From contig JAABTP010000009.1 of NCBI GenBank assembly GCA_011389815.1, positions 1-56,618 on the forward strand: a DNA stretch of 56,618 bases. The letters are read 5' to 3'. The translations under genes were made by a program, and so were the position numbers. Shown here piece after piece: positions 1 through 56,618 of the stretch; position 1 is the stretch's first letter, and each line of letters begins with the position of its first letter. Below the pieces are notes generated by a model, which had not been told where the DNA came from, did not search any database, and saw only the letters and a program-made list of their open reading frames with translations. Source of the DNA: Desulfobulbaceae bacterium. GTDB lineage: Bacteria > Desulfobacterota > Desulfobulbia > Desulfobulbales > Desulfobulbaceae.

Positions 1-9
1 GTGGCTAAA

Positions 10-456
10 TTAATTTTCTGAATTCTCAATAAATACAACTCGTTCATAAAGGCCAAGCCTTAAAGTCGTGCCATTAGTCTCATAGGCAACATGCTCAACA
101 CTTACACTCCTTGGTCTGGATGTTTCTAAACTCTCAATATCAATAGAATAATATTGTGAGACCTCTTTGTTGTCAACATTAATATCCTCTTGTTTTCGTA
201 TGATTTTTGCCGCATACTGCTGGGCGGCTACTTCTATGTCATCAGGTGATGCGAACAATGGCTGCTGCCCATACAGAATTTCTTCAATACGCTTGGCAAG
301 CGACCTCCAGCTCTCTTTTGGAAAAGAAAAATCACTCCCCAGGTTGAGAACAATGCGTTGGCTCGTACCATTTCCAGTACGTACATTTTCCACAAGCCTG
401 TAGGTGAAATATTGCTTGACACCATATTTGCTGCATGCCGTTCTTCTAATAAACAT
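10..456 (-). pseudogene. IS1634-type transposase, N-terminal fragment
   Basis: About 148 residues starting MFIRRTACSKYG resemble the N-terminus of IS1634/IS4-superfamily DDE transposases (an MFIRRT start, a YRLVENVRTG segment and a QRIVLNLG segment). Such proteins are usually 450-600 residues long. This one ends at a TAA after roughly 150 residues, before any DDE catalytic residue. An upstream in-frame ATG at 471 exists, but the family usually begins at MFIRR. It reads as a decayed or frameshifted insertion sequence remnant. The rest could lie beyond position 1, which I cannot see. Confidence 0.6.
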
Positions 457-743
457 GACATCAGCATACACGAATCTCTAGTTTTTTCAAGCCATCTGGA
501 TCATTTCTTGGCACCGCAAAAGCCTTGAAAAATATAATTACTTGATAATAAACGAAAAATATTTTTACGCCCAACGAATAATCAGGTAGTTAGGATTGTT
601 TCGATAATGATTCTCACAAAGTTGGGCTACGTCAACCGAAATAATGGGTAGAGTATTTCTTGTTGAGTCCCTTATAAAGAGCATTATTCACCAGACTTGA
701 TAAAAAAATAGCATACAATCTCAGGTAATGCAAACAGCTCTTC

Positions 744-1895
744 TCAAGATCGTATATACTGCTGGCCTGGTACCTGCTGAATCAAGCCACGCAACTCAAG
801 ACCAAGAAGGAGGCTATGGAGGGCATTCAGCGGCAGGCCCATGTGTTCTGAGAGCTGCTCAATATCTATTGGATCTGTTTTTATTACCGTCATCAAGGCC
901 TCTTCCTCCTGAGAAAGATCATCAGGAAGGGCCGTAAAGGTATTGGGTGAAACAACAGATGAGATCTCGTGTTCACGAGATAAGGTGTTCTCTGCTGCAT
1001 AGGAGGAGGGAGGCAACTCTGCCACAATATCTTCAGCAGAGCGAACCAAGACAGCACCTTGCCGGAGCAAGCCGTGTGGCCCTTCACTTTTAGGCGAATC
1101 AATCCGGCCAGGCACTGCAAACACCTCCCGGTTCTGTTCAAGAGCAAGCCGGGCTGTAATCAGGGCTCCAGACCGAACAGCAGCTTCAACAATCACCACA
1201 CCCAGGGAAAGCCCACTAATAATTCGATTACGCACCGGAAAACGGAACCCCTCTGGTGGAGTACCCATCGGATATTCACTGAGCAACAACCCCTTTTCTA
1301 TTATCTGTTTGTACAGATGACTATGTTTTCTGGGGTACACCACATCCAGACCACAGCCCAACACGGCTATGGTCCTGCCATTTGCCTCCAGAGCACCACT
1401 ATGGGCCTGCCCATCAATCCCCTGAGCAAGTCCGCTGACCACAGCAAAACCATTTCTGACCAGCTGACGACCAAACTCTGCACTGATATTTCTCCCGTAA
1501 TCAGTGGGTGTTCGCGAACCAACAACTGCCACTGCCGGGACATCCAGGCAATCAAGATCACCTAAACAGTAAAGAAGAATTGGGACATCGTGAATATTCA
1601 ACAAAAGGGAAGGATACAGCGAGTCATCGCAGCAGAGCAGCTGAATATTTGCAGCACAAACTCGTTTGTATTCCTGATCAGCCCAGAAGCGGGCTTTATC
1701 TAAGCGGGCTGGAGAAGAAAAAAGTTCAATCAGATTTCTGCCAATGCCATCAACCTGGGCAACCTTTTTGCCAGCAGCCAGTACCCTGGCCGGTGTACCA
1801 AAGGCACCAAGAAGACGACGGGTAAGGACACAACCCAAACCGGGTAAAGCGGCCAATGCCAGCCATTCCCGGATGTCATTGCGTCCTTCCATCAA
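744..1895 (-). CDS. dprA: DNA-processing protein DprA/Smf
   Basis: This 383-residue protein is the cytoplasmic DprA that loads RecA on incoming single-stranded DNA during natural transformation. The Rossmann-like core is clear: VVGSRTP near residues 124-130, SGLAQGID near 154-161, and the FPVRNRIISGLS and GALITARLA segments that follow. Residues 1-70 look like the helix-hairpin-helix/SAM-like N-terminal part, and the last 60 look like the DprA winged-helix domain. It lies 8 nt downstream of rpoD on the same strand, so the two are probably co-transcribed. Length is normal for the longer DprA form. No competence pilus genes are visible here. Confidence 0.93.
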   Translation of the reverse strand: MMEGRNDIREWLALAALPGLGCVLTRRLLGAFGTPARVLAAGKKVAQVDGIGRNLIELFSSPARLDKARFWADQEYKRVCAANIQLLCCDDSLYPSLLLNIHDVPILLYCLGDLDCLDVPAVAVVGSRTPTDYGRNISAEFGRQLVRNGFAVVSGLAQGIDGQAHSGALEANGRTIAVLGCGLDVVYPRKHSHLYKQIIEKGLLLSEYPMGTPPEGFRFPVRNRIISGLSLGVVIVEAAVRSGALITARLALEQNREVFAVPGRIDSPKSEGPHGLLRQGAVLVRSAEDIVAELPPSSYAAENTLSREHEISSVVSPNTFTALPDDLSQEEEALMTVIKTDPIDIEQLSEHMGLPLNALHSLLLGLELRGLIQQVPGQQYIRS

Positions 1896-1903
1896 GCAGT
1901 CAA

Positions 1904-3409
1904 CTAATCGAACATAAAAGATTCAAGATATTTACTCCTGGTAGGATGCCGCAATTTTTTGATTGCCTGAGCCTCAATCTGACGGATCCTCTCCCGTGTC
2001 ACGTCAAATCGCTGCCCCACTTCTTCCAAGGTATGATCACAGTCAACCTCAATACCATAGCGCATGCGGAGTACCTGCTCTTCCCGTTCAGTCAATTCAC
2101 CCATCACTTTAGAAAGACAACGTTTCAGACTTTCTGTAATGGAAAATTCCTGGGGACCAAGATTAATATCGTCAACAATAAAATCACTGAGCATGGTATC
2201 TTCTTCATCACCCACAGGTGCATCAAGGGAAATCGCATCCCGTGCTGTCTTTAATGCGGCATGAACATATTCCACATCTGTATCCAGCTGGTCTGCCATT
2301 TCTTCCAAACTCGGCTCTCTGCTTTCTATTCGTTGAAAATCACGGGTAAAACGAAGCATCCTATTGATAGCTTCAATCATATGCACAGGCAATCTGATTG
2401 TCCGCCCCTGATCTGCTATGCCACGATTAATTGACTGACGTATCCACCAGGTAGCATAGGTGGAAAACTTATACCCTCTGTTATAATCATATTTCTCAAC
2501 CGCCTTCATCAGGCCAATATTACCTTCCTGGATAAGATCAGGAAGCAGCATACCCCGATTGAGAAACTTCTTGGAAATAGAAATCACCAAACGGAGATTT
2601 GCCCGTACAAGGTGTTTTTTTGCTTCCCTGACAGTCTCTTTTCCTTCCTTGACTTCTCGAAAAAGCTCGTCAAAACCTGGACAATCTATACCAATGGCTT
2701 CTGCCAGCTCAAGATCAACCTGCTCCTGATTGTTGCTTATTTGCTGTTGTTTTTCTTCAGCCTCACCCTTATGGGTAGCAAGCAAAGCGTCTCTCTCAGC
2801 CTGAACACGAACCATTTTCAGTTTAGCATTAAACTCTTCGACAGTTTTCGCTGTTGCCAAAAGCTTCTTAGAACCGATTCGGTAAGGCTTAAATAATTCA
2901 GCAATCTGCAAGCCAACAGAGCGAATCTCCTTCCAGAGTTCGTCACTCTGATCGGCTGCCCCTTGTTCTTGTAATTTCCGGAACAACTCCATCCTTTGCT
3001 GATTAAGCGTGTTCGCTTCCTCTATACACGCCAAGAAAGATGTTCTAACTGCTTCAAGTTCTTTTTCATTGCTGTCGGAAATCCCATTAAGAACGGATCC
3101 GATACGCATATTTCCCCTTTCCAGCCCATCCTTCAGGCCGTTTAAGGTATTAAGCCCCAAAGTCAATCGCAGAACAGCATTCTGAATCTTGGCTTCTCCA
3201 TCTTCCAGTTTCTGCGCAAGCTTTATCTCTTCTTCATAACTGAGCAGATCAAGACTGCCCATTTCACGAAGATAGATATTCATAGGATCGGTGCTATACG
3301 CCTCCTTATGATTATCCTCAACGGTCTCATCACCTTTTTTGGGACTTTTGACAATTGATAAGCCATCTTCTTCATAGATTCCTGAAGATTTTTCTGTCTG
3401 GTTCTTCAC
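1904..3409 (-). CDS. rpoD: RNA polymerase primary sigma factor RpoD (sigma-70)
   Basis: This 501-residue housekeeping sigma factor has all the core regions. Region 1.2 is near residue 40 ([17 protein letters not shown]). Region 2 follows a charged spacer of about 190 residues and includes [19 protein letters not shown] and the -10-recognition stretch [17 protein letters not shown]. Region 3 follows, and region 4 has the -35 helix-turn-helix ending [18 protein letters not shown]. Region 1.1 is very short or absent compared with the 613-residue E. coli protein. It sits between dnaG and dprA, the classic dnaG-rpoD order. A candidate promoter lies in the 589-nt gap upstream. Confidence 0.96.
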
Positions 3410-3749
3410 GTAGATACCTCCTCCGTATCATCAACAAACCGAAATAGCTCTGGTAAAGTCCTCTCCCCGTGGACTCACGCAAACGGCTTTCCTAGGTTCC
3501 GACTCTAAGCAATAGATTTACTCACATCCAAGGCGTTCAACCCTTCTATCACCTAAATAAGTCGTCCAGTTTAAAAAGAAGTTTGCAATATAAATTAAAC
3601 AGTCAACAGGTGTTCCCCAACACCAACTGCCCTGGTCTGCTTCAACCATCTTATTGCTCTACAAACTTTTTAGACTGAAAAAAAAACAAACAAGAACTTC
3701 ACTCAACACATCCAAAAACAGGCAGTACCATCCATGCCCTACCCTATAA

Positions 3750-3776
3750 TGTACAATTTCCTACACTGGTTGTACA
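3750..3776. promoter_or_regulatory. Dyad TGTACAA-N13-TTGTACA upstream of rpoD
   Basis: Two perfectly inverted 7-bp arms, TGTACAA and TTGTACA, are separated by 13 bp in the rpoD leader region. Followed in the plus direction by a T-run, it could form a weak hairpin, but its symmetry also suits a protein-binding operator. No regulator can be named. Confidence 0.3.
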
Positions 3777-3863
3777 GTTTTTTTTACACGTAAAAAAAGA
3801 TTCTTTCTTTTTTCACCTGAAAATCCCCCTGCAAACAGAAAACAGACCTTTGCTTAAGAAATA

Positions 3864-3892
3864 AATATAATAAATTTTCAGACAATTATCAA
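3864..3892 (-). promoter_or_regulatory. Candidate sigma-70 promoter for rpoD
   Basis: On the minus strand a -35 box TTGATA (3892-3887) is separated by exactly 17 bp from a -10 box TATATT (3869-3864). Both are one mismatch from consensus. It lies about 450 nt upstream of rpoD in the AT-rich 3410-3998 gap, which holds no convincing gene, so rpoD probably has its own promoter besides read-through from dnaG. Other promoters nearer the gene cannot be excluded. Confidence 0.45.
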
Positions 3893-3998
3893 TAACAATT
3901 GTTCGAGTACAAAACTGCATTCTCTTGCAAAGAAAAATTTTCCTTTACGCTTACAATGTAGCACAATTTCAGCCCCTATCAAGAAAGCATCCCATTGG

Positions 3999-5951
3999 CT
4001 AGTAATTATCGTTTTCCTTTTTTTTCTCCTTTACAGAACAAAATTCTTTCTGCAACGTACTAACAAGCTCATAATCCCCCTCTTGCTCAGCTGCTATAAT
4101 CTGCTTTTGCAAGTCATCAGCCTTTTTTTGCCATTGCAGCTCTTGTAACCATACAAGTAATTCTTCACAAAGGAGTCGCCCCTGCTCTTCACTTTCTTCT
4201 CCTAGTGGACTGCCGCCATCTCGACTCAATAATTCTGCAATATATTGCCGATCAGAACCTGACGATACAACAGAAAGCAAATGCTCAGGTGTAAAAGAAC
4301 CAGCATATGTCAGCTGCTCCATTGCCTCAACCAACCCCATAATTGGCGAGGAGCCAAGGGCCTCTTTCAGCTTTCCAGCAAGTAATCTTGGCAGGAACTC
4401 TGGGTAAAGCAGCAAAAATTCTAACAACTGCCGTTGCTTTTTCGGGGCCTCGTACAAAGAACCTGCCTCCCACTCTGCTTCCCCCAATCCAGAGACTTCA
4501 TCCCACCCATCCTGACTATCTGAAGGAAAAACCGGCAGAGTCCACTCCTCTCCCATGGGCATGCCAGCCTCGCCCTCTGGCTCCCATTGAGGCATAGGTG
4601 GCCGGTCCACCTGATCAATCTGAAGAGGGTGCGGGACTTGACTAACCTCCTTTTTCTCAACCAGAAAACGTTCAGGAGAAATACCAAGTTGCTCAGCAAA
4701 ATGAGCAGCCATAAGCTCTTGTTGATTCGCATGCGCAGCCTGCCCCACTAATTCAGCTAATTCAGCTATAATTCGATTTTTCCCGGACAAGGTCAGCCCA
4801 TGCTCTTCTTTCAGAGCAGAAAAAACAAATTCTGCTAAAGGATCAGCTGCTTCAACCAGGGCTTGCACAGCTGTAGCCCCTTTTTCCCTGACCAAAGTAT
4901 CAGGGTCATGCCCTGTTGGCAGCAGAGCCACCCGCACCTCCAGCTGCTCACTGAGAAAAAAAGGTATTGATCGTCGGGCAGCCCGGAGCCCGGCAGAATC
5001 CCCATCAAAAAGCAACACCACCTCATCACAATAGCGTCGTAATGCCTTGATATGCTCACGAGTCAAGGCTGTTCCCAGGGGTGCAACCACGTTATCAATC
5101 CCGTGAATCGCCAGCAGGAGCAGGTCAAAATTTCCTTCCACCACAATGGCACGCCGGGCAGAACGGATAGCCTGGCGATGCTGATACAGGCCAAAGAGAA
5201 GCTTGCTCTTGGTAAAGATCATGCTCTCAGGAGAGTTCATATACTTAGGTTTCCCCTGACCAAGGATACGTCCTCCAAAGGCCACGGCACGCCCACTCAT
5301 ATCATAAATGGGAAAAAGCACCCGATCACGAAATCGGTCATAATACCGGCCTTGCGTTTTTCGTACAGCAAGGCCAGCCTGCTCAATAACCTCCACAGGA
5401 AAATGCTTTTTTTGCAGACGCGAGATAAGATACTGCCATCCTCCGTTTTCCGGAGAAGGGGTATAGCCAAGCTGGTATTTCTCTATGGCCTTTTGGGGTA
5501 CCCCTCGTTCGTGTAAGTATAACCGGGCAGCTTTGGCCTGAGTTGAACCAACCAGGGTCTTATGAAAAACACTGGCTGCTTCCTGATGAACCCGGTACAA
5601 CTGTTCACGTTGACGTAAACGCACTCGTTCAGCATTGCTCAGGTTACGTTCAGGCAGATCAATTTGATACCGTTGAGCCAAGTCTTTAAGTGCTTCAGGA
5701 AAGGTCATATGATGATATTTCATCATAAAAGAAAACACGTCACCGGACTCGTCACAGCCGAAGCAATGAAAACTCTGCCTTTGCGGACTCACGGAAAAAG
5801 ACGGTGTTTTTTCACCATGAAACGGGCATAAACCCGTAAAGTTAGCTCCAGCCTTTTTCAGCTGCACATGTTCTCCAACGACCTGGACAATATCTGCAGC
5901 CTCACGGACTCGATTTTTGACCTCATCCCAGGCCCCCCTGCTCGACATCAT
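3999..5951 (-). CDS. dnaG: DNA primase DnaG
   Basis: This 650-residue protein synthesises RNA primers at the replication fork. The N-terminal zinc-binding domain has the ligands C42, H45, C63 and C66 (CPFHGEKTPSFS, then FHCFGC). The catalytic core follows, with the conserved YDRFRDRVLFPIYD and PKYMNSPES stretches. The TOPRIM acidic motifs are VVEGNFDLL and LFDGDSAG. The usual EGYMD motif reads EGNFD here, which keeps the catalytic Glu and Asp. The C-terminal 200 residues, where DnaB binds, are poorly conserved and rich in Glu. It is upstream of rpoD on the same strand, with a long gap between them. Confidence 0.95.
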   Translation of the reverse strand: MMSSRGAWDEVKNRVREAADIVQVVGEHVQLKKAGANFTGLCPFHGEKTPSFSVSPQRQSFHCFGCDESGDVFSFMMKYHHMTFPEALKDLAQRYQIDLPERNLSNAERVRLRQREQLYRVHQEAASVFHKTLVGSTQAKAARLYLHERGVPQKAIEKYQLGYTPSPENGGWQYLISRLQKKHFPVEVIEQAGLAVRKTQGRYYDRFRDRVLFPIYDMSGRAVAFGGRILGQGKPKYMNSPESMIFTKSKLLFGLYQHRQAIRSARRAIVVEGNFDLLLLAIHGIDNVVAPLGTALTREHIKALRRYCDEVVLLFDGDSAGLRAARRSIPFFLSEQLEVRVALLPTGHDPDTLVREKGATAVQALVEAADPLAEFVFSALKEEHGLTLSGKNRIIAELAELVGQAAHANQQELMAAHFAEQLGISPERFLVEKKEVSQVPHPLQIDQVDRPPMPQWEPEGEAGMPMGEEWTLPVFPSDSQDGWDEVSGLGEAEWEAGSLYEAPKKQRQLLEFLLLYPEFLPRLLAGKLKEALGSSPIMGLVEAMEQLTYAGSFTPEHLLSVVSSGSDRQYIAELLSRDGGSPLGEESEEQGRLLCEELLVWLQELQWQKKADDLQKQIIAAEQEGDYELVSTLQKEFCSVKEKKKENDNY

Positions 5952-6014
5952 ACTTTTTTTTTAACAACTCAGTTAACGTTCAATTAATAACATTTCCACT
6001 TTTTTCTCGCCAGA

Positions 6015-7010
6015 CTAAGGAGATAAAAGGGTAAGAGCTGCATTCAGGACACCGTCAACCACTTGGGCCATACGCTGATAGTCCAATGTAGCAGGAAGGT
6101 CTTCAGCAGTATGATAATGAGGATTTCGCAGAAAAGCCGTGTCAGTAATCATGACAGCCGGATAGCCATGCTGCCAATAATTACGATGATCGGAAAGGTC
6201 TGCACCAAAAAGAACAGGGCCTGAGTAACTCACTACGGGCAAATCAGAGGCCCCTTTAAAACTGCGCTTGACGGTCTTGGCCAAATACCGGTCCTGCCAT
6301 CGACCGACAATAGCAGCGTAGAGCCCGTTCCGGGGATAGGCCAAGCGGAGATCCCAGGATTTATACTCCTGTTGCTCTACAAAATACCCAATCATTTCCA
6401 GGCAAATCATGGCCTTGACCGCCCTCCCCTGCTCTGCAAAACTCTGGGCATGAACAGCACTACCCATCTGGTCAGTTCCAAAAAAAGGTGGCTCTTCCGT
6501 CCCATAGGCGACCAGCTCAATATTGCCCCCTCTCTCTCGCTGACTCAAAAGTCGAGCCAATTCCAAAAGCCCGGCTATGCCGCTGGCATTATCGTCTGCA
6601 CCAGGGAAATCGCCCAAAACATCATAATGGGCACCAATAACTACCACCAGCCCTTGCTTGGAACCAAAGCGGGCAATGATATTCACTTGCTCCTGCTGAC
6701 CCGGCGCTGCATTTTCCGCTATATAGGGTTGAAGAGAAACCTGAGCACCGGGAACGGAAAGTCTTGTTGTGATGTAACGGACTGTGGCAGCAAGTTTTTC
6801 AGGATGATTATGGTTGTGCGGAGAAAGTTCTCCTGCCAAATGCTCAACATGCCAACGCAATCGGTCAGGATCGGCCCGTAGACCTGCTGGAAAGGGTGTT
6901 ATTTTCAAGGTCGGTTGTCGGACAGCCAACAGTGCCGGAATGCAGATCAGGATAAAAAAACAGGCAAGAGCAGCCAAGATGCGAGTTATGCTCGGCAAAA
7001 TCCCTTTCAT
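6015..7010 (-). CDS. M28-family zinc aminopeptidase, membrane-anchored or secreted
   Basis: M28 peptidases use two zinc ions to remove N-terminal residues. The ligand set is visible: the His in IGAHYDV, the Asp in GADDNASG, the Glu pair in YGTEEPPFF, a Glu in ICLEMIGYF and a His in NPHYHTAEDL. Residues 10-40 of the longest frame are a single hydrophobic segment, so it should act at or outside the inner membrane. I chose the ATG at 7010 (MKGILPS) because it starts just ahead of that segment; a GTG at 7037 would add nine residues. Its neighbours dnaG and an aminotransferase do not indicate a substrate. Confidence 0.88.
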   Translation of the reverse strand: MKGILPSITRILAALACFFILICIPALLAVRQPTLKITPFPAGLRADPDRLRWHVEHLAGELSPHNHNHPEKLAATVRYITTRLSVPGAQVSLQPYIAENAAPGQQEQVNIIARFGSKQGLVVVIGAHYDVLGDFPGADDNASGIAGLLELARLLSQRERGGNIELVAYGTEEPPFFGTDQMGSAVHAQSFAEQGRAVKAMICLEMIGYFVEQQEYKSWDLRLAYPRNGLYAAIVGRWQDRYLAKTVKRSFKGASDLPVVSYSGPVLFGADLSDHRNYWQHGYPAVMITDTAFLRNPHYHTAEDLPATLDYQRMAQVVDGVLNAALTLLSP

Positions 7011-7138
7011 TGCTCTCAATTCCGCCTGTTCCTGCACTCAAAGCGCGTATTCTGCATCAGCTCCCCCAGAACATCCCCTCACCAGAACACCTTGATTCAG
7101 CGCGATCCATCTCAGTCTACTCGAAAAAAAATCCTTTA

Positions 7139-8323
7139 TTACTCAGTTGCTTTGACCACAGCCCGTTTAAATCCATCAGCAGATCGGGCAATCACCTTTT
7201 CATCCACACAAAAAGCCAGTCGGATATAACCGGGAGTTCCGAATCCTTGCCCCGGAACCGCCAGAATTTTTTCTTCCTGAAGTAACTTACAGAACTCCAC
7301 ATCATCAGCAATAGGAGTTTTGGGAAACAGATAAAAAGCTCCTTTGGGCATAACATACTCTAAACCAGCCTCATCCAGCACCTTGCAAAAAACTTTACGC
7401 CGCCGCTCATAAATAGAGCTATCCACGGTTTCTTCCTGCAACTCAGCAATAGCCCGTTGCATCAGGGCCGGGGCATTGACAAAGCCGAGAATACGATTGG
7501 CCAGGGTCATTGCATTGAGGAGAAGATCCTTTTCATGCATTTCCGGATGAACAGCAAGATAACCGATCCGCTCGCCAGGCAGGGAAAGATCCTTGGAGTA
7601 CGAAGAAACAAGAATGGCATTGGTTGTGGTTGCCATAATAGAGGGGACTTCTGCTCCATCAAAAACAATCTTACGGTACGGCTCATCAGCAACCAGATAG
7701 ATTGTCGTGCAAAAATTCTCTCCAGCCCGGTCCAGCAAGGCACCAAGGGCAGTCAGAGACTCTGCACTGTACATCTGGCCGGTAGGATTATTGGGACTGT
7801 TGATCAACACAGCCTTGGTCTTCTCGGTCAGGGCTCCTTCAAGAGCAGCAAGATCAGGCTGAAATGTATCGTCTGTGGGTACGACTTTGACCACTCCTTC
7901 ATGATTATCCACATAAAACTGGTATTCAACAAAAAAAGGACTCAGAACAATAACCTCGTCACCAGGATCAAGAAGGGATTTCATAACCACATTCAGGGCA
8001 CCTGCTGCTCCACAGGTCATCAGAACATCACCCATCCCGATTTCCACTCCCTGCTCATTGGATAAACGAGCCGCAACAGCCTCCCGCACATAGTGATAAC
8101 CGCCATTGGGCATATAGGCATGCATCCCCGGAGTATCACATTCTGCTAGATCAGTCAGTACCTCAAAAAACTTTTCAGGCGGGGCAACATCGGGATTCCC
8201 GAGACTAAAATCACACACATTTTCCGCGCCAAATTCCGCTTTCATCCTGGCACCTTGCTCAAACATCTTGCGAATCCAGGAAGAGTTATCAGCAAACTCC
8301 TGCATTTTCTTTGCTACGGTCAT
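7139..8323 (-). CDS. Class I/II PLP-dependent aminotransferase
   Basis: This 394-residue protein has the fold-type I aminotransferase signatures. These are the NSPNNPTGQMY loop, the DEPYRK segment that contacts the cofactor ring, and the lysine that forms the Schiff base in SSYSKDLSLPGERIGY. It belongs to the aspartate/aromatic aminotransferase superfamily, but the substrate cannot be read from sequence. A good ribosome-binding site (AGAGGAAAG) precedes the ATG. It stands alone, with about 370 nt of non-coding sequence upstream (8324-8694) in which I see no feature. Confidence 0.9.
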   Translation of the reverse strand: MTVAKKMQEFADNSSWIRKMFEQGARMKAEFGAENVCDFSLGNPDVAPPEKFFEVLTDLAECDTPGMHAYMPNGGYHYVREAVAARLSNEQGVEIGMGDVLMTCGAAGALNVVMKSLLDPGDEVIVLSPFFVEYQFYVDNHEGVVKVVPTDDTFQPDLAALEGALTEKTKAVLINSPNNPTGQMYSAESLTALGALLDRAGENFCTTIYLVADEPYRKIVFDGAEVPSIMATTTNAILVSSYSKDLSLPGERIGYLAVHPEMHEKDLLLNAMTLANRILGFVNAPALMQRAIAELQEETVDSSIYERRRKVFCKVLDEAGLEYVMPKGAFYLFPKTPIADDVEFCKLLQEEKILAVPGQGFGTPGYIRLAFCVDEKVIARSADGFKRAVVKATE

Positions 8324-8694
8324 TCTTTCCTCTTTCTTGTTACTTGATTCGAAGCACGGAAAACTCCCACCGCACCTTCGATAAAACGGTCAATGCAATC
8401 AAAATGATATCACTTTGTCCTTTATCAACAAAAGGCACTTTGAACTAACTACACATCATACGAAAATGCAACTATGATTTCCCCATTGGGCAGAATCTTA
8501 TTTTGCCCCATAACAATTATTTTCTCTAAAAAACAATCCGTTTCAAGAGAGGAAAATGAAAAGACCAAATACTACGTTCAGCCAGTACCACAATGATAAT
8601 GACTGGACGCAGTATGCATAACTGAGGTGTTAAAGATGAGAATGGTTAGCAGGACTGCCAGACCTTGAAGAAATAAACCAAAGACAACAGAATA

Positions 8695-10074
8695 TTACAT
8701 GCTATCGTTAACCTGATTCCTGGGCACAAAACGCCACACCGGACTCATCACCGAGGAATAAACCTCCTTGGCAAAGTTGAGCATCCCCTCAAACCCTGCC
8801 AAGGCTTCTTTGCGCTCGTGATTATGATCACAGAACCCAATCCCTAATTTATAGGCAATGGGTCGTTCCTTAACCCCGCCAACAAAAATATCCACACCTT
8901 TTTCCTTGAGAAAGCTATTCAACTCCAGCGGGTTGGCATCATCCACAATAACAGTTCCTGGATCAGTGATTGCTTCCAGTTCCCGATAATCCTCTTCTGT
9001 ACCGGTCTGAGAACCCACCATCACCACGTCCATATCCACCAGGCGAAAGGCTTTGACTAAAGAAAATGCCTTAAAAGAACCCCCCACATAGATAGCTGCT
9101 TTTTTACCAGCCAGGGCCTTACGGTACTTTTCTAATTTTGGTACCAGCTCACTAACCTTTTCCTGGACCAGGGCCTTGGTTCGCTCCATGATACGATGGG
9201 TTTCCGGGTCATCAGGATATTTCTGCTGAAAAAACCTGGCGATATCGTAGAGGGCCTCGGACATATCCTCAATACCAAAATAGGATACCCGCAAGGATGG
9301 AACCCCGTATTTTTCTTCCATCATATTTGCCAGCTGCATGGTTGATCCAGAACACTGCACCACGTTGATACCAGCACCGTGTGCCCGCCGAATATCATCC
9401 ACCCGGCCATCACCGGTAATATTAGCGACCACCTCAATACCCATCCTTTCGTAATACTCACGGATCATCCAGATTTCGCCAGCAAGATTAAAATCACCAA
9501 GGATATTGAGCGAATATTTGGAGATGCCTTTTGTCTCGCCAGTGCCGATAAGGCGGAACATAGCATCGCAGGCAGCCTGGTAACCGGCCCGCTTATTGCC
9601 CTTAAAACCTTCCGACTGCACGGGAATCACGGTAACACCGGTCTCCTCGGTAACGCTTCTGCATACGGCTTCCAAATCATCGCCGATAATACCGACAATA
9701 CAGGTGGAGTACACAAAAGCGGCCTTGGGCTTATGCCGCTCAATAAGCTCCATTAAGGCACGGCGCAGCTTTTTTTCTCCGCCAAAGATAACATCAATCT
9801 CCTGAAGATCCGTGGAAAAGGAAAGGCGGTGTAATTCCGGCCCGGAAGAAAGGGCACCGCGAATATCCCAGGTGTACACGGCACAGCCAATGGGGCCATG
9901 CACTAAATGGAGGGCATCAGCAATGGGGTATAAAACCACTCGTGAACCACAGAACACGCAGGCACGCTGACTGACTGCACCTGCCAGGCTATCTTTATTG
10001 CAAACAATTTTTAAAGGGGTTTCCCCTTTGACATGAATCTGATTTTCCCGTTCTTTTAAAGCGACTGCTTCCAT
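8695..10074 (-). CDS. nifE: NifE-like nitrogenase cofactor scaffold protein
   Basis: This 459-residue protein belongs to the NifD/NifE oxidoreductase family. NifE with NifN forms the scaffold on which FeMo-cofactor is matured. The N-terminal block (RACVFCGSRVVLYP, HGPIGCAVYTWD, IRGALSSG) is typical of NifE, including cysteines near 39, 42 and 64. A further ligand-like Cys lies in VYSTCIVGIIGDD. The start has a strong Shine-Dalgarno (GAGGAG). No nifN, nifB, nifH or nifDK is in the window, and the flanking genes are unrelated. It could be a paralogue with another role or a nif gene displaced from its cluster. Confidence 0.85.
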   Translation of the reverse strand: MEAVALKERENQIHVKGETPLKIVCNKDSLAGAVSQRACVFCGSRVVLYPIADALHLVHGPIGCAVYTWDIRGALSSGPELHRLSFSTDLQEIDVIFGGEKKLRRALMELIERHKPKAAFVYSTCIVGIIGDDLEAVCRSVTEETGVTVIPVQSEGFKGNKRAGYQAACDAMFRLIGTGETKGISKYSLNILGDFNLAGEIWMIREYYERMGIEVVANITGDGRVDDIRRAHGAGINVVQCSGSTMQLANMMEEKYGVPSLRVSYFGIEDMSEALYDIARFFQQKYPDDPETHRIMERTKALVQEKVSELVPKLEKYRKALAGKKAAIYVGGSFKAFSLVKAFRLVDMDVVMVGSQTGTEEDYRELEAITDPGTVIVDDANPLELNSFLKEKGVDIFVGGVKERPIAYKLGIGFCDHNHERKEALAGFEGMLNFAKEVYSSVMSPVWRFVPRNQVNDSM

Positions 10075-10145
10075 GATGCTCCTCGAATGTATATGAAAAC
10101 GGTTAGCAAACCCGAAGGCGCTTCCGGCCTTTCATGTTATATTAT

Positions 10146-10212
10146 CCCGGTCTGCCGCACCGGGCTGGAAGTTTATATATGAAAGTATCGGGTGACTCCT
10201 TGGAGTCACCCG
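10146..10212. other. Two hairpins upstream of nifE
   Basis: Two strong inverted repeats lie in the 445-nt gap upstream of nifE: CCCGGT/ACCGGG at 10146-10164, and a perfect 24-bp palindrome with 11-bp arms (CGGGTGACTCC and its complement) at 10189-10212. Neither has a clear T-tract. They may be part of the nifE leader, a small RNA or repeat debris. I do not see a convincing -24/-12 sigma-54 promoter here. Confidence 0.4.
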
Positions 10213-10444
10213 ACCAACTTGCATATTTTGTTTCATGCAATGCTTATGCCGGTACAGGAAAGGCAATTGGAAAGAACAATGTTCAGATGCTGTTTCAGCA
10301 GATTAACGAGTTGCCAAAAAGAAGAGATGATTCAAGCGAAACAAAATAATTGTTAACGTTTTTACAAAAAAGAAAACAACGAGACATTAAGGCAATACCC
10401 AGCGCAGTATTGCTTCATTTTCGAACCATCACTTGTTACCCGCC

Positions 10445-10493
10445 CCAAGGAAGCCGGAGCAGCCTAACTTTCAGCTCCTCCGGCTCTTCTTGG
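10445..10493. terminator. Long hairpin downstream of the rhodanese gene
   Basis: A nearly perfect stem built around GCCGGAG/CTCCGGC, extending to CCAAG/CTTGG, begins about 27 nt after the rhodanese stop codon on the minus strand. It lacks a strong U-tract, so it could be a terminator or an RNA-stabilising structure. Confidence 0.45.
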
Positions 10494-10519
10494 TTCCCTG
10501 AGAGAGATAAAAAAAACTC

Positions 10520-11299
10520 TTATTCCTCAGATTTCTCCACCGGCAACCCAGCTTCCTGCCAATCAAAGAACAGGGTCTGGCGGATATCCTTATATCCCAG
10601 CTTCATCAATTTACGATAGGCGTTATAGCTCCTGCCTCCGCCGTTACAGTAGACAATGATCTGTTTGTCTTTATCCAACACCTCGGATTGAGAAGCAAAG
10701 GTCGGCGAAGGGATATTAATAGCACCGGGGATATGTCCTTTGTTGAACTCCTCTGGGTCGCGGACATCTACCACCGTAAAGGTATTTGCTTTACTCTGGA
10801 TAAGGGTGTTCAACTCCTCCGGAGAAAGCTTATCCGTTTCGATCCGTTTTTCATAATCCGGGCCAGCATAGATGGGCATCCCTTTTTCCTCCCAGACCGG
10901 CATGCCTTCAGCATAGACAAAGATTCGTTCATAGCCCATTTTCAAAGCTGCCTTTGCAGCCTTTCGGCTCTTGCCGCATTTTATTCCATTGCAGTAAAAA
11001 ACAATCCGGGAGCTTTTCTCCTTGGGTAGAAGATGGTCATATTTCTTGAACTTTTTCTGGGGTACATTGATCGCGCCTTTAATATGCACTTCCTGGTATT
11101 CCTCTGGGTTCCGAGCATCCACGACTACAATATCTGTGGGTTCCGTGTCCAAAAGTTTCTTCAGGCCAAGCGTGTCAATTATCACATAGCCGTCCTTGGT
11201 CTTTTGAACCGCAGGAACTTCTCCCCATGCACCTGCAACAGACAGAGCCGAGAAAAACAGGGTGAACAGTAACGTAAACAGTAGATTTTTCTTCCTCAT
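10520..11299 (-). CDS. Secreted tandem rhodanese-domain protein
   Basis: The protein has an N-terminal signal peptide (MRKKNLLFTLLFTLFFSALS, ending near AGAWG) followed by two rhodanese domains. Each has a DAR or DVR start motif with a PEE(Y/F) turn, and an active-site loop with a cysteine: YCNGIKCGKS in the first and YCNGGGRSYNA in the second. Periplasmic rhodaneses transfer sulfane sulfur, for example to cyanide or thiols. The start at 11299 was preferred over 11332 because it has an AGGAG six bases upstream and begins the signal peptide. The 11300-11631 gap holds nothing recognisable. Confidence 0.88.
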   Translation of the reverse strand: MRKKNLLFTLLFTLFFSALSVAGAWGEVPAVQKTKDGYVIIDTLGLKKLLDTEPTDIVVVDARNPEEYQEVHIKGAINVPQKKFKKYDHLLPKEKSSRIVFYCNGIKCGKSRKAAKAALKMGYERIFVYAEGMPVWEEKGMPIYAGPDYEKRIETDKLSPEELNTLIQSKANTFTVVDVRDPEEFNKGHIPGAINIPSPTFASQSEVLDKDKQIIVYCNGGGRSYNAYRKLMKLGYKDIRQTLFFDWQEAGLPVEKSEE

Positions 11300-11631
11300 T
11301 GGTACTCCTTTGAGTTTTGTTTGGGTATTCAATCCTTCAATAACCTGATGAGCCTGAAAGGAGCAGGCGAGATCTCATCTATGGCTTCTTGAAGACTGAA
11401 ACTCTGAAAGGAGTTAATTCAGGAAGAAAAGAGGGGAATGCGCCTGCGATTCGTCCACCCGACCCGGGGCGGCTCCTTGCGGCACAGTCAGTAAGAAAAG
11501 TAAAAGTACGTAATCATACTTATTGGTATATTCTGTTGGTGTATTGGTGAGGTTATTTTAAGTTACAGCGCACACTATACGTGAAATTGTTAATTCCGTC
11601 AAATTGGAAAATCTAAGCAAGGAGCTTGGTC

Positions 11632-12876
11632 TCAGCTCTCAGGATCTGCGGTTCCTCGTAGCAGGATGGTCTTCAGGTAATCCTCATGCGCTTCAAAAAT
11701 CGGTTCCACTCCATTATGCTGGCGCATCAGGGGGATGACCTTGGTCCGCACGCCCATTCCTCTGGCATCAACATATCCGTAATCACGCAGAATCTCCATG
11801 ATCAAAGGATTGCGGGGAGAACGCTGACCGGCGATCATCTTGGTGATGGTCATGGAGTTTTGCAGGGAACCCGGACTGATCACCTCCAGCCGATTTGCAT
11901 AGCCGCTGACTTCAATATCCACGGATCTGGACCAGTCCCGATGGGCCAAGGCGTTGACCACTGTTTCCCGCACAGCCTGGACAGGGTAGAAGATTTCTTT
12001 GCCCCGCCGCATATTTTCGTCGATATCATCGTCTTCGCAGGAGATAAAAGGATGGATGGTTGCAGCGAATTGCTCAATCATTCCCCGGTCAACCAGCTCA
12101 CGATGTTTATTCACCATGCGCCAGCGTCCCACCAGCGGGCCGTCAAGCACGGTGTCCAGACGGGCCTGATATTCCTTGTCCCCGCCGGTAAAGGCCATGA
12201 CCCGCAGTCCGGCTTGGGGAAGGTATCGCCTCGGGCGGATGCCGAAGCAGACCAGCCCGGCAATGGAACAGACTGTATTGCCCAGCCCGTCTTCAGACAT
12301 GAGTCCGAGGCCAAGCAGGCGTTCGATCCACTGTTCCTGGTTGGTCGGTACTTCTGGGTCTTCAATGATTGAGGCGAGATAGAAGTTGAGCCGATCCAGA
12401 TCTAGTGAATCTATTGTGGTTCCGGCAACGGGCAGGGTTTCAACATGGAGCATGCCGCCGCTCTCAAAAAGACGAACCTGCTGTTCCCGTGAGGCCAGTT
12501 CCGAGCGGTCACCCATGCGGATATATACATCTTCTCTGCCGTTATGGCGGAGCACATAGGGTTTGGCAATGCCGGGGGAGAGGGTGACAACGGCGACTTT
12601 GCGTTCTTCGTCAAACCGTATTTCTTCGTAAAAGGGAATGATATGGGGATGTACCTTGTCCCGGAAGACGTTCAAGACCCATTCCTGAATATCCGGGCGT
12701 TTGATACCGGATATGGTGCCGTTGTCTTCCACGCCGATGAGGATATACCCGCCCTTCAGATTGGCGAGAGCTACAATCTCTTTTGCCAGCTGTTCGGGAC
12801 GGATGTCATCCCGTTTGAACTCTACACCAGAGTTCTCGCCGTTACAGATTATTTCAAGGAGTTCTGTTTTGCGCAT
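11632..12876 (-). CDS. AlbA_2/Schlafen-type putative transcriptional regulator
   Basis: This 414-residue protein has an N-terminal AlbA_2 (divergent AAA-4, Schlafen-like) domain, shown by EFKRDDIRPEQLAKEIVALA and GGYILIGVEDNG. Its C-terminal part resembles the ATPase-like domain of the RecG-related regulator family (VRETVVNALAHRDWS, RLEVISPGSL, GYVDARGMGVR). Such proteins are often annotated as ATP-binding regulators; some sit in defence loci. It is preceded by a good ribosome-binding site. The HigA gene lies just upstream on the same strand, but the 46-nt gap does not prove a functional link. Confidence 0.82.
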   Translation of the reverse strand: MRKTELLEIICNGENSGVEFKRDDIRPEQLAKEIVALANLKGGYILIGVEDNGTISGIKRPDIQEWVLNVFRDKVHPHIIPFYEEIRFDEERKVAVVTLSPGIAKPYVLRHNGREDVYIRMGDRSELASREQQVRLFESGGMLHVETLPVAGTTIDSLDLDRLNFYLASIIEDPEVPTNQEQWIERLLGLGLMSEDGLGNTVCSIAGLVCFGIRPRRYLPQAGLRVMAFTGGDKEYQARLDTVLDGPLVGRWRMVNKHRELVDRGMIEQFAATIHPFISCEDDDIDENMRRGKEIFYPVQAVRETVVNALAHRDWSRSVDIEVSGYANRLEVISPGSLQNSMTITKMIAGQRSPRNPLIMEILRDYGYVDARGMGVRTKVIPLMRQHNGVEPIFEAHEDYLKTILLRGTADPES

Positions 12877-12922
12877 AGGTTTCCTTTTCTGTTGCCCCTG
12901 GGAACTTCATCAGCCTTTCCAG

Positions 12923-13219
12923 TTAAGCGGGCACTCGACATTCTGGAAATTTCATCATTTTATAAGTACGTTGAGAGGCATTCCATAAGTCGAGTTTGGC
13001 CTGCATGTTAAACCAACTTTCAGGAGAAGTGCCTGTGGCCTGAGCTATCTTGATCGCCATCTCAGGACTGAGAGCAGCTTTACAATTTATCAGAGCAGAT
13101 AATGTTTTGCGAGTAACTCCCAAACGTTTAGCTGCTTCCGTTACACTCAACCCTAACGGTACGATCACATCTTCTTTCAATATCTCACCTGGATGAGTAG
13201 GCTTTCTTTGGGTGATCAT
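12923..13219 (-). CDS. higA: HigA-family antitoxin
   Basis: This 98-residue protein is an XRE-type helix-turn-helix antitoxin of the HigA family. It opens with the hallmark RKPTHPGEILKEDVI, followed by LSVTEAAKRLGVTRKTLSALIN and PEMAIKIAQATGTSPESWFNMQ. It would neutralise HigB and repress the operon. A strong GGGAGG precedes the ATG. The toxin gene upstream appears broken (13260-13440), so this may be a surviving orphan antitoxin. Confidence 0.92.
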   Translation of the reverse strand: MITQRKPTHPGEILKEDVIVPLGLSVTEAAKRLGVTRKTLSALINCKAALSPEMAIKIAQATGTSPESWFNMQAKLDLWNASQRTYKMMKFPECRVPA

Positions 13220-13259
13220 TCTACTTATCCCTCCCGTGTTTTTGATTCAATGTATCTTT

Positions 13260-13440
13260 TCAGTGGTAGTCTTCGTAATTCACAGAAACCGCATCAACTC
13301 CGTCAAAGCTGAATGTTACCCTCCAGTTGCCGTTAACCCACACACTCCATGTACCTTTCCGTTTTCCTGACAACTCATGCAGATCAAAAAGCCGGAACAG
13401 AAAATTCCGTCGCAGCCTTGTCCGCTGCCGCCTTGATCAT
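13260..13440 (-). pseudogene. higB: HigB toxin remnant, 5' end lost or frameshifted
   Basis: Reading the minus strand from about 13410 to the TGA at 13262-13260 gives a typical HigB C-terminus: FDLHELSGKRKGTWSVWVNG, then NWRVTFSFDG and VNYEDYH. Upstream of residue RNFLFRLF the frame hits a TGA. An ATG in another frame (13440) gives only an 18-codon peptide that stops, so the N-terminal half is missing or shifted. The normal higB-higA order is kept. Confidence 0.65.
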
Positions 13441-13669
13441 AAAGTGTCAACGCAAAACCTAGCCAAGCATCTAGACTTTATTCAATAAAAAAGCACTCTA
13501 CTTTCTTCCTTATCAGATTGACGAACACACTTCTTGAAAAGACGGTAAAATAAGGATACGTTTTCCAACAGCATATTCTGCCTATGCAGGCATGCATGTA
13601 TTTCTCTGGAAAACCCATCAATTTTGTTGAAGAAAAAACATTTAAAAAGAAGTACAAACTGACAACATC

Positions 13670-14572
13670 ATGGAAAATTTTATAATTACCCTCTCCTTTC
13701 TTCTCATCGGGATGCTGATCAAGCGCCTGCCCACCTTTCCCGAGGATACAGGCACGGCACTGAATCTCTTTGTTATTTATATTTCCCTTCCCGCCCTGGT
13801 TCTGCTCAAGATTCCAGAGCTGACTTTTTCCCGTGATCTTCTGGTACCAGCGATCATGCCCTGGGTAATGCTTCTGTTTTCAAGTGCCTTGGTGCTGCTG
13901 TTGTCCAAGGTTTTTCGCTGGGACCGGCCAACAACCGGCTGCCTGCTCCTGCTCATTCCTCTGGGCAATACCTCGTTTCTGGGTATCCCTATGGTGCAAT
14001 CGTTTTTCGGGGAAGGGGCAATACCTTATGCCCTGGTCTATGATCAACTGGGCACCTTCCTCGGCCTTGCAACCTATGGCTCGCTTATCCTTGCTGTTTA
14101 TGGAGCAGGTAAAAACAAACCCAGTATCTGGACTGCGCTTAAAAAGATTATAACCTTTCCCCCTTTTATCGCTCTGATCCTGGCCTTTGCTTTGAAATCC
14201 TCTGCCTATCCTGCTACAGTGACCAACCTGCTCAAAACAATGTCTGCCACCTTGGTTCCCTTGGTCATGGTTGCTGTGGGCTTTCAGCTCACCCTGAAAT
14301 TGAGCAAAGACGTTGTTTCTCAGTTAAGCATAGGTCTTGGGATAAAACTCATCATCGCACCCTTAGTCGCCTTGTTTATGTGTAAACTCTTTGGCTTAAA
14401 AGGGGAGGCAGTGCGGGTGTCGATTTTTGAGGCCGGGATGCCGCCTATGGTCTCTGCCGGGGCCTTAGCCATTCTTGCCAACCTGTCGCCAGCCCTCACA
14501 GCGGCCCTGGTCGGTATAGGGATTATCCTCAGCTTCGCAACCTTGCCGCTGCTTTATCAGCTGATGATCTAA
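13670..14572 (+). CDS. Auxin-efflux-carrier (AEC) family permease
   Basis: This 300-residue, highly hydrophobic protein has about ten predicted transmembrane segments in two repeats. It carries AEC family features such as LNLFVIYISLPALVLLKIPE near the N-terminus, PLGNTSFLGIPM in the middle and FEAGMPPMVSAGALA near the end. AEC transporters export or import organic acids in the inner membrane; the substrate here is unknown. It converges with the gene at 14577-15653, leaving only 4 nt between the stop codons and no visible terminator. Confidence 0.85.
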   Translation: MENFIITLSFLLIGMLIKRLPTFPEDTGTALNLFVIYISLPALVLLKIPELTFSRDLLVPAIMPWVMLLFSSALVLLLSKVFRWDRPTTGCLLLLIPLGNTSFLGIPMVQSFFGEGAIPYALVYDQLGTFLGLATYGSLILAVYGAGKNKPSIWTALKKIITFPPFIALILAFALKSSAYPATVTNLLKTMSATLVPLVMVAVGFQLTLKLSKDVVSQLSIGLGIKLIIAPLVALFMCKLFGLKGEAVRVSIFEAGMPPMVSAGALAILANLSPALTAALVGIGIILSFATLPLLYQLMI

Positions 14573-14576
14573 TCAT

Positions 14577-15653
14577 TTACCCTATCTTCACATCCAGCAC
14601 ATCCACCAGCCTGCCGCTGTAATCGTTGCGGAGCATATCCCAGAGTGCGGTGTAATCATTGACCGTAATATTGAGGTTGCTGACAGCGGAATCGGCAAAA
14701 CCGGGCAGGCTGTACGCCCCATTCTCCTTCACCACCACCTCCTCACCTGTTGCACCGTCCTCCAGCATATCAAGCAGCGAGAACAGCAGCCAGTTCTCTG
14801 TCAGATCCTGAAGCACCTCAATGCGCAGGCGTTCATCCGCCGTGACCGTACCGCCGGTGATGACGACATAGGGCGCAGCGGCATTGCCGGTCAGGATACC
14901 GGTCTCGGGCGGATTGGGATGTCCCATGTCAGGCACGGTCAGGGGCGAGCGCAGTCTGCTGCGGTAGGTACTGGTGCGCAGGGTGCCATGCTCGGTGTAA
15001 CGCACTGAGAGCGACAGGGTATATTCATTATTCCAGGGATCGTCCTGAGCCGGAATGGTCGGGATAAGGATGATATTGGTATCGGTGATCGGCCCGAACT
15101 GGCTCTGGACCGCACTGCCGCTGCGGGTCCCGGTGATGACGCATTCCCCGTTGCCGAGTCGCGGATCAAAATCCAGATTATCGCCGTGCAGCTGGAGGAT
15201 ATCGGTGCTGCTCAGGATATTATCGAGTTGCAGGGTACTGTTCTCAATAAGATTGATCTGCGGCAGTTTTTCCGTCATATCCACCCGTTCGAGCCTGGCC
15301 TGATGGTGAATCTCTTTCATAAAGTTCGCTGTCGCGTGAATCCGCACATGCAGCGTCTCGGCAACAGGCGGCAGCGGGTCGTCGGGATTGTCCAGGCGAC
15401 CGGTAAAGGAGAGGGTGTAGATAAGGCTGTCATCCACGGTAACATGATTGCCGTTCATCATATTCTTCTGAATGGTCTGATGATAGGCGCTCATGGCGGT
15501 TTTGGCCACATCCGGGGTGAGGATAGGGGCGACAGCACACATCTCTGCGGCGATATCGTCTGTCATCAGCTTATTGTTGGGGATGAAGCGGATTTTATAG
15601 GTTTCCGGAACGGTCAGTAGGTTAGGCTCGATTTTACAGTGGATCGCAGGCAT
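14577..15653 (-). CDS. HU-like DNA-binding / DUF4469-like protein
   Basis: The first 130 residues resemble the HU-like domain found ahead of DUF4469 Ig-like modules. The resemblance is a YKIRF strand, a helical region, GNHVTVDDSLIYTLSFTGRL, DNPDDPLPP and a TLHVRIHATANFMKEI segment, then a RVDMTEK linker. The rest (about 230 residues) is predicted beta-rich with two Ig-like stretches (DILQLHGDNLDF; ITGGTVTADERLRI). The start has a GGAGAA ribosome-binding site. Function is unknown; such proteins are commonest in Bacteroidota, so transfer is possible. Confidence 0.55.
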   Translation of the reverse strand: MPAIHCKIEPNLLTVPETYKIRFIPNNKLMTDDIAAEMCAVAPILTPDVAKTAMSAYHQTIQKNMMNGNHVTVDDSLIYTLSFTGRLDNPDDPLPPVAETLHVRIHATANFMKEIHHQARLERVDMTEKLPQINLIENSTLQLDNILSSTDILQLHGDNLDFDPRLGNGECVITGTRSGSAVQSQFGPITDTNIILIPTIPAQDDPWNNEYTLSLSVRYTEHGTLRTSTYRSRLRSPLTVPDMGHPNPPETGILTGNAAAPYVVITGGTVTADERLRIEVLQDLTENWLLFSLLDMLEDGATGEEVVVKENGAYSLPGFADSAVSNLNITVNDYTALWDMLRNDYSGRLVDVLDVKIG

Positions 15654-15810
15654 GGCGGTTCTCCGTTGCAGAGGGATAGTGTCTTGGAACGATAGAAAAT
15701 ATCTGCCGTCATTTTAAAAAGCCGCTACTATCCTGTCAAGGGTTTTCTTTAAAATTGATACATACTTATTGTTTTATGTACGTGCGAGTGTGTTTCGGTA
15801 AAAAATACTA

Positions 15811-15912
15811 CCGATGAATTGGTCGAGGCATTCCCGATGAATTGTCAGGGGCATTCCCGATAAATGATCCTTTTGATACTCGATAAACGATCCGTTTGAT
15901 ACCCGATGAATT
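15811..15912. repeat. Five degenerate ~23-bp tandem repeats
   Basis: Copies starting CCGATGAATT, CCGATAAAT or TCGATAAAC begin at 15811, 15834, 15858, 15880 and 15903, a spacing of 22-24 bp. The spacer halves alternate between GGCATTC-like and TTTTGATAC-like ends. No ORF fits the array. It occupies the middle of the gene-poor stretch 15654-16257. Confidence 0.6.
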
Positions 15913-15956
15913 TATGTCGGATCGGGGTGTGATGTGGAGGGGGAGAGAAAGATATC

Positions 15957-16050
15957 AGGAATCGAACCCGCGACCCCGGCCTGAAACCCGCATGGCTGCG
16001 GGGTGTGATACCGGAATGAGACTTTTCCCTGGTCTCCCCTTTGGTCGAAA
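15957..16050 (-). other. tRNA T-arm-like sequence, no complete tRNA
   Basis: The minus strand contains GCGGGTTCGATTCC, which looks like a tRNA T-arm, preceded by a perfect CCCGCA/TGCGGG hairpin. A 5' acceptor strand, D-arm and 7-nt anticodon loop cannot be assembled around it, so I do not call a tRNA. It could be a decayed tRNA or tmRNA end left at an integration site. Confidence 0.25.
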
Positions 16051-16257
16051 CGGCTTGATGTGTTTTTTTTCGTCAAGCTATCCTTTTGTAACTCCCTTGC
16101 TATGCTATTCTTATTTGAAAGCAACGTACTGCATTGTAGCATTTTCTGTTCAAACAGACTCCTTAACACCCTAAAAGAGGTAGCTTTTTTTTCGACCGTT
16201 GCTATATTGTCTTACTTGCAAACATGATATGAACAATTATTACAAAAGGAGTGGGTT

Positions 16258-16623
16258 ATGGATGTCACACACATTCAGACAGCAATCATTGCGCATTTAC
16301 AATGGAAGTCTAAGCTCTCTGATTTCTTTTATGGTGTGGAACAATTGAGTGTTTCTCAAGTTCCTGATCATGCAAGCTGCGACTTTGGCAAATGGCTGTA
16401 TAGCTCTGGGCTACAGGAATTTTCTGCTTATTCTGAGATGCGCCGTATAGAGACTCTTCACAAAGAATTTCATGAGAAGATTAAACATCTCATACAGATG
16501 CCTGAAGAAAAAAGGAAGAGTCAGGAGGGACGTAAGGCGTTAGCTACTTTCAAAACTGACTGTGATGTTTTTGTCAACTTGTTAGAATCTATTGAGGCTA
16601 AGGCAAAGCAGGAAAGTATATAG
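16258..16623 (+). CDS. CZB-domain (chemoreceptor zinc-binding) protein
   Basis: This 121-residue protein is almost entirely a CZB domain. Its zinc ligands are visible as the His in IAHLQWKSKL, the Cys in HASCDFGKWLY and the two His in ETLHKEFHEKI. CZB domains sense zinc or oxidants and usually sit at the end of chemoreceptors or diguanylate cyclases. Here the domain stands alone, so it may act as a partner protein. It has a strong AGGAG site and is followed by a clear terminator. Confidence 0.85.
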   Translation: MDVTHIQTAIIAHLQWKSKLSDFFYGVEQLSVSQVPDHASCDFGKWLYSSGLQEFSAYSEMRRIETLHKEFHEKIKHLIQMPEEKRKSQEGRKALATFKTDCDVFVNLLESIEAKAKQESI

Positions 16624-16651
16624 AACAAGACCAATTTTAATTGGTTTAGCC

Positions 16652-16683
16652 GGGTACGTGATCAAGGCGTAACCCGGTTTTTT
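16652..16683 (+). terminator. Rho-independent terminator after the CZB gene
   Basis: A CCGGGT/ACCCGG stem with an ~18-nt loop is followed by TTTTTT. It nearly matches a second terminator at 17358. Confidence 0.85.
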
Positions 16684-17025
16684 ACTGTATAGGAAATTAT
16701 AAAATTCCCCTTTCAACATGCTGTAATTGTGAATAGAGTACGAGTGTTGTCGGAAGCAAAACTCACTGCGCTTTCGAGAGCCACTTTTTTAAGTTTTTCA
16801 GGATGGCTCGCTGCAAAGAAACAGTGCAAAATTATCGTCGATTTGTACTTTGCCCCCCCATCACCGCGCACTCTGATTTCGCCTTGTTATGCCGGGATGA
16901 TTACTTTTTATTGACTTTTTCAATGCAACATGTATTTTTGGTAGACTGAAATCATTATTTATTGTACTTAGGGTCTACCCCGTCCCTGGTTACTCATTCA
17001 TCTCTACTCGAAAAAGACGACTATA

Positions 17026-17292
17026 ATGAAAGGAAAATGTTTTTTATGCGGTGAACCTGCAGAAATTGATAACACAATTGACAACGGGAATGTAAAAGAA
17101 TTTATATGCGAAAATCCAAAATGCGGTACTTACCAAATCACTATCGGTGCTATGGAGCATAGTGATATAGATGCGTTCAAAGAAGATTGTTCTAACAAAG
17201 CAACTTCATTAGAAAGAGTGCGTTCTTTTAAAGAAATATTTAAAATTTGCCTTAATAATGGCAATCTAGTTGCTAAATGGGTAGACGCATGA
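17026..17292 (+). CDS. Small cysteine-rich hypothetical protein
   Basis: This 88-residue protein starts MKGKCFLCGEPAEID and contains a second cysteine pair in FICENPKCGTYQ, making a CxxC...CxxxxC zinc-ribbon-like head. A helical tail follows. No family is recognised. No strong ribosome-binding site precedes it, and codon use is more AT-rich than its neighbours. It lies between two near-identical terminators, suggesting it came in with a local duplication or insertion. The gap 16684-17025 upstream holds no other gene. Confidence 0.55.
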   Translation: MKGKCFLCGEPAEIDNTIDNGNVKEFICENPKCGTYQITIGAMEHSDIDAFKEDCSNKATSLERVRSFKEIFKICLNNGNLVAKWVDA

Positions 17293-17357
17293 ATCTAACT
17301 CCCGGCTTCTAATAATACAAATTAACGCCTAATGTTATGTGAAATGGTTTGGCCTTA

Positions 17358-17392
17358 CCGGGTACGTGTTCAGCGCGTCACCCGGTTTTTTA
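17358..17392 (+). terminator. Rho-independent terminator, copy of the one at 16652
   Basis: An ACCGGGT/ACCCGGT-type stem and TTTTTT follow the small cysteine-rich gene. The stem and much of the loop match the terminator at 16652-16683. Confidence 0.85.
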
Positions 17393-17437
17393 TTTGCTCC
17401 CATCACCGCGCAAAATCCTGAAGCAGAATAACCTCTC

Positions 17438-18913
17438 ATGATACTCACCATACAATTCGGCCTCTACCTCCTGCTCATGCTGGGCATCGGGTATTACTCC
17501 ATGCGCCGAACCAAAAACAACGAAGACTTTATTATTGGCGGTCGTACTCTGGGACCGGTAACAACCGCTATCAGCGCCGGTGCCTCGGACATGAGCAGCT
17601 GGCTCCTCATGGGACTGCCTGGTGCGGTCTTTGCCAGCGGCCTGGTCGAAGGCGTCTGGATTTCCCTGGGCCTGATTATCGGGGCCTATGCCAATTGGTC
17701 TATTGTTGCGCCGCGGCTCAGGACGTACACAGAGCAGGTGAATGCCCTGACCCTGCCCACCTTTCTTGCCAGGCGCTTTGATGACAACACAGGCATCCTC
17801 AAGACCGTGTCCACCTTGGTGATTCTAATCTTTTTCACTCTTTATGTCGCATCAGGTTTGAAAGGCGGCACCCTGCTCTTTGCCCATAGTTTTGGGGCCA
17901 GTGAGCAGACGGCCCTGCTTATAACCACGCTGGTGGTGGTTTCCTACACCTTTCTTGGTGGGTACCTGGCAGTCTGCTGGACTGATCTCATCCAGGGATT
18001 ACTCATGCTTGCAGCTCTGGTTGCCTGCTCCTTGCTGGCTCTTTTTACCCTTTCCGGTTCCGGGATAAACATCTCTGCTGTGCGACCCGAGGCCTTGCAA
18101 TTCAAGACCAGCTGGCTCACAGGGGCCTCGCTCATGGCCTGGGGTCTGGGCTATTTTGGTCAACCCCATATCCTGGCCCGCTTTATCGGCATTAAAGGAG
18201 TGCGGGATGTCGCCTCGGCCCGCCGGATCGGCATGGGCTGGATGATCCTCTGCCTTGTGCTGGCAGTGGAGATCGGCCTGCTCGCCATTGGCTACGATGC
18301 ACTGGCCCCTTTGGATGGGATTACCGGTTCAGGCGGAAATAGTGAGCGGGTCTTTCTCGCCCTTGTCAGTGCCCTGTTCCATCCCCTTGTTGCAGGCTTT
18401 GTTCTTGCTGCTGTCCTGGCTGCGGTGATGTCCACAGCGGACTCGCAACTTCTGGTTCTGACCTCAGCTCTAACCGAAGATCTCCCCTTTTTCAGCCGCT
18501 TAACTGGTAAACAACGGGCCTGGATCAGCAGAATCGGGGTGGTCGCTTTTGCCCTGCTGGCCTATTATCTTGCCTCAGACAGCAACGATACCATCCTGAT
18601 GATGGTGGCCTATGCCTGGGGAGGTTTCGGGGCCACCTTTGGCCCGGTGATGATTCTCTCGCTTATTTGGCGCAAAACCACCAAGTACGGGGCCTTGGCT
18701 GGCATGGTTGCCGGTGCTGCCACCATCTTTATCGTGAAGAATTATATTTCCATTGAGGGGGAATATCTCTATGAACTCCTGCCCGGCTTTATTATTGCCT
18801 TTATGACAATTATCTTTGTCAGCGCATTAACGGACATGCCTTCGGAAAAGGCATTGAAGGAATTTGATGCGGCAAAGCGGCAGGTGAAGGAGAGCGGAAA
18901 AAGTTCCGCATAA
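17438..18913 (+). CDS. putP: Sodium/proline symporter (SSS family, PutP type)
   Basis: This 491-residue inner-membrane protein has about 13 transmembrane segments. PutP hallmarks are visible: DFIIGGRTLGPVTTAISAGA and SDMSSWLLMGLPG near the start, NWSIVAPRLR, and the second sodium-site region STADSQLLVLTSALTEDLPF. It should import proline or a similar solute with sodium. The start is the first ATG; the ribosome-binding site is weak. The repeated CCCATCACCGCGCA motif lies 27-40 nt upstream. Confidence 0.92.
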   Translation: MILTIQFGLYLLLMLGIGYYSMRRTKNNEDFIIGGRTLGPVTTAISAGASDMSSWLLMGLPGAVFASGLVEGVWISLGLIIGAYANWSIVAPRLRTYTEQVNALTLPTFLARRFDDNTGILKTVSTLVILIFFTLYVASGLKGGTLLFAHSFGASEQTALLITTLVVVSYTFLGGYLAVCWTDLIQGLLMLAALVACSLLALFTLSGSGINISAVRPEALQFKTSWLTGASLMAWGLGYFGQPHILARFIGIKGVRDVASARRIGMGWMILCLVLAVEIGLLAIGYDALAPLDGITGSGGNSERVFLALVSALFHPLVAGFVLAAVLAAVMSTADSQLLVLTSALTEDLPFFSRLTGKQRAWISRIGVVAFALLAYYLASDSNDTILMMVAYAWGGFGATFGPVMILSLIWRKTTKYGALAGMVAGAATIFIVKNYISIEGEYLYELLPGFIIAFMTIIFVSALTDMPSEKALKEFDAAKRQVKESGKSSA

Positions 18914-18959
18914 ATAGCACTCGACAACTTTGCATGTAGACGCTAAGTTTGTGCATACA

Positions 18960-19040
18960 CATACCCCAACGGGGTTATATTTATCCAGCTCGGGGTAACA
19001 CCCCGATCAACCAGGGTGGTACCTTGGGCTGTACCGAAAA
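18960..19040 (+). repeat. Short GC-rich palindromic element ahead of the LivM-type gene
   Basis: The stretch carries CCCCAACGGGG, the palindrome TCGGGGTAACACCCCGA and CCAGGGTGGTACCTTGG in close succession. An open frame through it continues into the permease, but the translated peptide looks like repeat-derived filler rather than protein. The GGGTGGTACC core recalls a T-box, but I see no specifier or antiterminator structure. Confidence 0.4.
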
Positions 19041-19098
19041 CAGAACGTTATTTTTCGGGAAAGTCCTTATCATCTTATTGAATTTATTTCCCCGCATT

Positions 19099-20406
19099 AT
19101 GCAAAATATACTGCAAAAAATACGCAACCTCCTCAAAACCTTCACAGTCATCCCTTTAGCAGGTTGGTTTCTGGGCGGATTGACTGCTGCCCTGCTGGAA
19201 TTTTATCTGGGTAACCTCATTGCTTACCACCTCTTTCTGCCTAAGATACCGGTACTGTTCGGCACCCTGATTATATTGAAAGACCCTACTCTCATCCCGT
19301 CGGTGCTGGGCTATGACCTGATCATTTATATTATTCCGATCCTCCTGGTGAGTCGCCTGTCTGCGCCGTTAACCAACCGGCTTGCCGAACTGCTCGTAAA
19401 GATGCCGACCTCAGCCGCCACCCTGTTGCATCTGGCTGCCTTTTACGGCATCCTTCATCTCTGGGCCGGAATAAACGACTACCGGGTCCTGGTGGTCAAA
19501 CTGACCATGATCGCCATCATCCTCACCATCAGCCTCAATATCATCAACGGGTATCAGGGCGAGTTTTCCTGTTCCCACCCCGGTTTCATGGCCTTGGGTG
19601 CTTATACCTCCTCCACTCTGACTCTTTGGCTTTTTGCTGATGATAAACTCTTTGGCCCGGCCCTGCTTAATCCGGCCCTTGGCCCTTGGCTCTTTCCTTT
19701 GATTTTGATCGCCGGAGGTGCTGCGGCCTCCCTTGGCTCGCTGATTGTTGCTATTCCTTCCTTCCGCACCCGTGGTGATTATCTGGCCATCATCTCCCTG
19801 GCTTTTATGTTCATCGTCAAAAGTGCCATTGAAAATATGGAGATCATCGGTGGACCACGCGGCATGAGCAGCCAGCCTGATTATTCTTCCCTGCCTGTGG
19901 TCTTTCTCTGGACAGTACTCTGCATCTGGATCATCCATAATTTTACCACCTCTATCATGGGTAAGGCCCTGAATGCAGTCCGGGATAACGAAGCAGCAGC
20001 TGATTCCATGACCGTCAATACCCGCAAAACCAAGATGACCGCCTTTATGTTTGGGGCCTTTTGGGCCGGAGTGGCTGGCGGATTGTTCGCCCATGTACTC
20101 CGCTATATCAATCCTGGTACCTTTGGCATCCAAAAGCTGGCGGAAATCCTGGCAATGGTCTACTTTGGCGGACTCAACTCCATTGTCGGCTCCATTGTTG
20201 GCGCGGTCAGTATCTCCGTGCTCAGCGAGGCATTGCGGCCCCTGGAACTGTTCAAGTGGATCATCATCCCTCTGATTCTGATTCTCATCATGATATTCCG
20301 GCCCCATGGTCTGATTTCCTTTACTGAACTCAATGTCCGAAAACTGATGCGACCCGGCGGAGTCGCCGGAAAAAAAGACAGGGATAATTCTGCGAAAAAC
20401 TATTGA
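19099..20406 (+). CDS. livM: Branched-chain amino acid ABC transporter permease, LivM type
   Basis: This ~435-residue protein has an N-terminal extension with membrane segments followed by the LivM core: LSLNIINGYQGEFSCSHPGF, GDYLAIISLAFMFI, a GPRGM motif, ALNAVRDNEAAADSM (the ATPase-contact EAA-like loop) and ILAMVYFGGLNSIVG. LivM and LivH form the membrane channel of the Liv uptake system. No livH, livG, livF or binding protein is in the window. The frame is open back to 18949, but those residues come from a repeat. The start is uncertain because no good ribosome-binding site is seen. Confidence 0.85.
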   Translation: MQNILQKIRNLLKTFTVIPLAGWFLGGLTAALLEFYLGNLIAYHLFLPKIPVLFGTLIILKDPTLIPSVLGYDLIIYIIPILLVSRLSAPLTNRLAELLVKMPTSAATLLHLAAFYGILHLWAGINDYRVLVVKLTMIAIILTISLNIINGYQGEFSCSHPGFMALGAYTSSTLTLWLFADDKLFGPALLNPALGPWLFPLILIAGGAAASLGSLIVAIPSFRTRGDYLAIISLAFMFIVKSAIENMEIIGGPRGMSSQPDYSSLPVVFLWTVLCIWIIHNFTTSIMGKALNAVRDNEAAADSMTVNTRKTKMTAFMFGAFWAGVAGGLFAHVLRYINPGTFGIQKLAEILAMVYFGGLNSIVGSIVGAVSISVLSEALRPLELFKWIIIPLILILIMIFRPHGLISFTELNVRKLMRPGGVAGKKDRDNSAKNY

Positions 20407-20454
20407 CAGCTCCTTCTCTGAAATGGTAGATAGTGCCTGCATAAAAAAACATAT

Positions 20455-20531
<77 letters not shown>

Positions 20532-20539
20532 GTAATATG

Positions 20540-20573
20540 AAGGAGTTAGGCAGAAATGCTTAACTCCTTTTTT
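20540..20573 (+). terminator. Rho-independent terminator after tRNA-Pro
   Basis: A 9-bp stem AAGGAGTTA/TAACTCCTT, loop of 12 nt, then TTTTTT begins 9 nt after the tRNA. Confidence 0.85.
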
Positions 20574-20653
20574 GTTTAAAACCCTTTCTATGATGCGTTG
20601 TGGGAAAGGATAAAGAGTGAGCTGGAGATATAAAAAAAAAGTTATTCGCGCCC

Positions 20654-21937
20654 CTACGCCTTTGCAACAGGTATTTCCCCCCAATCCGTTGTATATGCCG
20701 GTGACTTCATCAACCGTTGAGAACTCCATTCCCTGCGCAGCCCTGTACACCCATAACGCAGCGTATCCCGGCCCCATGTATCATTAATCCGGTCAACCGC
20801 TTCCATTATCGGGACACTCTGTTCCTCTTCTGACCTGAAAAACAAGCTCTGCTGTCGCATACCTGCCAAACGCAGACCAGTGAGCATGACACCCGCCTTT
20901 TTATAGCCATATCCGGGCCTGTATACTTCACGCACTGCTTTGAAGGCCGCTTTGATCAAAATCGGGGTTACAGAGGTCTCCTGCTGTAAAGAAACCATGC
21001 GACTTGCGGAAAAGGAGGGGTGCTGTTTGTCGGTAACATAGCCCGTGGAGAGAAAAACATGGACATTGGCCGCTGTCATACCCTGATCCCGTATCTTACG
21101 AGCTGCAACGGAAACAAAGCTTGATACCGCCTCTTTGATCTCGTTAAGGGCGGTCACCGGGTGGCGGAAAGTTCGGGAGCTGACCACGGATTTTCTGTTT
21201 GCCCCGGTCTCGGTAATGGATATACAGGGGTTGCCCTGTAATTCCGTCACAGTGCGTTGACCGGACAGACCGAGAAGGCCGCGAATCCGCCCGCTGTCAC
21301 TGTTTTTCAGGTCAAGGGCTGTAAAAATCCCGTGTCGGTTCAGGGTTTCCGTGTATCGCCTGCCTATGCCCCATATATCGTGTACTGCTGTTTCCACAAG
21401 AAGATCATCCGGCGACGGACTCAGGCCGAAATTGAACACGCCCCCGCAGTCAGGGTTTTTCTTGGCTATGGATGCGGCCAGCTTGGCAAGGGTGCGGGTG
21501 GGGCCGATTCCCACGGAAACAGGTATGCCCACACATTGAAAGATTCTGCTCCGTAATGCCCGGCAGCGGTCAGCGGCCTGCTGATTGTCCATGCCGGAGA
21601 GCCTGATAAACGCCTCATCAATGGAATAGATTTCCACTTCCGGCTCTTCCTCCTGCAAGACTGACATAACCCGGTGGGAAAGGTCACCGTACAAGCCAAA
21701 GTTGCAGGAAAAGACCTGGACTCCGTGCCGCTGAAGAAAGGGCTTGCGTTTGAAATACGGCTCACCCATGCTGATACCAAGGGCTTTCACCTCGTTTGAG
21801 CGGGCAATGATACAGCCGTCATTATTAGAGAGCACCACAACGGGTCGATTGTGCAGGCCGGGTTGAAACACCCGCTCACAGGAAACATAGAAATTGTTAC
21901 AGTCCACCAGGGCAAAGAGCTTGTTTTCCGCTGTCAT
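20654..21937 (-). CDS. umuC: DNA polymerase V catalytic subunit UmuC
   Basis: This 427-residue Y-family polymerase carries out translesion synthesis. The catalytic motifs are FALVDCNNFYVSCERVF, VVVLSNNDGCIIARS and EIYSIDEAFIRL. The GIGPTRTLAKLAA and IWGIGRR helix-hairpin-helix stretches follow, and then the little-finger domain. Length is normal and the C-terminus is intact. It follows umuD by 15 nt, giving a standard umuDC operon normally under SOS control. Confidence 0.95.
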   Translation of the reverse strand: MTAENKLFALVDCNNFYVSCERVFQPGLHNRPVVVLSNNDGCIIARSNEVKALGISMGEPYFKRKPFLQRHGVQVFSCNFGLYGDLSHRVMSVLQEEEPEVEIYSIDEAFIRLSGMDNQQAADRCRALRSRIFQCVGIPVSVGIGPTRTLAKLAASIAKKNPDCGGVFNFGLSPSPDDLLVETAVHDIWGIGRRYTETLNRHGIFTALDLKNSDSGRIRGLLGLSGQRTVTELQGNPCISITETGANRKSVVSSRTFRHPVTALNEIKEAVSSFVSVAARKIRDQGMTAANVHVFLSTGYVTDKQHPSFSASRMVSLQQETSVTPILIKAAFKAVREVYRPGYGYKKAGVMLTGLRLAGMRQQSLFFRSEEEQSVPIMEAVDRINDTWGRDTLRYGCTGLRREWSSQRLMKSPAYTTDWGEIPVAKA

Positions 21938-21952
21938 ATCAGCAGCACCGCA

Positions 21953-22402
21953 TCAGAATTGATGAATAACAGAGGTGACCACGCCCCAAATCTGACAGCC
22001 TTCATGCTTGTTGATGTCAATAGAAGGATAGGCTGGATTCTCGGCAATAAGGCGGGCCGTGCCCTTGTTCAGGACAAGCCGCTTGACGGTCAGTTCATTG
22101 TCCACCACGGCAATAACAATATCATTATGCTTTGCCTGTCGGGATCGGTCAACCACCAGAATATCATCATGCTGAATCCCGGCCCCGGTCATGGACTCAC
22201 CATCCACCCGGACGAAAAAGGTTGCGGCCTGATTCTTGATGAGCAGCTGGTTCAGATCAAGGCTGCCATCTGTGTAGTCTTCTGCCGGTGAGGGAAAGCC
22301 CGCAGAGACTCCACCAGAAAAAAGGAGGAGTTCCACCCGCTCTTTTTGCCCTGCCCTGAAGACTTGGCTGATATTGGGACCGGTCGTTGTTTTTTTGTTC
22401 AA
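21953..22402 (-). CDS. umuD: UmuD-type S24 peptidase
   Basis: This 149-residue LexA/UmuD-like protein becomes part of DNA polymerase V after self-cleavage. The cleavage region is AGFPSPAEDYTDG, the nucleophile serine is in RVDGESMTGAGI and the general-base lysine in LTVKRLVLNKG. The frame opens with a TTG start at 22402; the family usually begins a little upstream of the cleavage site, so this is plausible. I see no clear CTGT-N8-ACAG SOS box in the leader, although LexA boxes in this phylum vary. Confidence 0.93.
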   Translation of the reverse strand: MNKKTTTGPNISQVFRAGQKERVELLLFSGGVSAGFPSPAEDYTDGSLDLNQLLIKNQAATFFVRVDGESMTGAGIQHDDILVVDRSRQAKHNDIVIAVVDNELTVKRLVLNKGTARLIAENPAYPSIDINKHEGCQIWGVVTSVIHQF

Positions 22403-22696
22403 GGTAAATGATCTTTCAGCTTTATCTTAATAATGCCCGGATGGTTGCGGCGTTGAATATACTTTCACGTTATAGCATAAAAATGGTTGTCCCTGAACCG
22501 AAAAGCAACCCTGCCCCGCTTCTTTTCATTTTCTGGATACGTAGCTTCTGTTGCCGTAACACGAGATAAAGAAAGATCGTTGACAATCCATGCGGATTAT
22601 TGCGATGAAAAAACACTTGACAATCGCTGATTATTGCGGGTATCTTCTGACGTTATACGCAATCAGCATAGAAATACGTCACTTTCTGGAAGAGGA

Positions 22697-22783
22697 GCCG
22701 GAAAGTTGCATAAAGCCACAGCCGCCGTGAGGCGGTGCCGGAAAGCCAAGGGTCTTCACTGTAAGGAGACAGTCGGTTACCCA
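22697..22783 (+). promoter_or_regulatory. GEMM-I cyclic dinucleotide riboswitch upstream of the RHS gene
   Basis: The leader has the GEMM-I layout. AAAGCCACAGCC leads into a GCCGCC-GTGA-GGCGGT hairpin with a GNRA tetraloop. The conserved GGAAAGCCAAGGGTCT (consensus CGCAAAGCCACGGGTCT) follows, then a second variable stem, and the strand closes with GTCGGTTACCC. The family binds c-di-GMP; the GEMM-Ib subclass binds cyclic AMP-GMP, and I cannot assign the specificity base by eye. Downstream, ACACC-AGGA-GGTGT would hide the Shine-Dalgarno of the RHS gene, and a T-run follows the aptamer, so both translational and transcriptional control are possible. Confidence 0.8.
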
Positions 22784-22811
22784 CTTTTTTCTCAACACCA
22801 GGAGGTGTGCT

Positions 22812-25800
22812 ATGCCGTCCGCACGAAGTGTTTTTCTTCAACGAACTGTTTTTGTCCCTCTTCTCCGTACTTCCCGAAGTTTTACTTCATTCCGATTCTT
22901 CGGCTTTCTTACCTTTCTTACAGTTCTGCCGGCTCTCTTTTCCCTGACAGCTGCAAGTCCGGTTTCTGCCTGTATGCCGACCATCAAGCATATGGCGGAC
23001 ACTATGGTCCCGCCTAATCCGGCTGTTGGAACCTCGGCCACAATAACTTTCACCGTTAGGAATACGTCTCCCTCCTGTGATGCCAACGGATATAAGCTGG
23101 CCTTTCACTCGGTACTGCCGGCAACCCCTGAATGTCTGTCAGGGAATTACAGCGGCAGCAATCCGACCTTTTCCCTTGCTGCCGGTGCAACCGGTCAGGT
23201 GACGGCCAATATACCCGCTGCACCTTCTGAACTGGCAGGCTGTAAAGTATATTTCGATATTCTTGACGCTTCCGGTTCTCCCATGCCGCTGTTGCCCGGC
23301 GGCAGAATGTGGATGAGCTTTGGCGGCGGTATGGGGCCGGGCCTTTGCGTAGGCCCCTTACCTGTCATCAACTCGGCTGATCATGTGGATATGGGTAACG
23401 GTGAAGTGGCGGTCAGCACTGAGGTAGAAAACACCATTGGTTCCCCGGTTCTGGAGGTTGACAACAGCTCAACTGACATGGAGGCGGGGTCAGGCGGCCA
23501 GTACACCGGAGGAGACAGCACTTGGCAGGGGGATAACAGTAACGCGATTACAGTCTTCGGGATGTGCGGTATGTCGGATTCCCTCGCATATAATTATCCT
23601 TCATTCTACTCGTCGCTGTATGGTTCGAGTTCTTTTCTGAGCAACTGTAGCGGAACATGCGGCAAGGATGCCGACCCCGTCAACACCGCCATAGGCAACT
23701 TTGTTTATGAAGAGGCGGACGCCACGGTAGCCGGTCCTGGCGACAGCACCATCAAACTGAACCGTACCTACAACTCCCAGGCCGTGCTCTGGACACCGGC
23801 TTCCAGGGTGCGTTTTTACCCGGATGGATCAGAGGAAGTCATGGCCGAACCGCCCCAGTATTTCGGCAAGGGCTGGACCTCGGAGCTGGGCCAGTACCTG
23901 CTGGAAATCGACATGGCCCCGACCTTTGAGGGCGTGCAGATCCTCTACCCGGACGGTCATACGGCCAATTTCAAGAAATCCGGTTCTCAATACGTCTCCG
24001 ACTCGCCCGGCACCCATGACGTGATCAGCAAGGAAGGGGATGAGTACGTGCTCCGGGACGCGGACTGCGGCTGTGCTTCGGAAGAAAAACGCTTTGACAG
24101 CAACGGTCACCTGACCGCCCTGATCGACCGCAACGGCAATGCCGTCCGCCTGTTCTATGACGGCGACAAGCTGACCGCTCTGGAAAACGCTGCCGGACGG
24201 CGGGTGGAGTTCACTCTGAATGACGACGGGCAGATAACAGAAGCCCGTTTACCGGAAGACATCAGCCTGCAATACGAGTACGAAGACGGCCTGCTGACCG
24301 CCTTTATCGACGGACGGGGCAACCGCACTGCATATCAATACGATGATCTGGGCCAGATGACTGAAATCATCTCGGCCAAGGGGCATCCCCTGGTGCGCAA
24401 TACCTACGATGACGAATACCGGGTTACTGAGCAGATCGTGGGCGAAAGCGAGCAGTACAGCTTCAGCTATGAGGACGGAAAGACCACGGTCACGGATGCC
24501 TACGGCAATGCCCATGTCCATCATTATGATGATGACCTGCGCCTGATCAGGATGGAATACCCGGACGGCAGCGAAGAGCGGTACCAGTACGATGCGGATC
24601 AGAACCGCACCGCCTATACAGATCAGGCCGGGGCGCAATGGCAGTGGACCTATGATGACAAGGGCAACCGCCTGACGGCCCAAGGCCCCTTGGGATGGCA
24701 CCGGGACTGGACTTACAACGAACGCCACCAAGTCACTCAGATGACGGAAAAGGTGGATGCCGACTCCGAGCGCACGAGCAGTTTCAGCTATGACGAGCAC
24801 GGCAACCTGATTCGATTCTGCAACGCCCTCAACGCCTGCGGCACGGTGAGCTATGATGAACGCGGCCTGCCCCTGCGCATGACCGATCTCAACGGCAACA
24901 CTACCGTGCATCAGTATGACAGCGAAGGCGATCTGATCAGCATCGTTAATGCCGAAGGCGCGGTCACCCGCCTGGATCATGACGGTCTGGGGCGGCTGCA
25001 CTCCCTGACCAAGCCCCTGGGCAGCCAGTTCCGCTACACCAGGGACGAGAATAGCAATCTCATTGCTGTGGACGGGCCGCTGGGCTTTCACCTGGAGTTC
25101 AGCTATGATGCCAACGACCTGCTGGAACGCAAGCTCGATCCTAACGGCGGGGCGATCCGCTACAGCTATAATGCCTCGGACAAACCGGTGCAGGTCATCA
25201 ATCAGCTCGGCTTTGCTGCGGCCACCTACGAGTACGGCCTGATGAACGAACGCAGCAGGTTCACGGATGCGGAAGGCAGGCAATGGGCATATCAACATGA
25301 CAGCCTGCTGCGTCTGGTCAGGGTTGCCGGGCCGTTGGGGGCAGAGTTCCGTTACCAGTACAACCCTGTGGGCAGGATCACCGACTTCATTGATGCCGAG
25401 GGCATGGTCACCCATACGGAATACGACGGTCTGTACCGACCCGTGGCTGTGACCCGCAACTGGCAGCCTGCCTTGGCTGCTACGGCGGACACCAACGTGA
25501 CCACCCGTTATGCCTATAATCTGGTCGGTGACCTGCTGGAGAAGATTGACCCGGAAGGCTATGTGTTCCAGTACCGCTACGACCTCCAGAGCCGTCGCGT
25601 CGGCAGCGAGGATGCAGAGGGCTACGAGTGGCAGTTCAGCTACGACCCCATGGGCAATCTGCTCAAGGCCCTGAACCCGCGCGGCTACAGCACTGCAATG
25701 AACTATACCCCGACTTACCGGCTGGCCCAGATTACTGACCCGGAAGGCCATGCGGTCAGTTATGATTATGATGCGGACGGCAACCGCATCAGCAGGACTT

Positions 25801-28529
25801 CGGCCCTGGGGATCAGCACCCGCTTTGCCTACGATGCCCTGGATCGCCGCATTGCCGTGACCCGTAACGCAGACTCCGGCCTGTCCGCAGATCATCAGAC
25901 CAATGTCCGCACCGAGTACGGCTATGATTTGGCAGGCAACCTGATCCGCCTGACCAATCCCCTGGGCTATGCAGCCGAGTTCAGCTACGATGCGGCCCAT
26001 CGGCGGACAGAGGCAAAGGACTTTGAAGGCGGCAGCACCCTGTACAGCTACGACCGGGTGGACAATATGCTCAGTATCATGGATGCCGAGGGCAATCCCA
26101 CCCTGTACCAGTACGACGACCTGAACCGGCGCATCAGCAGCACCAATGCCGAGGACGAGACCACCGGCTTTGTCTACGATTTGATGGGCAACCGGATTAC
26201 CCTGATTGAAGCGGATGAGACCCTGACCCGGTACGAACACGACGGGGTCTATCGCCTGCACCGGGTCACGGAGAACTACCGGCCCGGCGAGGCTCCTGGC
26301 AATGATGTCAACAAGCTCACCCGATACAGCTACGATGCCCGTGGCCTGCTCACTGAGATCATCAATGCCAACGAGGCAGCCACCGCCTTTGCATACAACA
26401 AAGTGGGCAATCTGATTGAAGAGGTCAACCCGCTGGGCAGGACCTGGACCTACACCTACGACGGCATGGGCAATCGGATCAGTCGCAGGGACGGCAAGGG
26501 TGCGCTGACTGCGTACAGCTTTTACCCGGATGACCTGCTGCAAAGCATCGCCTACAGCGACGGCACCGCAGTCAGCTATGCTTATGATGCGGATAACCGA
26601 CGTGTCCTGATGGAGGACGGGTTGGGACAGACCGGCTGGGACTACGATCCCCTGGCCAGGATTACGCAGCAGAACGACCCCTTGGCCCGGATGCTGGCCT
26701 ATCAGTATGATGCGGCCTCCAACCGTACCGGCATCACCTACCCGGACGGCAATCAGCTGGGCTACCAGTACAGCCCCAATAACTGGTTAAAAACAATGAC
26801 CGTGGATCCCGTAGGGGCACGGCAGGCCGTGCCCGTACAGACCGAATACAGCCGCGATCTGGTGGGCAACCTGACCCGGATCGTTAATCCCAACAATACA
26901 GAAAGCAATATCGAATACGACCGTGTCTACAGGACGATCCGTAGGGACACGGCACGCCTTGCCCCTACCCAACAGGTCGTATCCTTTGCTTATACCTATA
27001 ACCAGGTCGGCCATGTCACCCAGGCCATCAAGGAATACGGCTGGCGCAATCCGTCAACCATCACCGAAACCTATGAGTACGACGGCCTCCATCGCCTTTC
27101 CTATATGAACATGTCCCCGCTCAAGAACAACGGCGGCACCGTGGAAACAGCCTACAGCTATGATCCGGTGGGCAATCGCCTGAGCTGGGAAAGCAATGAC
27201 GATCTCCAGACCAATACCCCCTTTGACGGCTTTTACCGCCGCTATGAGTACAACGCGGCCAACCAGATGCTGGCTATGGAAAACGCTGCGGACAAGAAGA
27301 ACGATGATTTTGCATACGAGTACCGCTTTGACGGCAACGGCAACCGGATCAACCGGCAGCTCATCGACCGGAACGGCCCCCAGTACGGGGTTGATTACAG
27401 CTATGACCCGGAAAACCGTCTGGTTTTGGCTCAGGATTACCAACTGGTCGGGAAAGGGAAGAAAGGCGGGCATCGCATCGACCGGGCCTTCACCACCCTG
27501 GAATACGACGGCGGCGGTCGGCGGCTGGTGCAGCATTACGATCCCAAACAGGGCGGCAACGGGGTGGATAAACGGGATGAGTACGTGTTTGACGGGCTTG
27601 ATCCGGTGGCTGAATACGATATGCTCAACGGCCAGCGCACGGATTATTACCGGGGCGCGGGCAATCACCTGGCCCTGATGCACCAGTACAAAGGCGGCAC
27701 TCAGGGGCAGATGTACTGGTATCACTACAACAATAAGGGCGATGTTGCAGGGCTGACCAAACAGAACGGCAACTCGCACCATACCTACCGCTATGATCCC
27801 TACGGGGCTGTGCTGCCGGAGAACGGCAACTTCACTGATCCGCATAACCATTACACCTTGACCGGCAAGGAGTTTGATGAGCACACCGGGCTGGTCTGGT
27901 TCGGGGCGCGGCATTATGAGCCTGAGACCGGGGTGTGGATGGGGCAGGATGTGTACAGGGGAAGGTTAGATGAGCCTATGAGCTTGCATAGGTTTGGATA
28001 TGTGAGGAATAATCCGGTGACGTTGTGGGATTGGTATGGGTTTAGCGACGATAGCATGTTTAATACTGATGTTAAGGCGTGTTTGATAAATAATTTTGTT
28101 TTTAAAGCTGCCTCTCCTCTCAATGCTTGTTACTCTAAAAATGGGAAAATATCTCTCCAAGGTGATGCAAAAGCATTTAGTGGAGAATTATATCGTATTT
28201 CTGACTCAGGAGATATAGGACTTCAAGTATGCTTAGGTTCCAAGAAAATCAAGAAATTAACTGGAGACAAGGCCAGCCTTGCAGGTTGTCTATCAATAGG
28301 AAGTGATGATATTGCAATAGGAGCATCAATAGAGTGTTTAGGATTTGGAGGTGAAAGATCTCTTTCTGGTACCGAGGCCAAAAAGAAGATAGAAGCAGAA
28401 GCAGAGGAAATTAAAAAAGAATCAACAGATATTTTTTGGTTTTTTCAATCACAAGAGGGGTGTGGTCTGTTCCCAAGTATTTGTAATTTTATATATGAAA
28501 TTCGATCAGTTCTTACTCCTGGAATTTGA
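22812..28529 (+). CDS. Large secreted RHS/YD-repeat protein
   Basis: This 1905-residue protein begins with a signal peptide (hydrophobic residues ~29-50, cleavage near PVSA-CMP). Residues ~50-290 are a Cys-containing beta-rich region with an Ig/CARDB-like stretch. A DUF6531-type block (DPVNTAIGNFVYEEADATV) and several dozen YD repeats (YDxxGNL pattern) follow to about residue 1650. The RHS core ends with TGKEFDEHTGLVWFGARHYE and RFGYVRNNPVTLWDWYG. The last ~165 residues are a different, AT-rich, variable tip, the usual place for a polymorphic toxin, but I do not recognise a toxin fold and no immunity gene follows. The ATG has GGAGG. Two REP palindromes are read in frame (26811-26838, 26941-26968). 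A cyclic dinucleotide riboswitch controls it. Confidence 0.93.
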   Translation: MPSARSVFLQRTVFVPLLRTSRSFTSFRFFGFLTFLTVLPALFSLTAASPVSACMPTIKHMADTMVPPNPAVGTSATITFTVRNTSPSCDANGYKLAFHSVLPATPECLSGNYSGSNPTFSLAAGATGQVTANIPAAPSELAGCKVYFDILDASGSPMPLLPGGRMWMSFGGGMGPGLCVGPLPVINSADHVDMGNGEVAVSTEVENTIGSPVLEVDNSSTDMEAGSGGQYTGGDSTWQGDNSNAITVFGMCGMSDSLAYNYPSFYSSLYGSSSFLSNCSGTCGKDADPVNTAIGNFVYEEADATVAGPGDSTIKLNRTYNSQAVLWTPASRVRFYPDGSEEVMAEPPQYFGKGWTSELGQYLLEIDMAPTFEGVQILYPDGHTANFKKSGSQYVSDSPGTHDVISKEGDEYVLRDADCGCASEEKRFDSNGHLTALIDRNGNAVRLFYDGDKLTALENAAGRRVEFTLNDDGQITEARLPEDISLQYEYEDGLLTAFIDGRGNRTAYQYDDLGQMTEIISAKGHPLVRNTYDDEYRVTEQIVGESEQYSFSYEDGKTTVTDAYGNAHVHHYDDDLRLIRMEYPDGSEERYQYDADQNRTAYTDQAGAQWQWTYDDKGNRLTAQGPLGWHRDWTYNERHQVTQMTEKVDADSERTSSFSYDEHGNLIRFCNALNACGTVSYDERGLPLRMTDLNGNTTVHQYDSEGDLISIVNAEGAVTRLDHDGLGRLHSLTKPLGSQFRYTRDENSNLIAVDGPLGFHLEFSYDANDLLERKLDPNGGAIRYSYNASDKPVQVINQLGFAAATYEYGLMNERSRFTDAEGRQWAYQHDSLLRLVRVAGPLGAEFRYQYNPVGRITDFIDAEGMVTHTEYDGLYRPVAVTRNWQPALAATADTNVTTRYAYNLVGDLLEKIDPEGYVFQYRYDLQSRRVGSEDAEGYEWQFSYDPMGNLLKALNPRGYSTAMNYTPTYRLAQITDPEGHAVSYDYDADGNRISRTSALGISTRFAYDALDRRIAVTRNADSGLSADHQTNVRTEYGYDLAGNLIRLTNPLGYAAEFSYDAAHRRTEAKDFEGGSTLYSYDRVDNMLSIMDAEGNPTLYQYDDLNRRISSTNAEDETTGFVYDLMGNRITLIEADETLTRYEHDGVYRLHRVTENYRPGEAPGNDVNKLTRYSYDARGLLTEIINANEAATAFAYNKVGNLIEEVNPLGRTWTYTYDGMGNRISRRDGKGALTAYSFYPDDLLQSIAYSDGTAVSYAYDADNRRVLMEDGLGQTGWDYDPLARITQQNDPLARMLAYQYDAASNRTGITYPDGNQLGYQYSPNNWLKTMTVDPVGARQAVPVQTEYSRDLVGNLTRIVNPNNTESNIEYDRVYRTIRRDTARLAPTQQVVSFAYTYNQVGHVTQAIKEYGWRNPSTITETYEYDGLHRLSYMNMSPLKNNGGTVETAYSYDPVGNRLSWESNDDLQTNTPFDGFYRRYEYNAANQMLAMENAADKKNDDFAYEYRFDGNGNRINRQLIDRNGPQYGVDYSYDPENRLVLAQDYQLVGKGKKGGHRIDRAFTTLEYDGGGRRLVQHYDPKQGGNGVDKRDEYVFDGLDPVAEYDMLNGQRTDYYRGAGNHLALMHQYKGGTQGQMYWYHYNNKGDVAGLTKQNGNSHHTYRYDPYGAVLPENGNFTDPHNHYTLTGKEFDEHTGLVWFGARHYEPETGVWMGQDVYRGRLDEPMSLHRFGYVRNNPVTLWDWYGFSDDSMFNTDVKACLINNFVFKAASPLNACYSKNGKISLQGDAKAFSGELYRISDSGDIGLQVCLGSKKIKKLTGDKASLAGCLSIGSDDIAIGASIECLGFGGERSLSGTEAKKKIEAEAEEIKKESTDIFWFFQSQEGCGLFPSICNFIYEIRSVLTPGI
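26811..26838. repeat. REP palindrome inside the RHS coding sequence
   Basis: The 28-bp sequence, from GTAGGGGCACGG to CCGTGCCCGTAC, is a near-perfect copy of the intergenic REP at 38828-38855. It is translated in frame as VGARQAVPV. Confidence 0.85.
26941..26968. repeat. Second REP palindrome inside the RHS coding sequence
   Basis: GTAGGGACACGG...TTGCCCCTAC differs from the REP at 38828 at two positions and is translated as part of RRDTARLAPT. Confidence 0.8.
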
Positions 28530-28755
28530 GCAAGCAATGCAAGTGCATTCCACCATGCACCATTTCCGGCACCCCCCTTGGGCCGCGCAACCGAATCATG
28601 CGAATAATTGCCGCAAATGCCGGGCAGGGGCAAAGAATCGGTTGGCGGATGTTTTTTTGCGGGGCATGGATTTTTAATCGCAAGCCTTCGCGTTAAAAAC
28701 ACAAGCCCACGATTCTTTTCATCGGCAGCGTGATGTTTAAAATCGAAGGCCGGGT

Positions 28756-28891
28756 GTAGGGGCGGCCCCCCGTGGCCGCCCTGGTTATCCCCCCGTGTCC
28801 GCCCTGTTTGTCCACCATTTCGGCACGTTCCGACCGGGCAGGCACGGGGACCTGCCCCTACAAAACCGTGGTAACAACCGACCATGAAATA
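28756..28891. repeat. Composite REP (BIME-like) with truncated RAYT start
   Basis: A head palindrome (GTAGGGGCGGCC...GGCCGCC, 28756-28780) is joined by a linker containing TTTGTCCACCAT to a tail palindrome (GGGCAGGCACGG...CTGCCCCTAC, 28836-28861). An ATGAAATACAAT at 28884 matches the first codons of the intact RAYT at 29006. The frame soon runs into another REP linker, so only the 5' tip of a RAYT copy remains. It fills the gap after the RHS gene; no immunity gene is present there. Confidence 0.75.
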
Positions 28892-28917
28892 CAATCTGAC
28901 ATGTATCATCGCCGTCC

Positions 28918-29003
28918 CGTCCGCCCGGTTTGTCCACCATCCCGGCACGTTCCAACCGGGCAGACACGCAGGTCTGCCCCTACAATCCGTGGTGAATAAC
29001 CGA
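28918..29003. repeat. REP tail and leader directly upstream of the RAYT
   Basis: The linker with TTTGTCCACCAT, a tail palindrome GGGCAGACACGC...TCTGCCCCTAC (28957-28982) and the leader AATCCGTGGTGAATAACC repeat the arrangement seen at 28783-28883 and 30573-30654. This is the usual position of REPs next to their transposase. Confidence 0.75.
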
Positions 29004-29005
29004 CC

Positions 29006-29710
29006 ATGAAATACAACCCCGACATCCATCACCGCCGTTCCATCCGTCTGCGCGGGTATGATTACACACGGGCCGGGGCCTATTTTGTGACGATATGCGT
29101 GCAACATCGGGAATGTCTGTTGGGCCATATTTCCGTTCCCGCCGCCGTAGGGGCAGACCCCCGTGTCTGCCCTGGTATTTCCTCCGAAATTCATTTAACC
29201 GACGCAGGCCGAATGGTGCAGAAAATATGGGATGAAATCCCGGATAATTATCCCGGTGTGGATATTGATGAATTCAGGGTCATGCCGAATCATATCCACG
29301 GAATTATTGTGTTGACCGATCCTGTTGTAGGGGCGGATCCCCATGTCCGCCCTATTGATCCACCATCACGGCAGAACCACCAAGGGCAGGCACAGGGGCC
29401 TGCCCCTACGGAACCGTTATCATTGCCGGATGTGGTGCAACGATACAAATCCCTGACCACCAACCAGTATATCGACGGGGTGAAACAAAACGGTTGGCAA
29501 CCGTTTCCCGGTAAATTATGGCAGCGCAATTACTGGGATCATGTCATCCGCAATGAAAACGAATTACACCGCATCCGCGAATACATCCGCAATAACCCGG
29601 CCCGTTGGCAGCAGGACGCATTGCATCCCGACCAGCCTCCGTTCCCCGGTGAAACCCGTGAATTCACGCCGCCGTATGGTTCTTGCGGTCATGAGGTGTG
29701 GATGGTGTAG
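29006..29710 (+). CDS. REP-associated tyrosine transposase (RAYT, Y1/TnpA_REP family)
   Basis: This 234-residue HUH single-strand endonuclease has the RAYT start HHRRSIRLRGYDYTRAGAYF, the metal-binding HUH motif in RVMPNHIHGIIVL, and the C-terminal IREYIRNNP stretch that carries the candidate catalytic tyrosine. RAYTs bind and cut cognate REP hairpins. Two extra segments, residues ~48-56 (VGADPRVCP) and ~111-134 (from VGADPHVRP to GQAQGPAP), are translations of REP palindromes lying within the gene. The stop codon TAG is formed by the first bases of another REP. The enzyme may still be active if these insertions fall in surface loops. Confidence 0.92.
   Translation: MKYNPDIHHRRSIRLRGYDYTRAGAYFVTICVQHRECLLGHISVPAAVGADPRVCPGISSEIHLTDAGRMVQKIWDEIPDNYPGVDIDEFRVMPNHIHGIIVLTDPVVGADPHVRPIDPPSRQNHQGQAQGPAPTEPLSLPDVVQRYKSLTTNQYIDGVKQNGWQPFPGKLWQRNYWDHVIRNENELHRIREYIRNNPARWQQDALHPDQPPFPGETREFTPPYGSCGHEVWMV
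29147..29172. repeat. REP palindrome inside the RAYT gene
   Basis: GTAGGGGCAGAC...GTCTGCCC is a REP head of the same type found upstream of the gene, read in frame without disrupting it. Confidence 0.8.
29337..29408. repeat. Composite REP pair inside the RAYT gene
   Basis: A head palindrome (29337-29364) and a tail palindrome (29384-29408) with the CCACCAT-type linker form a complete BIME-like unit. It is read in frame as 24 residues. Confidence 0.8.
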
Positions 29711-29839
29711 GGGTACGGCGTGCCGTGCCCCAACGGGATTCCCCACCACCCATTCCATCCCCCTGCACCATGACGATTATGCCCGGTTCGCACCCCGCCC
29801 GGATAATCAATCAGGGCAGGGCCGATCCTGTAGGGGCGG
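29707..29839. repeat. 133-bp REP composite, first direct copy
   Basis: It starts with a REP (GTAGGGGTACGG...CGTGCCCC) and ends with the next REP head (GTAGGGGCGG). Between them is a ~95-bp linker with CATGACGATTATGCCCGG and GATAATCAATCAGGGCA. A copy about 90% identical by eye lies at 30426-30558. Confidence 0.8.
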
Positions 29840-29909
29840 TTCGCCTTCGGAGCCGGAGAAAACCCTGCCTCTTCGGGAAAATAACCCGATGAAACAGGGC
29901 AACAAGCCC

Positions 29910-30083
29910 CTGCAACGGGCAGAAATGGTATTGGAGCGGGTAAAACACATCCTGAAGCGGGAGGAAATGGCACTGCGGCAGGAGAAAGTGATTCTGTAGC
30001 GGGTAAAAACGCCTCTGTAACGGGAGAAAGTCGTTCTGCAGCGGGTAAAAATGCCTCTGTAGCGGGAGAAAGTCGTTCTGCAG
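29910..30083. repeat. 21-bp-period tandem array, locus 1
   Basis: Eight consecutive units have exactly 21 bp, each beginning CTG or TTG and containing (A/C)GGGAGAAA or CGGGTAAAA cores. On the plus strand the units read as heptads with leucine at position 1 (LQRAEMV, LERVKHI, LKREEMA, LRQEKVI), a coiled-coil pattern. An ATG at 29889 opens a frame that ends at 29999 where a unit reads CTGTAG. It looks like a decayed coiled-coil-coding minisatellite; expression is doubtful. Confidence 0.8.
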
Positions 30084-30220
30084 TACGTTTCTCTCAGTTT
30101 TATCCGGCCCGGAACAGGTTTTGCCTGTTCGCAACTGGAAAGCACAGCTAGTTGAAGGCAACAGGATTGTGGTTTATCGAATACGACACAGAAAAGAGGT
30201 GTACCGCAAGAGGTGATGTT

Positions 30221-30415
30221 ATGAAATTGAACCCGCAGCTGATTAAACGGCAGGGAAAGAGTGAGTTTGTTGTTCTGCCGATTGAAGAATTCGAGGCAAT
30301 GACGGAGCTGATTGAAGATTATGAAGATTTACGAGAACTGAGAGACGCGAAAGAAAAGTCTCAGGGGCAGAAATCAATCCCGATCACGGAAGTGATTGCG
30401 GAACTGGGATTATAA
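30221..30415 (+). CDS. Phd/YefM-like antitoxin, orphan
   Basis: This 64-residue protein has the pattern SEFVVLPIEEFEAMTELIED followed by YEDLRELRDAKEK, close to small Phd/YefM-type antitoxins. The ATG at 30221 was chosen over 30152 because AGAGGTGAT lies just upstream. No toxin follows; the next sequence is a REP composite. It lies between two 133-bp direct repeats with the 21-bp array. Confidence 0.7.
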   Translation: MKLNPQLIKRQGKSEFVVLPIEEFEAMTELIEDYEDLRELRDAKEKSQGQKSIPITEVIAELGL

Positions 30416-30425
30416 TTCCTCCATA

Positions 30426-30558
30426 GTAGGGGGCACGGCGTGCCGTGCCCCAACGGGATTACCACCACCCATTCCACTTCCCTGCGCCATGACGATTATG
30501 CCCGGCCCGCACCCTGCCCCGATAATCAATCAGGGCATGGCCGATCCTGTAGGGGCGG
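30426..30558. repeat. 133-bp REP composite, second direct copy
   Basis: This copy matches 29707-29839 in order and length with scattered substitutions. It includes the REP GTAGGGGGCACGG...CGTGCCCC and the linker words CATGACGATTATGCCCGG and GATAATCAATCAGGGCA. Confidence 0.8.
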
Positions 30559-30690
30559 ACCCCTGTGTCCGCCCGGTTTGTCCACCATCCCGGCATATTG
30601 CAACCGGGCAGGCACGGGGACCTGCCCCTACAATCCGTGGTGAATAACGAATCATGAATGAACCGGACATCCACCACCGTCGTTCTATTC
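30549..30690. repeat. REP composite with third RAYT 5' fragment
   Basis: The head palindrome (30549-30574), linker, tail palindrome (30606-30631), CAATCCGTGGTGAATAAC leader and an ATG at 30655 (MNEPDIHHRRSIRPSEKQ) reproduce the 5' end of the RAYT locus. After about 12 matching codons homology stops. What follows is the doubled phrase GGCATAGGGTTTGCCTATCA-like text and then the next antitoxin gene. Confidence 0.75.
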
Positions 30691-30853
30691 GACCGTCTGA
30701 AAAACAGCATAGGGTTTGCCTGTCAAAAGGCATAGGGTTTGCCTATCAAAAGGAGTTCTGCCTCCCTCCGACAAAAAACAAGCAGCTTGACAGAGTCTCT
30801 TCCCTGCAAGTATCATGACTTGTAGAGTTGTTATACTTTACAGGGAGAATACC

Positions 30854-31147
30854 ATGGAAAGAATACTTGATGTAACCTCAGCCCGGAGACAATTCGGCAC
30901 CTTGCTTGATGAAGTTTTTCATAAAGGCGATACAGTGATTATTGCCAGAAAAGGAAAAGCATTGGCTCGGCTTGTACCTCTGGAGCTACGAAAATCTCAT
31001 GACACGGACGTGTCACCGCGCCAAAGCGAATTGTTGAAAAAACTTCACAGCCTGCCTGCCCTGGCAATGGAGCAGGATCCTGTCGAAGTTTTGCGGAACC
31101 TGCGGGAGCAGAAAAGGATTAAGGGCGGTAGTGAATATGGCAGGTGA
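30854..31147 (+). CDS. Phd/YefM-family antitoxin
   Basis: This 97-residue protein starts MERILDVTSARRQFGTLLDE and contains VIIARKGKALARLVPLE, the Phd/YefM signature. The remaining half is the toxin-binding tail. Start 30854 has GGGAG upstream; the longer frame to 30815 lacks one. The stop overlaps an ATG at 31137 that opens a 13-codon remnant of the expected PIN toxin, so the pair is broken. Confidence 0.88.
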   Translation: MERILDVTSARRQFGTLLDEVFHKGDTVIIARKGKALARLVPLELRKSHDTDVSPRQSELLKKLHSLPALAMEQDPVEVLRNLREQKRIKGGSEYGR

Positions 31148-31289
31148 GATTTATGTGCACAACCCATCGTTCATCTAATGGGATGACTTCAAGGGAAGAA
31201 CCTTTCGCCTGAGCGGCAAGGGGAACTGCAAAAAGAATTGCTGCGGCGGTTACAAAACTTGTGCGGATTTTTTGAGATGTGGTTTTCAT
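31119..31289 (-). CDS. Riboswitch-controlled truncated secreted peptide
   Basis: This 56-residue frame starts MKTTSQKIRTSFVTAAAILF and has a clean signal peptide ending AAQA. Only about 30 residues follow the cleavage site, with no recognisable domain. The ATG has AGGAGG and lies about 38 nt downstream of a GEMM-I riboswitch. The end of the frame overlaps the antitoxin gene on the other strand, suggesting the mature domain was cut off at a rearrangement junction near 31170-31190. Confidence 0.55.
   Translation of the reverse strand: MKTTSQKIRTSFVTAAAILFAVPLAAQAKGSSLEVIPLDERWVVHINLTCHIHYRP
31137..31178 (+). pseudogene. VapC-like PIN toxin stub
   Basis: An ATG overlaps the antitoxin stop by 11 nt, as in many toxin-antitoxin pairs, and reads MAGEIYVHNPSFI before a TAA. 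VapC proteins often begin with a strand leading to D-T/P-S, so this looks like the first 13 codons of a lost toxin. Confidence 0.4.
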
Positions 31290-31326
31290 AACATTCCTCC
31301 TGGTTTTAGAGCGTTTAATGAAAGCA

Positions 31327-31411
31327 GGCAACCCGGCGGTCTCCTTATGGAGATCCGTGGCTTTCCGACACCGCCTCGCGACGGTTGTGGCTTTATCAAC
31401 TTTCCGGCCCT
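31327..31411 (-). promoter_or_regulatory. Second GEMM-I cyclic dinucleotide riboswitch
   Basis: Read on the minus strand, the order is GATAAAGCCACAACC, a GTC-GCGA-GGC hairpin with a GNRA loop, CGGAAAGCCACGGATCT, a CTCC-ATAA-GGAG stem and CCGCCGGGTTGCC. This matches the GEMM-I consensus more closely than the copy at 22697. It precedes the truncated secreted peptide. The ligand is c-di-GMP or, for the Ib subclass, cyclic AMP-GMP. Confidence 0.85.
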
Positions 31412-31667
31412 GCAACGTCCAGAAAGCTTGTTATGTAAAAGAACCTGCTATGAAAAAAAAGACTTTTCAATTGGCTATAATTTTTTATAACCCCCTCTTA
31501 TGAACATGTCAAGATAATCTTTCTTTTTCCTCGGGAAAAATTTTACTCGTAAATAATATATGTTGTCAGCGAATCATCTGAGCATAGGGTCGCTGAGATT
31601 GAGGGGCAAATCGTTTTTCATGATTTTCGTTAATCCATCTTGAAGGCTCAAGGCCCAGAGTTAGGCT

Positions 31668-31691
31668 GGTGCCCAAGCTCTGCTTGGGTAC
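31668..31691. repeat. Palindrome GCCCAAGCTCTGCTTGGGTAC (second repeat family, divergent)
   Basis: A CCCAAGC/GCTTGGG inverted repeat preceded by GGCTGGT is related to the copies at 40404 and 46549. The rest of the 31412-31890 stretch holds no gene I can support. Confidence 0.5.
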
Positions 31692-31890
31692 AGACATCGT
31701 GAAGTTTCGGAACCAGAAAATTGGTTCGTTGCGAAGTCGTGTTGGAAGTTTCATAGCTTTTTGAAATCACCCTAAGGCCAAAAGGCTTTATAGTTGACCG
31801 GGTACTGAATCAGAGGTACTTTAGCATTTTTATAATCAATAGCCGGGAACGAGGCTTGCTTACTTATCGAATATTATGCAACTGATGTAC

Positions 31891-32091
31891 TCATTTCTCG
31901 TTATTCACTGATTGATAGTAAAGACAGTAAACACATGCGTCCATTTTCTTGTTATTTTCTTTTGATACTATCTCAACGCCCTCATGGGAACATAATGTTC
32001 CTTCAACTTCCCAACACGGAATTTTCTCCTTTATGTGAAACATGATGCAGGCTTTTTTGATACAGCCCAGATATTCATAACATGTTTCCAT
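31891..32091 (-). CDS. Two-CW-type cysteine-rich small protein
   Basis: This 66-residue protein, METCYEYLGCIKKACIMF and then IPCWEVEGTLCSHEG and DACVYCLYY, has the conserved cysteine and CW spacing of the two-CW domain seen alone or next to signalling domains. It probably binds zinc or forms an iron centre; its function is unknown. The ribosome-binding site is weak. Confidence 0.6.
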   Translation of the reverse strand: METCYEYLGCIKKACIMFHIKEKIPCWEVEGTLCSHEGVEIVSKENNKKMDACVYCLYYQSVNNEK

Positions 32092-32169
32092 ATTATCAAC
32101 GTGATATGCCGAACACTAAGAGGTTAAGCGAATTCATAAAATCCATTACGCCTTAACAAGGTACCCTTA

Positions 32170-32613
32170 CTATTCAACTTTTACCTCTTTCAGACTGTAG
32201 ATAAAAGGGTATATCTGGCAGGCCACACAAAATTTAAAGACAGCTTCAAGGGCAGCACAAATCATAAACATTGCTCCTGCAACCAGGGCGGTTCGTTCAA
32301 GGGCAAAGAGCCATGATACGGTGAGCAGGCAGCAGAAGAAAAAACCGATTTTGGCGGCAAAGATTTTGGGGCCAGCATCAACCATCACAGGTTTGGCTTT
32401 GACAAGGGACAGGATGTTCTTGCTGATATTGGCGAACAAACTGTATTGAGGATTAAGGAAACCCCGAATAAAGAAATCGAATCCAACAATCAGGATGATC
32501 CATTTCCAAGGAGTCAGGAGAAAAAGCAGGATAGAGAGAAAGGCCAAGGCTGCATTGATACGTACAGCATTTTCATTAATTTGTTTCAAAGAAACAGGGC
32601 ACATAAGCTTCAT
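32170..32613 (-). CDS. DUF4395 membrane protein
   Basis: This 147-residue protein starts MKLMCPVSLKQINENAVRIN and has four hydrophobic segments. A conserved RGFLNPQYSLFA motif and a C-terminal FKFCVACQIYPFIY motif match DUF4395. These proteins often accompany thiol-redox or sulfur genes; none is adjacent here. AGAGGT precedes the ATG. Confidence 0.82.
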   Translation of the reverse strand: MKLMCPVSLKQINENAVRINAALAFLSILLFLLTPWKWIILIVGFDFFIRGFLNPQYSLFANISKNILSLVKAKPVMVDAGPKIFAAKIGFFFCCLLTVSWLFALERTALVAGAMFMICAALEAVFKFCVACQIYPFIYSLKEVKVE

Positions 32614-32808
32614 AGAAAACCTCTTCTTAGCCTGGGAATGATAACTATATCTATTATATCTTTAAAAACGAATATTTATTCTATCCTGCAAGGGAAATCT
32701 GTAACGCAATGGCTGAGTGAGGTCAAGGAAAAAAGAGTCTTCAAGGAAAAGAGGACGTGCTGAAAAAGGCACTTAGTAAAGAATAAACAACGAAAAGAAA
32801 GAGATACA

Positions 32809-33225
32809 ATGAAAAGCTATCACAAAGAACTGTGGTTTGAAATTAAGACCCGTCGGGAATTTATTAATATCACCCCGGAAGTAGAGGCCTGCCTGGCAGA
32901 ATCCGGGATTCAGGAGGGGCTTTGTCTGGTCAATGCCATGCATATCACGGCCTCAGTCTTTATCAATGATGACGAGGCCGGGCTTCATCATGATTACGAG
33001 GTCTGGTTGGAAAAGTTAGCCCCTCATGCCCCGGTTTCCCAGTACCGCCATAATGGCTATGAGGATAATGCTGATGCCCATATGAAACGACAGGTTATGG
33101 GCAGGGAGGTGGTTGTGGCCATCACTGAAGGTAAATTACACTTCGGCACCTGGGAGCAGATTTTTTACGGTGAGTTTGATGGTCGGCGTAAAAAGCGGGT
33201 ACTGGTCAAGATTATCGGCGAGTAA
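32809..33225 (+). CDS. YjbQ-family (UPF0047) protein
   Basis: This 138-residue protein matches the YjbQ/UPF0047 family throughout. It has the metal-ligand motifs [33 protein letters not shown] and the ending [20 protein letters not shown]. Members have weak thiamine-phosphate synthase activity in vitro, but the true role is unsettled. It is monocistronic and followed by a REP composite. Confidence 0.9.
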
Positions 33226-33284
33226 AGATAGCGTGTAACTTTATGGATTCAAGGAGAAATATTCTATCCATTATTTCGAAAGCC

Positions 33285-33346
33285 CTAGGGGCGAACCTAT
33301 GTGTTCGCCCTTTTATACCGGGCAGACACGCAGGTCTTGCCCCTAC
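33285..33346. repeat. REP composite between yjbQ-like gene and tmk
   Basis: Head CTAGGGGCGAAC...GTTCGCCC (33285-33310) and tail GGGCAGACACGC...TTGCCCCTAC (33320-33346) form another BIME-like pair with a shortened linker. It ends 11 nt before the tmk stop codon. Confidence 0.75.
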
Positions 33347-33356
33347 AATTCATCAT

Positions 33357-33947
33357 CTAAAATAATCGCTCCTGTACTGTTCTGCAAATATCCTTATGAA
33401 CCTGTTCCGGCGACTGGGCTGCATTGATACGGGCGATACAGGGGTCAGAAAAGGCAGCAAAATGATCTGCCACTTTGCGAAGTTGATCCAGTTGTTCAAA
33501 ATCATTAAGTTCCTCTCCCCGTCCTTCCCGGATCCGGGCAATGGAGACCTCCGGGTCCATAGTCAACAAAAGTACCAGACTTGGCCTGGGAGCAAAGCTG
33601 TTACGGGCAAAGATCTCGCCTGTATCCATACCTGCTGCTCCCTGATAAGCGGCTGTGGAATAATAATACCGATCAGTAAGAATGATCTTACCAGCAGCCA
33701 ACTCCGGCTTGATAAACTCGTGGACATGAAGGCGGCGATCCTCTATAAAAAGGTTGAGTTCCTCTTCCGGGGTGCAGCTACTCCTGTCCTTGTATAATTC
33801 TCTGATCCGACGACCATACTCGCTGTCTGTGGGTTCGTAGGTGGTGACCACCGGAAAACCCTGTTCCTCAAGAAAATGGGCCAGAAGCTGTACCTGGGTT
33901 GATTTCCCCGTTCCGTCAATGCCTTCAAAGGCAATCAGCATACCCAT
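33357..33947 (-). CDS. tmk: Thymidylate kinase
   Basis: This ~196-residue enzyme phosphorylates dTMP to dTDP. It has the P-loop FEGIDGTGKST, the DR(Y)YYSTAAYQ motif of the dTMP-binding site and the lid region RIREGRGEE. The start at 33947 (MGMLIAFEG) has AGGAG six bases upstream; the frame is open to 34007, but the longer version lies inside pdxA. The gene overlaps the pdxA end by 13 nt, implying translational coupling. Confidence 0.94.
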   Translation of the reverse strand: MGMLIAFEGIDGTGKSTQVQLLAHFLEEQGFPVVTTYEPTDSEYGRRIRELYKDRSSCTPEEELNLFIEDRRLHVHEFIKPELAAGKIILTDRYYYSTAAYQGAAGMDTGEIFARNSFAPRPSLVLLLTMDPEVSIARIREGRGEELNDFEQLDQLRKVADHFAAFSDPCIARINAAQSPEQVHKDICRTVQERLF

Positions 33948-35038
33948 TTTTTTAAACTCCTGTTCTGTTGTGTCCTGTTGTATGCTATTTCTGCGGCCAT
34001 CTGCCATGCTGCCCTGAGACTGGAAGAATCCGCTTTACCTTGACCGGCAATATCATAGGCTGTGCCGTGATCCACCGAGGTGCGGACAATGGGAAGGCCC
34101 AGGGTAACATTAACCCCATCCTGAAAATGGAGGAGCTTAAAGGGGATCAGCCCCTGATCGTGGTACATGCAGACGACAGCATCAAATTCCCCATTGGCAG
34201 CCTTATAAAAAATGGTATCAGGGGGCCAGGGGCCGCTGACCTCAGCATTGCAGCCTCTGAAATTATATTGTTCCAAAGCAGGTTTAATGATTTCAATCTC
34301 TTCCTGACCAAACATCCCCTGTTCGCCACTATGGGGATTGAGGCCTGCCACTGCTATTCTGGGATTATTTATCGCAAAATCCTTTTGCAAGGCGTGGGCT
34401 GTCATTCTGATGCACTCCTGAATTTCATGTATGGTCAGTAGCTCAGGAATTTTTGCCAGGGGTTCGTGGATAGTGACCAAAACCACCCGGAGTCGGGAAC
34501 CAGCCAACATCATCAGATACTTATCAGTTTCTGTCAAATGGGCCAGCATCTCAGTGTGGCCGGGAAAATGAATCCCTGCATTATTGAGTGCTTTTTTAGA
34601 AATAGGACAGGTGACCATTGCTGCAAAATCACCACGCAGGGTATGTTGGACTGCGTGGCGAATATAGTCAGCCATGGCAACCGAGGTTTCCTGGATCGGT
34701 TCTCCCCAATGCAGTTTTTTGGCATTAAGCTGTGAAAGTTCCATGACTGGCAGACTGCCCGGCTCTATTTCCTGACCAGGGAGCCAGGGAACCGGCTCTA
34801 TTTGCACATTGAGCTGGGCAGCAACCTGGGAAAGAACCGCAAGATCCCCAAGTACGACAGGAGGGAACTTGGTTCTCTTTTCAAGTCCTTCAAAGAAAGA
34901 AAGGAGAATCTCAGGGCCAATCCCGACCGGACATCCCATAGTTACGGCAATTGGCTCCATAGTAAGCTGATAATATTTCTTCTTATTGAATAAGGGAGGC
35001 GATGATCTGTTGGCTGGCTCGGTAGTATAAGCATTCAT
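33935..35038 (-). CDS. pdxA: 4-hydroxythreonine-4-phosphate dehydrogenase
   Basis: This enzyme acts in the DXP-dependent pathway to pyridoxal phosphate. The family motifs are IAVTMGCPVGIGPEILL at the N-terminus, CPISKKALNNAG, HFPGHTEMLA (metal-binding His), GLNPHSGE, CMYHDQGLIPFK and TSVDHGTAYDIAG. The annotated start at 35038 has a plausible AGGA upstream; an internal Met at 34960 (MEPIAVTMG) is where most homologues begin. It forms an operon with tmk. Confidence 0.95.
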   Translation of the reverse strand: MNAYTTEPANRSSPPLFNKKKYYQLTMEPIAVTMGCPVGIGPEILLSFFEGLEKRTKFPPVVLGDLAVLSQVAAQLNVQIEPVPWLPGQEIEPGSLPVMELSQLNAKKLHWGEPIQETSVAMADYIRHAVQHTLRGDFAAMVTCPISKKALNNAGIHFPGHTEMLAHLTETDKYLMMLAGSRLRVVLVTIHEPLAKIPELLTIHEIQECIRMTAHALQKDFAINNPRIAVAGLNPHSGEQGMFGQEEIEIIKPALEQYNFRGCNAEVSGPWPPDTIFYKAANGEFDAVVCMYHDQGLIPFKLLHFQDGVNVTLGLPIVRTSVDHGTAYDIAGQGKADSSSLRAAWQMAAEIAYNRTQQNRSLKKWVC

Positions 35039-35270
35039 TGTTCAGGCTATCCTAAAGAGGACAGGCTTTTTTGTCAAGAAGTTAGCTGGGGGTAACATGA
35101 TGATATCCTTGTTGAGCTGCTGGAGGAAACATTGATCAGTTTTCAGGTTCCTTTTTCGTTCCTTCTTTCTTGTTTGAAAATGCGATACACTGGTTTTATA
35201 GAGCAGTTGCTTTGGAAAGAGTGAAGGATGGGACACACCAATAAGAGGGTGCTGTTATGAAAGAAAAATT

Positions 35271-35729
35271 ATGAAAGCAAAAAATAGACGTCGATTCTCA
35301 CGGCTAAATATTCAGTGGGCTGTCCGGCTGGATTTTGGTGCTGTGGAGTATAAGCGGTTTATCCATAATATCAGCCTTGGCGGGTTATACATTGAGGGCG
35401 AGTTCCAGCAGGTTTTGAATGGCGATGTTTGTACGGTCAACCTGAAACAATCTGGTTTTTTTACCGAAGAGGCGATCAGGGCAGTTGGTGCTATTAGCAG
35501 AGTTGACGAGCAGGGCATGGCTGTGGAATTTCTTTCTATGAAATTAGACAGCTTTTTCTTTTTACAAACAGCTCTTTATTATAAGGCTATTGACCCAATG
35601 CTGCTGGGGAAGGAGTTTATTGATAATAATATTTTTGAAGTTGAAGGCGATTTGATCTTTTTTCAGGCAGATAATGTGCATGTTCAAACCATAAAACAGA
35701 TGCGGAATTATCTGAGCAGGCTGAAATAA
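35271..35729 (+). CDS. PilZ-domain c-di-GMP-binding protein
   Basis: This 152-residue protein has the two PilZ ligand motifs: RRRFSR near residues 6-11 and NISLGG near residue 37. The first Asp of the usual DxSxxG is Asn, which is tolerated in many members. It should bind c-di-GMP as a single-domain receptor. The ATG overlaps the TGA of a five-codon leader (ATGAAAGAAAAATTATGA, from 35257) that has the better ribosome-binding site, so translation may be coupled to it. The C-terminal half is unrecognised. Confidence 0.82.
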   Translation: MKAKNRRRFSRLNIQWAVRLDFGAVEYKRFIHNISLGGLYIEGEFQQVLNGDVCTVNLKQSGFFTEEAIRAVGAISRVDEQGMAVEFLSMKLDSFFFLQTALYYKAIDPMLLGKEFIDNNIFEVEGDLIFFQADNVHVQTIKQMRNYLSRLK

Positions 35730-35738
35730 GAGGCCTTT

Positions 35739-36104
35739 TTAAAAGGCATTCTTGAGTAACTCAACCTGTATATTCTGTCCGTTCAGGTGGACAGCAACCA
35801 CATCAAAACGAACAGGAATCTCCCGACCTTGCACATAGGCAGCAGCAATCTTTGTTATCTGTTGTTGCTTACGAACATCCACTGCCTCAAAAGGACTGCC
35901 AAACTTTTTTGTGCGCCGGGTTTTTACCTCAATAAAAACGAAGTCCTCACCATCACGGGCAATGATATCCACCTCCCCGATCCGCAGACGAAAATTACGC
36001 TCCAGAATAGTGTAGCCCTGTTGCTCCAGATACCGGACTGCTGCCTCTTCACCTGTGTGTCCGGTTATTTTTCTGGAATCTTTGCGAGTGACTGAAGCTT
36101 TCAT
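35739..36104 (-). CDS. YraN-family (UPF0102) endonuclease-like protein
   Basis: This 121-residue protein has the restriction-endonuclease-like core of YraN: GEEAAVRYLEQQGYTILERN, GEVDIIARDG and FVFIEVKTRR, giving the D...ExK catalytic set. Function in cells is unclear; links to DNA processing have been proposed. It follows secA on the same strand after a strong hairpin. Confidence 0.9.
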   Translation of the reverse strand: MKASVTRKDSRKITGHTGEEAAVRYLEQQGYTILERNFRLRIGEVDIIARDGEDFVFIEVKTRRTKKFGSPFEAVDVRKQQQITKIAAAYVQGREIPVRFDVVAVHLNGQNIQVELLKNAF

Positions 36105-36112
36105 GGTAAACG

Positions 36113-36134
36113 ACCCCGCCCCAAGAAGCGGGGT
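36113..36134. terminator. Hairpin between secA and yraN
   Basis: ACCCCGC/GCGGGGT with an 8-nt loop lies in the 52-nt gap. In the plus direction ATTTT follows; in the minus direction there is only a short T-run, so it may attenuate rather than end secA transcription. Confidence 0.5.
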
Positions 36135-36156
36135 ATTTTCCTGAGATCAAATCTCC

Positions 36157-38715
36157 TTAGCTCAACCTGCCGCAACATTTTTTGTATTTTTGACCAGAGC
36201 CACAGGGGCAGGGAGCATTACGTCCGACTTTTTCTGTATCGCGGCGAACAGTTTTCGGACCCTCGTCATCAGCCCCGGCAGCTCTGGCCGAAAGTCGCAC
36301 CTGTTCCAGCTCTTCTTCCTGCCTGCGTCGCTGTTCTTCTTCAAAGCGATCCACTTCATCACTCTGAAGGATGCGGACATGCATCAGGGTGGTGATGGTT
36401 TGTTCTTTCACGGTCTCAATCATGGACTGGAAAAGCTCAAAGCCTTCGCGTTTGTACTCATCCAGAGGATTTTTCTGACCATAGCCACGCAGGCCGATCC
36501 CCTCTTTAAGATGATCCATATTGAGCAGATGTTCTTTCCACAGGGTATCCACCATCTGGAGCAGGATCATCCGCTCAATCTGGCGCATCTGGTCTGCCCG
36601 GTTACGTTCATCCTGGGCCTTATACGCCTCTTCAACAGCGGCTTGTAAGGTCTCCTGCAAGGAGTCAGCAGTAACCTCTGTGGGATCTGTATCCAGCCAG
36701 CCCGGCTTGATATTAAAGATCTCCTCAACGCGATCATTGAGAGCATCCCATTCCCAATCCTCTGGATGCTTACGCTCTTGAGCCGTCTCTCCCACAAGAC
36801 TTTCCACCAGCTCCTGCATCATATCTTTGATAGTCTCATGAACATCTTCACTCTCCAGCACCTTGCGCCGTTGGGTGTAGATGACCTCACGCTGTTTATT
36901 CATGACATCATCGTATTCCAGTAAATGCTTACGAATATCAAAGTTATGGCCTTCCACCTTGCGTTGGGCATTTTCAATGGCCTTGGAAATCATGGAATGC
37001 TCAATGGGTTCGTCCTCTTCCATGCCCAGTTTATCCATGATCGTGCCCAGTTTTCCTGAACCGAAGATGCGCAGCAGATCGTCTTCCAGGGAAAGGAAGA
37101 AGCGGGAGGAACCAGGATCGCCCTGACGACCGGAACGACCGCGTAACTGGTTATCAATCCGGCGGGATTCATGGCGGCTGGTGCCGAGAATATGGAGTCC
37201 ACCCACCTCCCGTACTCCTTCTCCCAGTTTAATATCAGTTCCACGGCCAGCCATATTAGTGGCAATGGTGATCTTGCCGGTTTGACCAGCATCAGCGATG
37301 ATTTCTGCCTCACGCTCATGATGCTTGGCATTCAGGACTTCGTGGGGAATCCGCTCTTCTTTGAGCATGCTGGAGATCTTTTCTGAAACATCAATGGATA
37401 TGGTGCCCACCAGCACAGGTTGGCCTTTTTCGTGCAGTTCTTTGATTTCCTGGACAATAGCTCGGTATTTGGCTGCCTGGTTTTTATAGATAACATCTGC
37501 ATAATCCTTTCGAACCATATCCCGGTTAGTCGGAATAATGACCACGTCCAGATCATAGATTTTTTTAAATTCCGGTGCCTCTGTGTCTGCTGTTCCGGTC
37601 ATACCGGCCAGCTTATCATACATCCGAAAATAATTCTGAAAGGTGATGGATGCTAAGGTTTGATTTTCCTTTTCAATGTTCACCCCTTCTTTTGCTTCCA
37701 GGGCCTGATGAAGACCATCTGAATAGCGCCGTCCTTCCATAGTTCGTCCGGTAAACTCATCAACAATGACTACTTCACCGTTCTTAACAATATAATCCAC
37801 ATCCCGCTGAAACAGGACATGGGCCTTGAGGGCCTGATTGATATGATGGAGTTGGTTGATATTGCGCGGGTCATAGAGATTATCCACACCCAGCAGTTCT
37901 TCTCCCAGCAGCACACCTTCGTCAGTAAGCAGAACCTGACGGGCCTTTTCATCCTTGGTGTAATGCTCCTCTTCCTGAAAATTCTTCATGATCCCGTCAA
38001 CCTTCGTGTACAGGTCAGTGGACATGTCTGCCGGGCCAGAGATGATCAGCGGGGTCCGGGCCTCATCAATCAGGATAGAGTCCACCTCATCAACAATGGC
38101 AAAATTAAAGCCGCGCTGACAAAATTCTGCGGTGTCAAACTTCATATTATCGCGCAGATAGTCAAAGCCAAACTCGTTATTGGTACCATAGGTCACATCT
38201 GCGTCATAGGCCTCTTTGCGGGCAGCATCGTCCATATCATGGACAATGGCCCCGGTGGTCAGACCAAGAAAATGATAGAGCTTGCCCATCCATTCCACAT
38301 CACGGCTGGCCAGATAATCATTAACCGTGACCACATGCACGCCTTTACCGCTCAGGGCGTTGAGATAGACCGCAGCAGTGGAGGTCAGGGTTTTGCCCTC
38401 ACCGGTTTTCATCTCAGCGATTTTACCCTGATGCAGGACAATACCACCAACGAGCTGGACATCATAATGCCGTTCTCCCAGCACCCGCTTTGCTGCTTCC
38501 CGGCAGACCGCAAAGGCTTCAGGCAGGAGATCATCCAAGGTTTCGCCGTCTGTATAACGCTGTTTGAATTCCTTGGTTTTAGCCTGTAATTGTATATCGC
38601 TTAATGGTTCTATATCGGGCTCAAGGTCGTTGATCTGATCAACCACCTTGAGCAATGCCTTGACCTCGCGATCGTTTTTGCTGCCAAATACTTTGGTTAA
38701 CGCTTTGTTTATCAT
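36157..38715 (-). CDS. secA: Preprotein translocase ATPase SecA
   Basis: This ~852-residue motor drives protein export through SecYEG. Walker A is [11 protein letters not shown], Walker B is [15 protein letters not shown], and the second nucleotide-binding fold contains [16 protein letters not shown] and [12 protein letters not shown]. The C-terminal SEC-C zinc tail [13 protein letters not shown], which binds SecB and ribosomes, is complete. The start at 38715 ([11 protein letters not shown]) is preferred to 38730 because homologues begin there. Confidence 0.97.
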
Positions 38716-38827
38716 TCTATCTCTCCGCAAGGAGAACCGGAGGTTCTCATTATTTTCTTTTTTGCGGGTAACCGCCGGTCAGTACCGACTGATACCGGTC
38801 ATCTCTTTTGTGTGTCTGCAGGATGCC

Positions 38828-38855
38828 GTAGGGGCACGGCACGCCGTGCCCCTAC
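38828..38855. repeat. Perfect solitary REP palindrome
   Basis: A 28-bp palindrome running from GTAGGGGCACGG to CCGTGCCCCTAC is the cleanest copy in the window. Its last bases provide the TAG stop of the acetyltransferase gene on the minus strand. Confidence 0.9.
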
Positions 38856-39364
38856 TTTTTCTCTGCCGTCCAGATCAGGGCCTCTTCGTCACAATCGGGA
38901 AACTTGGGACATTGGAGACAGTCGCTCCATATTTTATGGGGGAGATCATTCTTCTCAATATCAATAAAACCGAGCTTTTTAAAAAAATTCGCCTGATACG
39001 TCAAGGTGAAGACCCGACCGATCTCCAGGCTCCATGCCTCATCAAGGCAGGAATGGAGCAAATGCCTGCCAATCCCCTTGCCCTGGTGATGTTCTGCAAC
39101 AGCCAAAGAACGTATTTCTGCCAGGTTTTCCCAACAAATATGCAGAGCACAGACCCCCTGAATACCCTTGTCATCAAACACAACAAAGTCACGTAGTTGA
39201 TCATAGAGCGAGCTGATAGAGCGCCCCAGGAGCAGGCCCTTGGTGGCGAATTGCTGTAAGAGACTGTGGATCTCCTTTACATCGCTCATCCGGGCCGGAC
39301 GGATTGAGCTACTCGTTAAACCCGGTGCAGGAGTACATCTGCAATCTGTTGTACAAGTCTTCAT
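38852..39364 (-). CDS. GNAT acetyltransferase, short ArgA type
   Basis: This 170-residue GNAT protein has SSIRPARMSDVKEIHSLLQQ, GLLLGRSISSLYDQLRDF, the acetyl-CoA motif EHHQGKGIGRHLL and a C-terminal CPKFPDCDEEA. This matches the short N-acetylglutamate synthases of Desulfobacterota that start arginine synthesis. The N-terminal CTTDCRC is unusual, and an internal start at MSDVK is possible. The last codons overlap a REP that supplies the stop. Confidence 0.85.
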   Translation of the reverse strand: MKTCTTDCRCTPAPGLTSSSIRPARMSDVKEIHSLLQQFATKGLLLGRSISSLYDQLRDFVVFDDKGIQGVCALHICWENLAEIRSLAVAEHHQGKGIGRHLLHSCLDEAWSLEIGRVFTLTYQANFFKKLGFIDIEKNDLPHKIWSDCLQCPKFPDCDEEALIWTAEKK

Positions 39365-39474
39365 TATGGAGTGTCAAATTATTCAAAATTTTTCCAAGGT
39401 ACCTCTTTACCGTTCGTTGGTCAAGGGGACAAATGGTTTATATATAATATCAGCCTGATAAGTTATCTCCCTGC

Positions 39475-39849
39475 TCAAGGCCTCTGATGCAGGGGAGATT
39501 CGTGTGGGGAAATGCGTTTTTTTCGTTCTCTGGGCTGGATATAGATCGCAGGGGGATCAACCTGTTCAATATTGGGTTGTTCAATATCAGGTACTGTTGC
39601 CTCCAGCTGTGTTTCCGGTATAGCTTCTTGTGCAGCCTCTTGTGAATTTTCCTGTGCAGCCGGAGCTGGGGCAGAAGGACAGGGGGATATGATTGTCCGC
39701 CCTGCCCAGACGCCAATAAAAAACATCCAGAGAAACAAACAAGAGGCGACCAGGGCTATCCCGGCAACTCCGTTAAGGCTCAGTTGAAAGGTAAAATGTT
39801 TAACTGGTGCTTTTTGAGAAGCAGCCGTATTTTTTTTACGTGGAGGCAT
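39475..39849 (-). CDS. Single-pass membrane hypothetical protein
   Basis: This 124-residue protein has a basic start (MPPRKKNTAASQK), one transmembrane segment (IALVASCLFLWMFFIGVWAG) and a Pro/Glu-rich tail. This is the design of the N-terminal part of SPOR-domain cell-envelope proteins, but the SPOR domain itself is missing. It may be a shortened relative. The gap downstream to 38852's start is short. Confidence 0.5.
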   Translation of the reverse strand: MPPRKKNTAASQKAPVKHFTFQLSLNGVAGIALVASCLFLWMFFIGVWAGRTIISPCPSAPAPAAQENSQEAAQEAIPETQLEATVPDIEQPNIEQVDPPAIYIQPRERKKRISPHESPLHQRP

Positions 39850-40403
39850 GAAAAACTACGCAATGTTAACAGAATACACAAGACAAGTTGTGCTTAGCTT
39901 ATTTTGTCCTATCATCCCATAATCAGGGTTTCTTTTCAAACATTTATTCATCAGGCATTCTTATCCCGAGAGCATGATGTACGTCTTTGGGAATTCTCAG
40001 AAAGGGATTTGGCCAGATTCTGAGGTTTCAAAACCCGAACTTTTCCCGGCTGAAGCTGATTGCACTCTTGAAAACCTCTTTGTTTTTATTGAAAAAAACT
40101 GGGAAAAATTTTTTTTAATGATAAAGGTTTCCTGGCAGCAGCATGGCATTTTTCCTATGTTAAAGTAGAAATACACTTTGCTATTAACTATGTAAAAAGA
40201 AAACTGCAAACAGGACATTTTTGAGAATACTCCTGGTTGTTAATATAAAAAACAAACAGCCAGAGCGGGATTGACCCTAGATATGCTTCCGGGCGAGTTG
40301 CTGTCAGGGATTTAGTGAGTAAAGGAGCCTCTCTCCTTGCTGTTTTCCAAAGAGAAGGAGTAGAAAGGCGGTACCAACAAAACAGAGCTTCAGCAATAAA
40401 GGC

Positions 40404-40429
40404 TTCCCAAGCCGGAGCTTGGGAACCAG
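40404..40429. repeat. Palindrome TTCCCAAGCCGGAGCTTGGG, copy 1
   Basis: The 26-bp word including the trailing AACCAG is identical to 46549-46574. It sits just past the cfa stop codon. The remaining sequence from 39850 to here has no gene I can support. Confidence 0.75.
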
Positions 40430-40447
40430 GAAATACCATCGGAGCCT

Positions 40448-41626
40448 TTAATCTGCCTTTGCATGTTCCTGAGAAAAAGAGAAGCGTCGTGTTGAACGAT
40501 ACGACCGCCTTCCTGCGCGCTTGCTTAAGACTATCTGCCAGAGCTGTCCCCGTCGTGAACGGAAAACACCGGCGCAGGAGAGCAGATAATATTTCCACAT
40601 ACGGTAGAATCGCTGATCGTACCGGTGTTTCAGTTTGTCCCATCCCTCATCAAAGCGTTTCATCCACGTCATTAGAGTGCGGTCATAATTATGACCGAAA
40701 CTATGCCAGTCCTCAATCAGAAAAAGGCCGTCCGCCGCTTGAGCGATATCTGCGGCAGAAGGCAGTTTGCCGTTGGGAAAGATATATTTGTTTAACCACG
40801 GATCAAAGGATCGTGATGTTTTGTATCTGCCGATGGTATGTAAAAGAAACAGGCCGTGATCCGCAAGCAGATCCGCCGCTTTAGTGAAATAGGTACGATA
40901 ATTTTTCAGGCCGACATGCTCAAACATGCCCACTGAGACAATCTTGTCGAAAACTCCGTCTAACTCCCGGTAATCGATAAGCTCGATCCGCACCGGCAAC
41001 CCCTTACAGTATGCCGAGGCAAGATCTTGTTGTTCCTGCGACACTGTGATGCCAACCGCCTCCACACCATAGTATTCAGCCGCATAGCTGACCAGACCGC
41101 CCCAGCCGCAACCTATATCCAGCAGGCGTTCACCCTTGCTGAGTTTCAGCTTCTGACAAATCATGTCCAGTTTGTTTTTTTGAGCCTGTTCCAATGTATT
41201 CGCATTTTCCCAATAGGCGCAGGAATAGCTCATAGTCGGATCCAGCATGATTTCAAAAAGGTCATTGCCGATGTCGTAATGCTGTTCACCCACCTGGAAG
41301 GCACGTTTATAGTTCTGCAGATTCCGCAGTTTGTTGTATACCGCCTTGATACCAAGTTTGAGTTTCTGTCGCTTTGACACCGTCTTTTCGATGTCTTCGA
41401 TACTGAGTAAACGATCAAATAACTGATCAAGGGCCGGGCAGTCCCATTGCCCATCCATGTACGCTTCACCGAAACCCAACGAACCCTGCGAGAGGATGCG
41501 TTGATAGACGACCGGATCATGTACGGTAATGTCCCAGGGCTGATCGCCGTTAAAGGCCACACCTGCATTTTTTGCCAGGTCAAACAGGATTTTCGGGGGA
41601 AGTAGAGCTTCTTGTACATTTGACAT
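40448..41626 (-). CDS. cfa: Cyclopropane-fatty-acyl-phospholipid synthase
   Basis: This 392-residue SAM-dependent enzyme adds a methylene bridge to unsaturated acyl chains in membrane lipids. It has the substrate-binding N-terminal domain with GLGFGEAYMDGQWDC-like sequence, the conserved QHYDIGNDLFEIMLD and MSYSCAYW motifs, and the SAM site LLDIGCGWGGL. SVGMFEHVG, HTIGR and the C-terminal GHNYDRTLMTW follow. A strong AGGAGG precedes the ATG. The last ~25 residues are basic and atypical. Confidence 0.95.
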   Translation of the reverse strand: MSNVQEALLPPKILFDLAKNAGVAFNGDQPWDITVHDPVVYQRILSQGSLGFGEAYMDGQWDCPALDQLFDRLLSIEDIEKTVSKRQKLKLGIKAVYNKLRNLQNYKRAFQVGEQHYDIGNDLFEIMLDPTMSYSCAYWENANTLEQAQKNKLDMICQKLKLSKGERLLDIGCGWGGLVSYAAEYYGVEAVGITVSQEQQDLASAYCKGLPVRIELIDYRELDGVFDKIVSVGMFEHVGLKNYRTYFTKAADLLADHGLFLLHTIGRYKTSRSFDPWLNKYIFPNGKLPSAADIAQAADGLFLIEDWHSFGHNYDRTLMTWMKRFDEGWDKLKHRYDQRFYRMWKYYLLSCAGVFRSRRGQLWQIVLSKRAGRRSYRSTRRFSFSQEHAKAD

Positions 41627-41778
41627 TGCATTCTCCTCCTTTCTCTGTTGTGATGTATTGGTTCTCAGAAAGATAATGGATACCTCCTTTTTCGATCAAT
41701 TCCTAAACATGTGGCTCGATATCGGCTGAAACTCTCTGAATTTCCGGGATGGAAGGCAGTTCGTAAGGAATCTGTAGA

Positions 41779-42039
41779 TCAGAAAACCCAAGTACCCAGG
41801 AGCAGCAATGCTGCCGATAGAGCAACCAGATAGAATGCCGCTGAACTGAGCACGGGGATGGCTATGAACGAACCGAGCATACCGGCAATGAACACGACCA
41901 TGGCGGCATTCCACAGGTTTCGACTTGGCCTATGTAATTTGTGATCTTCACAGTATAGTTCCTCCTTGCAACAGGTTGTTCTTGACTGGAAAGGACACCA
42001 TCTTGTATCCAGTGTGTTGTCCGCTTGCGTTGTATTCAA
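41779..42039 (-). CDS. Possible small membrane protein
   Basis: An 86-codon frame (TTG start) has a Cys-containing head and two hydrophobic segments (AAMVVFIAGMLGSFIAIPVL and AAFYLVALSAALLLLG). It lacks a good start signal and no family is recognised. It lies upstream of cfa on the same strand. Confidence 0.3.
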   Translation of the reverse strand: MNTTQADNTLDTRWCPFQSRTTCCKEELYCEDHKLHRPSRNLWNAAMVVFIAGMLGSFIAIPVLSSAAFYLVALSAALLLLGTWVF

Positions 42040-42045
42040 GCAGGC

Positions 42046-42288
42046 CTAGAAATTCCTATATTGGACTATTGCATTATTTACGCTCTGTGCCCATTTGGCA
42101 AAGATTGCTGAGTTGCGTACCTTTCTGTATTGATCTTGCTTTTGGCCGTTCTTATTCAGTTTTGTGCCTTGAAGAATTTCTACACCTAGAAGATTCATCA
42201 GATCATCGCTGCACTGCATTGCCAGGGCAACCGATTTTTCAAGGTGGAAGCTGTGCTCTTCATAGGAATCGCTTCCGTAGAGTTTCAT
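42046..42288 (-). CDS. Possible small hypothetical protein
   Basis: An 80-codon frame starts MKLYGSDSYEEHSFHLEKSV. It is hydrophilic and mostly helical, with an ATG but a weak ribosome-binding site. No family is recognised. It lies directly upstream of the weak membrane frame on the same strand. Confidence 0.3.
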   Translation of the reverse strand: MKLYGSDSYEEHSFHLEKSVALAMQCSDDLMNLLGVEILQGTKLNKNGQKQDQYRKVRNSAIFAKWAQSVNNAIVQYRNF

Positions 42289-42438
42289 CTTTTACCCGAG
42301 AAATCTACAAAGCACATCCCCCCATGTCAACGGGGAAAATTCAGCAAAGATTGGTGTGCTGGATATGAAGCTATAAGAGGTTCCATTTCCTTTCAGCAGG
42401 AGATATACTGAAACCATCCTCATCGGGAGAGCGTCCTG

Positions 42439-42616
42439 CTGGAACGGGAGAAAAACTCATTGCAGCAGGAAAATGTCTTCCCGGATCGACAGAAATTCCA
42501 CTGCAGCAGGAAGAAAGCATTCTGGAGTGGGAAAAGATGGTACTGAAGCAGGCAAAAATCATTCTGTAACGGGAGAAAACGGGTCTGCAGCGGGAGAAAA
42601 CGACTTTGCAGCATTG
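42439..42616. repeat. 21-bp-period tandem array, locus 2
   Basis: Eight units, seven of 21 bp and one of 20 bp, begin CTG/TTG/CCG and carry (A/C)GGGAGAAA- or CAGGAAAAT-type cores, matching the array at 29910. Plus-strand heptads start with leucine (LEREKNS, LQQENVF). The array runs into the 3' end of the vapC-like gene on the other strand. Confidence 0.8.
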
Positions 42617-43062
42617 CAAGGCCATTTTTGCTTGCCGCACCCGCTTCTCTTCCAGAAAATATTGACAAGAAAGCCATGACCCCCAAAAACAACCAACTCC
42701 CCCCTGCCACCTCCTTTGTCAGCGGCATCATCCGCTTCTGCCTGTGCCGCAAGCATTCGATCAAAAGGGTCGCGGTGCTCCATTTTCCATTCCCCGGCAA
42801 GCTGGGCATGATCAGTACCGACAGGAAGGGCGGTGAACCCGACCCCGCAGATCCATTTCGGAACATTTCGAGCCACTGTTTCGGCCTGAGGCAGCTTGCC
42901 GAGGCGGAATTTCGTTGTAATCTCCCAGACCGAGGCCGCACTTATCAGGATTGTATTCTCCGCCTCCACGATATGTCCCCTGATTTCTGCAGGCAAATGC
43001 GGATCATCAAAAAGCCACCACAGGAAAATATGCGTATCAAGAAGCAGGGTTATTTTTCCCAT
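42559..43062 (-). pseudogene. VapC-like PIN toxin with degraded C-terminus
   Basis: The first ~100 residues are a good PIN RNase: LLLDTHIFLWWLFDD (first Asp), ISAASVWEITTK (Glu) and HRDPFDRMLAAQAEADD (two Asp). A typical VapC then ends within 25 residues with a VTxD-type motif. Here a Gly-rich stretch and about 35 residues read from the 21-bp array replace it, pointing to a frameshift and loss of the natural stop. It overlaps the antitoxin by 13 nt with a GAGGAG start site. Activity is doubtful. Confidence 0.7.
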
Positions 43063-43274
43063 GCCTGCAACTCCTCTTCCGGTAGTGCTTCAAAGAATTC
43101 TTCGGTCACTGCGCCCCGAGCAATGCCGGGCCGTCTTTTCTTCGGCTGCGCCAGCGGAACAAGTTTTGCATACGGTTTCCCGGCCTTGGCGATAACGATT
43201 TCTTCGCCAGCATGAACACGGGTCAGCAGTCTGGAAAGATGTGTCTTTGCATCATGGACGTTAACGGTTTCCAT
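43050..43274 (-). CDS. Phd/YefM-family antitoxin of the VapC-like gene
   Basis: This 74-residue protein starts METVNVHDAKTHLSRLL and contains EEIVIAKAGKPYAKLVPLA, the Phd/YefM signature. The tail KKRRPGIARGAVTEEFFEAL is typical of VapC partners. The start at 43274 has AGGAG; the frame is open to 43307. It is upstream of and overlaps the PIN gene. Confidence 0.9.
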   Translation of the reverse strand: METVNVHDAKTHLSRLLTRVHAGEEIVIAKAGKPYAKLVPLAQPKKRRPGIARGAVTEEFFEALPEEELQAWEK

Positions 43275-43436
43275 TACTCCTTCCTCTTTTTTTAAACTTA
43301 GTCTCATGACTTAGTTTATCCGGTCTTGCCGAAGAAGAAAAGGAATAATAGAGCAGCACAGATTGCTGCCCGGCGGGACGGAATGCTCATCCCGCTGGGC
43401 GCATCTACGAGTTAGGGGGGGAGCCTATTTTCTGTG

Positions 43437-43546
43437 CCCGGCGTTGAAACACCGGGCTATTTTCGGCAGTCCCTCCGGGACGCTGTTTCCCGGATATCCC
43501 CACCCCGGAGGGGCGATTGATAATAGCCCACCGTTTTAACGGTGGG
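43437..43546. repeat. Hairpin-rich repeat element downstream of tetR
   Basis: The segment contains CCCGG-N10-CCGGG (43437-43456), CCCTCCGGGAC, CCCCGGAGGGGC and CCCACCGTTTTAACGGTGGG (43527-43546). This chain of small palindromes resembles a dispersed repeat rather than a gene. It could also end tetR transcription. Confidence 0.5.
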
Positions 43547-43553
43547 TGGCTTC

Positions 43554-44162
43554 TCATACCATATCCTCCGCCCGCAACCCCAGTAAATAATTACGCACCA
43601 GAGACTCGGCCAGCACCTCGGCGGATTCCGCATGGACAACGTCCAGCTTGCCGCTCATCGCAAGGGCGCAGATTCCGTGCAGCCCGGCCCAAAGCACCCG
43701 TGCGGCTCGCTCCGCCCTTTCGTTGTCATCAGCCACCAATGGTGCCGTCATCCGGGTGACCAATAAAAAGAGGTCGTCCACCTGTTGCTGATGCCATTCT
43801 GGTAAAGTGCTTCCCGGTGCCAGCTTATGCTCAAGCACTAAAGACCAGAGATTATAATTTTCCCGACAAAAGGCGACATAGGATTGCCCTAATCCTATTA
43901 AGGCGGCAAGCGCATCATCCTTCTGCCCGGTGTCCGCCAGCAGCCGGGATTGCAATTCGCTCAGGGTGGTGCTGTTTACTGTCAGGATAATTTCATCCAG
44001 ATTACTAAAGACATTATATATTGTGCCGACTGCACAGCCGATCTTCTTGGCGATTTTCCTGATACTTAAAGAGGTCGAACCATGCGCCATAACCATTTCT
44101 GTTGAAACTTCAATAACAGTGGCCCGCAATTGCCCGTACTCCACTTTTTGCCCACGTCCCAT
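43554..44162 (-). CDS. TetR/AcrR-family transcriptional regulator
   Basis: This ~202-residue repressor-type protein has an N-terminal helix-turn-helix (TSLSIRKIAKKIGCAVGTIYNVF) and a ligand-binding C-terminal domain with the TetR_C pattern LVLEHKLAPG and RAARVLWAGLHGICAL. The start at 44162 (MGRGQKVEYG) has AAGGAG upstream; the frame is open to 44258 but would cover an operator. It is divergent from the VIT/VWA gene, and three matching palindromes lie between them, so it very likely controls both. Confidence 0.9.
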   Translation of the reverse strand: MGRGQKVEYGQLRATVIEVSTEMVMAHGSTSLSIRKIAKKIGCAVGTIYNVFSNLDEIILTVNSTTLSELQSRLLADTGQKDDALAALIGLGQSYVAFCRENYNLWSLVLEHKLAPGSTLPEWHQQQVDDLFLLVTRMTAPLVADDNERAERAARVLWAGLHGICALAMSGKLDVVHAESAEVLAESLVRNYLLGLRAEDMV

Positions 44163-44244
44163 AAGCACTCCTTGTAATTTTGGCCTTTTGTTTTTCCTGT
44201 AAGACCATCGTACAAAAAAAAGGAGAGAAAGGAAAGAATTTACT

Positions 44245-44325
44245 TGAACAGTGTTCAATAAAATTGTACGGTAGAGATGTGAACGGTGTTCATATATTTT
44301 TTACTTTAAAGTTGAACAATGTTCA
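44245..44325. promoter_or_regulatory. Three TetR-type operators TGAACNNTGTTCA
   Basis: The 13-bp palindrome occurs at 44245-44257 (centre AG), 44280-44292 (GG) and 44313-44325 (AA) between the tetR gene and the VIT/VWA gene, with start-to-start spacings of 35 and 33 bp, close to three helical turns. The arms are identical in all three. They are the obvious binding sites for the adjacent TetR protein. Confidence 0.85.
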
Positions 44326-44354
44326 TAAAACCAACCCTAATTCGGAGGAAAACC

Positions 44355-46478
44355 ATGAACCCCATGAAACAACTCATCATCAACGCCTTATTGTGCTGCC
44401 TGTTCCCGATGCTCGGATTCGGATCCGCTTCAGCTGCCGGGCTACTCACGCCAAGTGACAACAGCCTGCCTGCCCTAGAAGTCAGGGATCACCAAGTTAA
44501 AGTAGTTATTGAGGACGGTTACGCCATCACCACGGTGGAGCAGGTCTTTCATAATCCGCACGCCCAGGATCTTGAGGCGATCTATTCCTTTCCGGTGCCG
44601 GAAAAGGCGGCGGTTGCCGAGTTCACCATGTGGATCGACAATAAGCCAGTTCACGGTGAAGTCCTGGAAAAGGGCAAGGCCAGAAAAGTCTATGAAGAAC
44701 AGAAGGCTGCGGGCGAGGATGCCGGGCTGACTGAAAAGGACAGTTATAAGACCTTTGACATCGCGGTCTCACCGGTGCGGGCCGGACAGGATACCCGAAT
44801 CCGTTTCGGCTATATCCAGCCGGTCAAGGTGGACAGCGCCATGGGCCGTTATGTTTATCCTTTAGAAGAAGGCGGCGTGGATGACACCAAGCTCTCCTTT
44901 TGGACAGCCAATGAAAAGGTCACCAATACCTTCAGTTTCGACCTGATCCTGCGACCCGGCTATCCGGTGGACGGAATACGCCTGCCCAATCATCCTAATG
45001 CGGCGATAGTCAAAAAGGGAGACAGCTATCATGTCCATCTCGGCAACAGTAGCGGTGACAATCCTGCCGCTCCTGCTGCGGCCGAGACGATTACTGATGC
45101 GGAAGAAGGCAGGCAGCAGATTGCTCGGACAACAACTCTCCAACCCCCGGTTCAGCCTGATGGCACGGCCTTTACTTTGGATCAGGATATCGTGGTCTAC
45201 TACCGCCACGCCGACAACCTGCCCGGATCAGTGGATCTGGTCACCTATAAGCCGGAACAGGATAAAGCCGGTACCTTTATGCTGACAGTCACTCCGGCCA
45301 TGGATCTCCAGCCCATCACCGAGGGTCGGGACTGGCTCTTTATTCTGGATATTTCCGGGTCCATGAAGGGCAAATATCAGACCTTGGCAGACGGCGTCAG
45401 CCGGGCCCTGCAAAAGATGTCCCCCAATGAACGCTTTCGAATCATCCTCTTTAATAATTCCGCCTCTGAGCTGACCCGAGGCTACACCCTGGCCAACCCG
45501 GAGAATGTACGGAAGTATATCGACAAGGTAGGGAAAATCGCTCCCAACGGCGGAACCAATGTCTACGACGGCCTGCACAAGGGGATCAAGGGATTGGACA
45601 GCGACCGCACCAGCGCGATCCTCCTGGTCACTGACGGGGTAGCCAATGTGGGTGTTACCCGGCAGAAAGACTTTATCAAGCTGATTCGCAGCCATGATGT
45701 ACGCCTCTTCACCTTTATCATGGGCAACAGTGCCAACCGTCCCCTGCTCACCGCGATTACAGATGCCTCCAACGGCTTTGCCATGAGTGTCTCCAACAGC
45801 GACGATATTGTCGGCTCCATCCTGCTGGCCCAATCCAAGGTCACCCATGAGGCCCTGCACGGGGCACAACTCAAAATCAAGGGTATCAAAACCTTTGACC
45901 TGACTCCAGAAAAGATCGGCAGCCTCTACCGTGGTCAGCAGCTGACCATGTTCGGGCATTACAGCGGCAACGGACAGGCAAAAGTCAGCCTGAGCGGCAA
46001 GATCTCCGGTGAAGAGAAGGTCTATCAGACTGACTGCACCTTCCCGGAGACATCCACAGCAAACCCTGAACTGGAACGACTCTGGGCCTATGCCAGCATT
46101 GAACAACTCAACCGGGAGATGGAAAATTTCGGCGAAGATGCTGATATGAAGCAGGCAATAACCGACCTGGGTATTCAGTATGGCTTGGTCACTGATTACA
46201 CCTCTATGATTGTGGTTCGGGATGAGGTGTTCAAAAAGCTTGGTATTGAACGCAGAAACTCAAAACGTCTGCAACGGGAATTCACTGCCCAAAAAGAACG
46301 GGCTGCCCAGCCGGTTGTCCAACGTCGCGCTGACACTGCACGGCCCATGTTTAAGAACAGCAATCAGCCCACTACACGCAATTCCGGCGGAGGCGGTGGC
46401 GCAGGCAGCTTTGACCTTATCTCTCTGCTCTTCCTGCTGCCGTTGGCGTGGATCGGGCGCAGGAAAAAACAGGCCTGA
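44355..46478 (+). CDS. VIT and von Willebrand A domain surface protein with GlyGly-CTERM-like tail
   Basis: This 707-residue protein has a signal peptide (to about GSASA) and then a VIT domain (LEVRDHQVKVVIEDGYAITT, VFHNPHAQDLEAIYSFPVPE). A VWA domain follows, with a metal-ion site starting DISGSMKGK and the later motifs GGTNVYDGL and LLVTDGVANVG. The C-terminus is GGGGGAGSF, a hydrophobic helix, then RRKKQA, the plan of GlyGly-CTERM sorting signals. The ATG at 44355 has GGAGG; the frame to 44319 overlaps an operator. A rhombosortase-like gene follows. It probably mediates adhesion or envelope binding; this is inference. Confidence 0.9.
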   Translation: MNPMKQLIINALLCCLFPMLGFGSASAAGLLTPSDNSLPALEVRDHQVKVVIEDGYAITTVEQVFHNPHAQDLEAIYSFPVPEKAAVAEFTMWIDNKPVHGEVLEKGKARKVYEEQKAAGEDAGLTEKDSYKTFDIAVSPVRAGQDTRIRFGYIQPVKVDSAMGRYVYPLEEGGVDDTKLSFWTANEKVTNTFSFDLILRPGYPVDGIRLPNHPNAAIVKKGDSYHVHLGNSSGDNPAAPAAAETITDAEEGRQQIARTTTLQPPVQPDGTAFTLDQDIVVYYRHADNLPGSVDLVTYKPEQDKAGTFMLTVTPAMDLQPITEGRDWLFILDISGSMKGKYQTLADGVSRALQKMSPNERFRIILFNNSASELTRGYTLANPENVRKYIDKVGKIAPNGGTNVYDGLHKGIKGLDSDRTSAILLVTDGVANVGVTRQKDFIKLIRSHDVRLFTFIMGNSANRPLLTAITDASNGFAMSVSNSDDIVGSILLAQSKVTHEALHGAQLKIKGIKTFDLTPEKIGSLYRGQQLTMFGHYSGNGQAKVSLSGKISGEEKVYQTDCTFPETSTANPELERLWAYASIEQLNREMENFGEDADMKQAITDLGIQYGLVTDYTSMIVVRDEVFKKLGIERRNSKRLQREFTAQKERAAQPVVQRRADTARPMFKNSNQPTTRNSGGGGGAGSFDLISLLFLLPLAWIGRRKKQA

Positions 46479-46501
46479 AAAGACCGGAAACAGGACGAAT
46501 C

Positions 46502-46656
46502 GTAGGGGAGACCGGCTGGTCGGTCTTGCATAATGGAAGGATTACAGGTTCCCAAGCCGGAGCTTGGGAACCAGAGAAACCGTAGGGGCGAGCGGTGCTC
46601 GCCCATTAATACCCGGATGATCGCATACACCAAGGGCGACCGCCGGTCTCCCCTAC
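46502..46656. repeat. 155-bp element with 15-bp terminal inverted repeats
   Basis: The ends GTAGGGGAGACCGGC and GCCGGTCTCCCCTAC are perfect inverted copies. Inside are the CCCAAGCCGGAGCTTGGG palindrome (46549-46574) and a REP head GTAGGGGCGAGC...GCTCGCCC (46582-46604). It lies between the VIT/VWA gene and the rhombosortase, and ends 5 nt before the latter's ribosome-binding site. Confidence 0.75.
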
Positions 46657-46671
46657 AACAGGGAGGAGCAA

Positions 46672-47280
46672 ATGAAGATGTTCAGCAGAAACGATAATCA
46701 CTCAGGCTGGCAACAACAGCCTTGGCTCACCGCTATCCTTTGCGCTGCCTCCTTACTCTTTTTTTTGCTCTTCGGGGAGGCATCGGCAACCTTGGTGTAT
46801 GATCGTACCGCCATTGCTCAGGGGGCAATATGGCGATTACTCACAGGCCATTTTATCCATTGCGATTTGCCCCATCTGCTCTGGAATCTGCTGCCTTTGG
46901 CACTCATCGGCGGCTTGCTGGAACAGCGCATCGGTTGGCGGCGGTTTGCCGATGTGACCATTGTCAGCTGCCTGGGAGTCAGCAGCTGGCTCTGGTTTGG
47001 TCGAAACGAGCTGTTGCTCTACTGCGGTCTGTCCGGGATGCTCAACGGCTTGCTGGTCGTGCTGTTAGTAAGAATTTGGCAGGAGAACAGGCATCCAATG
47101 CTGCCGCTTATCGGGCTGGTCGCTGTCTTGAAGATTATCGTTGAAACGACAACGCAGGAGGCAATTTTTACCCATCTGAGCTGGGCCGGGTTTCCCGAAG
47201 CACATGGGGCCGGACTGGTTACCGGAATACTTTTCCTTGTAATAACAAGCGAGGCGAAAAGGAGTGTGAACAGCTCATGA
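46672..47280 (+). CDS. rrtA: Rhombosortase-like rhomboid protease
   Basis: This ~202-residue polytopic membrane protein has rhomboid features: IWRLLTGHFIHCDLPHLLWN in the first part, a catalytic serine in YCGLSGMLNGL and a catalytic histidine in EAHGAGLVTG. The short size and the pairing with a GlyGly-CTERM-like protein fit rhombosortase, which cleaves such tails and helps transfer the protein to the cell surface. The ATG has GGAGG. It is downstream of its probable substrate, separated by a repeat element. Confidence 0.82.
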   Translation: MKMFSRNDNHSGWQQQPWLTAILCAASLLFFLLFGEASATLVYDRTAIAQGAIWRLLTGHFIHCDLPHLLWNLLPLALIGGLLEQRIGWRRFADVTIVSCLGVSSWLWFGRNELLLYCGLSGMLNGLLVVLLVRIWQENRHPMLPLIGLVAVLKIIVETTTQEAIFTHLSWAGFPEAHGAGLVTGILFLVITSEAKRSVNSS

Positions 47281-47550
47281 CCCAACAGTAATGCCCGGCA
47301 CCATTGGCAGTGATAGGCAAATTCTCAGCCTGACCTTCCGCTGCATTGAGTAGCGACAAACAGCCTGATCGGTGATATGATACAGAGAAAGGAGCATCAC
47401 CACCCCCTCTTTCTCCACCACCTTTTTGAACGGCAACGCATCGTAATTCAGGCGAAGACCACACCTGCCTGCTCCGAATAATGTTGCTCACCACCTTATC
47501 ATTTTCCAATTCAATATCATACAGGCCATCCTTGCACTGGAACAAACCGA

Positions 47551-47838
47551 TCATGATCCGGGAACAGATAGCCCCACGGACTCAAATCGCTCCCAGCAGA
47601 GATCATATTTCGTACTCCTCCCGCCGCCGTCCAGTCGCCGCAACACACCTTTTCTGACCAAATCCTCCAGATCGCGGGAGGCTGTCGCCTTGCTCGTCTT
47701 GGCCAGAGATCTGTATTTCCTGGCAGCCAAGTACCCTTCAAACCTTCTCTTCCCCGCATCAAGCAGGGCATTGACCACCTTTTTCTGTCGCGGATTCAGT
47801 TCTATCCCGGTAAACTCCTGCCAGAAACTTTTCATCAT
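47551..47838 (-). CDS. Winged-helix protein, Fic C-terminal-like fragment
   Basis: This 95-residue protein matches the C-terminal winged-helix part of Fic-family proteins: GIELNPRQKKVVNALLDAG, YLAARKYRSLAKTSKATASR and RDLEDLVRKGVLRRLDGGGRS. The Fic catalytic domain is absent. It has its own good start (GGGAGG before ATG), so it may be expressed as a small DNA-binding protein, or be a fortuitous remnant of a full Fic gene. No gene is supported in 47281-47550. Confidence 0.6.
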   Translation of the reverse strand: MMKSFWQEFTGIELNPRQKKVVNALLDAGKRRFEGYLAARKYRSLAKTSKATASRDLEDLVRKGVLRRLDGGGRSTKYDLCWERFESVGLSVPGS

Positions 47839-48054
47839 GCCTCCCTATTTTCGCCTCAATCCATGAGGTGATTATAGAGGCTATTTGCCTCATAGGCAAT
47901 GGTGGCGTATGTATCAATGCTGGCTTGCTGGATCATGGTAAAAAGAATAAAGAAAAACTTGACGTAATCGCTTCGTAACTTTAAGTTATCTTAATTTGAG
48001 AGTAACTGATTTCCGTGTGTATCCTCAATTGATAGCAACAAAAGGAGATAAATA

Positions 48055-49083
48055 ATGAAGCTTGTCTGTCCCCATTGCAATGTCAAAGGTTCCATTGACG
48101 ATAAATATGTCGGCAAAAAATTAAAATGCCCCAAATGCGGACAGAGCTTTACCGTGACAGAGGAAAAAGCTGCGCAAGTTGCACCACCTGTTGATGATCC
48201 TTTTGAGTCAGAGAGTGCTGCCTCCCCCCCACCGCTCCCTTCCTCTTCAAATCCTGATGAACAGGTTAACGAGACAAAGACCTGCACAAATTGCGGTAAC
48301 TCTTTTCCTGAAGACGAGTTGATAGAGCTGGAAGGACAACAGATCTGTGCAACCTGTAAGCCAATCATCCTCCAAAAACTCAAGGAAGGGACGGTTGCAA
48401 CTGATTCCGGGAGCTTAGAAAAAGGCATAGCTGGTCAGTACAGTTTTCAGATAGGCGAGGTTCTTTCAGAAGGCTGGGCAAAGGTCAAGGGGGCAAAGGG
48501 ACCAATATTTGGCGGAGTCTTTGCCATGTATGTTATTTCCTTCTTCATCATGTTCATCGGCGGAATGCTCATAGGCTTATTGGGGCTTAATGAAAGCGGT
48601 ATAGTGCTCGCTATCATCAGCCAGCTGGGGCTCCAGTTGATCTACGCAGCCCTGACAGTAGTTCTGACCGCTGGTATAATGATGATGGGCGTACGACGGG
48701 CATCGGATGAGTCGATCAATTTTTCCATGCTTTTTGACGGGATTGCCCAGGTAAAGCCGCTTCTTATTGCCATGATCCTTCAGACAATCATTATCATGAT
48801 CGGCTTTCTGCTTCTGATTATTCCGGGAATTTACCTCAGTGTTGCCTACGGACTCACCATCCCCCTGATCATGGACAAAGAACTTGGCCCCTGGGAGGCT
48901 ATGGAGGCCTCACGCAAGGCAATTCATCATAGCTGGTTCCAGATATTCGGACTTTATTTTGTTATGGGACTTATTTTCATGGTTTCTGCTATTCCCCTGG
49001 GAATCGGCCTGATCTGGACCATACCTATGGGAACCATCGTTCTCGGTATCGTCTACAGGATTATTTTTGGCACAGAAGAGTAG
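48055..49083 (+). CDS. Zinc-ribbon membrane protein (operon gene 1)
   Basis: This 342-residue protein starts with an MJ0042-type zinc ribbon (CPHCNVKGSIDD, then LKCPKCGQSF). A Pro/Ser linker and a second zinc motif (CTNCGNSF, QICATCK) follow. From residue ~155 there are about six transmembrane segments with DUF975/glycerophosphodiester-phosphodiesterase membrane-domain style features (IPGIYLSVAYGLTIPLIMD, GPWEAMEASRKAIHH). AGGAG precedes the ATG. It begins a tight five-gene unit. Function is unknown. Confidence 0.75.
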   Translation: MKLVCPHCNVKGSIDDKYVGKKLKCPKCGQSFTVTEEKAAQVAPPVDDPFESESAASPPPLPSSSNPDEQVNETKTCTNCGNSFPEDELIELEGQQICATCKPIILQKLKEGTVATDSGSLEKGIAGQYSFQIGEVLSEGWAKVKGAKGPIFGGVFAMYVISFFIMFIGGMLIGLLGLNESGIVLAIISQLGLQLIYAALTVVLTAGIMMMGVRRASDESINFSMLFDGIAQVKPLLIAMILQTIIIMIGFLLLIIPGIYLSVAYGLTIPLIMDKELGPWEAMEASRKAIHHSWFQIFGLYFVMGLIFMVSAIPLGIGLIWTIPMGTIVLGIVYRIIFGTEE

Positions 49084-49123
49084 GAAGAAAAGGTCTCAGG
49101 GCTCGCCTCAGAAACAGGAACCG

Positions 49124-49690
49124 ATGATCATCAAATGTCCGATATGCAGAACCCCTGTTCCAGCTGAACAGTATAATACAGACTCGCTCTGTCCAGGTTG
49201 TTCAGCACCTCTGCACTGCACAGCTTATCCAGCCCTGCTCAGAGAGCAAAAGGTTATCCACCCGGAACAGGTGGAGGCTGCGAACCAGGCAAGCTGCTTT
49301 TATCATCCAGAAAAACAAGCTGTAGTTGACTGCTCCCACTGTGGCCGTTTTCTCTGTGCCCTTTGCGACCTTGATATGGGAGCAAGCCATATTTGTCCTG
49401 TCTGCCTGGAGCGGGGCAAGGATAAACAGGGAGTGATAGAGCAGAAGCAGGGATGTGTTCGCTATGACATCCTTGTGCTGGCCCTTGCTTTCTGGCCCTT
49501 TCTCCTGATCATACCCTTGACCGTGCTCACTGCCCCATTGACCCTTTATCTTATCGTCAAATATCATAAGACACCAATCTCCATAACTCCTGTCAGCCGT
49601 TGGCGCTTTCCCATGGCTACCCTCCTGGCCACGGCTCAGATCATCGGTATTGGCTTGGTGGTATATCTTTGGCCCTTCCTGTTAACATGA
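49124..49690 (+). CDS. B-box zinc-finger membrane protein (operon gene 2)
   Basis: This 188-residue protein starts MIIKCPICRTPVPAEQ. It has a zinc ribbon (CPIC...CPGC), then a B-box-like finger (CFYHPEKQAVVDCSHCGRFL, CALCDLD, CPVC), then two transmembrane segments. The start at 49124 has AGGAA; a TTG at 49067 would overlap gene 1. Its stop overlaps gene 3 as ATGA. Confidence 0.75.
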   Translation: MIIKCPICRTPVPAEQYNTDSLCPGCSAPLHCTAYPALLREQKVIHPEQVEAANQASCFYHPEKQAVVDCSHCGRFLCALCDLDMGASHICPVCLERGKDKQGVIEQKQGCVRYDILVLALAFWPFLLIIPLTVLTAPLTLYLIVKYHKTPISITPVSRWRFPMATLLATAQIIGIGLVVYLWPFLLT

Positions 49691-50709
49691 AGAAACAACA
49701 TACCTACTCTCCGGTCAAAGGATGTCAACATCGCGGATTCTTTGGTGGCGTATCACGCCTCTGGCTTGCTGAGGACCATCTGCTTCTGGTCAGGAATGAG
49801 GGTTGGAAGGAGTTGTACCGAAAATTTTATTTCCAGGATATTCAGGCCCTGGTGGTTGCTGAAAATAAGCAACGGCGCAATCAGAGTATAATCTTCCTGG
49901 TCATTATCCTGTTTTTTTTGGTTCTGGCTGGCCTGTCCGGGGACGTCGGCAGGATAATCCACTTGGCAATAGCTTTTCTTAGCTTTATACTCCTCTCCGT
50001 GAATTGGTTCAAAGGTGCAACCTGCACGGTCCAGATCAGCACTGCGGTGCAGACCACACTTCTCCCCTGCAAGCGGCTTCCTGTTGCCCAAAAGCTTCAG
50101 AAAAAACTGAACGCTTCTATTGAACAGGTACAAGGGAATTTTACTCCAGACCACGAAGAAGAACTTGGTCGTAAACATGAACAGGTTGCCGCTGCCAACC
50201 ATCTCAAACAGACTGCAAAAAAGCCAGAAGAGCTGGAGGAATTTTCTCTGTTCTTTGATAATAAGGCCCATTTGATCAGCTATACTCTCTTTCTCCTGCT
50301 GGCTATCATTTATCTGGTTTCCTTTGCAGGCCGGGGGAAACTCATCTATATTCTTGAGAATATAACCTGTTTCCTGGCTTTGCTCGCACTTGTCACGGCC
50401 CTGTATCGCCAATCAAAAAGCAAAATCAGGGGGATGTTAGCCAATCTGACCTGGTGGTCCTCATTATGGCTGATACTCAGTGTGCTTGCCAATTTTGGCC
50501 TGCTTGTTGCCTTGTTTCGTCAAATGGCGAAACTACAAACCATGCCCAGTAATGAATATGAACTCTGGATGATGCTGGGCCAGATACAGCCAGCTGACTC
50601 GCTCTATCTCAGGATATTGTTGATCACCAGGATTGTTTGCTTCAGCCTGCTGGGAGGCCTTGGACTTCGGTTCACCGTCAAAGCCGGAGGAACGGCAACA
50701 GATGCTTAA
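49687..50709 (+). CDS. Multi-pass membrane protein (operon gene 3)
   Basis: This 340-residue protein starts MKKQHTYSPVKGCQHRGF. An N-terminal PH-like soluble part (HLLLVRNEGWKELYRKFYFQ, DIQALVV) is followed by two transmembrane segments, a long soluble helix-rich loop (residues ~145-205) and five or so further transmembrane segments. No family is recognised. Its start overlaps gene 2 by 4 nt and its end overlaps gene 4 by 8 nt, so translation is coupled. Confidence 0.7.
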   Translation: MKKQHTYSPVKGCQHRGFFGGVSRLWLAEDHLLLVRNEGWKELYRKFYFQDIQALVVAENKQRRNQSIIFLVIILFFLVLAGLSGDVGRIIHLAIAFLSFILLSVNWFKGATCTVQISTAVQTTLLPCKRLPVAQKLQKKLNASIEQVQGNFTPDHEEELGRKHEQVAAANHLKQTAKKPEELEEFSLFFDNKAHLISYTLFLLLAIIYLVSFAGRGKLIYILENITCFLALLALVTALYRQSKSKIRGMLANLTWWSSLWLILSVLANFGLLVALFRQMAKLQTMPSNEYELWMMLGQIQPADSLYLRILLITRIVCFSLLGGLGLRFTVKAGGTATDA

Positions 50710-51016
50710 AGAATTTTGTTTTCATCATGCTGACCGGGAACCCGTGGCCCGTTGCCCGGAATGCAATCGTTATTTTTGTCGGGAATGCGTCAGTGACCAT
50801 GACGGTCGTCTGCTCTGCTCTGACTGCCTTCTGGCCTTGACCAAGCAACAACAGGAGCAACAGCAGGCCCGGATCAAAAAGCTACTGCCGCCTTTGCAGC
50901 TGATCTTTGGCCTGCTCGGGGCCTGGCTGGCCTTTTATCTCCTGGCTACCGGCCTTCTCTCCATTCCAGCAACCATCCACGACGGGACTATCTGGCATGA
51001 ACAAACAAGACGATGA
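50702..51016 (+). CDS. Small B-box zinc-finger membrane protein (operon gene 4)
   Basis: This 104-residue protein starts MLKEFCFHHADREPVARCPE. It has a B-box-like finger (CFHH, CPEC, CREC, CSDC), a Gln-rich helix (KQQQEQQQARIKKL) and one transmembrane segment. It is a shorter version of gene 2 without the first ribbon. It overlaps gene 3 by 8 nt and gene 5 by 20 nt. Confidence 0.75.
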   Translation: MLKEFCFHHADREPVARCPECNRYFCRECVSDHDGRLLCSDCLLALTKQQQEQQQARIKKLLPPLQLIFGLLGAWLAFYLLATGLLSIPATIHDGTIWHEQTRR

Positions 51017-51959
51017 GCTGTTCAGCGTCAATCATTTTCTGCTCATGGACGAGGCCCTGACCTTGGTCAGGAGTGGCGGTTCAACAGCTCTGGTGGCCTA
51101 TTATCTGGGCACCATTCCCTTTGTGATTGGCCTGCTCTTTTTCTGGAATGATATGAGTTCATCCAGCTTTGCAGCTGACCACATCCTCTGGGCCTCTCTG
51201 CTTATGGCTGTACTCTTTTGTTGGATGAAGGGCTGGCAGGCCGTGTACGGGAGAATCCTTTATGAAGTTCGGCTGGGCACACCCCCGCAACCCATAAATC
51301 CCGTTGAATTTCTTCGCATCTGTGTCCAGCAGGCCAGAATCCAGCCCTGGGGAATCCTTCTCTTTATTCTCTGTATGCCCCTGCTCTTTATCCCCTTTCC
51401 CTGGATAAATGCCTTTTTCCAAAACCATACTGTGCTTGGTGCGGTTGCGGATAAGAAAGAACTTACCCGGCAAAGTCGCAAACTGGCAACAAAGGAGAAA
51501 TGGCAGAATTATGTGATCATCTGGATTCTCAGTCCCTGGCCCCTGTTTCTGGTCTTCCTCTGCTGTTTTGGTCTGGCCGCTGCTATCAGCACCTCCACAG
51601 GAATGATGGGGGTATCTCCTGATCTGCTTGGGGATCTTCCCTGGTTTATCATTGGCACCCTGTTCATCGTTATCGGGGTCTGGCCAGCCAGCCCTTTGGG
51701 CGTGGTGGTTGCTGCTAATATTCTTCTCCTTCTCATGGCCTTGCCCTATCTGATCAACATGCTCACCGGCGTTGAAACGGTCATGCTCCGCAGTGGATAT
51801 TACTGGGTTGCTAACACCACTAGCCTGCTCACCATTTCCTGTGGAGCCTATCTCCTTCTTGATCCGCTCCTGAAGGCCGCTTACACCCTGCGCTGCTTCT
51901 ATGGTATGTCCTTACGCAGCGGGACGGATCTGCTGGTTGACTTGCGTTTATGTAAGTGA
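50997..51959 (+). CDS. Polytopic membrane protein (operon gene 5)
   Basis: This 320-residue protein starts MNKQDDELFSVNHFLLMDEA. It has about seven transmembrane segments and a cytoplasmic loop with ADKKELTRQSRKLATKEKWQ, which resembles the amphipathic loop EASRKAI of gene 1. The end LKAAYTLRCFYGMSLRSGTD is similar to proteins found next to DUF4129/transglutaminase-type genes, but no such gene follows here. Function is unknown. Confidence 0.7.
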   Translation: MNKQDDELFSVNHFLLMDEALTLVRSGGSTALVAYYLGTIPFVIGLLFFWNDMSSSSFAADHILWASLLMAVLFCWMKGWQAVYGRILYEVRLGTPPQPINPVEFLRICVQQARIQPWGILLFILCMPLLFIPFPWINAFFQNHTVLGAVADKKELTRQSRKLATKEKWQNYVIIWILSPWPLFLVFLCCFGLAAAISTSTGMMGVSPDLLGDLPWFIIGTLFIVIGVWPASPLGVVVAANILLLLMALPYLINMLTGVETVMLRSGYYWVANTTSLLTISCGAYLLLDPLLKAAYTLRCFYGMSLRSGTDLLVDLRLCK

Positions 51960-51984
51960 TGCTCCAAGCTGGGCAAGCAACTCT

Positions 51985-52009
51985 CCCGTATTTTCGTTTT
52001 AAAAACGGG
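51985..52009 (+). terminator. Hairpin after the five-gene operon
   Basis: CCCGT-ATTTT and AAAAA-CGGG form an A/T-topped stem 25 nt after the last stop codon. The following sequence is AT-rich but has no long T-run. The stretch to 52144 holds no gene. Confidence 0.45.
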
Positions 52010-52144
52010 ATTGAATATTATTACCATTTTGTTTTTCTATGCAAAAGATATTAACATTCGTCGGCAGAGTGGAATATGGTCATATGTTGCTCCTGATAAT
52101 TACCTCCACCACCTCTTGACAAGTAAGAACATTCGAGGTTCCTT

Positions 52145-52279
52145 GTGAAAAAAATAACGTTGCTGTTCATTATCTCCATTATGGGTTGTTTTCTTCTCTC
52201 CTCTGCCTCTGCGACGGCATCGTCCGGCCGTGTATTGGTGTTACCCTGGAAGTCGGGAAGTTTTTGGTGCTCAAGCTGA
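52145..52279 (+). pseudogene. Signal-peptide frame of the second RHS gene
   Basis: A GTG start at 52145 gives VKKITLLFIISIMGCFLLSS, a textbook signal peptide, cleaved near ASA. The frame then stops at 52277-52279. The Ig-like repeats begin in the next frame (-1) within the same stretch, so a one-base loss between about 52230 and 52275, perhaps in the TTTTT or AAAAA run, would explain the split. Confidence 0.7.
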
Positions 52280-53754
52280 AAAACGATACAGAGCCTTCTC
52301 CCGCGCCCACAGCAAGGCTTACCGCTGATCCGATCTCCATCACAGCAGGCGGCAGCTCGACCCTGAGCTGGACCAGCAGCAATGCGGACAGGGTCAGCAT
52401 ATCCCCGGATAGCGGCAGTGTTTCCGCAAGCGGCACAACCACTGTTACGCCTTCACAAACAACAACCTACACGATCACCGCTGAAGGCCCCGGAGGCACA
52501 GCAACGGATACTGTGACAGTCACGATCTCTGATGCTCCGTTTCCTTTGGTCTTTCTGAGCGCCTATCCGACCTCCATTAGCGCAGGCGACAGTGCATTCT
52601 TGATCTGGGCCAGCATGAACGCAGATTCTGTAAGCATTGATAACGGCGTCGGCCTGGTCGATTTCAGCGGTTTCACGTTCGTCACACCGACGATAACAAC
52701 GATCTACACGATCACGGCCCAGGGGCCGGGCGGCACGGCAACGGACACTGTGACGGTCGAGGTCGCCGGAACAACTCCTGCGCCCACAGTCACGATCTCT
52801 GCTGATCCGACCTCCATCACAGCGGGTGACAGTTCGACCCTGAACTGGATCAGCACGAATGCGGATTCCGTCAGCATAGACAAAGGGATCGGCACGGTTG
52901 ATCTCAACGGCTCTGTTGCCGTAGCACCGACAGAAACAAGCACCTACACAATCACTGCCACCGGTGCGGGCGGTACAGCGACTGATACGGTGACAGTGGA
53001 GGTTTCGGCATCGCCCGCGCCCACAGTTTCCTTATCCGCTGACCCGACCTCCATCACGGCAGGCGGCAGTGCAACCCTGAGCTGGACCAGCACAAATGCG
53101 GATTCCGTGACCATTGATAACGGTATCGGCACGGTTGATCTCAACGCCTCGGTTTCCGTGACCCCTTCAGCAACAACCACCTATACCATTACCGCCACAG
53201 GTGCGGGCGGTACGGCAACGGACACTGCCACAGTTGAAGTATTGCCTGCTGCTGACGAACCTGTCATTACGATTTCCGCCGACCCGATCTCCATCACCGC
53301 AGGCGGCAGTGCAACCCTGACCTGGACCGGCAGTGCAACCCTGACCTGGACCGGCAGCAACGTTGACAAGATCAGCATTGACAACGGGATAGGGGAGGTT
53401 GCGGCAACGGGTTCCCGGAGCGTCACTCCCGAACATACCACAACCTACACCATCACCGGTTCAGGAGACAAAGGCACGGTCAGCGCGCAGGTGACAGTGC
53501 AAGTGACTGGCAGCCCGGCAGCGCAGCCGGAAGGTTCGTATGGTGAGCAGTATGACGACCTTGTCCCGGACGATGCGACGGTCGATGCATACGATGAAGA
53601 ACGATTTGCCCTGATCACCGGTCAGGTGCATAATCTTTCCGGATCGCCGCTGGCCGAGGTGCGGATCACCGTGCATGGCCATCCTGAATACGGTACCGTG
53701 CTCACCGATACAGACGGCAGATTCACCATGCCTGTTGAAGGCGGCGGCCCATGA
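52186..53754 (+). CDS. Ig-like repeat region of the second RHS protein
   Basis: From about 52300 the frame encodes five ~80-90-residue bacterial Ig-like repeats with the pattern ADPxSITAGGSxTLSWTSxNA, DSVxIDxGIG and TTTYTITAxGxGGTATDTVT. A carboxypeptidase-regulatory-like domain follows (ITGQVHNLSGSPLAEVRITV, TDTDGRFTMPVEGGG). It ends at a TGA inside that domain, and the continuation is in the next frame. The nominal TTG start is not real; the true start is the signal peptide at 52145. An exact 24-bp duplication lies at 53305-53352. Confidence 0.8.
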   Translation: MFSSLLCLCDGIVRPCIGVTLEVGKFLVLKLKNDTEPSPAPTARLTADPISITAGGSSTLSWTSSNADRVSISPDSGSVSASGTTTVTPSQTTTYTITAEGPGGTATDTVTVTISDAPFPLVFLSAYPTSISAGDSAFLIWASMNADSVSIDNGVGLVDFSGFTFVTPTITTIYTITAQGPGGTATDTVTVEVAGTTPAPTVTISADPTSITAGDSSTLNWISTNADSVSIDKGIGTVDLNGSVAVAPTETSTYTITATGAGGTATDTVTVEVSASPAPTVSLSADPTSITAGGSATLSWTSTNADSVTIDNGIGTVDLNASVSVTPSATTTYTITATGAGGTATDTATVEVLPAADEPVITISADPISITAGGSATLTWTGSATLTWTGSNVDKISIDNGIGEVAATGSRSVTPEHTTTYTITGSGDKGTVSAQVTVQVTGSPAAQPEGSYGEQYDDLVPDDATVDAYDEERFALITGQVHNLSGSPLAEVRITVHGHPEYGTVLTDTDGRFTMPVEGGGP

Positions 53755-56618
53755 CCCTTGCCTACAGGCATGACGGTTTCATCACCTCGCATCGTCAGGT
53801 CTATGTGCCCTGGAATGACATTGCTGTTGCGGAAACCGTGCAGATGACGGCTGAAGATTCGGTAGCTACCGAAGTCACCTTTGACGGCAACCCTGCCACC
53901 GTGGTCACCCATACCAGCACGCAGGTCAGCGATGAGTTCGGCAACCGGTCAACGACCGTGGTCTTTCAGGGCGACAACAGGGCCTATCTGGTGGACAAAC
54001 ATGGGAATACTGTTCAGGAATTGTCGAACATCACCACCAGGGCCACGGAGTTCAAGACGCAGGAATCCATGCCTGCGGTTTTGCCGCCGAATTCCGCCTA
54101 TACCTACTGCACGGAACTGTCCGTGGATGGTGCGGCGCGAGTGCGCTTTGACAAGCCGGTCACGGTCTGGGTGGACAATTTCCTCGGTTTTGAGGTCGGC
54201 GAGGCCGTGCCGGTCGGGTATTACGACCGTGATCGGGGAGTCTGGGTGCCGTCTGAGAACGGGATTGTGGTCAAGCTGCTGGATACGGACAGCGACGGTA
54301 TGGTCGATGCCTTGGATAAAGACGGCAACGACCAGCCAGATGATCTGAATAATGACGGTTCCTTTGCCGATGAAGTGATTGGCTTGGAAGATGCGAGCCG
54401 CTATGCGCCGGGAGCGACCTTCTGGCGGGTGGCTGTCACCCATTTCACGCCGTGGGACTGCAATTGGCCCTATGGCCCGCCGGAGGGTGCGACAGGGCCG
54501 AATCCTGACGGTGTTCCTGATGCGGAAGAATCTAAAGATGATGCACCAGGCGATTGCGAGAATATCAACTCCTACGTCAAAAAACGGGGTCTCATCTTTC
54601 ATGAAGATATTCCGATTCCGGGAACCGGCATGACTCTGCATTACGCCTCAAATCGGGTGGACGGCTATAAGCAGGTCATCACGGTGCCGGCCAGCGGCGA
54701 TACGGTGCCGGAGAGCCTGAAAAGCATCATCGTGGAGGTGAAGCTTGCTGGTCGCAAGCTGACCCAGACCTTGGATGCGCTGCCGAATCAGCAGGCGCAA
54801 TTTGTCTGGGATGGTTTGGATTATTTGGGACGGGAAGTAGGAACGGTGGAGGCCGATGTGTCGGTAGGCTTTGTTTATGATGCCGTGTATTACACTGCCG
54901 GAGATTTTGCCAATGCCTTTGCTCAGGCCGGGAGTGAGGTGACAGCCATTGAAGCGCGGCAGGAGGTTACTTCCTGGCAGCGGTTTCAGCTTCAGGTTGG
55001 TGCCGGAAAAGCTGCGGGCAACATTGCTGAAGGCTGGAGCCTGTCTGATCATCATGTTCTTGGAAGACGAGCCGTTCACCTGTACAAAGGAAATGGCTCA
55101 AGTTTAGAAAATAAGAACTCCAGTATCATAACAACACTCGCAGGCAACGGCAATGGTGGCTACAACGGCGACGATATTCCGGCTTCCGAAGCCGAGCTTA
55201 ATAAGCCAATAGGAGTGGCGATAGATCAAGCGGGAAATATCTTCATTGCCGATAGAGGAAACCATCGTATCCGCAAGGTAGATATAAACGGCATTATAAC
55301 AACAGTGGCAGGCACCGGCTCTGAAGGCTATAACGGCGACAACATTCCGGCTATTGAGGCCAAGCTTGCTGAACCAAGCGATGTCGTGGTTGATCAGCTC
55401 GGCAATATTTTCATTGCCGACTACGAGAACCATCGTATCCGCAAGGTGGATACTGACGGGATTATCACCACAGTGGCGGGTAACGGTGCTGACAATGTTC
55501 CGGCTATTGAGACCGAGCTTCAGAATCCTTATCAATTGGCGGTGGATGCAAGCGGCAATATCTTTATTGGGCATAATACCAGCCTGATTAGCAGGTATAT
55601 CCGCAAGGTGGATGCAAACGGTATTATCACCACTTTGCTAAAACCATACAAAATCGGCGGATTAGCAGTCAGCCAGACTGGCGACCTTCTTTATGCCGAT
55701 CCAATGTTCCATTATATCAAAAAGATTGATTCCAGCAGCGGTATCATCACTACAGTGGCCGGTAACGGATCATCAGGCTATAGCGGTGACGGCGGACTGG
55801 CAACCGAGGCCAGTTTTAATACGCCAGCGGATCTTGCTGTAGATCAAGCTGGAAACCTCTTTATTGCCGACTACTACAACAAACGTATCCGCAAGGTGGA
55901 TACGAACGGCATCATCACCACAGTAGCCGGTAACGGGTCATCAGGCTCTGAAGGTGACGGCGGCCCGGCTGCTGCTGCCAGTCTTTTTGAACCTAACAGG
56001 GTGGCAGTGGATCATGAAGGCAATATTTTCATTGCTGAGTATGGTCATCACCGCATCCGCAAAGTCGCCCTTGCATCAGCTGTGTTCAAATCGCATATAG
56101 CGGCAACCGGTGACATCCCTTTTGCCGACCCAAACGGTCTCGGCTACATCATGTCCGCTACCGGACTGCATAAAAAGACCATTGACTTAGACAGCGGGCT
56201 TGTCTTGCAGGAATTCGGCTATGACAGCGACGACAACCTGATTTCCATCACCGACCAGTTCGGCAATGTCACCACCATTGAGCGGGGCGCGGACGGCATT
56301 CCCACCGCCATTATCTCCCCGGACGGCCTGCGCACCGAGCTGCATATCAATGCGGATCAGCAGCTCACCCAAGTCGTCTACCCGGACAGCAGCACCTACA
56401 ATTTCACCTACACCGCTGATGACCTGATGACCGTTGAAGAAGAACCCAACGGTAACCGTTTTGAGCATCATTTTGATGCCAACGGCAAGATCGCTGAGGT
56501 GCTGGACGAGGAAGGCGGTCATTGGCAGTACACCCGGCAACGTAACCGTTCAGATCCCTCTCATTTTTTTACGCAGCAAGAGGCAGAGGAGGCACATCCA
56601 GCCCCTGGCGCCGAGCCG
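53751..56618 (+). CDS. NHL/YD-repeat region of the second RHS protein, 3' end outside window
   Basis: An ATG overlapping the previous TGA (ATGA) opens a frame to the window edge. It completes the carboxypeptidase-like domain (MTLAYRHDGFITSHRQVYVP) and continues through a calcium-loop-like segment (DTDSDGMVDALDKDGNDQ). About six NHL repeats of ~57 residues follow (GNIFIADxxNHRIRKVD, GIITTVAGxG) between 55120 and 56070. YD/RHS repeats begin at about 56200 (FGYDSDDNLISITDQFGNVT). The order resembles teneurin-type RHS proteins. Whether it is a frameshifted pseudogene, an assembly error or a coupled second protein cannot be decided here. Confidence 0.8.
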   Translation, partial: MTLAYRHDGFITSHRQVYVPWNDIAVAETVQMTAEDSVATEVTFDGNPATVVTHTSTQVSDEFGNRSTTVVFQGDNRAYLVDKHGNTVQELSNITTRATEFKTQESMPAVLPPNSAYTYCTELSVDGAARVRFDKPVTVWVDNFLGFEVGEAVPVGYYDRDRGVWVPSENGIVVKLLDTDSDGMVDALDKDGNDQPDDLNNDGSFADEVIGLEDASRYAPGATFWRVAVTHFTPWDCNWPYGPPEGATGPNPDGVPDAEESKDDAPGDCENINSYVKKRGLIFHEDIPIPGTGMTLHYASNRVDGYKQVITVPASGDTVPESLKSIIVEVKLAGRKLTQTLDALPNQQAQFVWDGLDYLGREVGTVEADVSVGFVYDAVYYTAGDFANAFAQAGSEVTAIEARQEVTSWQRFQLQVGAGKAAGNIAEGWSLSDHHVLGRRAVHLYKGNGSSLENKNSSIITTLAGNGNGGYNGDDIPASEAELNKPIGVAIDQAGNIFIADRGNHRIRKVDINGIITTVAGTGSEGYNGDNIPAIEAKLAEPSDVVVDQLGNIFIADYENHRIRKVDTDGIITTVAGNGADNVPAIETELQNPYQLAVDASGNIFIGHNTSLISRYIRKVDANGIITTLLKPYKIGGLAVSQTGDLLYADPMFHYIKKIDSSSGIITTVAGNGSSGYSGDGGLATEASFNTPADLAVDQAGNLFIADYYNKRIRKVDTNGIITTVAGNGSSGSEGDGGPAAAASLFEPNRVAVDHEGNIFIAEYGHHRIRKVALASAVFKSHIAATGDIPFADPNGLGYIMSATGLHKKTIDLDSGLVLQEFGYDSDDNLISITDQFGNVTTIERGADGIPTAIISPDGLRTELHINADQQLTQVVYPDSSTYNFTYTADDLMTVEEEPNGNRFEHHFDANGKIAEVLDEEGGHWQYTRQRNRSDPSHFFTQQEAEEAHPAPGAEP

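Follow-up and report, generated by a model that had tools for sequence, protein, structure and literature searches.

Why does a transposase gene carry, within its own reading frame, copies of the palindromic repeats that surround it? This question was raised by ORF 29006-29710 in the window, which is the whole 56,618-nucleotide stretch of DNA analysed here and represents contig 233 of a draft genome of 4.0 Mb. The ORF was open from ATG to TAG on the + strand and encoded 234 aa. The nearest named matches were Candidatus Electrothrix records, and the host is Candidatus Electrothrix, a cable bacterium. The ORF is a REP-associated tyrosine transposase gene (RAYT/TnpAREP), and the features of the locus are listed in Table 1.

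The RAYT protein matched the Pfam family Y1_Tnp (1.8e-6), and against the NCBIfam equivalog NF047646 (REP_Tyr_transpos) it scored 55.1 bits, below the curated cut-off of 80. Alignment of the window protein with 48 relatives (49 sequences) showed that H96, W172, Q173, Y193 and N197 were invariant and H98 nearly invariant. The AlphaFold model had a mean pLDDT of 79.4 and a pTM of 0.74. Foldseek matched the model to ISDra2 TnpA (E 2.7e-6), the REP-bound TnpAREP 4er8 (E 8.2e-6) and IS608 TnpA, while a PDB search with the sequence returned a weak TnpAREP match alone (4er8, E 0.14). The protein is thus predicted to share the HuH/Y1 fold of IS200/IS605 TnpA (ISDra2, IS608). Identity with this class 1 group was rejected, as its members have a Y---Q motif whereas the window protein has YIRNNP. 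The E. coli TnpAREP (4er8, subclass 2.2) resembled the window protein in fold and in its association with GTAG-foot hairpins, but it has the motifs DHLH and YIHYNP and, according to the main-text parts of Quentin et al. (PMC6006769), no in-gene REP.

On the basis of its motifs and in-gene REPs, the enzyme was assigned to TnpAREP subclass 2.4, which corresponds to Bertels group 4 in the table of Quentin et al. (2018; PMC6006769). For this subclass the main-text parts of that paper describe the motifs NH[IFV]H, WQ and YIxNNP, REPs with a GT[AG]G foot adjoining the gene, and in-frame REPs within tnpAREP, generally between HuH and Y; these in-gene REPs are confined to subclass 2.4, where they predominate, and the variable region carrying them was judged peripheral. 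The window protein has NHIH, W172/Q173 and YIRNNP, the gene has four flanking REPs at a distance of no more than 700 bp, and the REPIN 29327-29409 lies in frame between HuH and Y. Since in-gene REPs are already published for the subclass in these parts of PMC6006769, the window gene is a further case of a known habit. Unlike the genes described there, it has an extra REP (site 1) before the HuH strand, a Ca. Electrothrix host and a stop codon within a REP foot. Di Nocera et al. (2013; PMC3733652) described GTAG REPs located within other genes, along with Rickettsia palindromic elements. As in the cases given in the main-text parts of that paper, palindromes were here read in frame in protein genes, hypF included; however, those cases concerned mainly replication and repair genes, whereas here the carrier is the cognate transposase. 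The main-text parts of PMC6006769 and PMC3733652, supplements aside, make no mention of persistence on a tree, of near-sole in-gene copies or of a site-1 REP.

Table 1. Features of the RAYT locus (positions in the window)
Feature	Position	Strand	Basis
Upstream REPIN: REPs 28756-28781 (+) and 28836-28861 (-)	28756..28861	+	scan, alignment
98-nt repeat, two copies (28797-28894, 28919-29016): REP and first RAYT bases	28797..29016	+	
REP 23 bp ahead of RAYT start codon	28958..28983	-	pattern scan
RAYT/TnpAREP gene	29006..29710	+	ORF, Pfam Y1_Tnp, structure-model matches
Single in-frame REP, site 1 (loop ahead of HuH strand)	29147..29172	+	pattern scan; loop in model
HuH motif MPNHIH	29282..29299	+	alignment; coordinates computed from residue numbers
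In-frame 83-bp REPIN, site 2 (between HuH strand and next helix)	29327..29409	+	scan, alignment, model loop
Forward REP of in-gene REPIN	29327..29352	+	pattern scan
Reverse REP of in-gene REPIN	29384..29409	-	pattern scan; identical to 13 other genomic copies
Y motif YIRNNP	29582..29599	+	alignment; coordinates computed from residue numbers
REP-like palindrome, other stem type; GTAG foot holds TAG stop (29708-29710)	29707..29730	+	
Downstream REPIN, full-length relative (80%) of in-gene REPIN	30549..30631	+	scan, alignment

The REP pattern GTAGGGGCRGNNCNNNNNNNCYGCCC was scanned over the 4.0-Mb genome, with the reversed pattern as a control. The pattern gave 64 matches and the control 0; chance palindromes were ruled out by this difference and by the codon-shuffled genes described below. 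Three of the 64 matches were inside the ORF, one at site 1 and two, in opposite orientation, at site 2. The two REPs at site 2 were separated by a 31-nt spacer, and the whole element, spacer included, aligned full-length with the intergenic REPIN 30549-30631 (80% identity). A partial match was found in the window at 28791-28861, and the single arms matched many of the 30 other loci of the same genome that were searched. With two inverted REPs, a short spacer and repetition in the genome, 29327-29409 is a REPIN.

An earlier note on this DNA had described both in-gene segments as REP elements of the same sequence as those outside the gene, read through without stops. The pattern matches, the alignment with the intergenic REPIN and the open frame agree with this description, and the site-1 REP lies exactly where the note had put it. 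The composite element was real, too, but its coordinates had been given as 29337-29408, with the start 10 nt late and the end one short. Absent from the note was the REP-like palindrome 29707-29730, whose foot includes the stop codon. The segments had been said to add nine and 24 residues; hand counts from the sequences gave about 15 extra residues at site 1, with the unoccupied relative L051 as reference, and 29 at site 2, with the unoccupied relative L091 as reference, so that homologues lacking the segments, which the note had proposed to look for, do exist. The opposite case that it had named, the same residues encoded by non-palindromic DNA, was absent: the relatives keep the palindrome, while letters and peptide change. 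Its question of surface loops was addressed with the AlphaFold model, in which both segments are predicted to lie in loops, site 1 between strands 40-43 and 61-64 and site 2 between strand 96-103 and helix 140-162, with block-mean pLDDT values of 56 to 81.

RAYT-like loci were collected from many phyla. The counts cover 62 genes that were open and full-length, after removal of 25 partial or broken genes, 8 duplicate views of loci already included, and short gene-head fragments. One homologue search was seeded by six query peptides, one of them REP-encoded, which introduces a slight bias. A REP foot was present at site 2 in 54 of the 62 genes and at site 1 in five, and none had a foot in residues 1-42. 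In codon-shuffled genes, a foot anywhere in the gene was found in a mean of 14 and a maximum of 24 of 62. Behind 94 of the 111 feet in the genes of the relatives, the hairpin was intact. Under a strict rule (a foot plus a hairpin of at least 7 pairs with no more than one mismatch, and flanking defined as within 700 bp), an in-gene REP was present in 53/62 and a flanking REP in 36/62; 34 loci had both, 19 an in-gene REP only, two a flanking REP only and seven neither. The nine genes without a strict in-gene REP included three cyanobacterial and two Bacteroidota genes, and relatives without a REP had open genes. Strict site-1 REPs were found in the window gene (L001), L049 and L068 of the same genus, L115 and L122, and the broken relative L052 had a REP at site 1 as well. 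The in-gene segments are real REPs of the host's own family, in frame and in loops, and one of these loops is occupied across phyla. Among other Y1 proteins, a strict in-gene REP was found in 0 of 23 scorable loci out of 30 (1/23 under a loose rule); this control is weak because only 2 of the 23 had flanking REPs.

The 47 forward feet inside the 62 genes were distributed over phase 0 (34) and phase 1 (13), with 0/47 in the phase that reads TAG, and a single phase held 33 of the 46 forward feet at sites 1 and 2. GTAGGG nevertheless supplied the stop codon in 12 of the 62 relatives, that is in 12 of the 21 with a TAG stop, compared with 17 of the 926 TAGs counted as background in these loci. The idea that REP insertion tolerates or selects coding-compatible frames was therefore upheld as to phase, but the tolerance proved wider than RAYT, since in-frame REPs are present in the hypF gene of this genome, too. 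At many stem positions, the letters changed in complementary pairs from one lineage to another; as pairing is demanded by the finding rule, these changes show variety and are no proof of constraint. The REP-encoded peptides also differed between clades. In L068, short tandem repeats of 18-bp units extended the REP-coded segment at site 2 without breaking the frame, and six-residue repeats were seen in the same segment of the proteins of L083 and L072.

The phylogenetic tree was built from 143 core columns that excluded the insert, and 23 of its 59 inner branches were well supported. On this tree, the presence of in-gene REPs changed 5 times and that of flanking REPs 18 times, a count that contig ends may have inflated. 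L091, which was nested among carriers, had no REPIN and kept its frame; this empty site is compatible with excision and equally with ordinary deletion. In 26 of the 34 loci with both kinds of REP, the in-gene stem was the same as the locus's own flanking stem (first nine hairpin letters), while permuted loci averaged 2.8 such matches and never exceeded 9 in 5000 draws. By inspection, related REP types were common to related enzymes across host phyla (L078, L080 and L081; L128 and L143); the sister genes L086 and L088 had different REP types. Among REPs of 26 nt, the hairpin was directly followed by T in 30 of 43 in-gene and 13 of 39 flanking copies. According to the parts of PMC8266576 concerned, enzymes of two other groups cleave at CT beside REPs. 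The excess is no more than suggestive of a CT cleavage site retained at in-gene REPs, and it is confounded by REP subtype.

Copies outside the gene were counted by scanning the 26-nt geometry in the assemblies of 12 genomes picked by hand, seven of them for their apparent lack of a flanking REP. Six of the 12 had no more than one match outside the RAYT gene: their totals were 3, 3, 1, 2, 3 and 3, of which 2, 2, 1, 2, 2 and 2 were in the gene (coordinates checked in five genomes; G126 inferred from counts). The remaining six genomes had 5, 7, 27, 28, 81 and 101 matches. The 24-nt geometry was confined to the gene in two of the 12 (G065 and G066). In G014, a single-contig genome that is 99% complete, the sole match to the CRG pattern was in the RAYT gene, and another REP type was directly upstream. 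All 8 pattern matches of G032 were at the RAYT locus, and G026 had 14 matches. Six genomes of the window's genus had 23 to 103 REP matches. Two genomes of this genus, G002 and G004, had 57 and 52 REP matches, and both contained RAYT gene-head fragments alone, full-length matches being absent at E values of up to 1e-10.

Twelve gene pairs were compared for conservation. In the summed six close pairs, differences amounted to 6/220 in foot and stem, 7/41 in the loop, 410/3336 in the rest of the gene and 240/1118 at its third positions. The pair L086-L088, one of the six further pairs, reversed this trend because its REP type differs. For the six genomes with no more than one outside copy, the forward REPs showed 35/300 differences in foot and stem and 32/90 in the loop, against 2147/6435 in the core, and the reverse REPs in five genes of these low-copy genomes showed 34/200 against 1413/4290 in the core; in both sets the pairs are not independent.

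In hypF of the same genome (L023, G000:C20, 3-2183, - strand), in-frame REPs were found at two places, ahead of the Sua5-like domain and within it. They were absent from L182, a gene of the same genus with 48% identity that is perhaps not an orthologue, and from L183 of the same family; for the relative L184, frame analysis yielded none that was usable. In two of the four own-genome comparisons, foot and stem in hypF were unchanged or almost so; in the other two, they differed more strongly than the remainder of the gene. Stem conservation is therefore not RAYT-specific, and after this comparison it was dropped as proof of RAYT-specific selection. RAYT is set apart by the persistence of REPs at one loop across phyla. 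A 27-bp in-frame REP unit of hypF was present in L023, L179 and, in mutated form, L180, and absent from L178, with the frame kept.

We put at about even the chance that REPs enter tolerant loops and that the copy in the loop between HuH and Y is retained as the enzyme's linked substrate. REP units would land in frame in loops tolerant of extra residues, and by analogy with the enzyme family they would probably enter by RAYT single-strand cleavage and joining. The site-2 REPIN appears to be an old feature of the gene lineage and more than a passing insertion; it remains a palindrome as its letters change and resembles in type the locus's own flanking REPs. We infer that RAYT moves REPs and that linkage is selected, the in-gene copy being a founder that keeps the cognate substrate linked to the gene. 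As this copy occupies a peripheral loop without breaking the frame, an enzyme may be encoded with the copy present as well as after its loss, and a transferred gene would carry along a REP recognisable to its enzyme. A fuller proposal, in which the in-gene REPIN of subclass 2.4 is a built-in linked founder substrate with its palindrome under selection at the DNA level, seeding dispersed REPs after horizontal transfer, is tentative and somewhat on the doubtful side.

A serious rival, close to the published view and possible though short of probable, is that in-frame loop insertions merely survive as tolerated hitch-hikers, their palindromes being kept by copy exchange or re-insertion, and have no function in the gene. 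The low model confidence of the loops, the judgement of the region as peripheral in the main-text parts of PMC6006769 and the restriction of in-gene feet to coding-compatible phases are all consistent with such tolerance, as are the in-frame REPs at two places of hypF, whose presence varies within the genus. Homogenisation or recent re-insertion could also explain the stem conservation, which was seen in hypF as well, and the different REP types of the sisters L086 and L088, together with the 9/62 genes without a strict in-gene REP, speak against a linked substrate. Tolerance alone, however, sits poorly with a foot at one loop in 54/62 relatives from many phyla and with an in-gene presence that changed less often on the tree than that of flanking REPs. 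Moreover, palindromes were intact in genomes with no more than one other copy of the geometry, where donors for homogenisation are few.

Selection might instead act on the message or on the protein. The palindrome would be kept for expression if an RNA hairpin or the bound enzyme limited RAYT production, and hairpins are indeed kept in a transcribed region while their letters change; their position late in the message, past the HuH codons, and their varying spacing and number make this improbable. That the enzyme needs the REP-encoded peptide itself would fit the one phase that holds most forward feet (33/46 at sites 1 and 2), but other phases are used too, the segment is predicted to be a low-confidence loop and REP-free relatives have open genes. 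As phases and peptides vary, the latter between clades, peptide selection is disfavoured as the main reason, and we consider it very improbable.

If the reading as a built-in linked substrate is true, each subclass 2.4 gene would be a self-contained enzyme-substrate pair. The recognition code could then be readable by covariation, and genomes with nearly all copies in the gene would be places to test REP dispersal. Two general questions are touched, namely how a RAYT and its REP stay matched and by what route REP populations arise on arrival in a new host. In any case, the results bear on the extent to which palindromic repeats can sit in working protein genes, the housekeeping gene hypF included.

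Several further observations were made around the gene. The upstream neighbour (22812-28529) encodes an RHS-repeat protein of 1905 aa, and a tRNA-Pro gene (anticodon ggg) is located at 20455-20531 (+). Downstream, a 97-bp non-coding repeat occurs at 29743-29839 and 30462-30558 (91% identical), each copy preceded by the palindrome GGGGYACGGCGTGCCGTGCCCC. The RAYT gene head and REPs are themselves repeated in L068 (G006), where a 217-bp unit is present in 7.1 copies at 24-1573, and several RAYT gene heads also occur in the window's own genome (G000:C160, about 26000-31100). This genome contains a second RAYT-like gene of another type, with DHLH and YIHYNP motifs (L152, G000:C157:62210-62551); under the strict rule it had no in-gene REP, and its score for NCBIfam REP_Tyr_transpos was 151.9 bits, above the cut-off.
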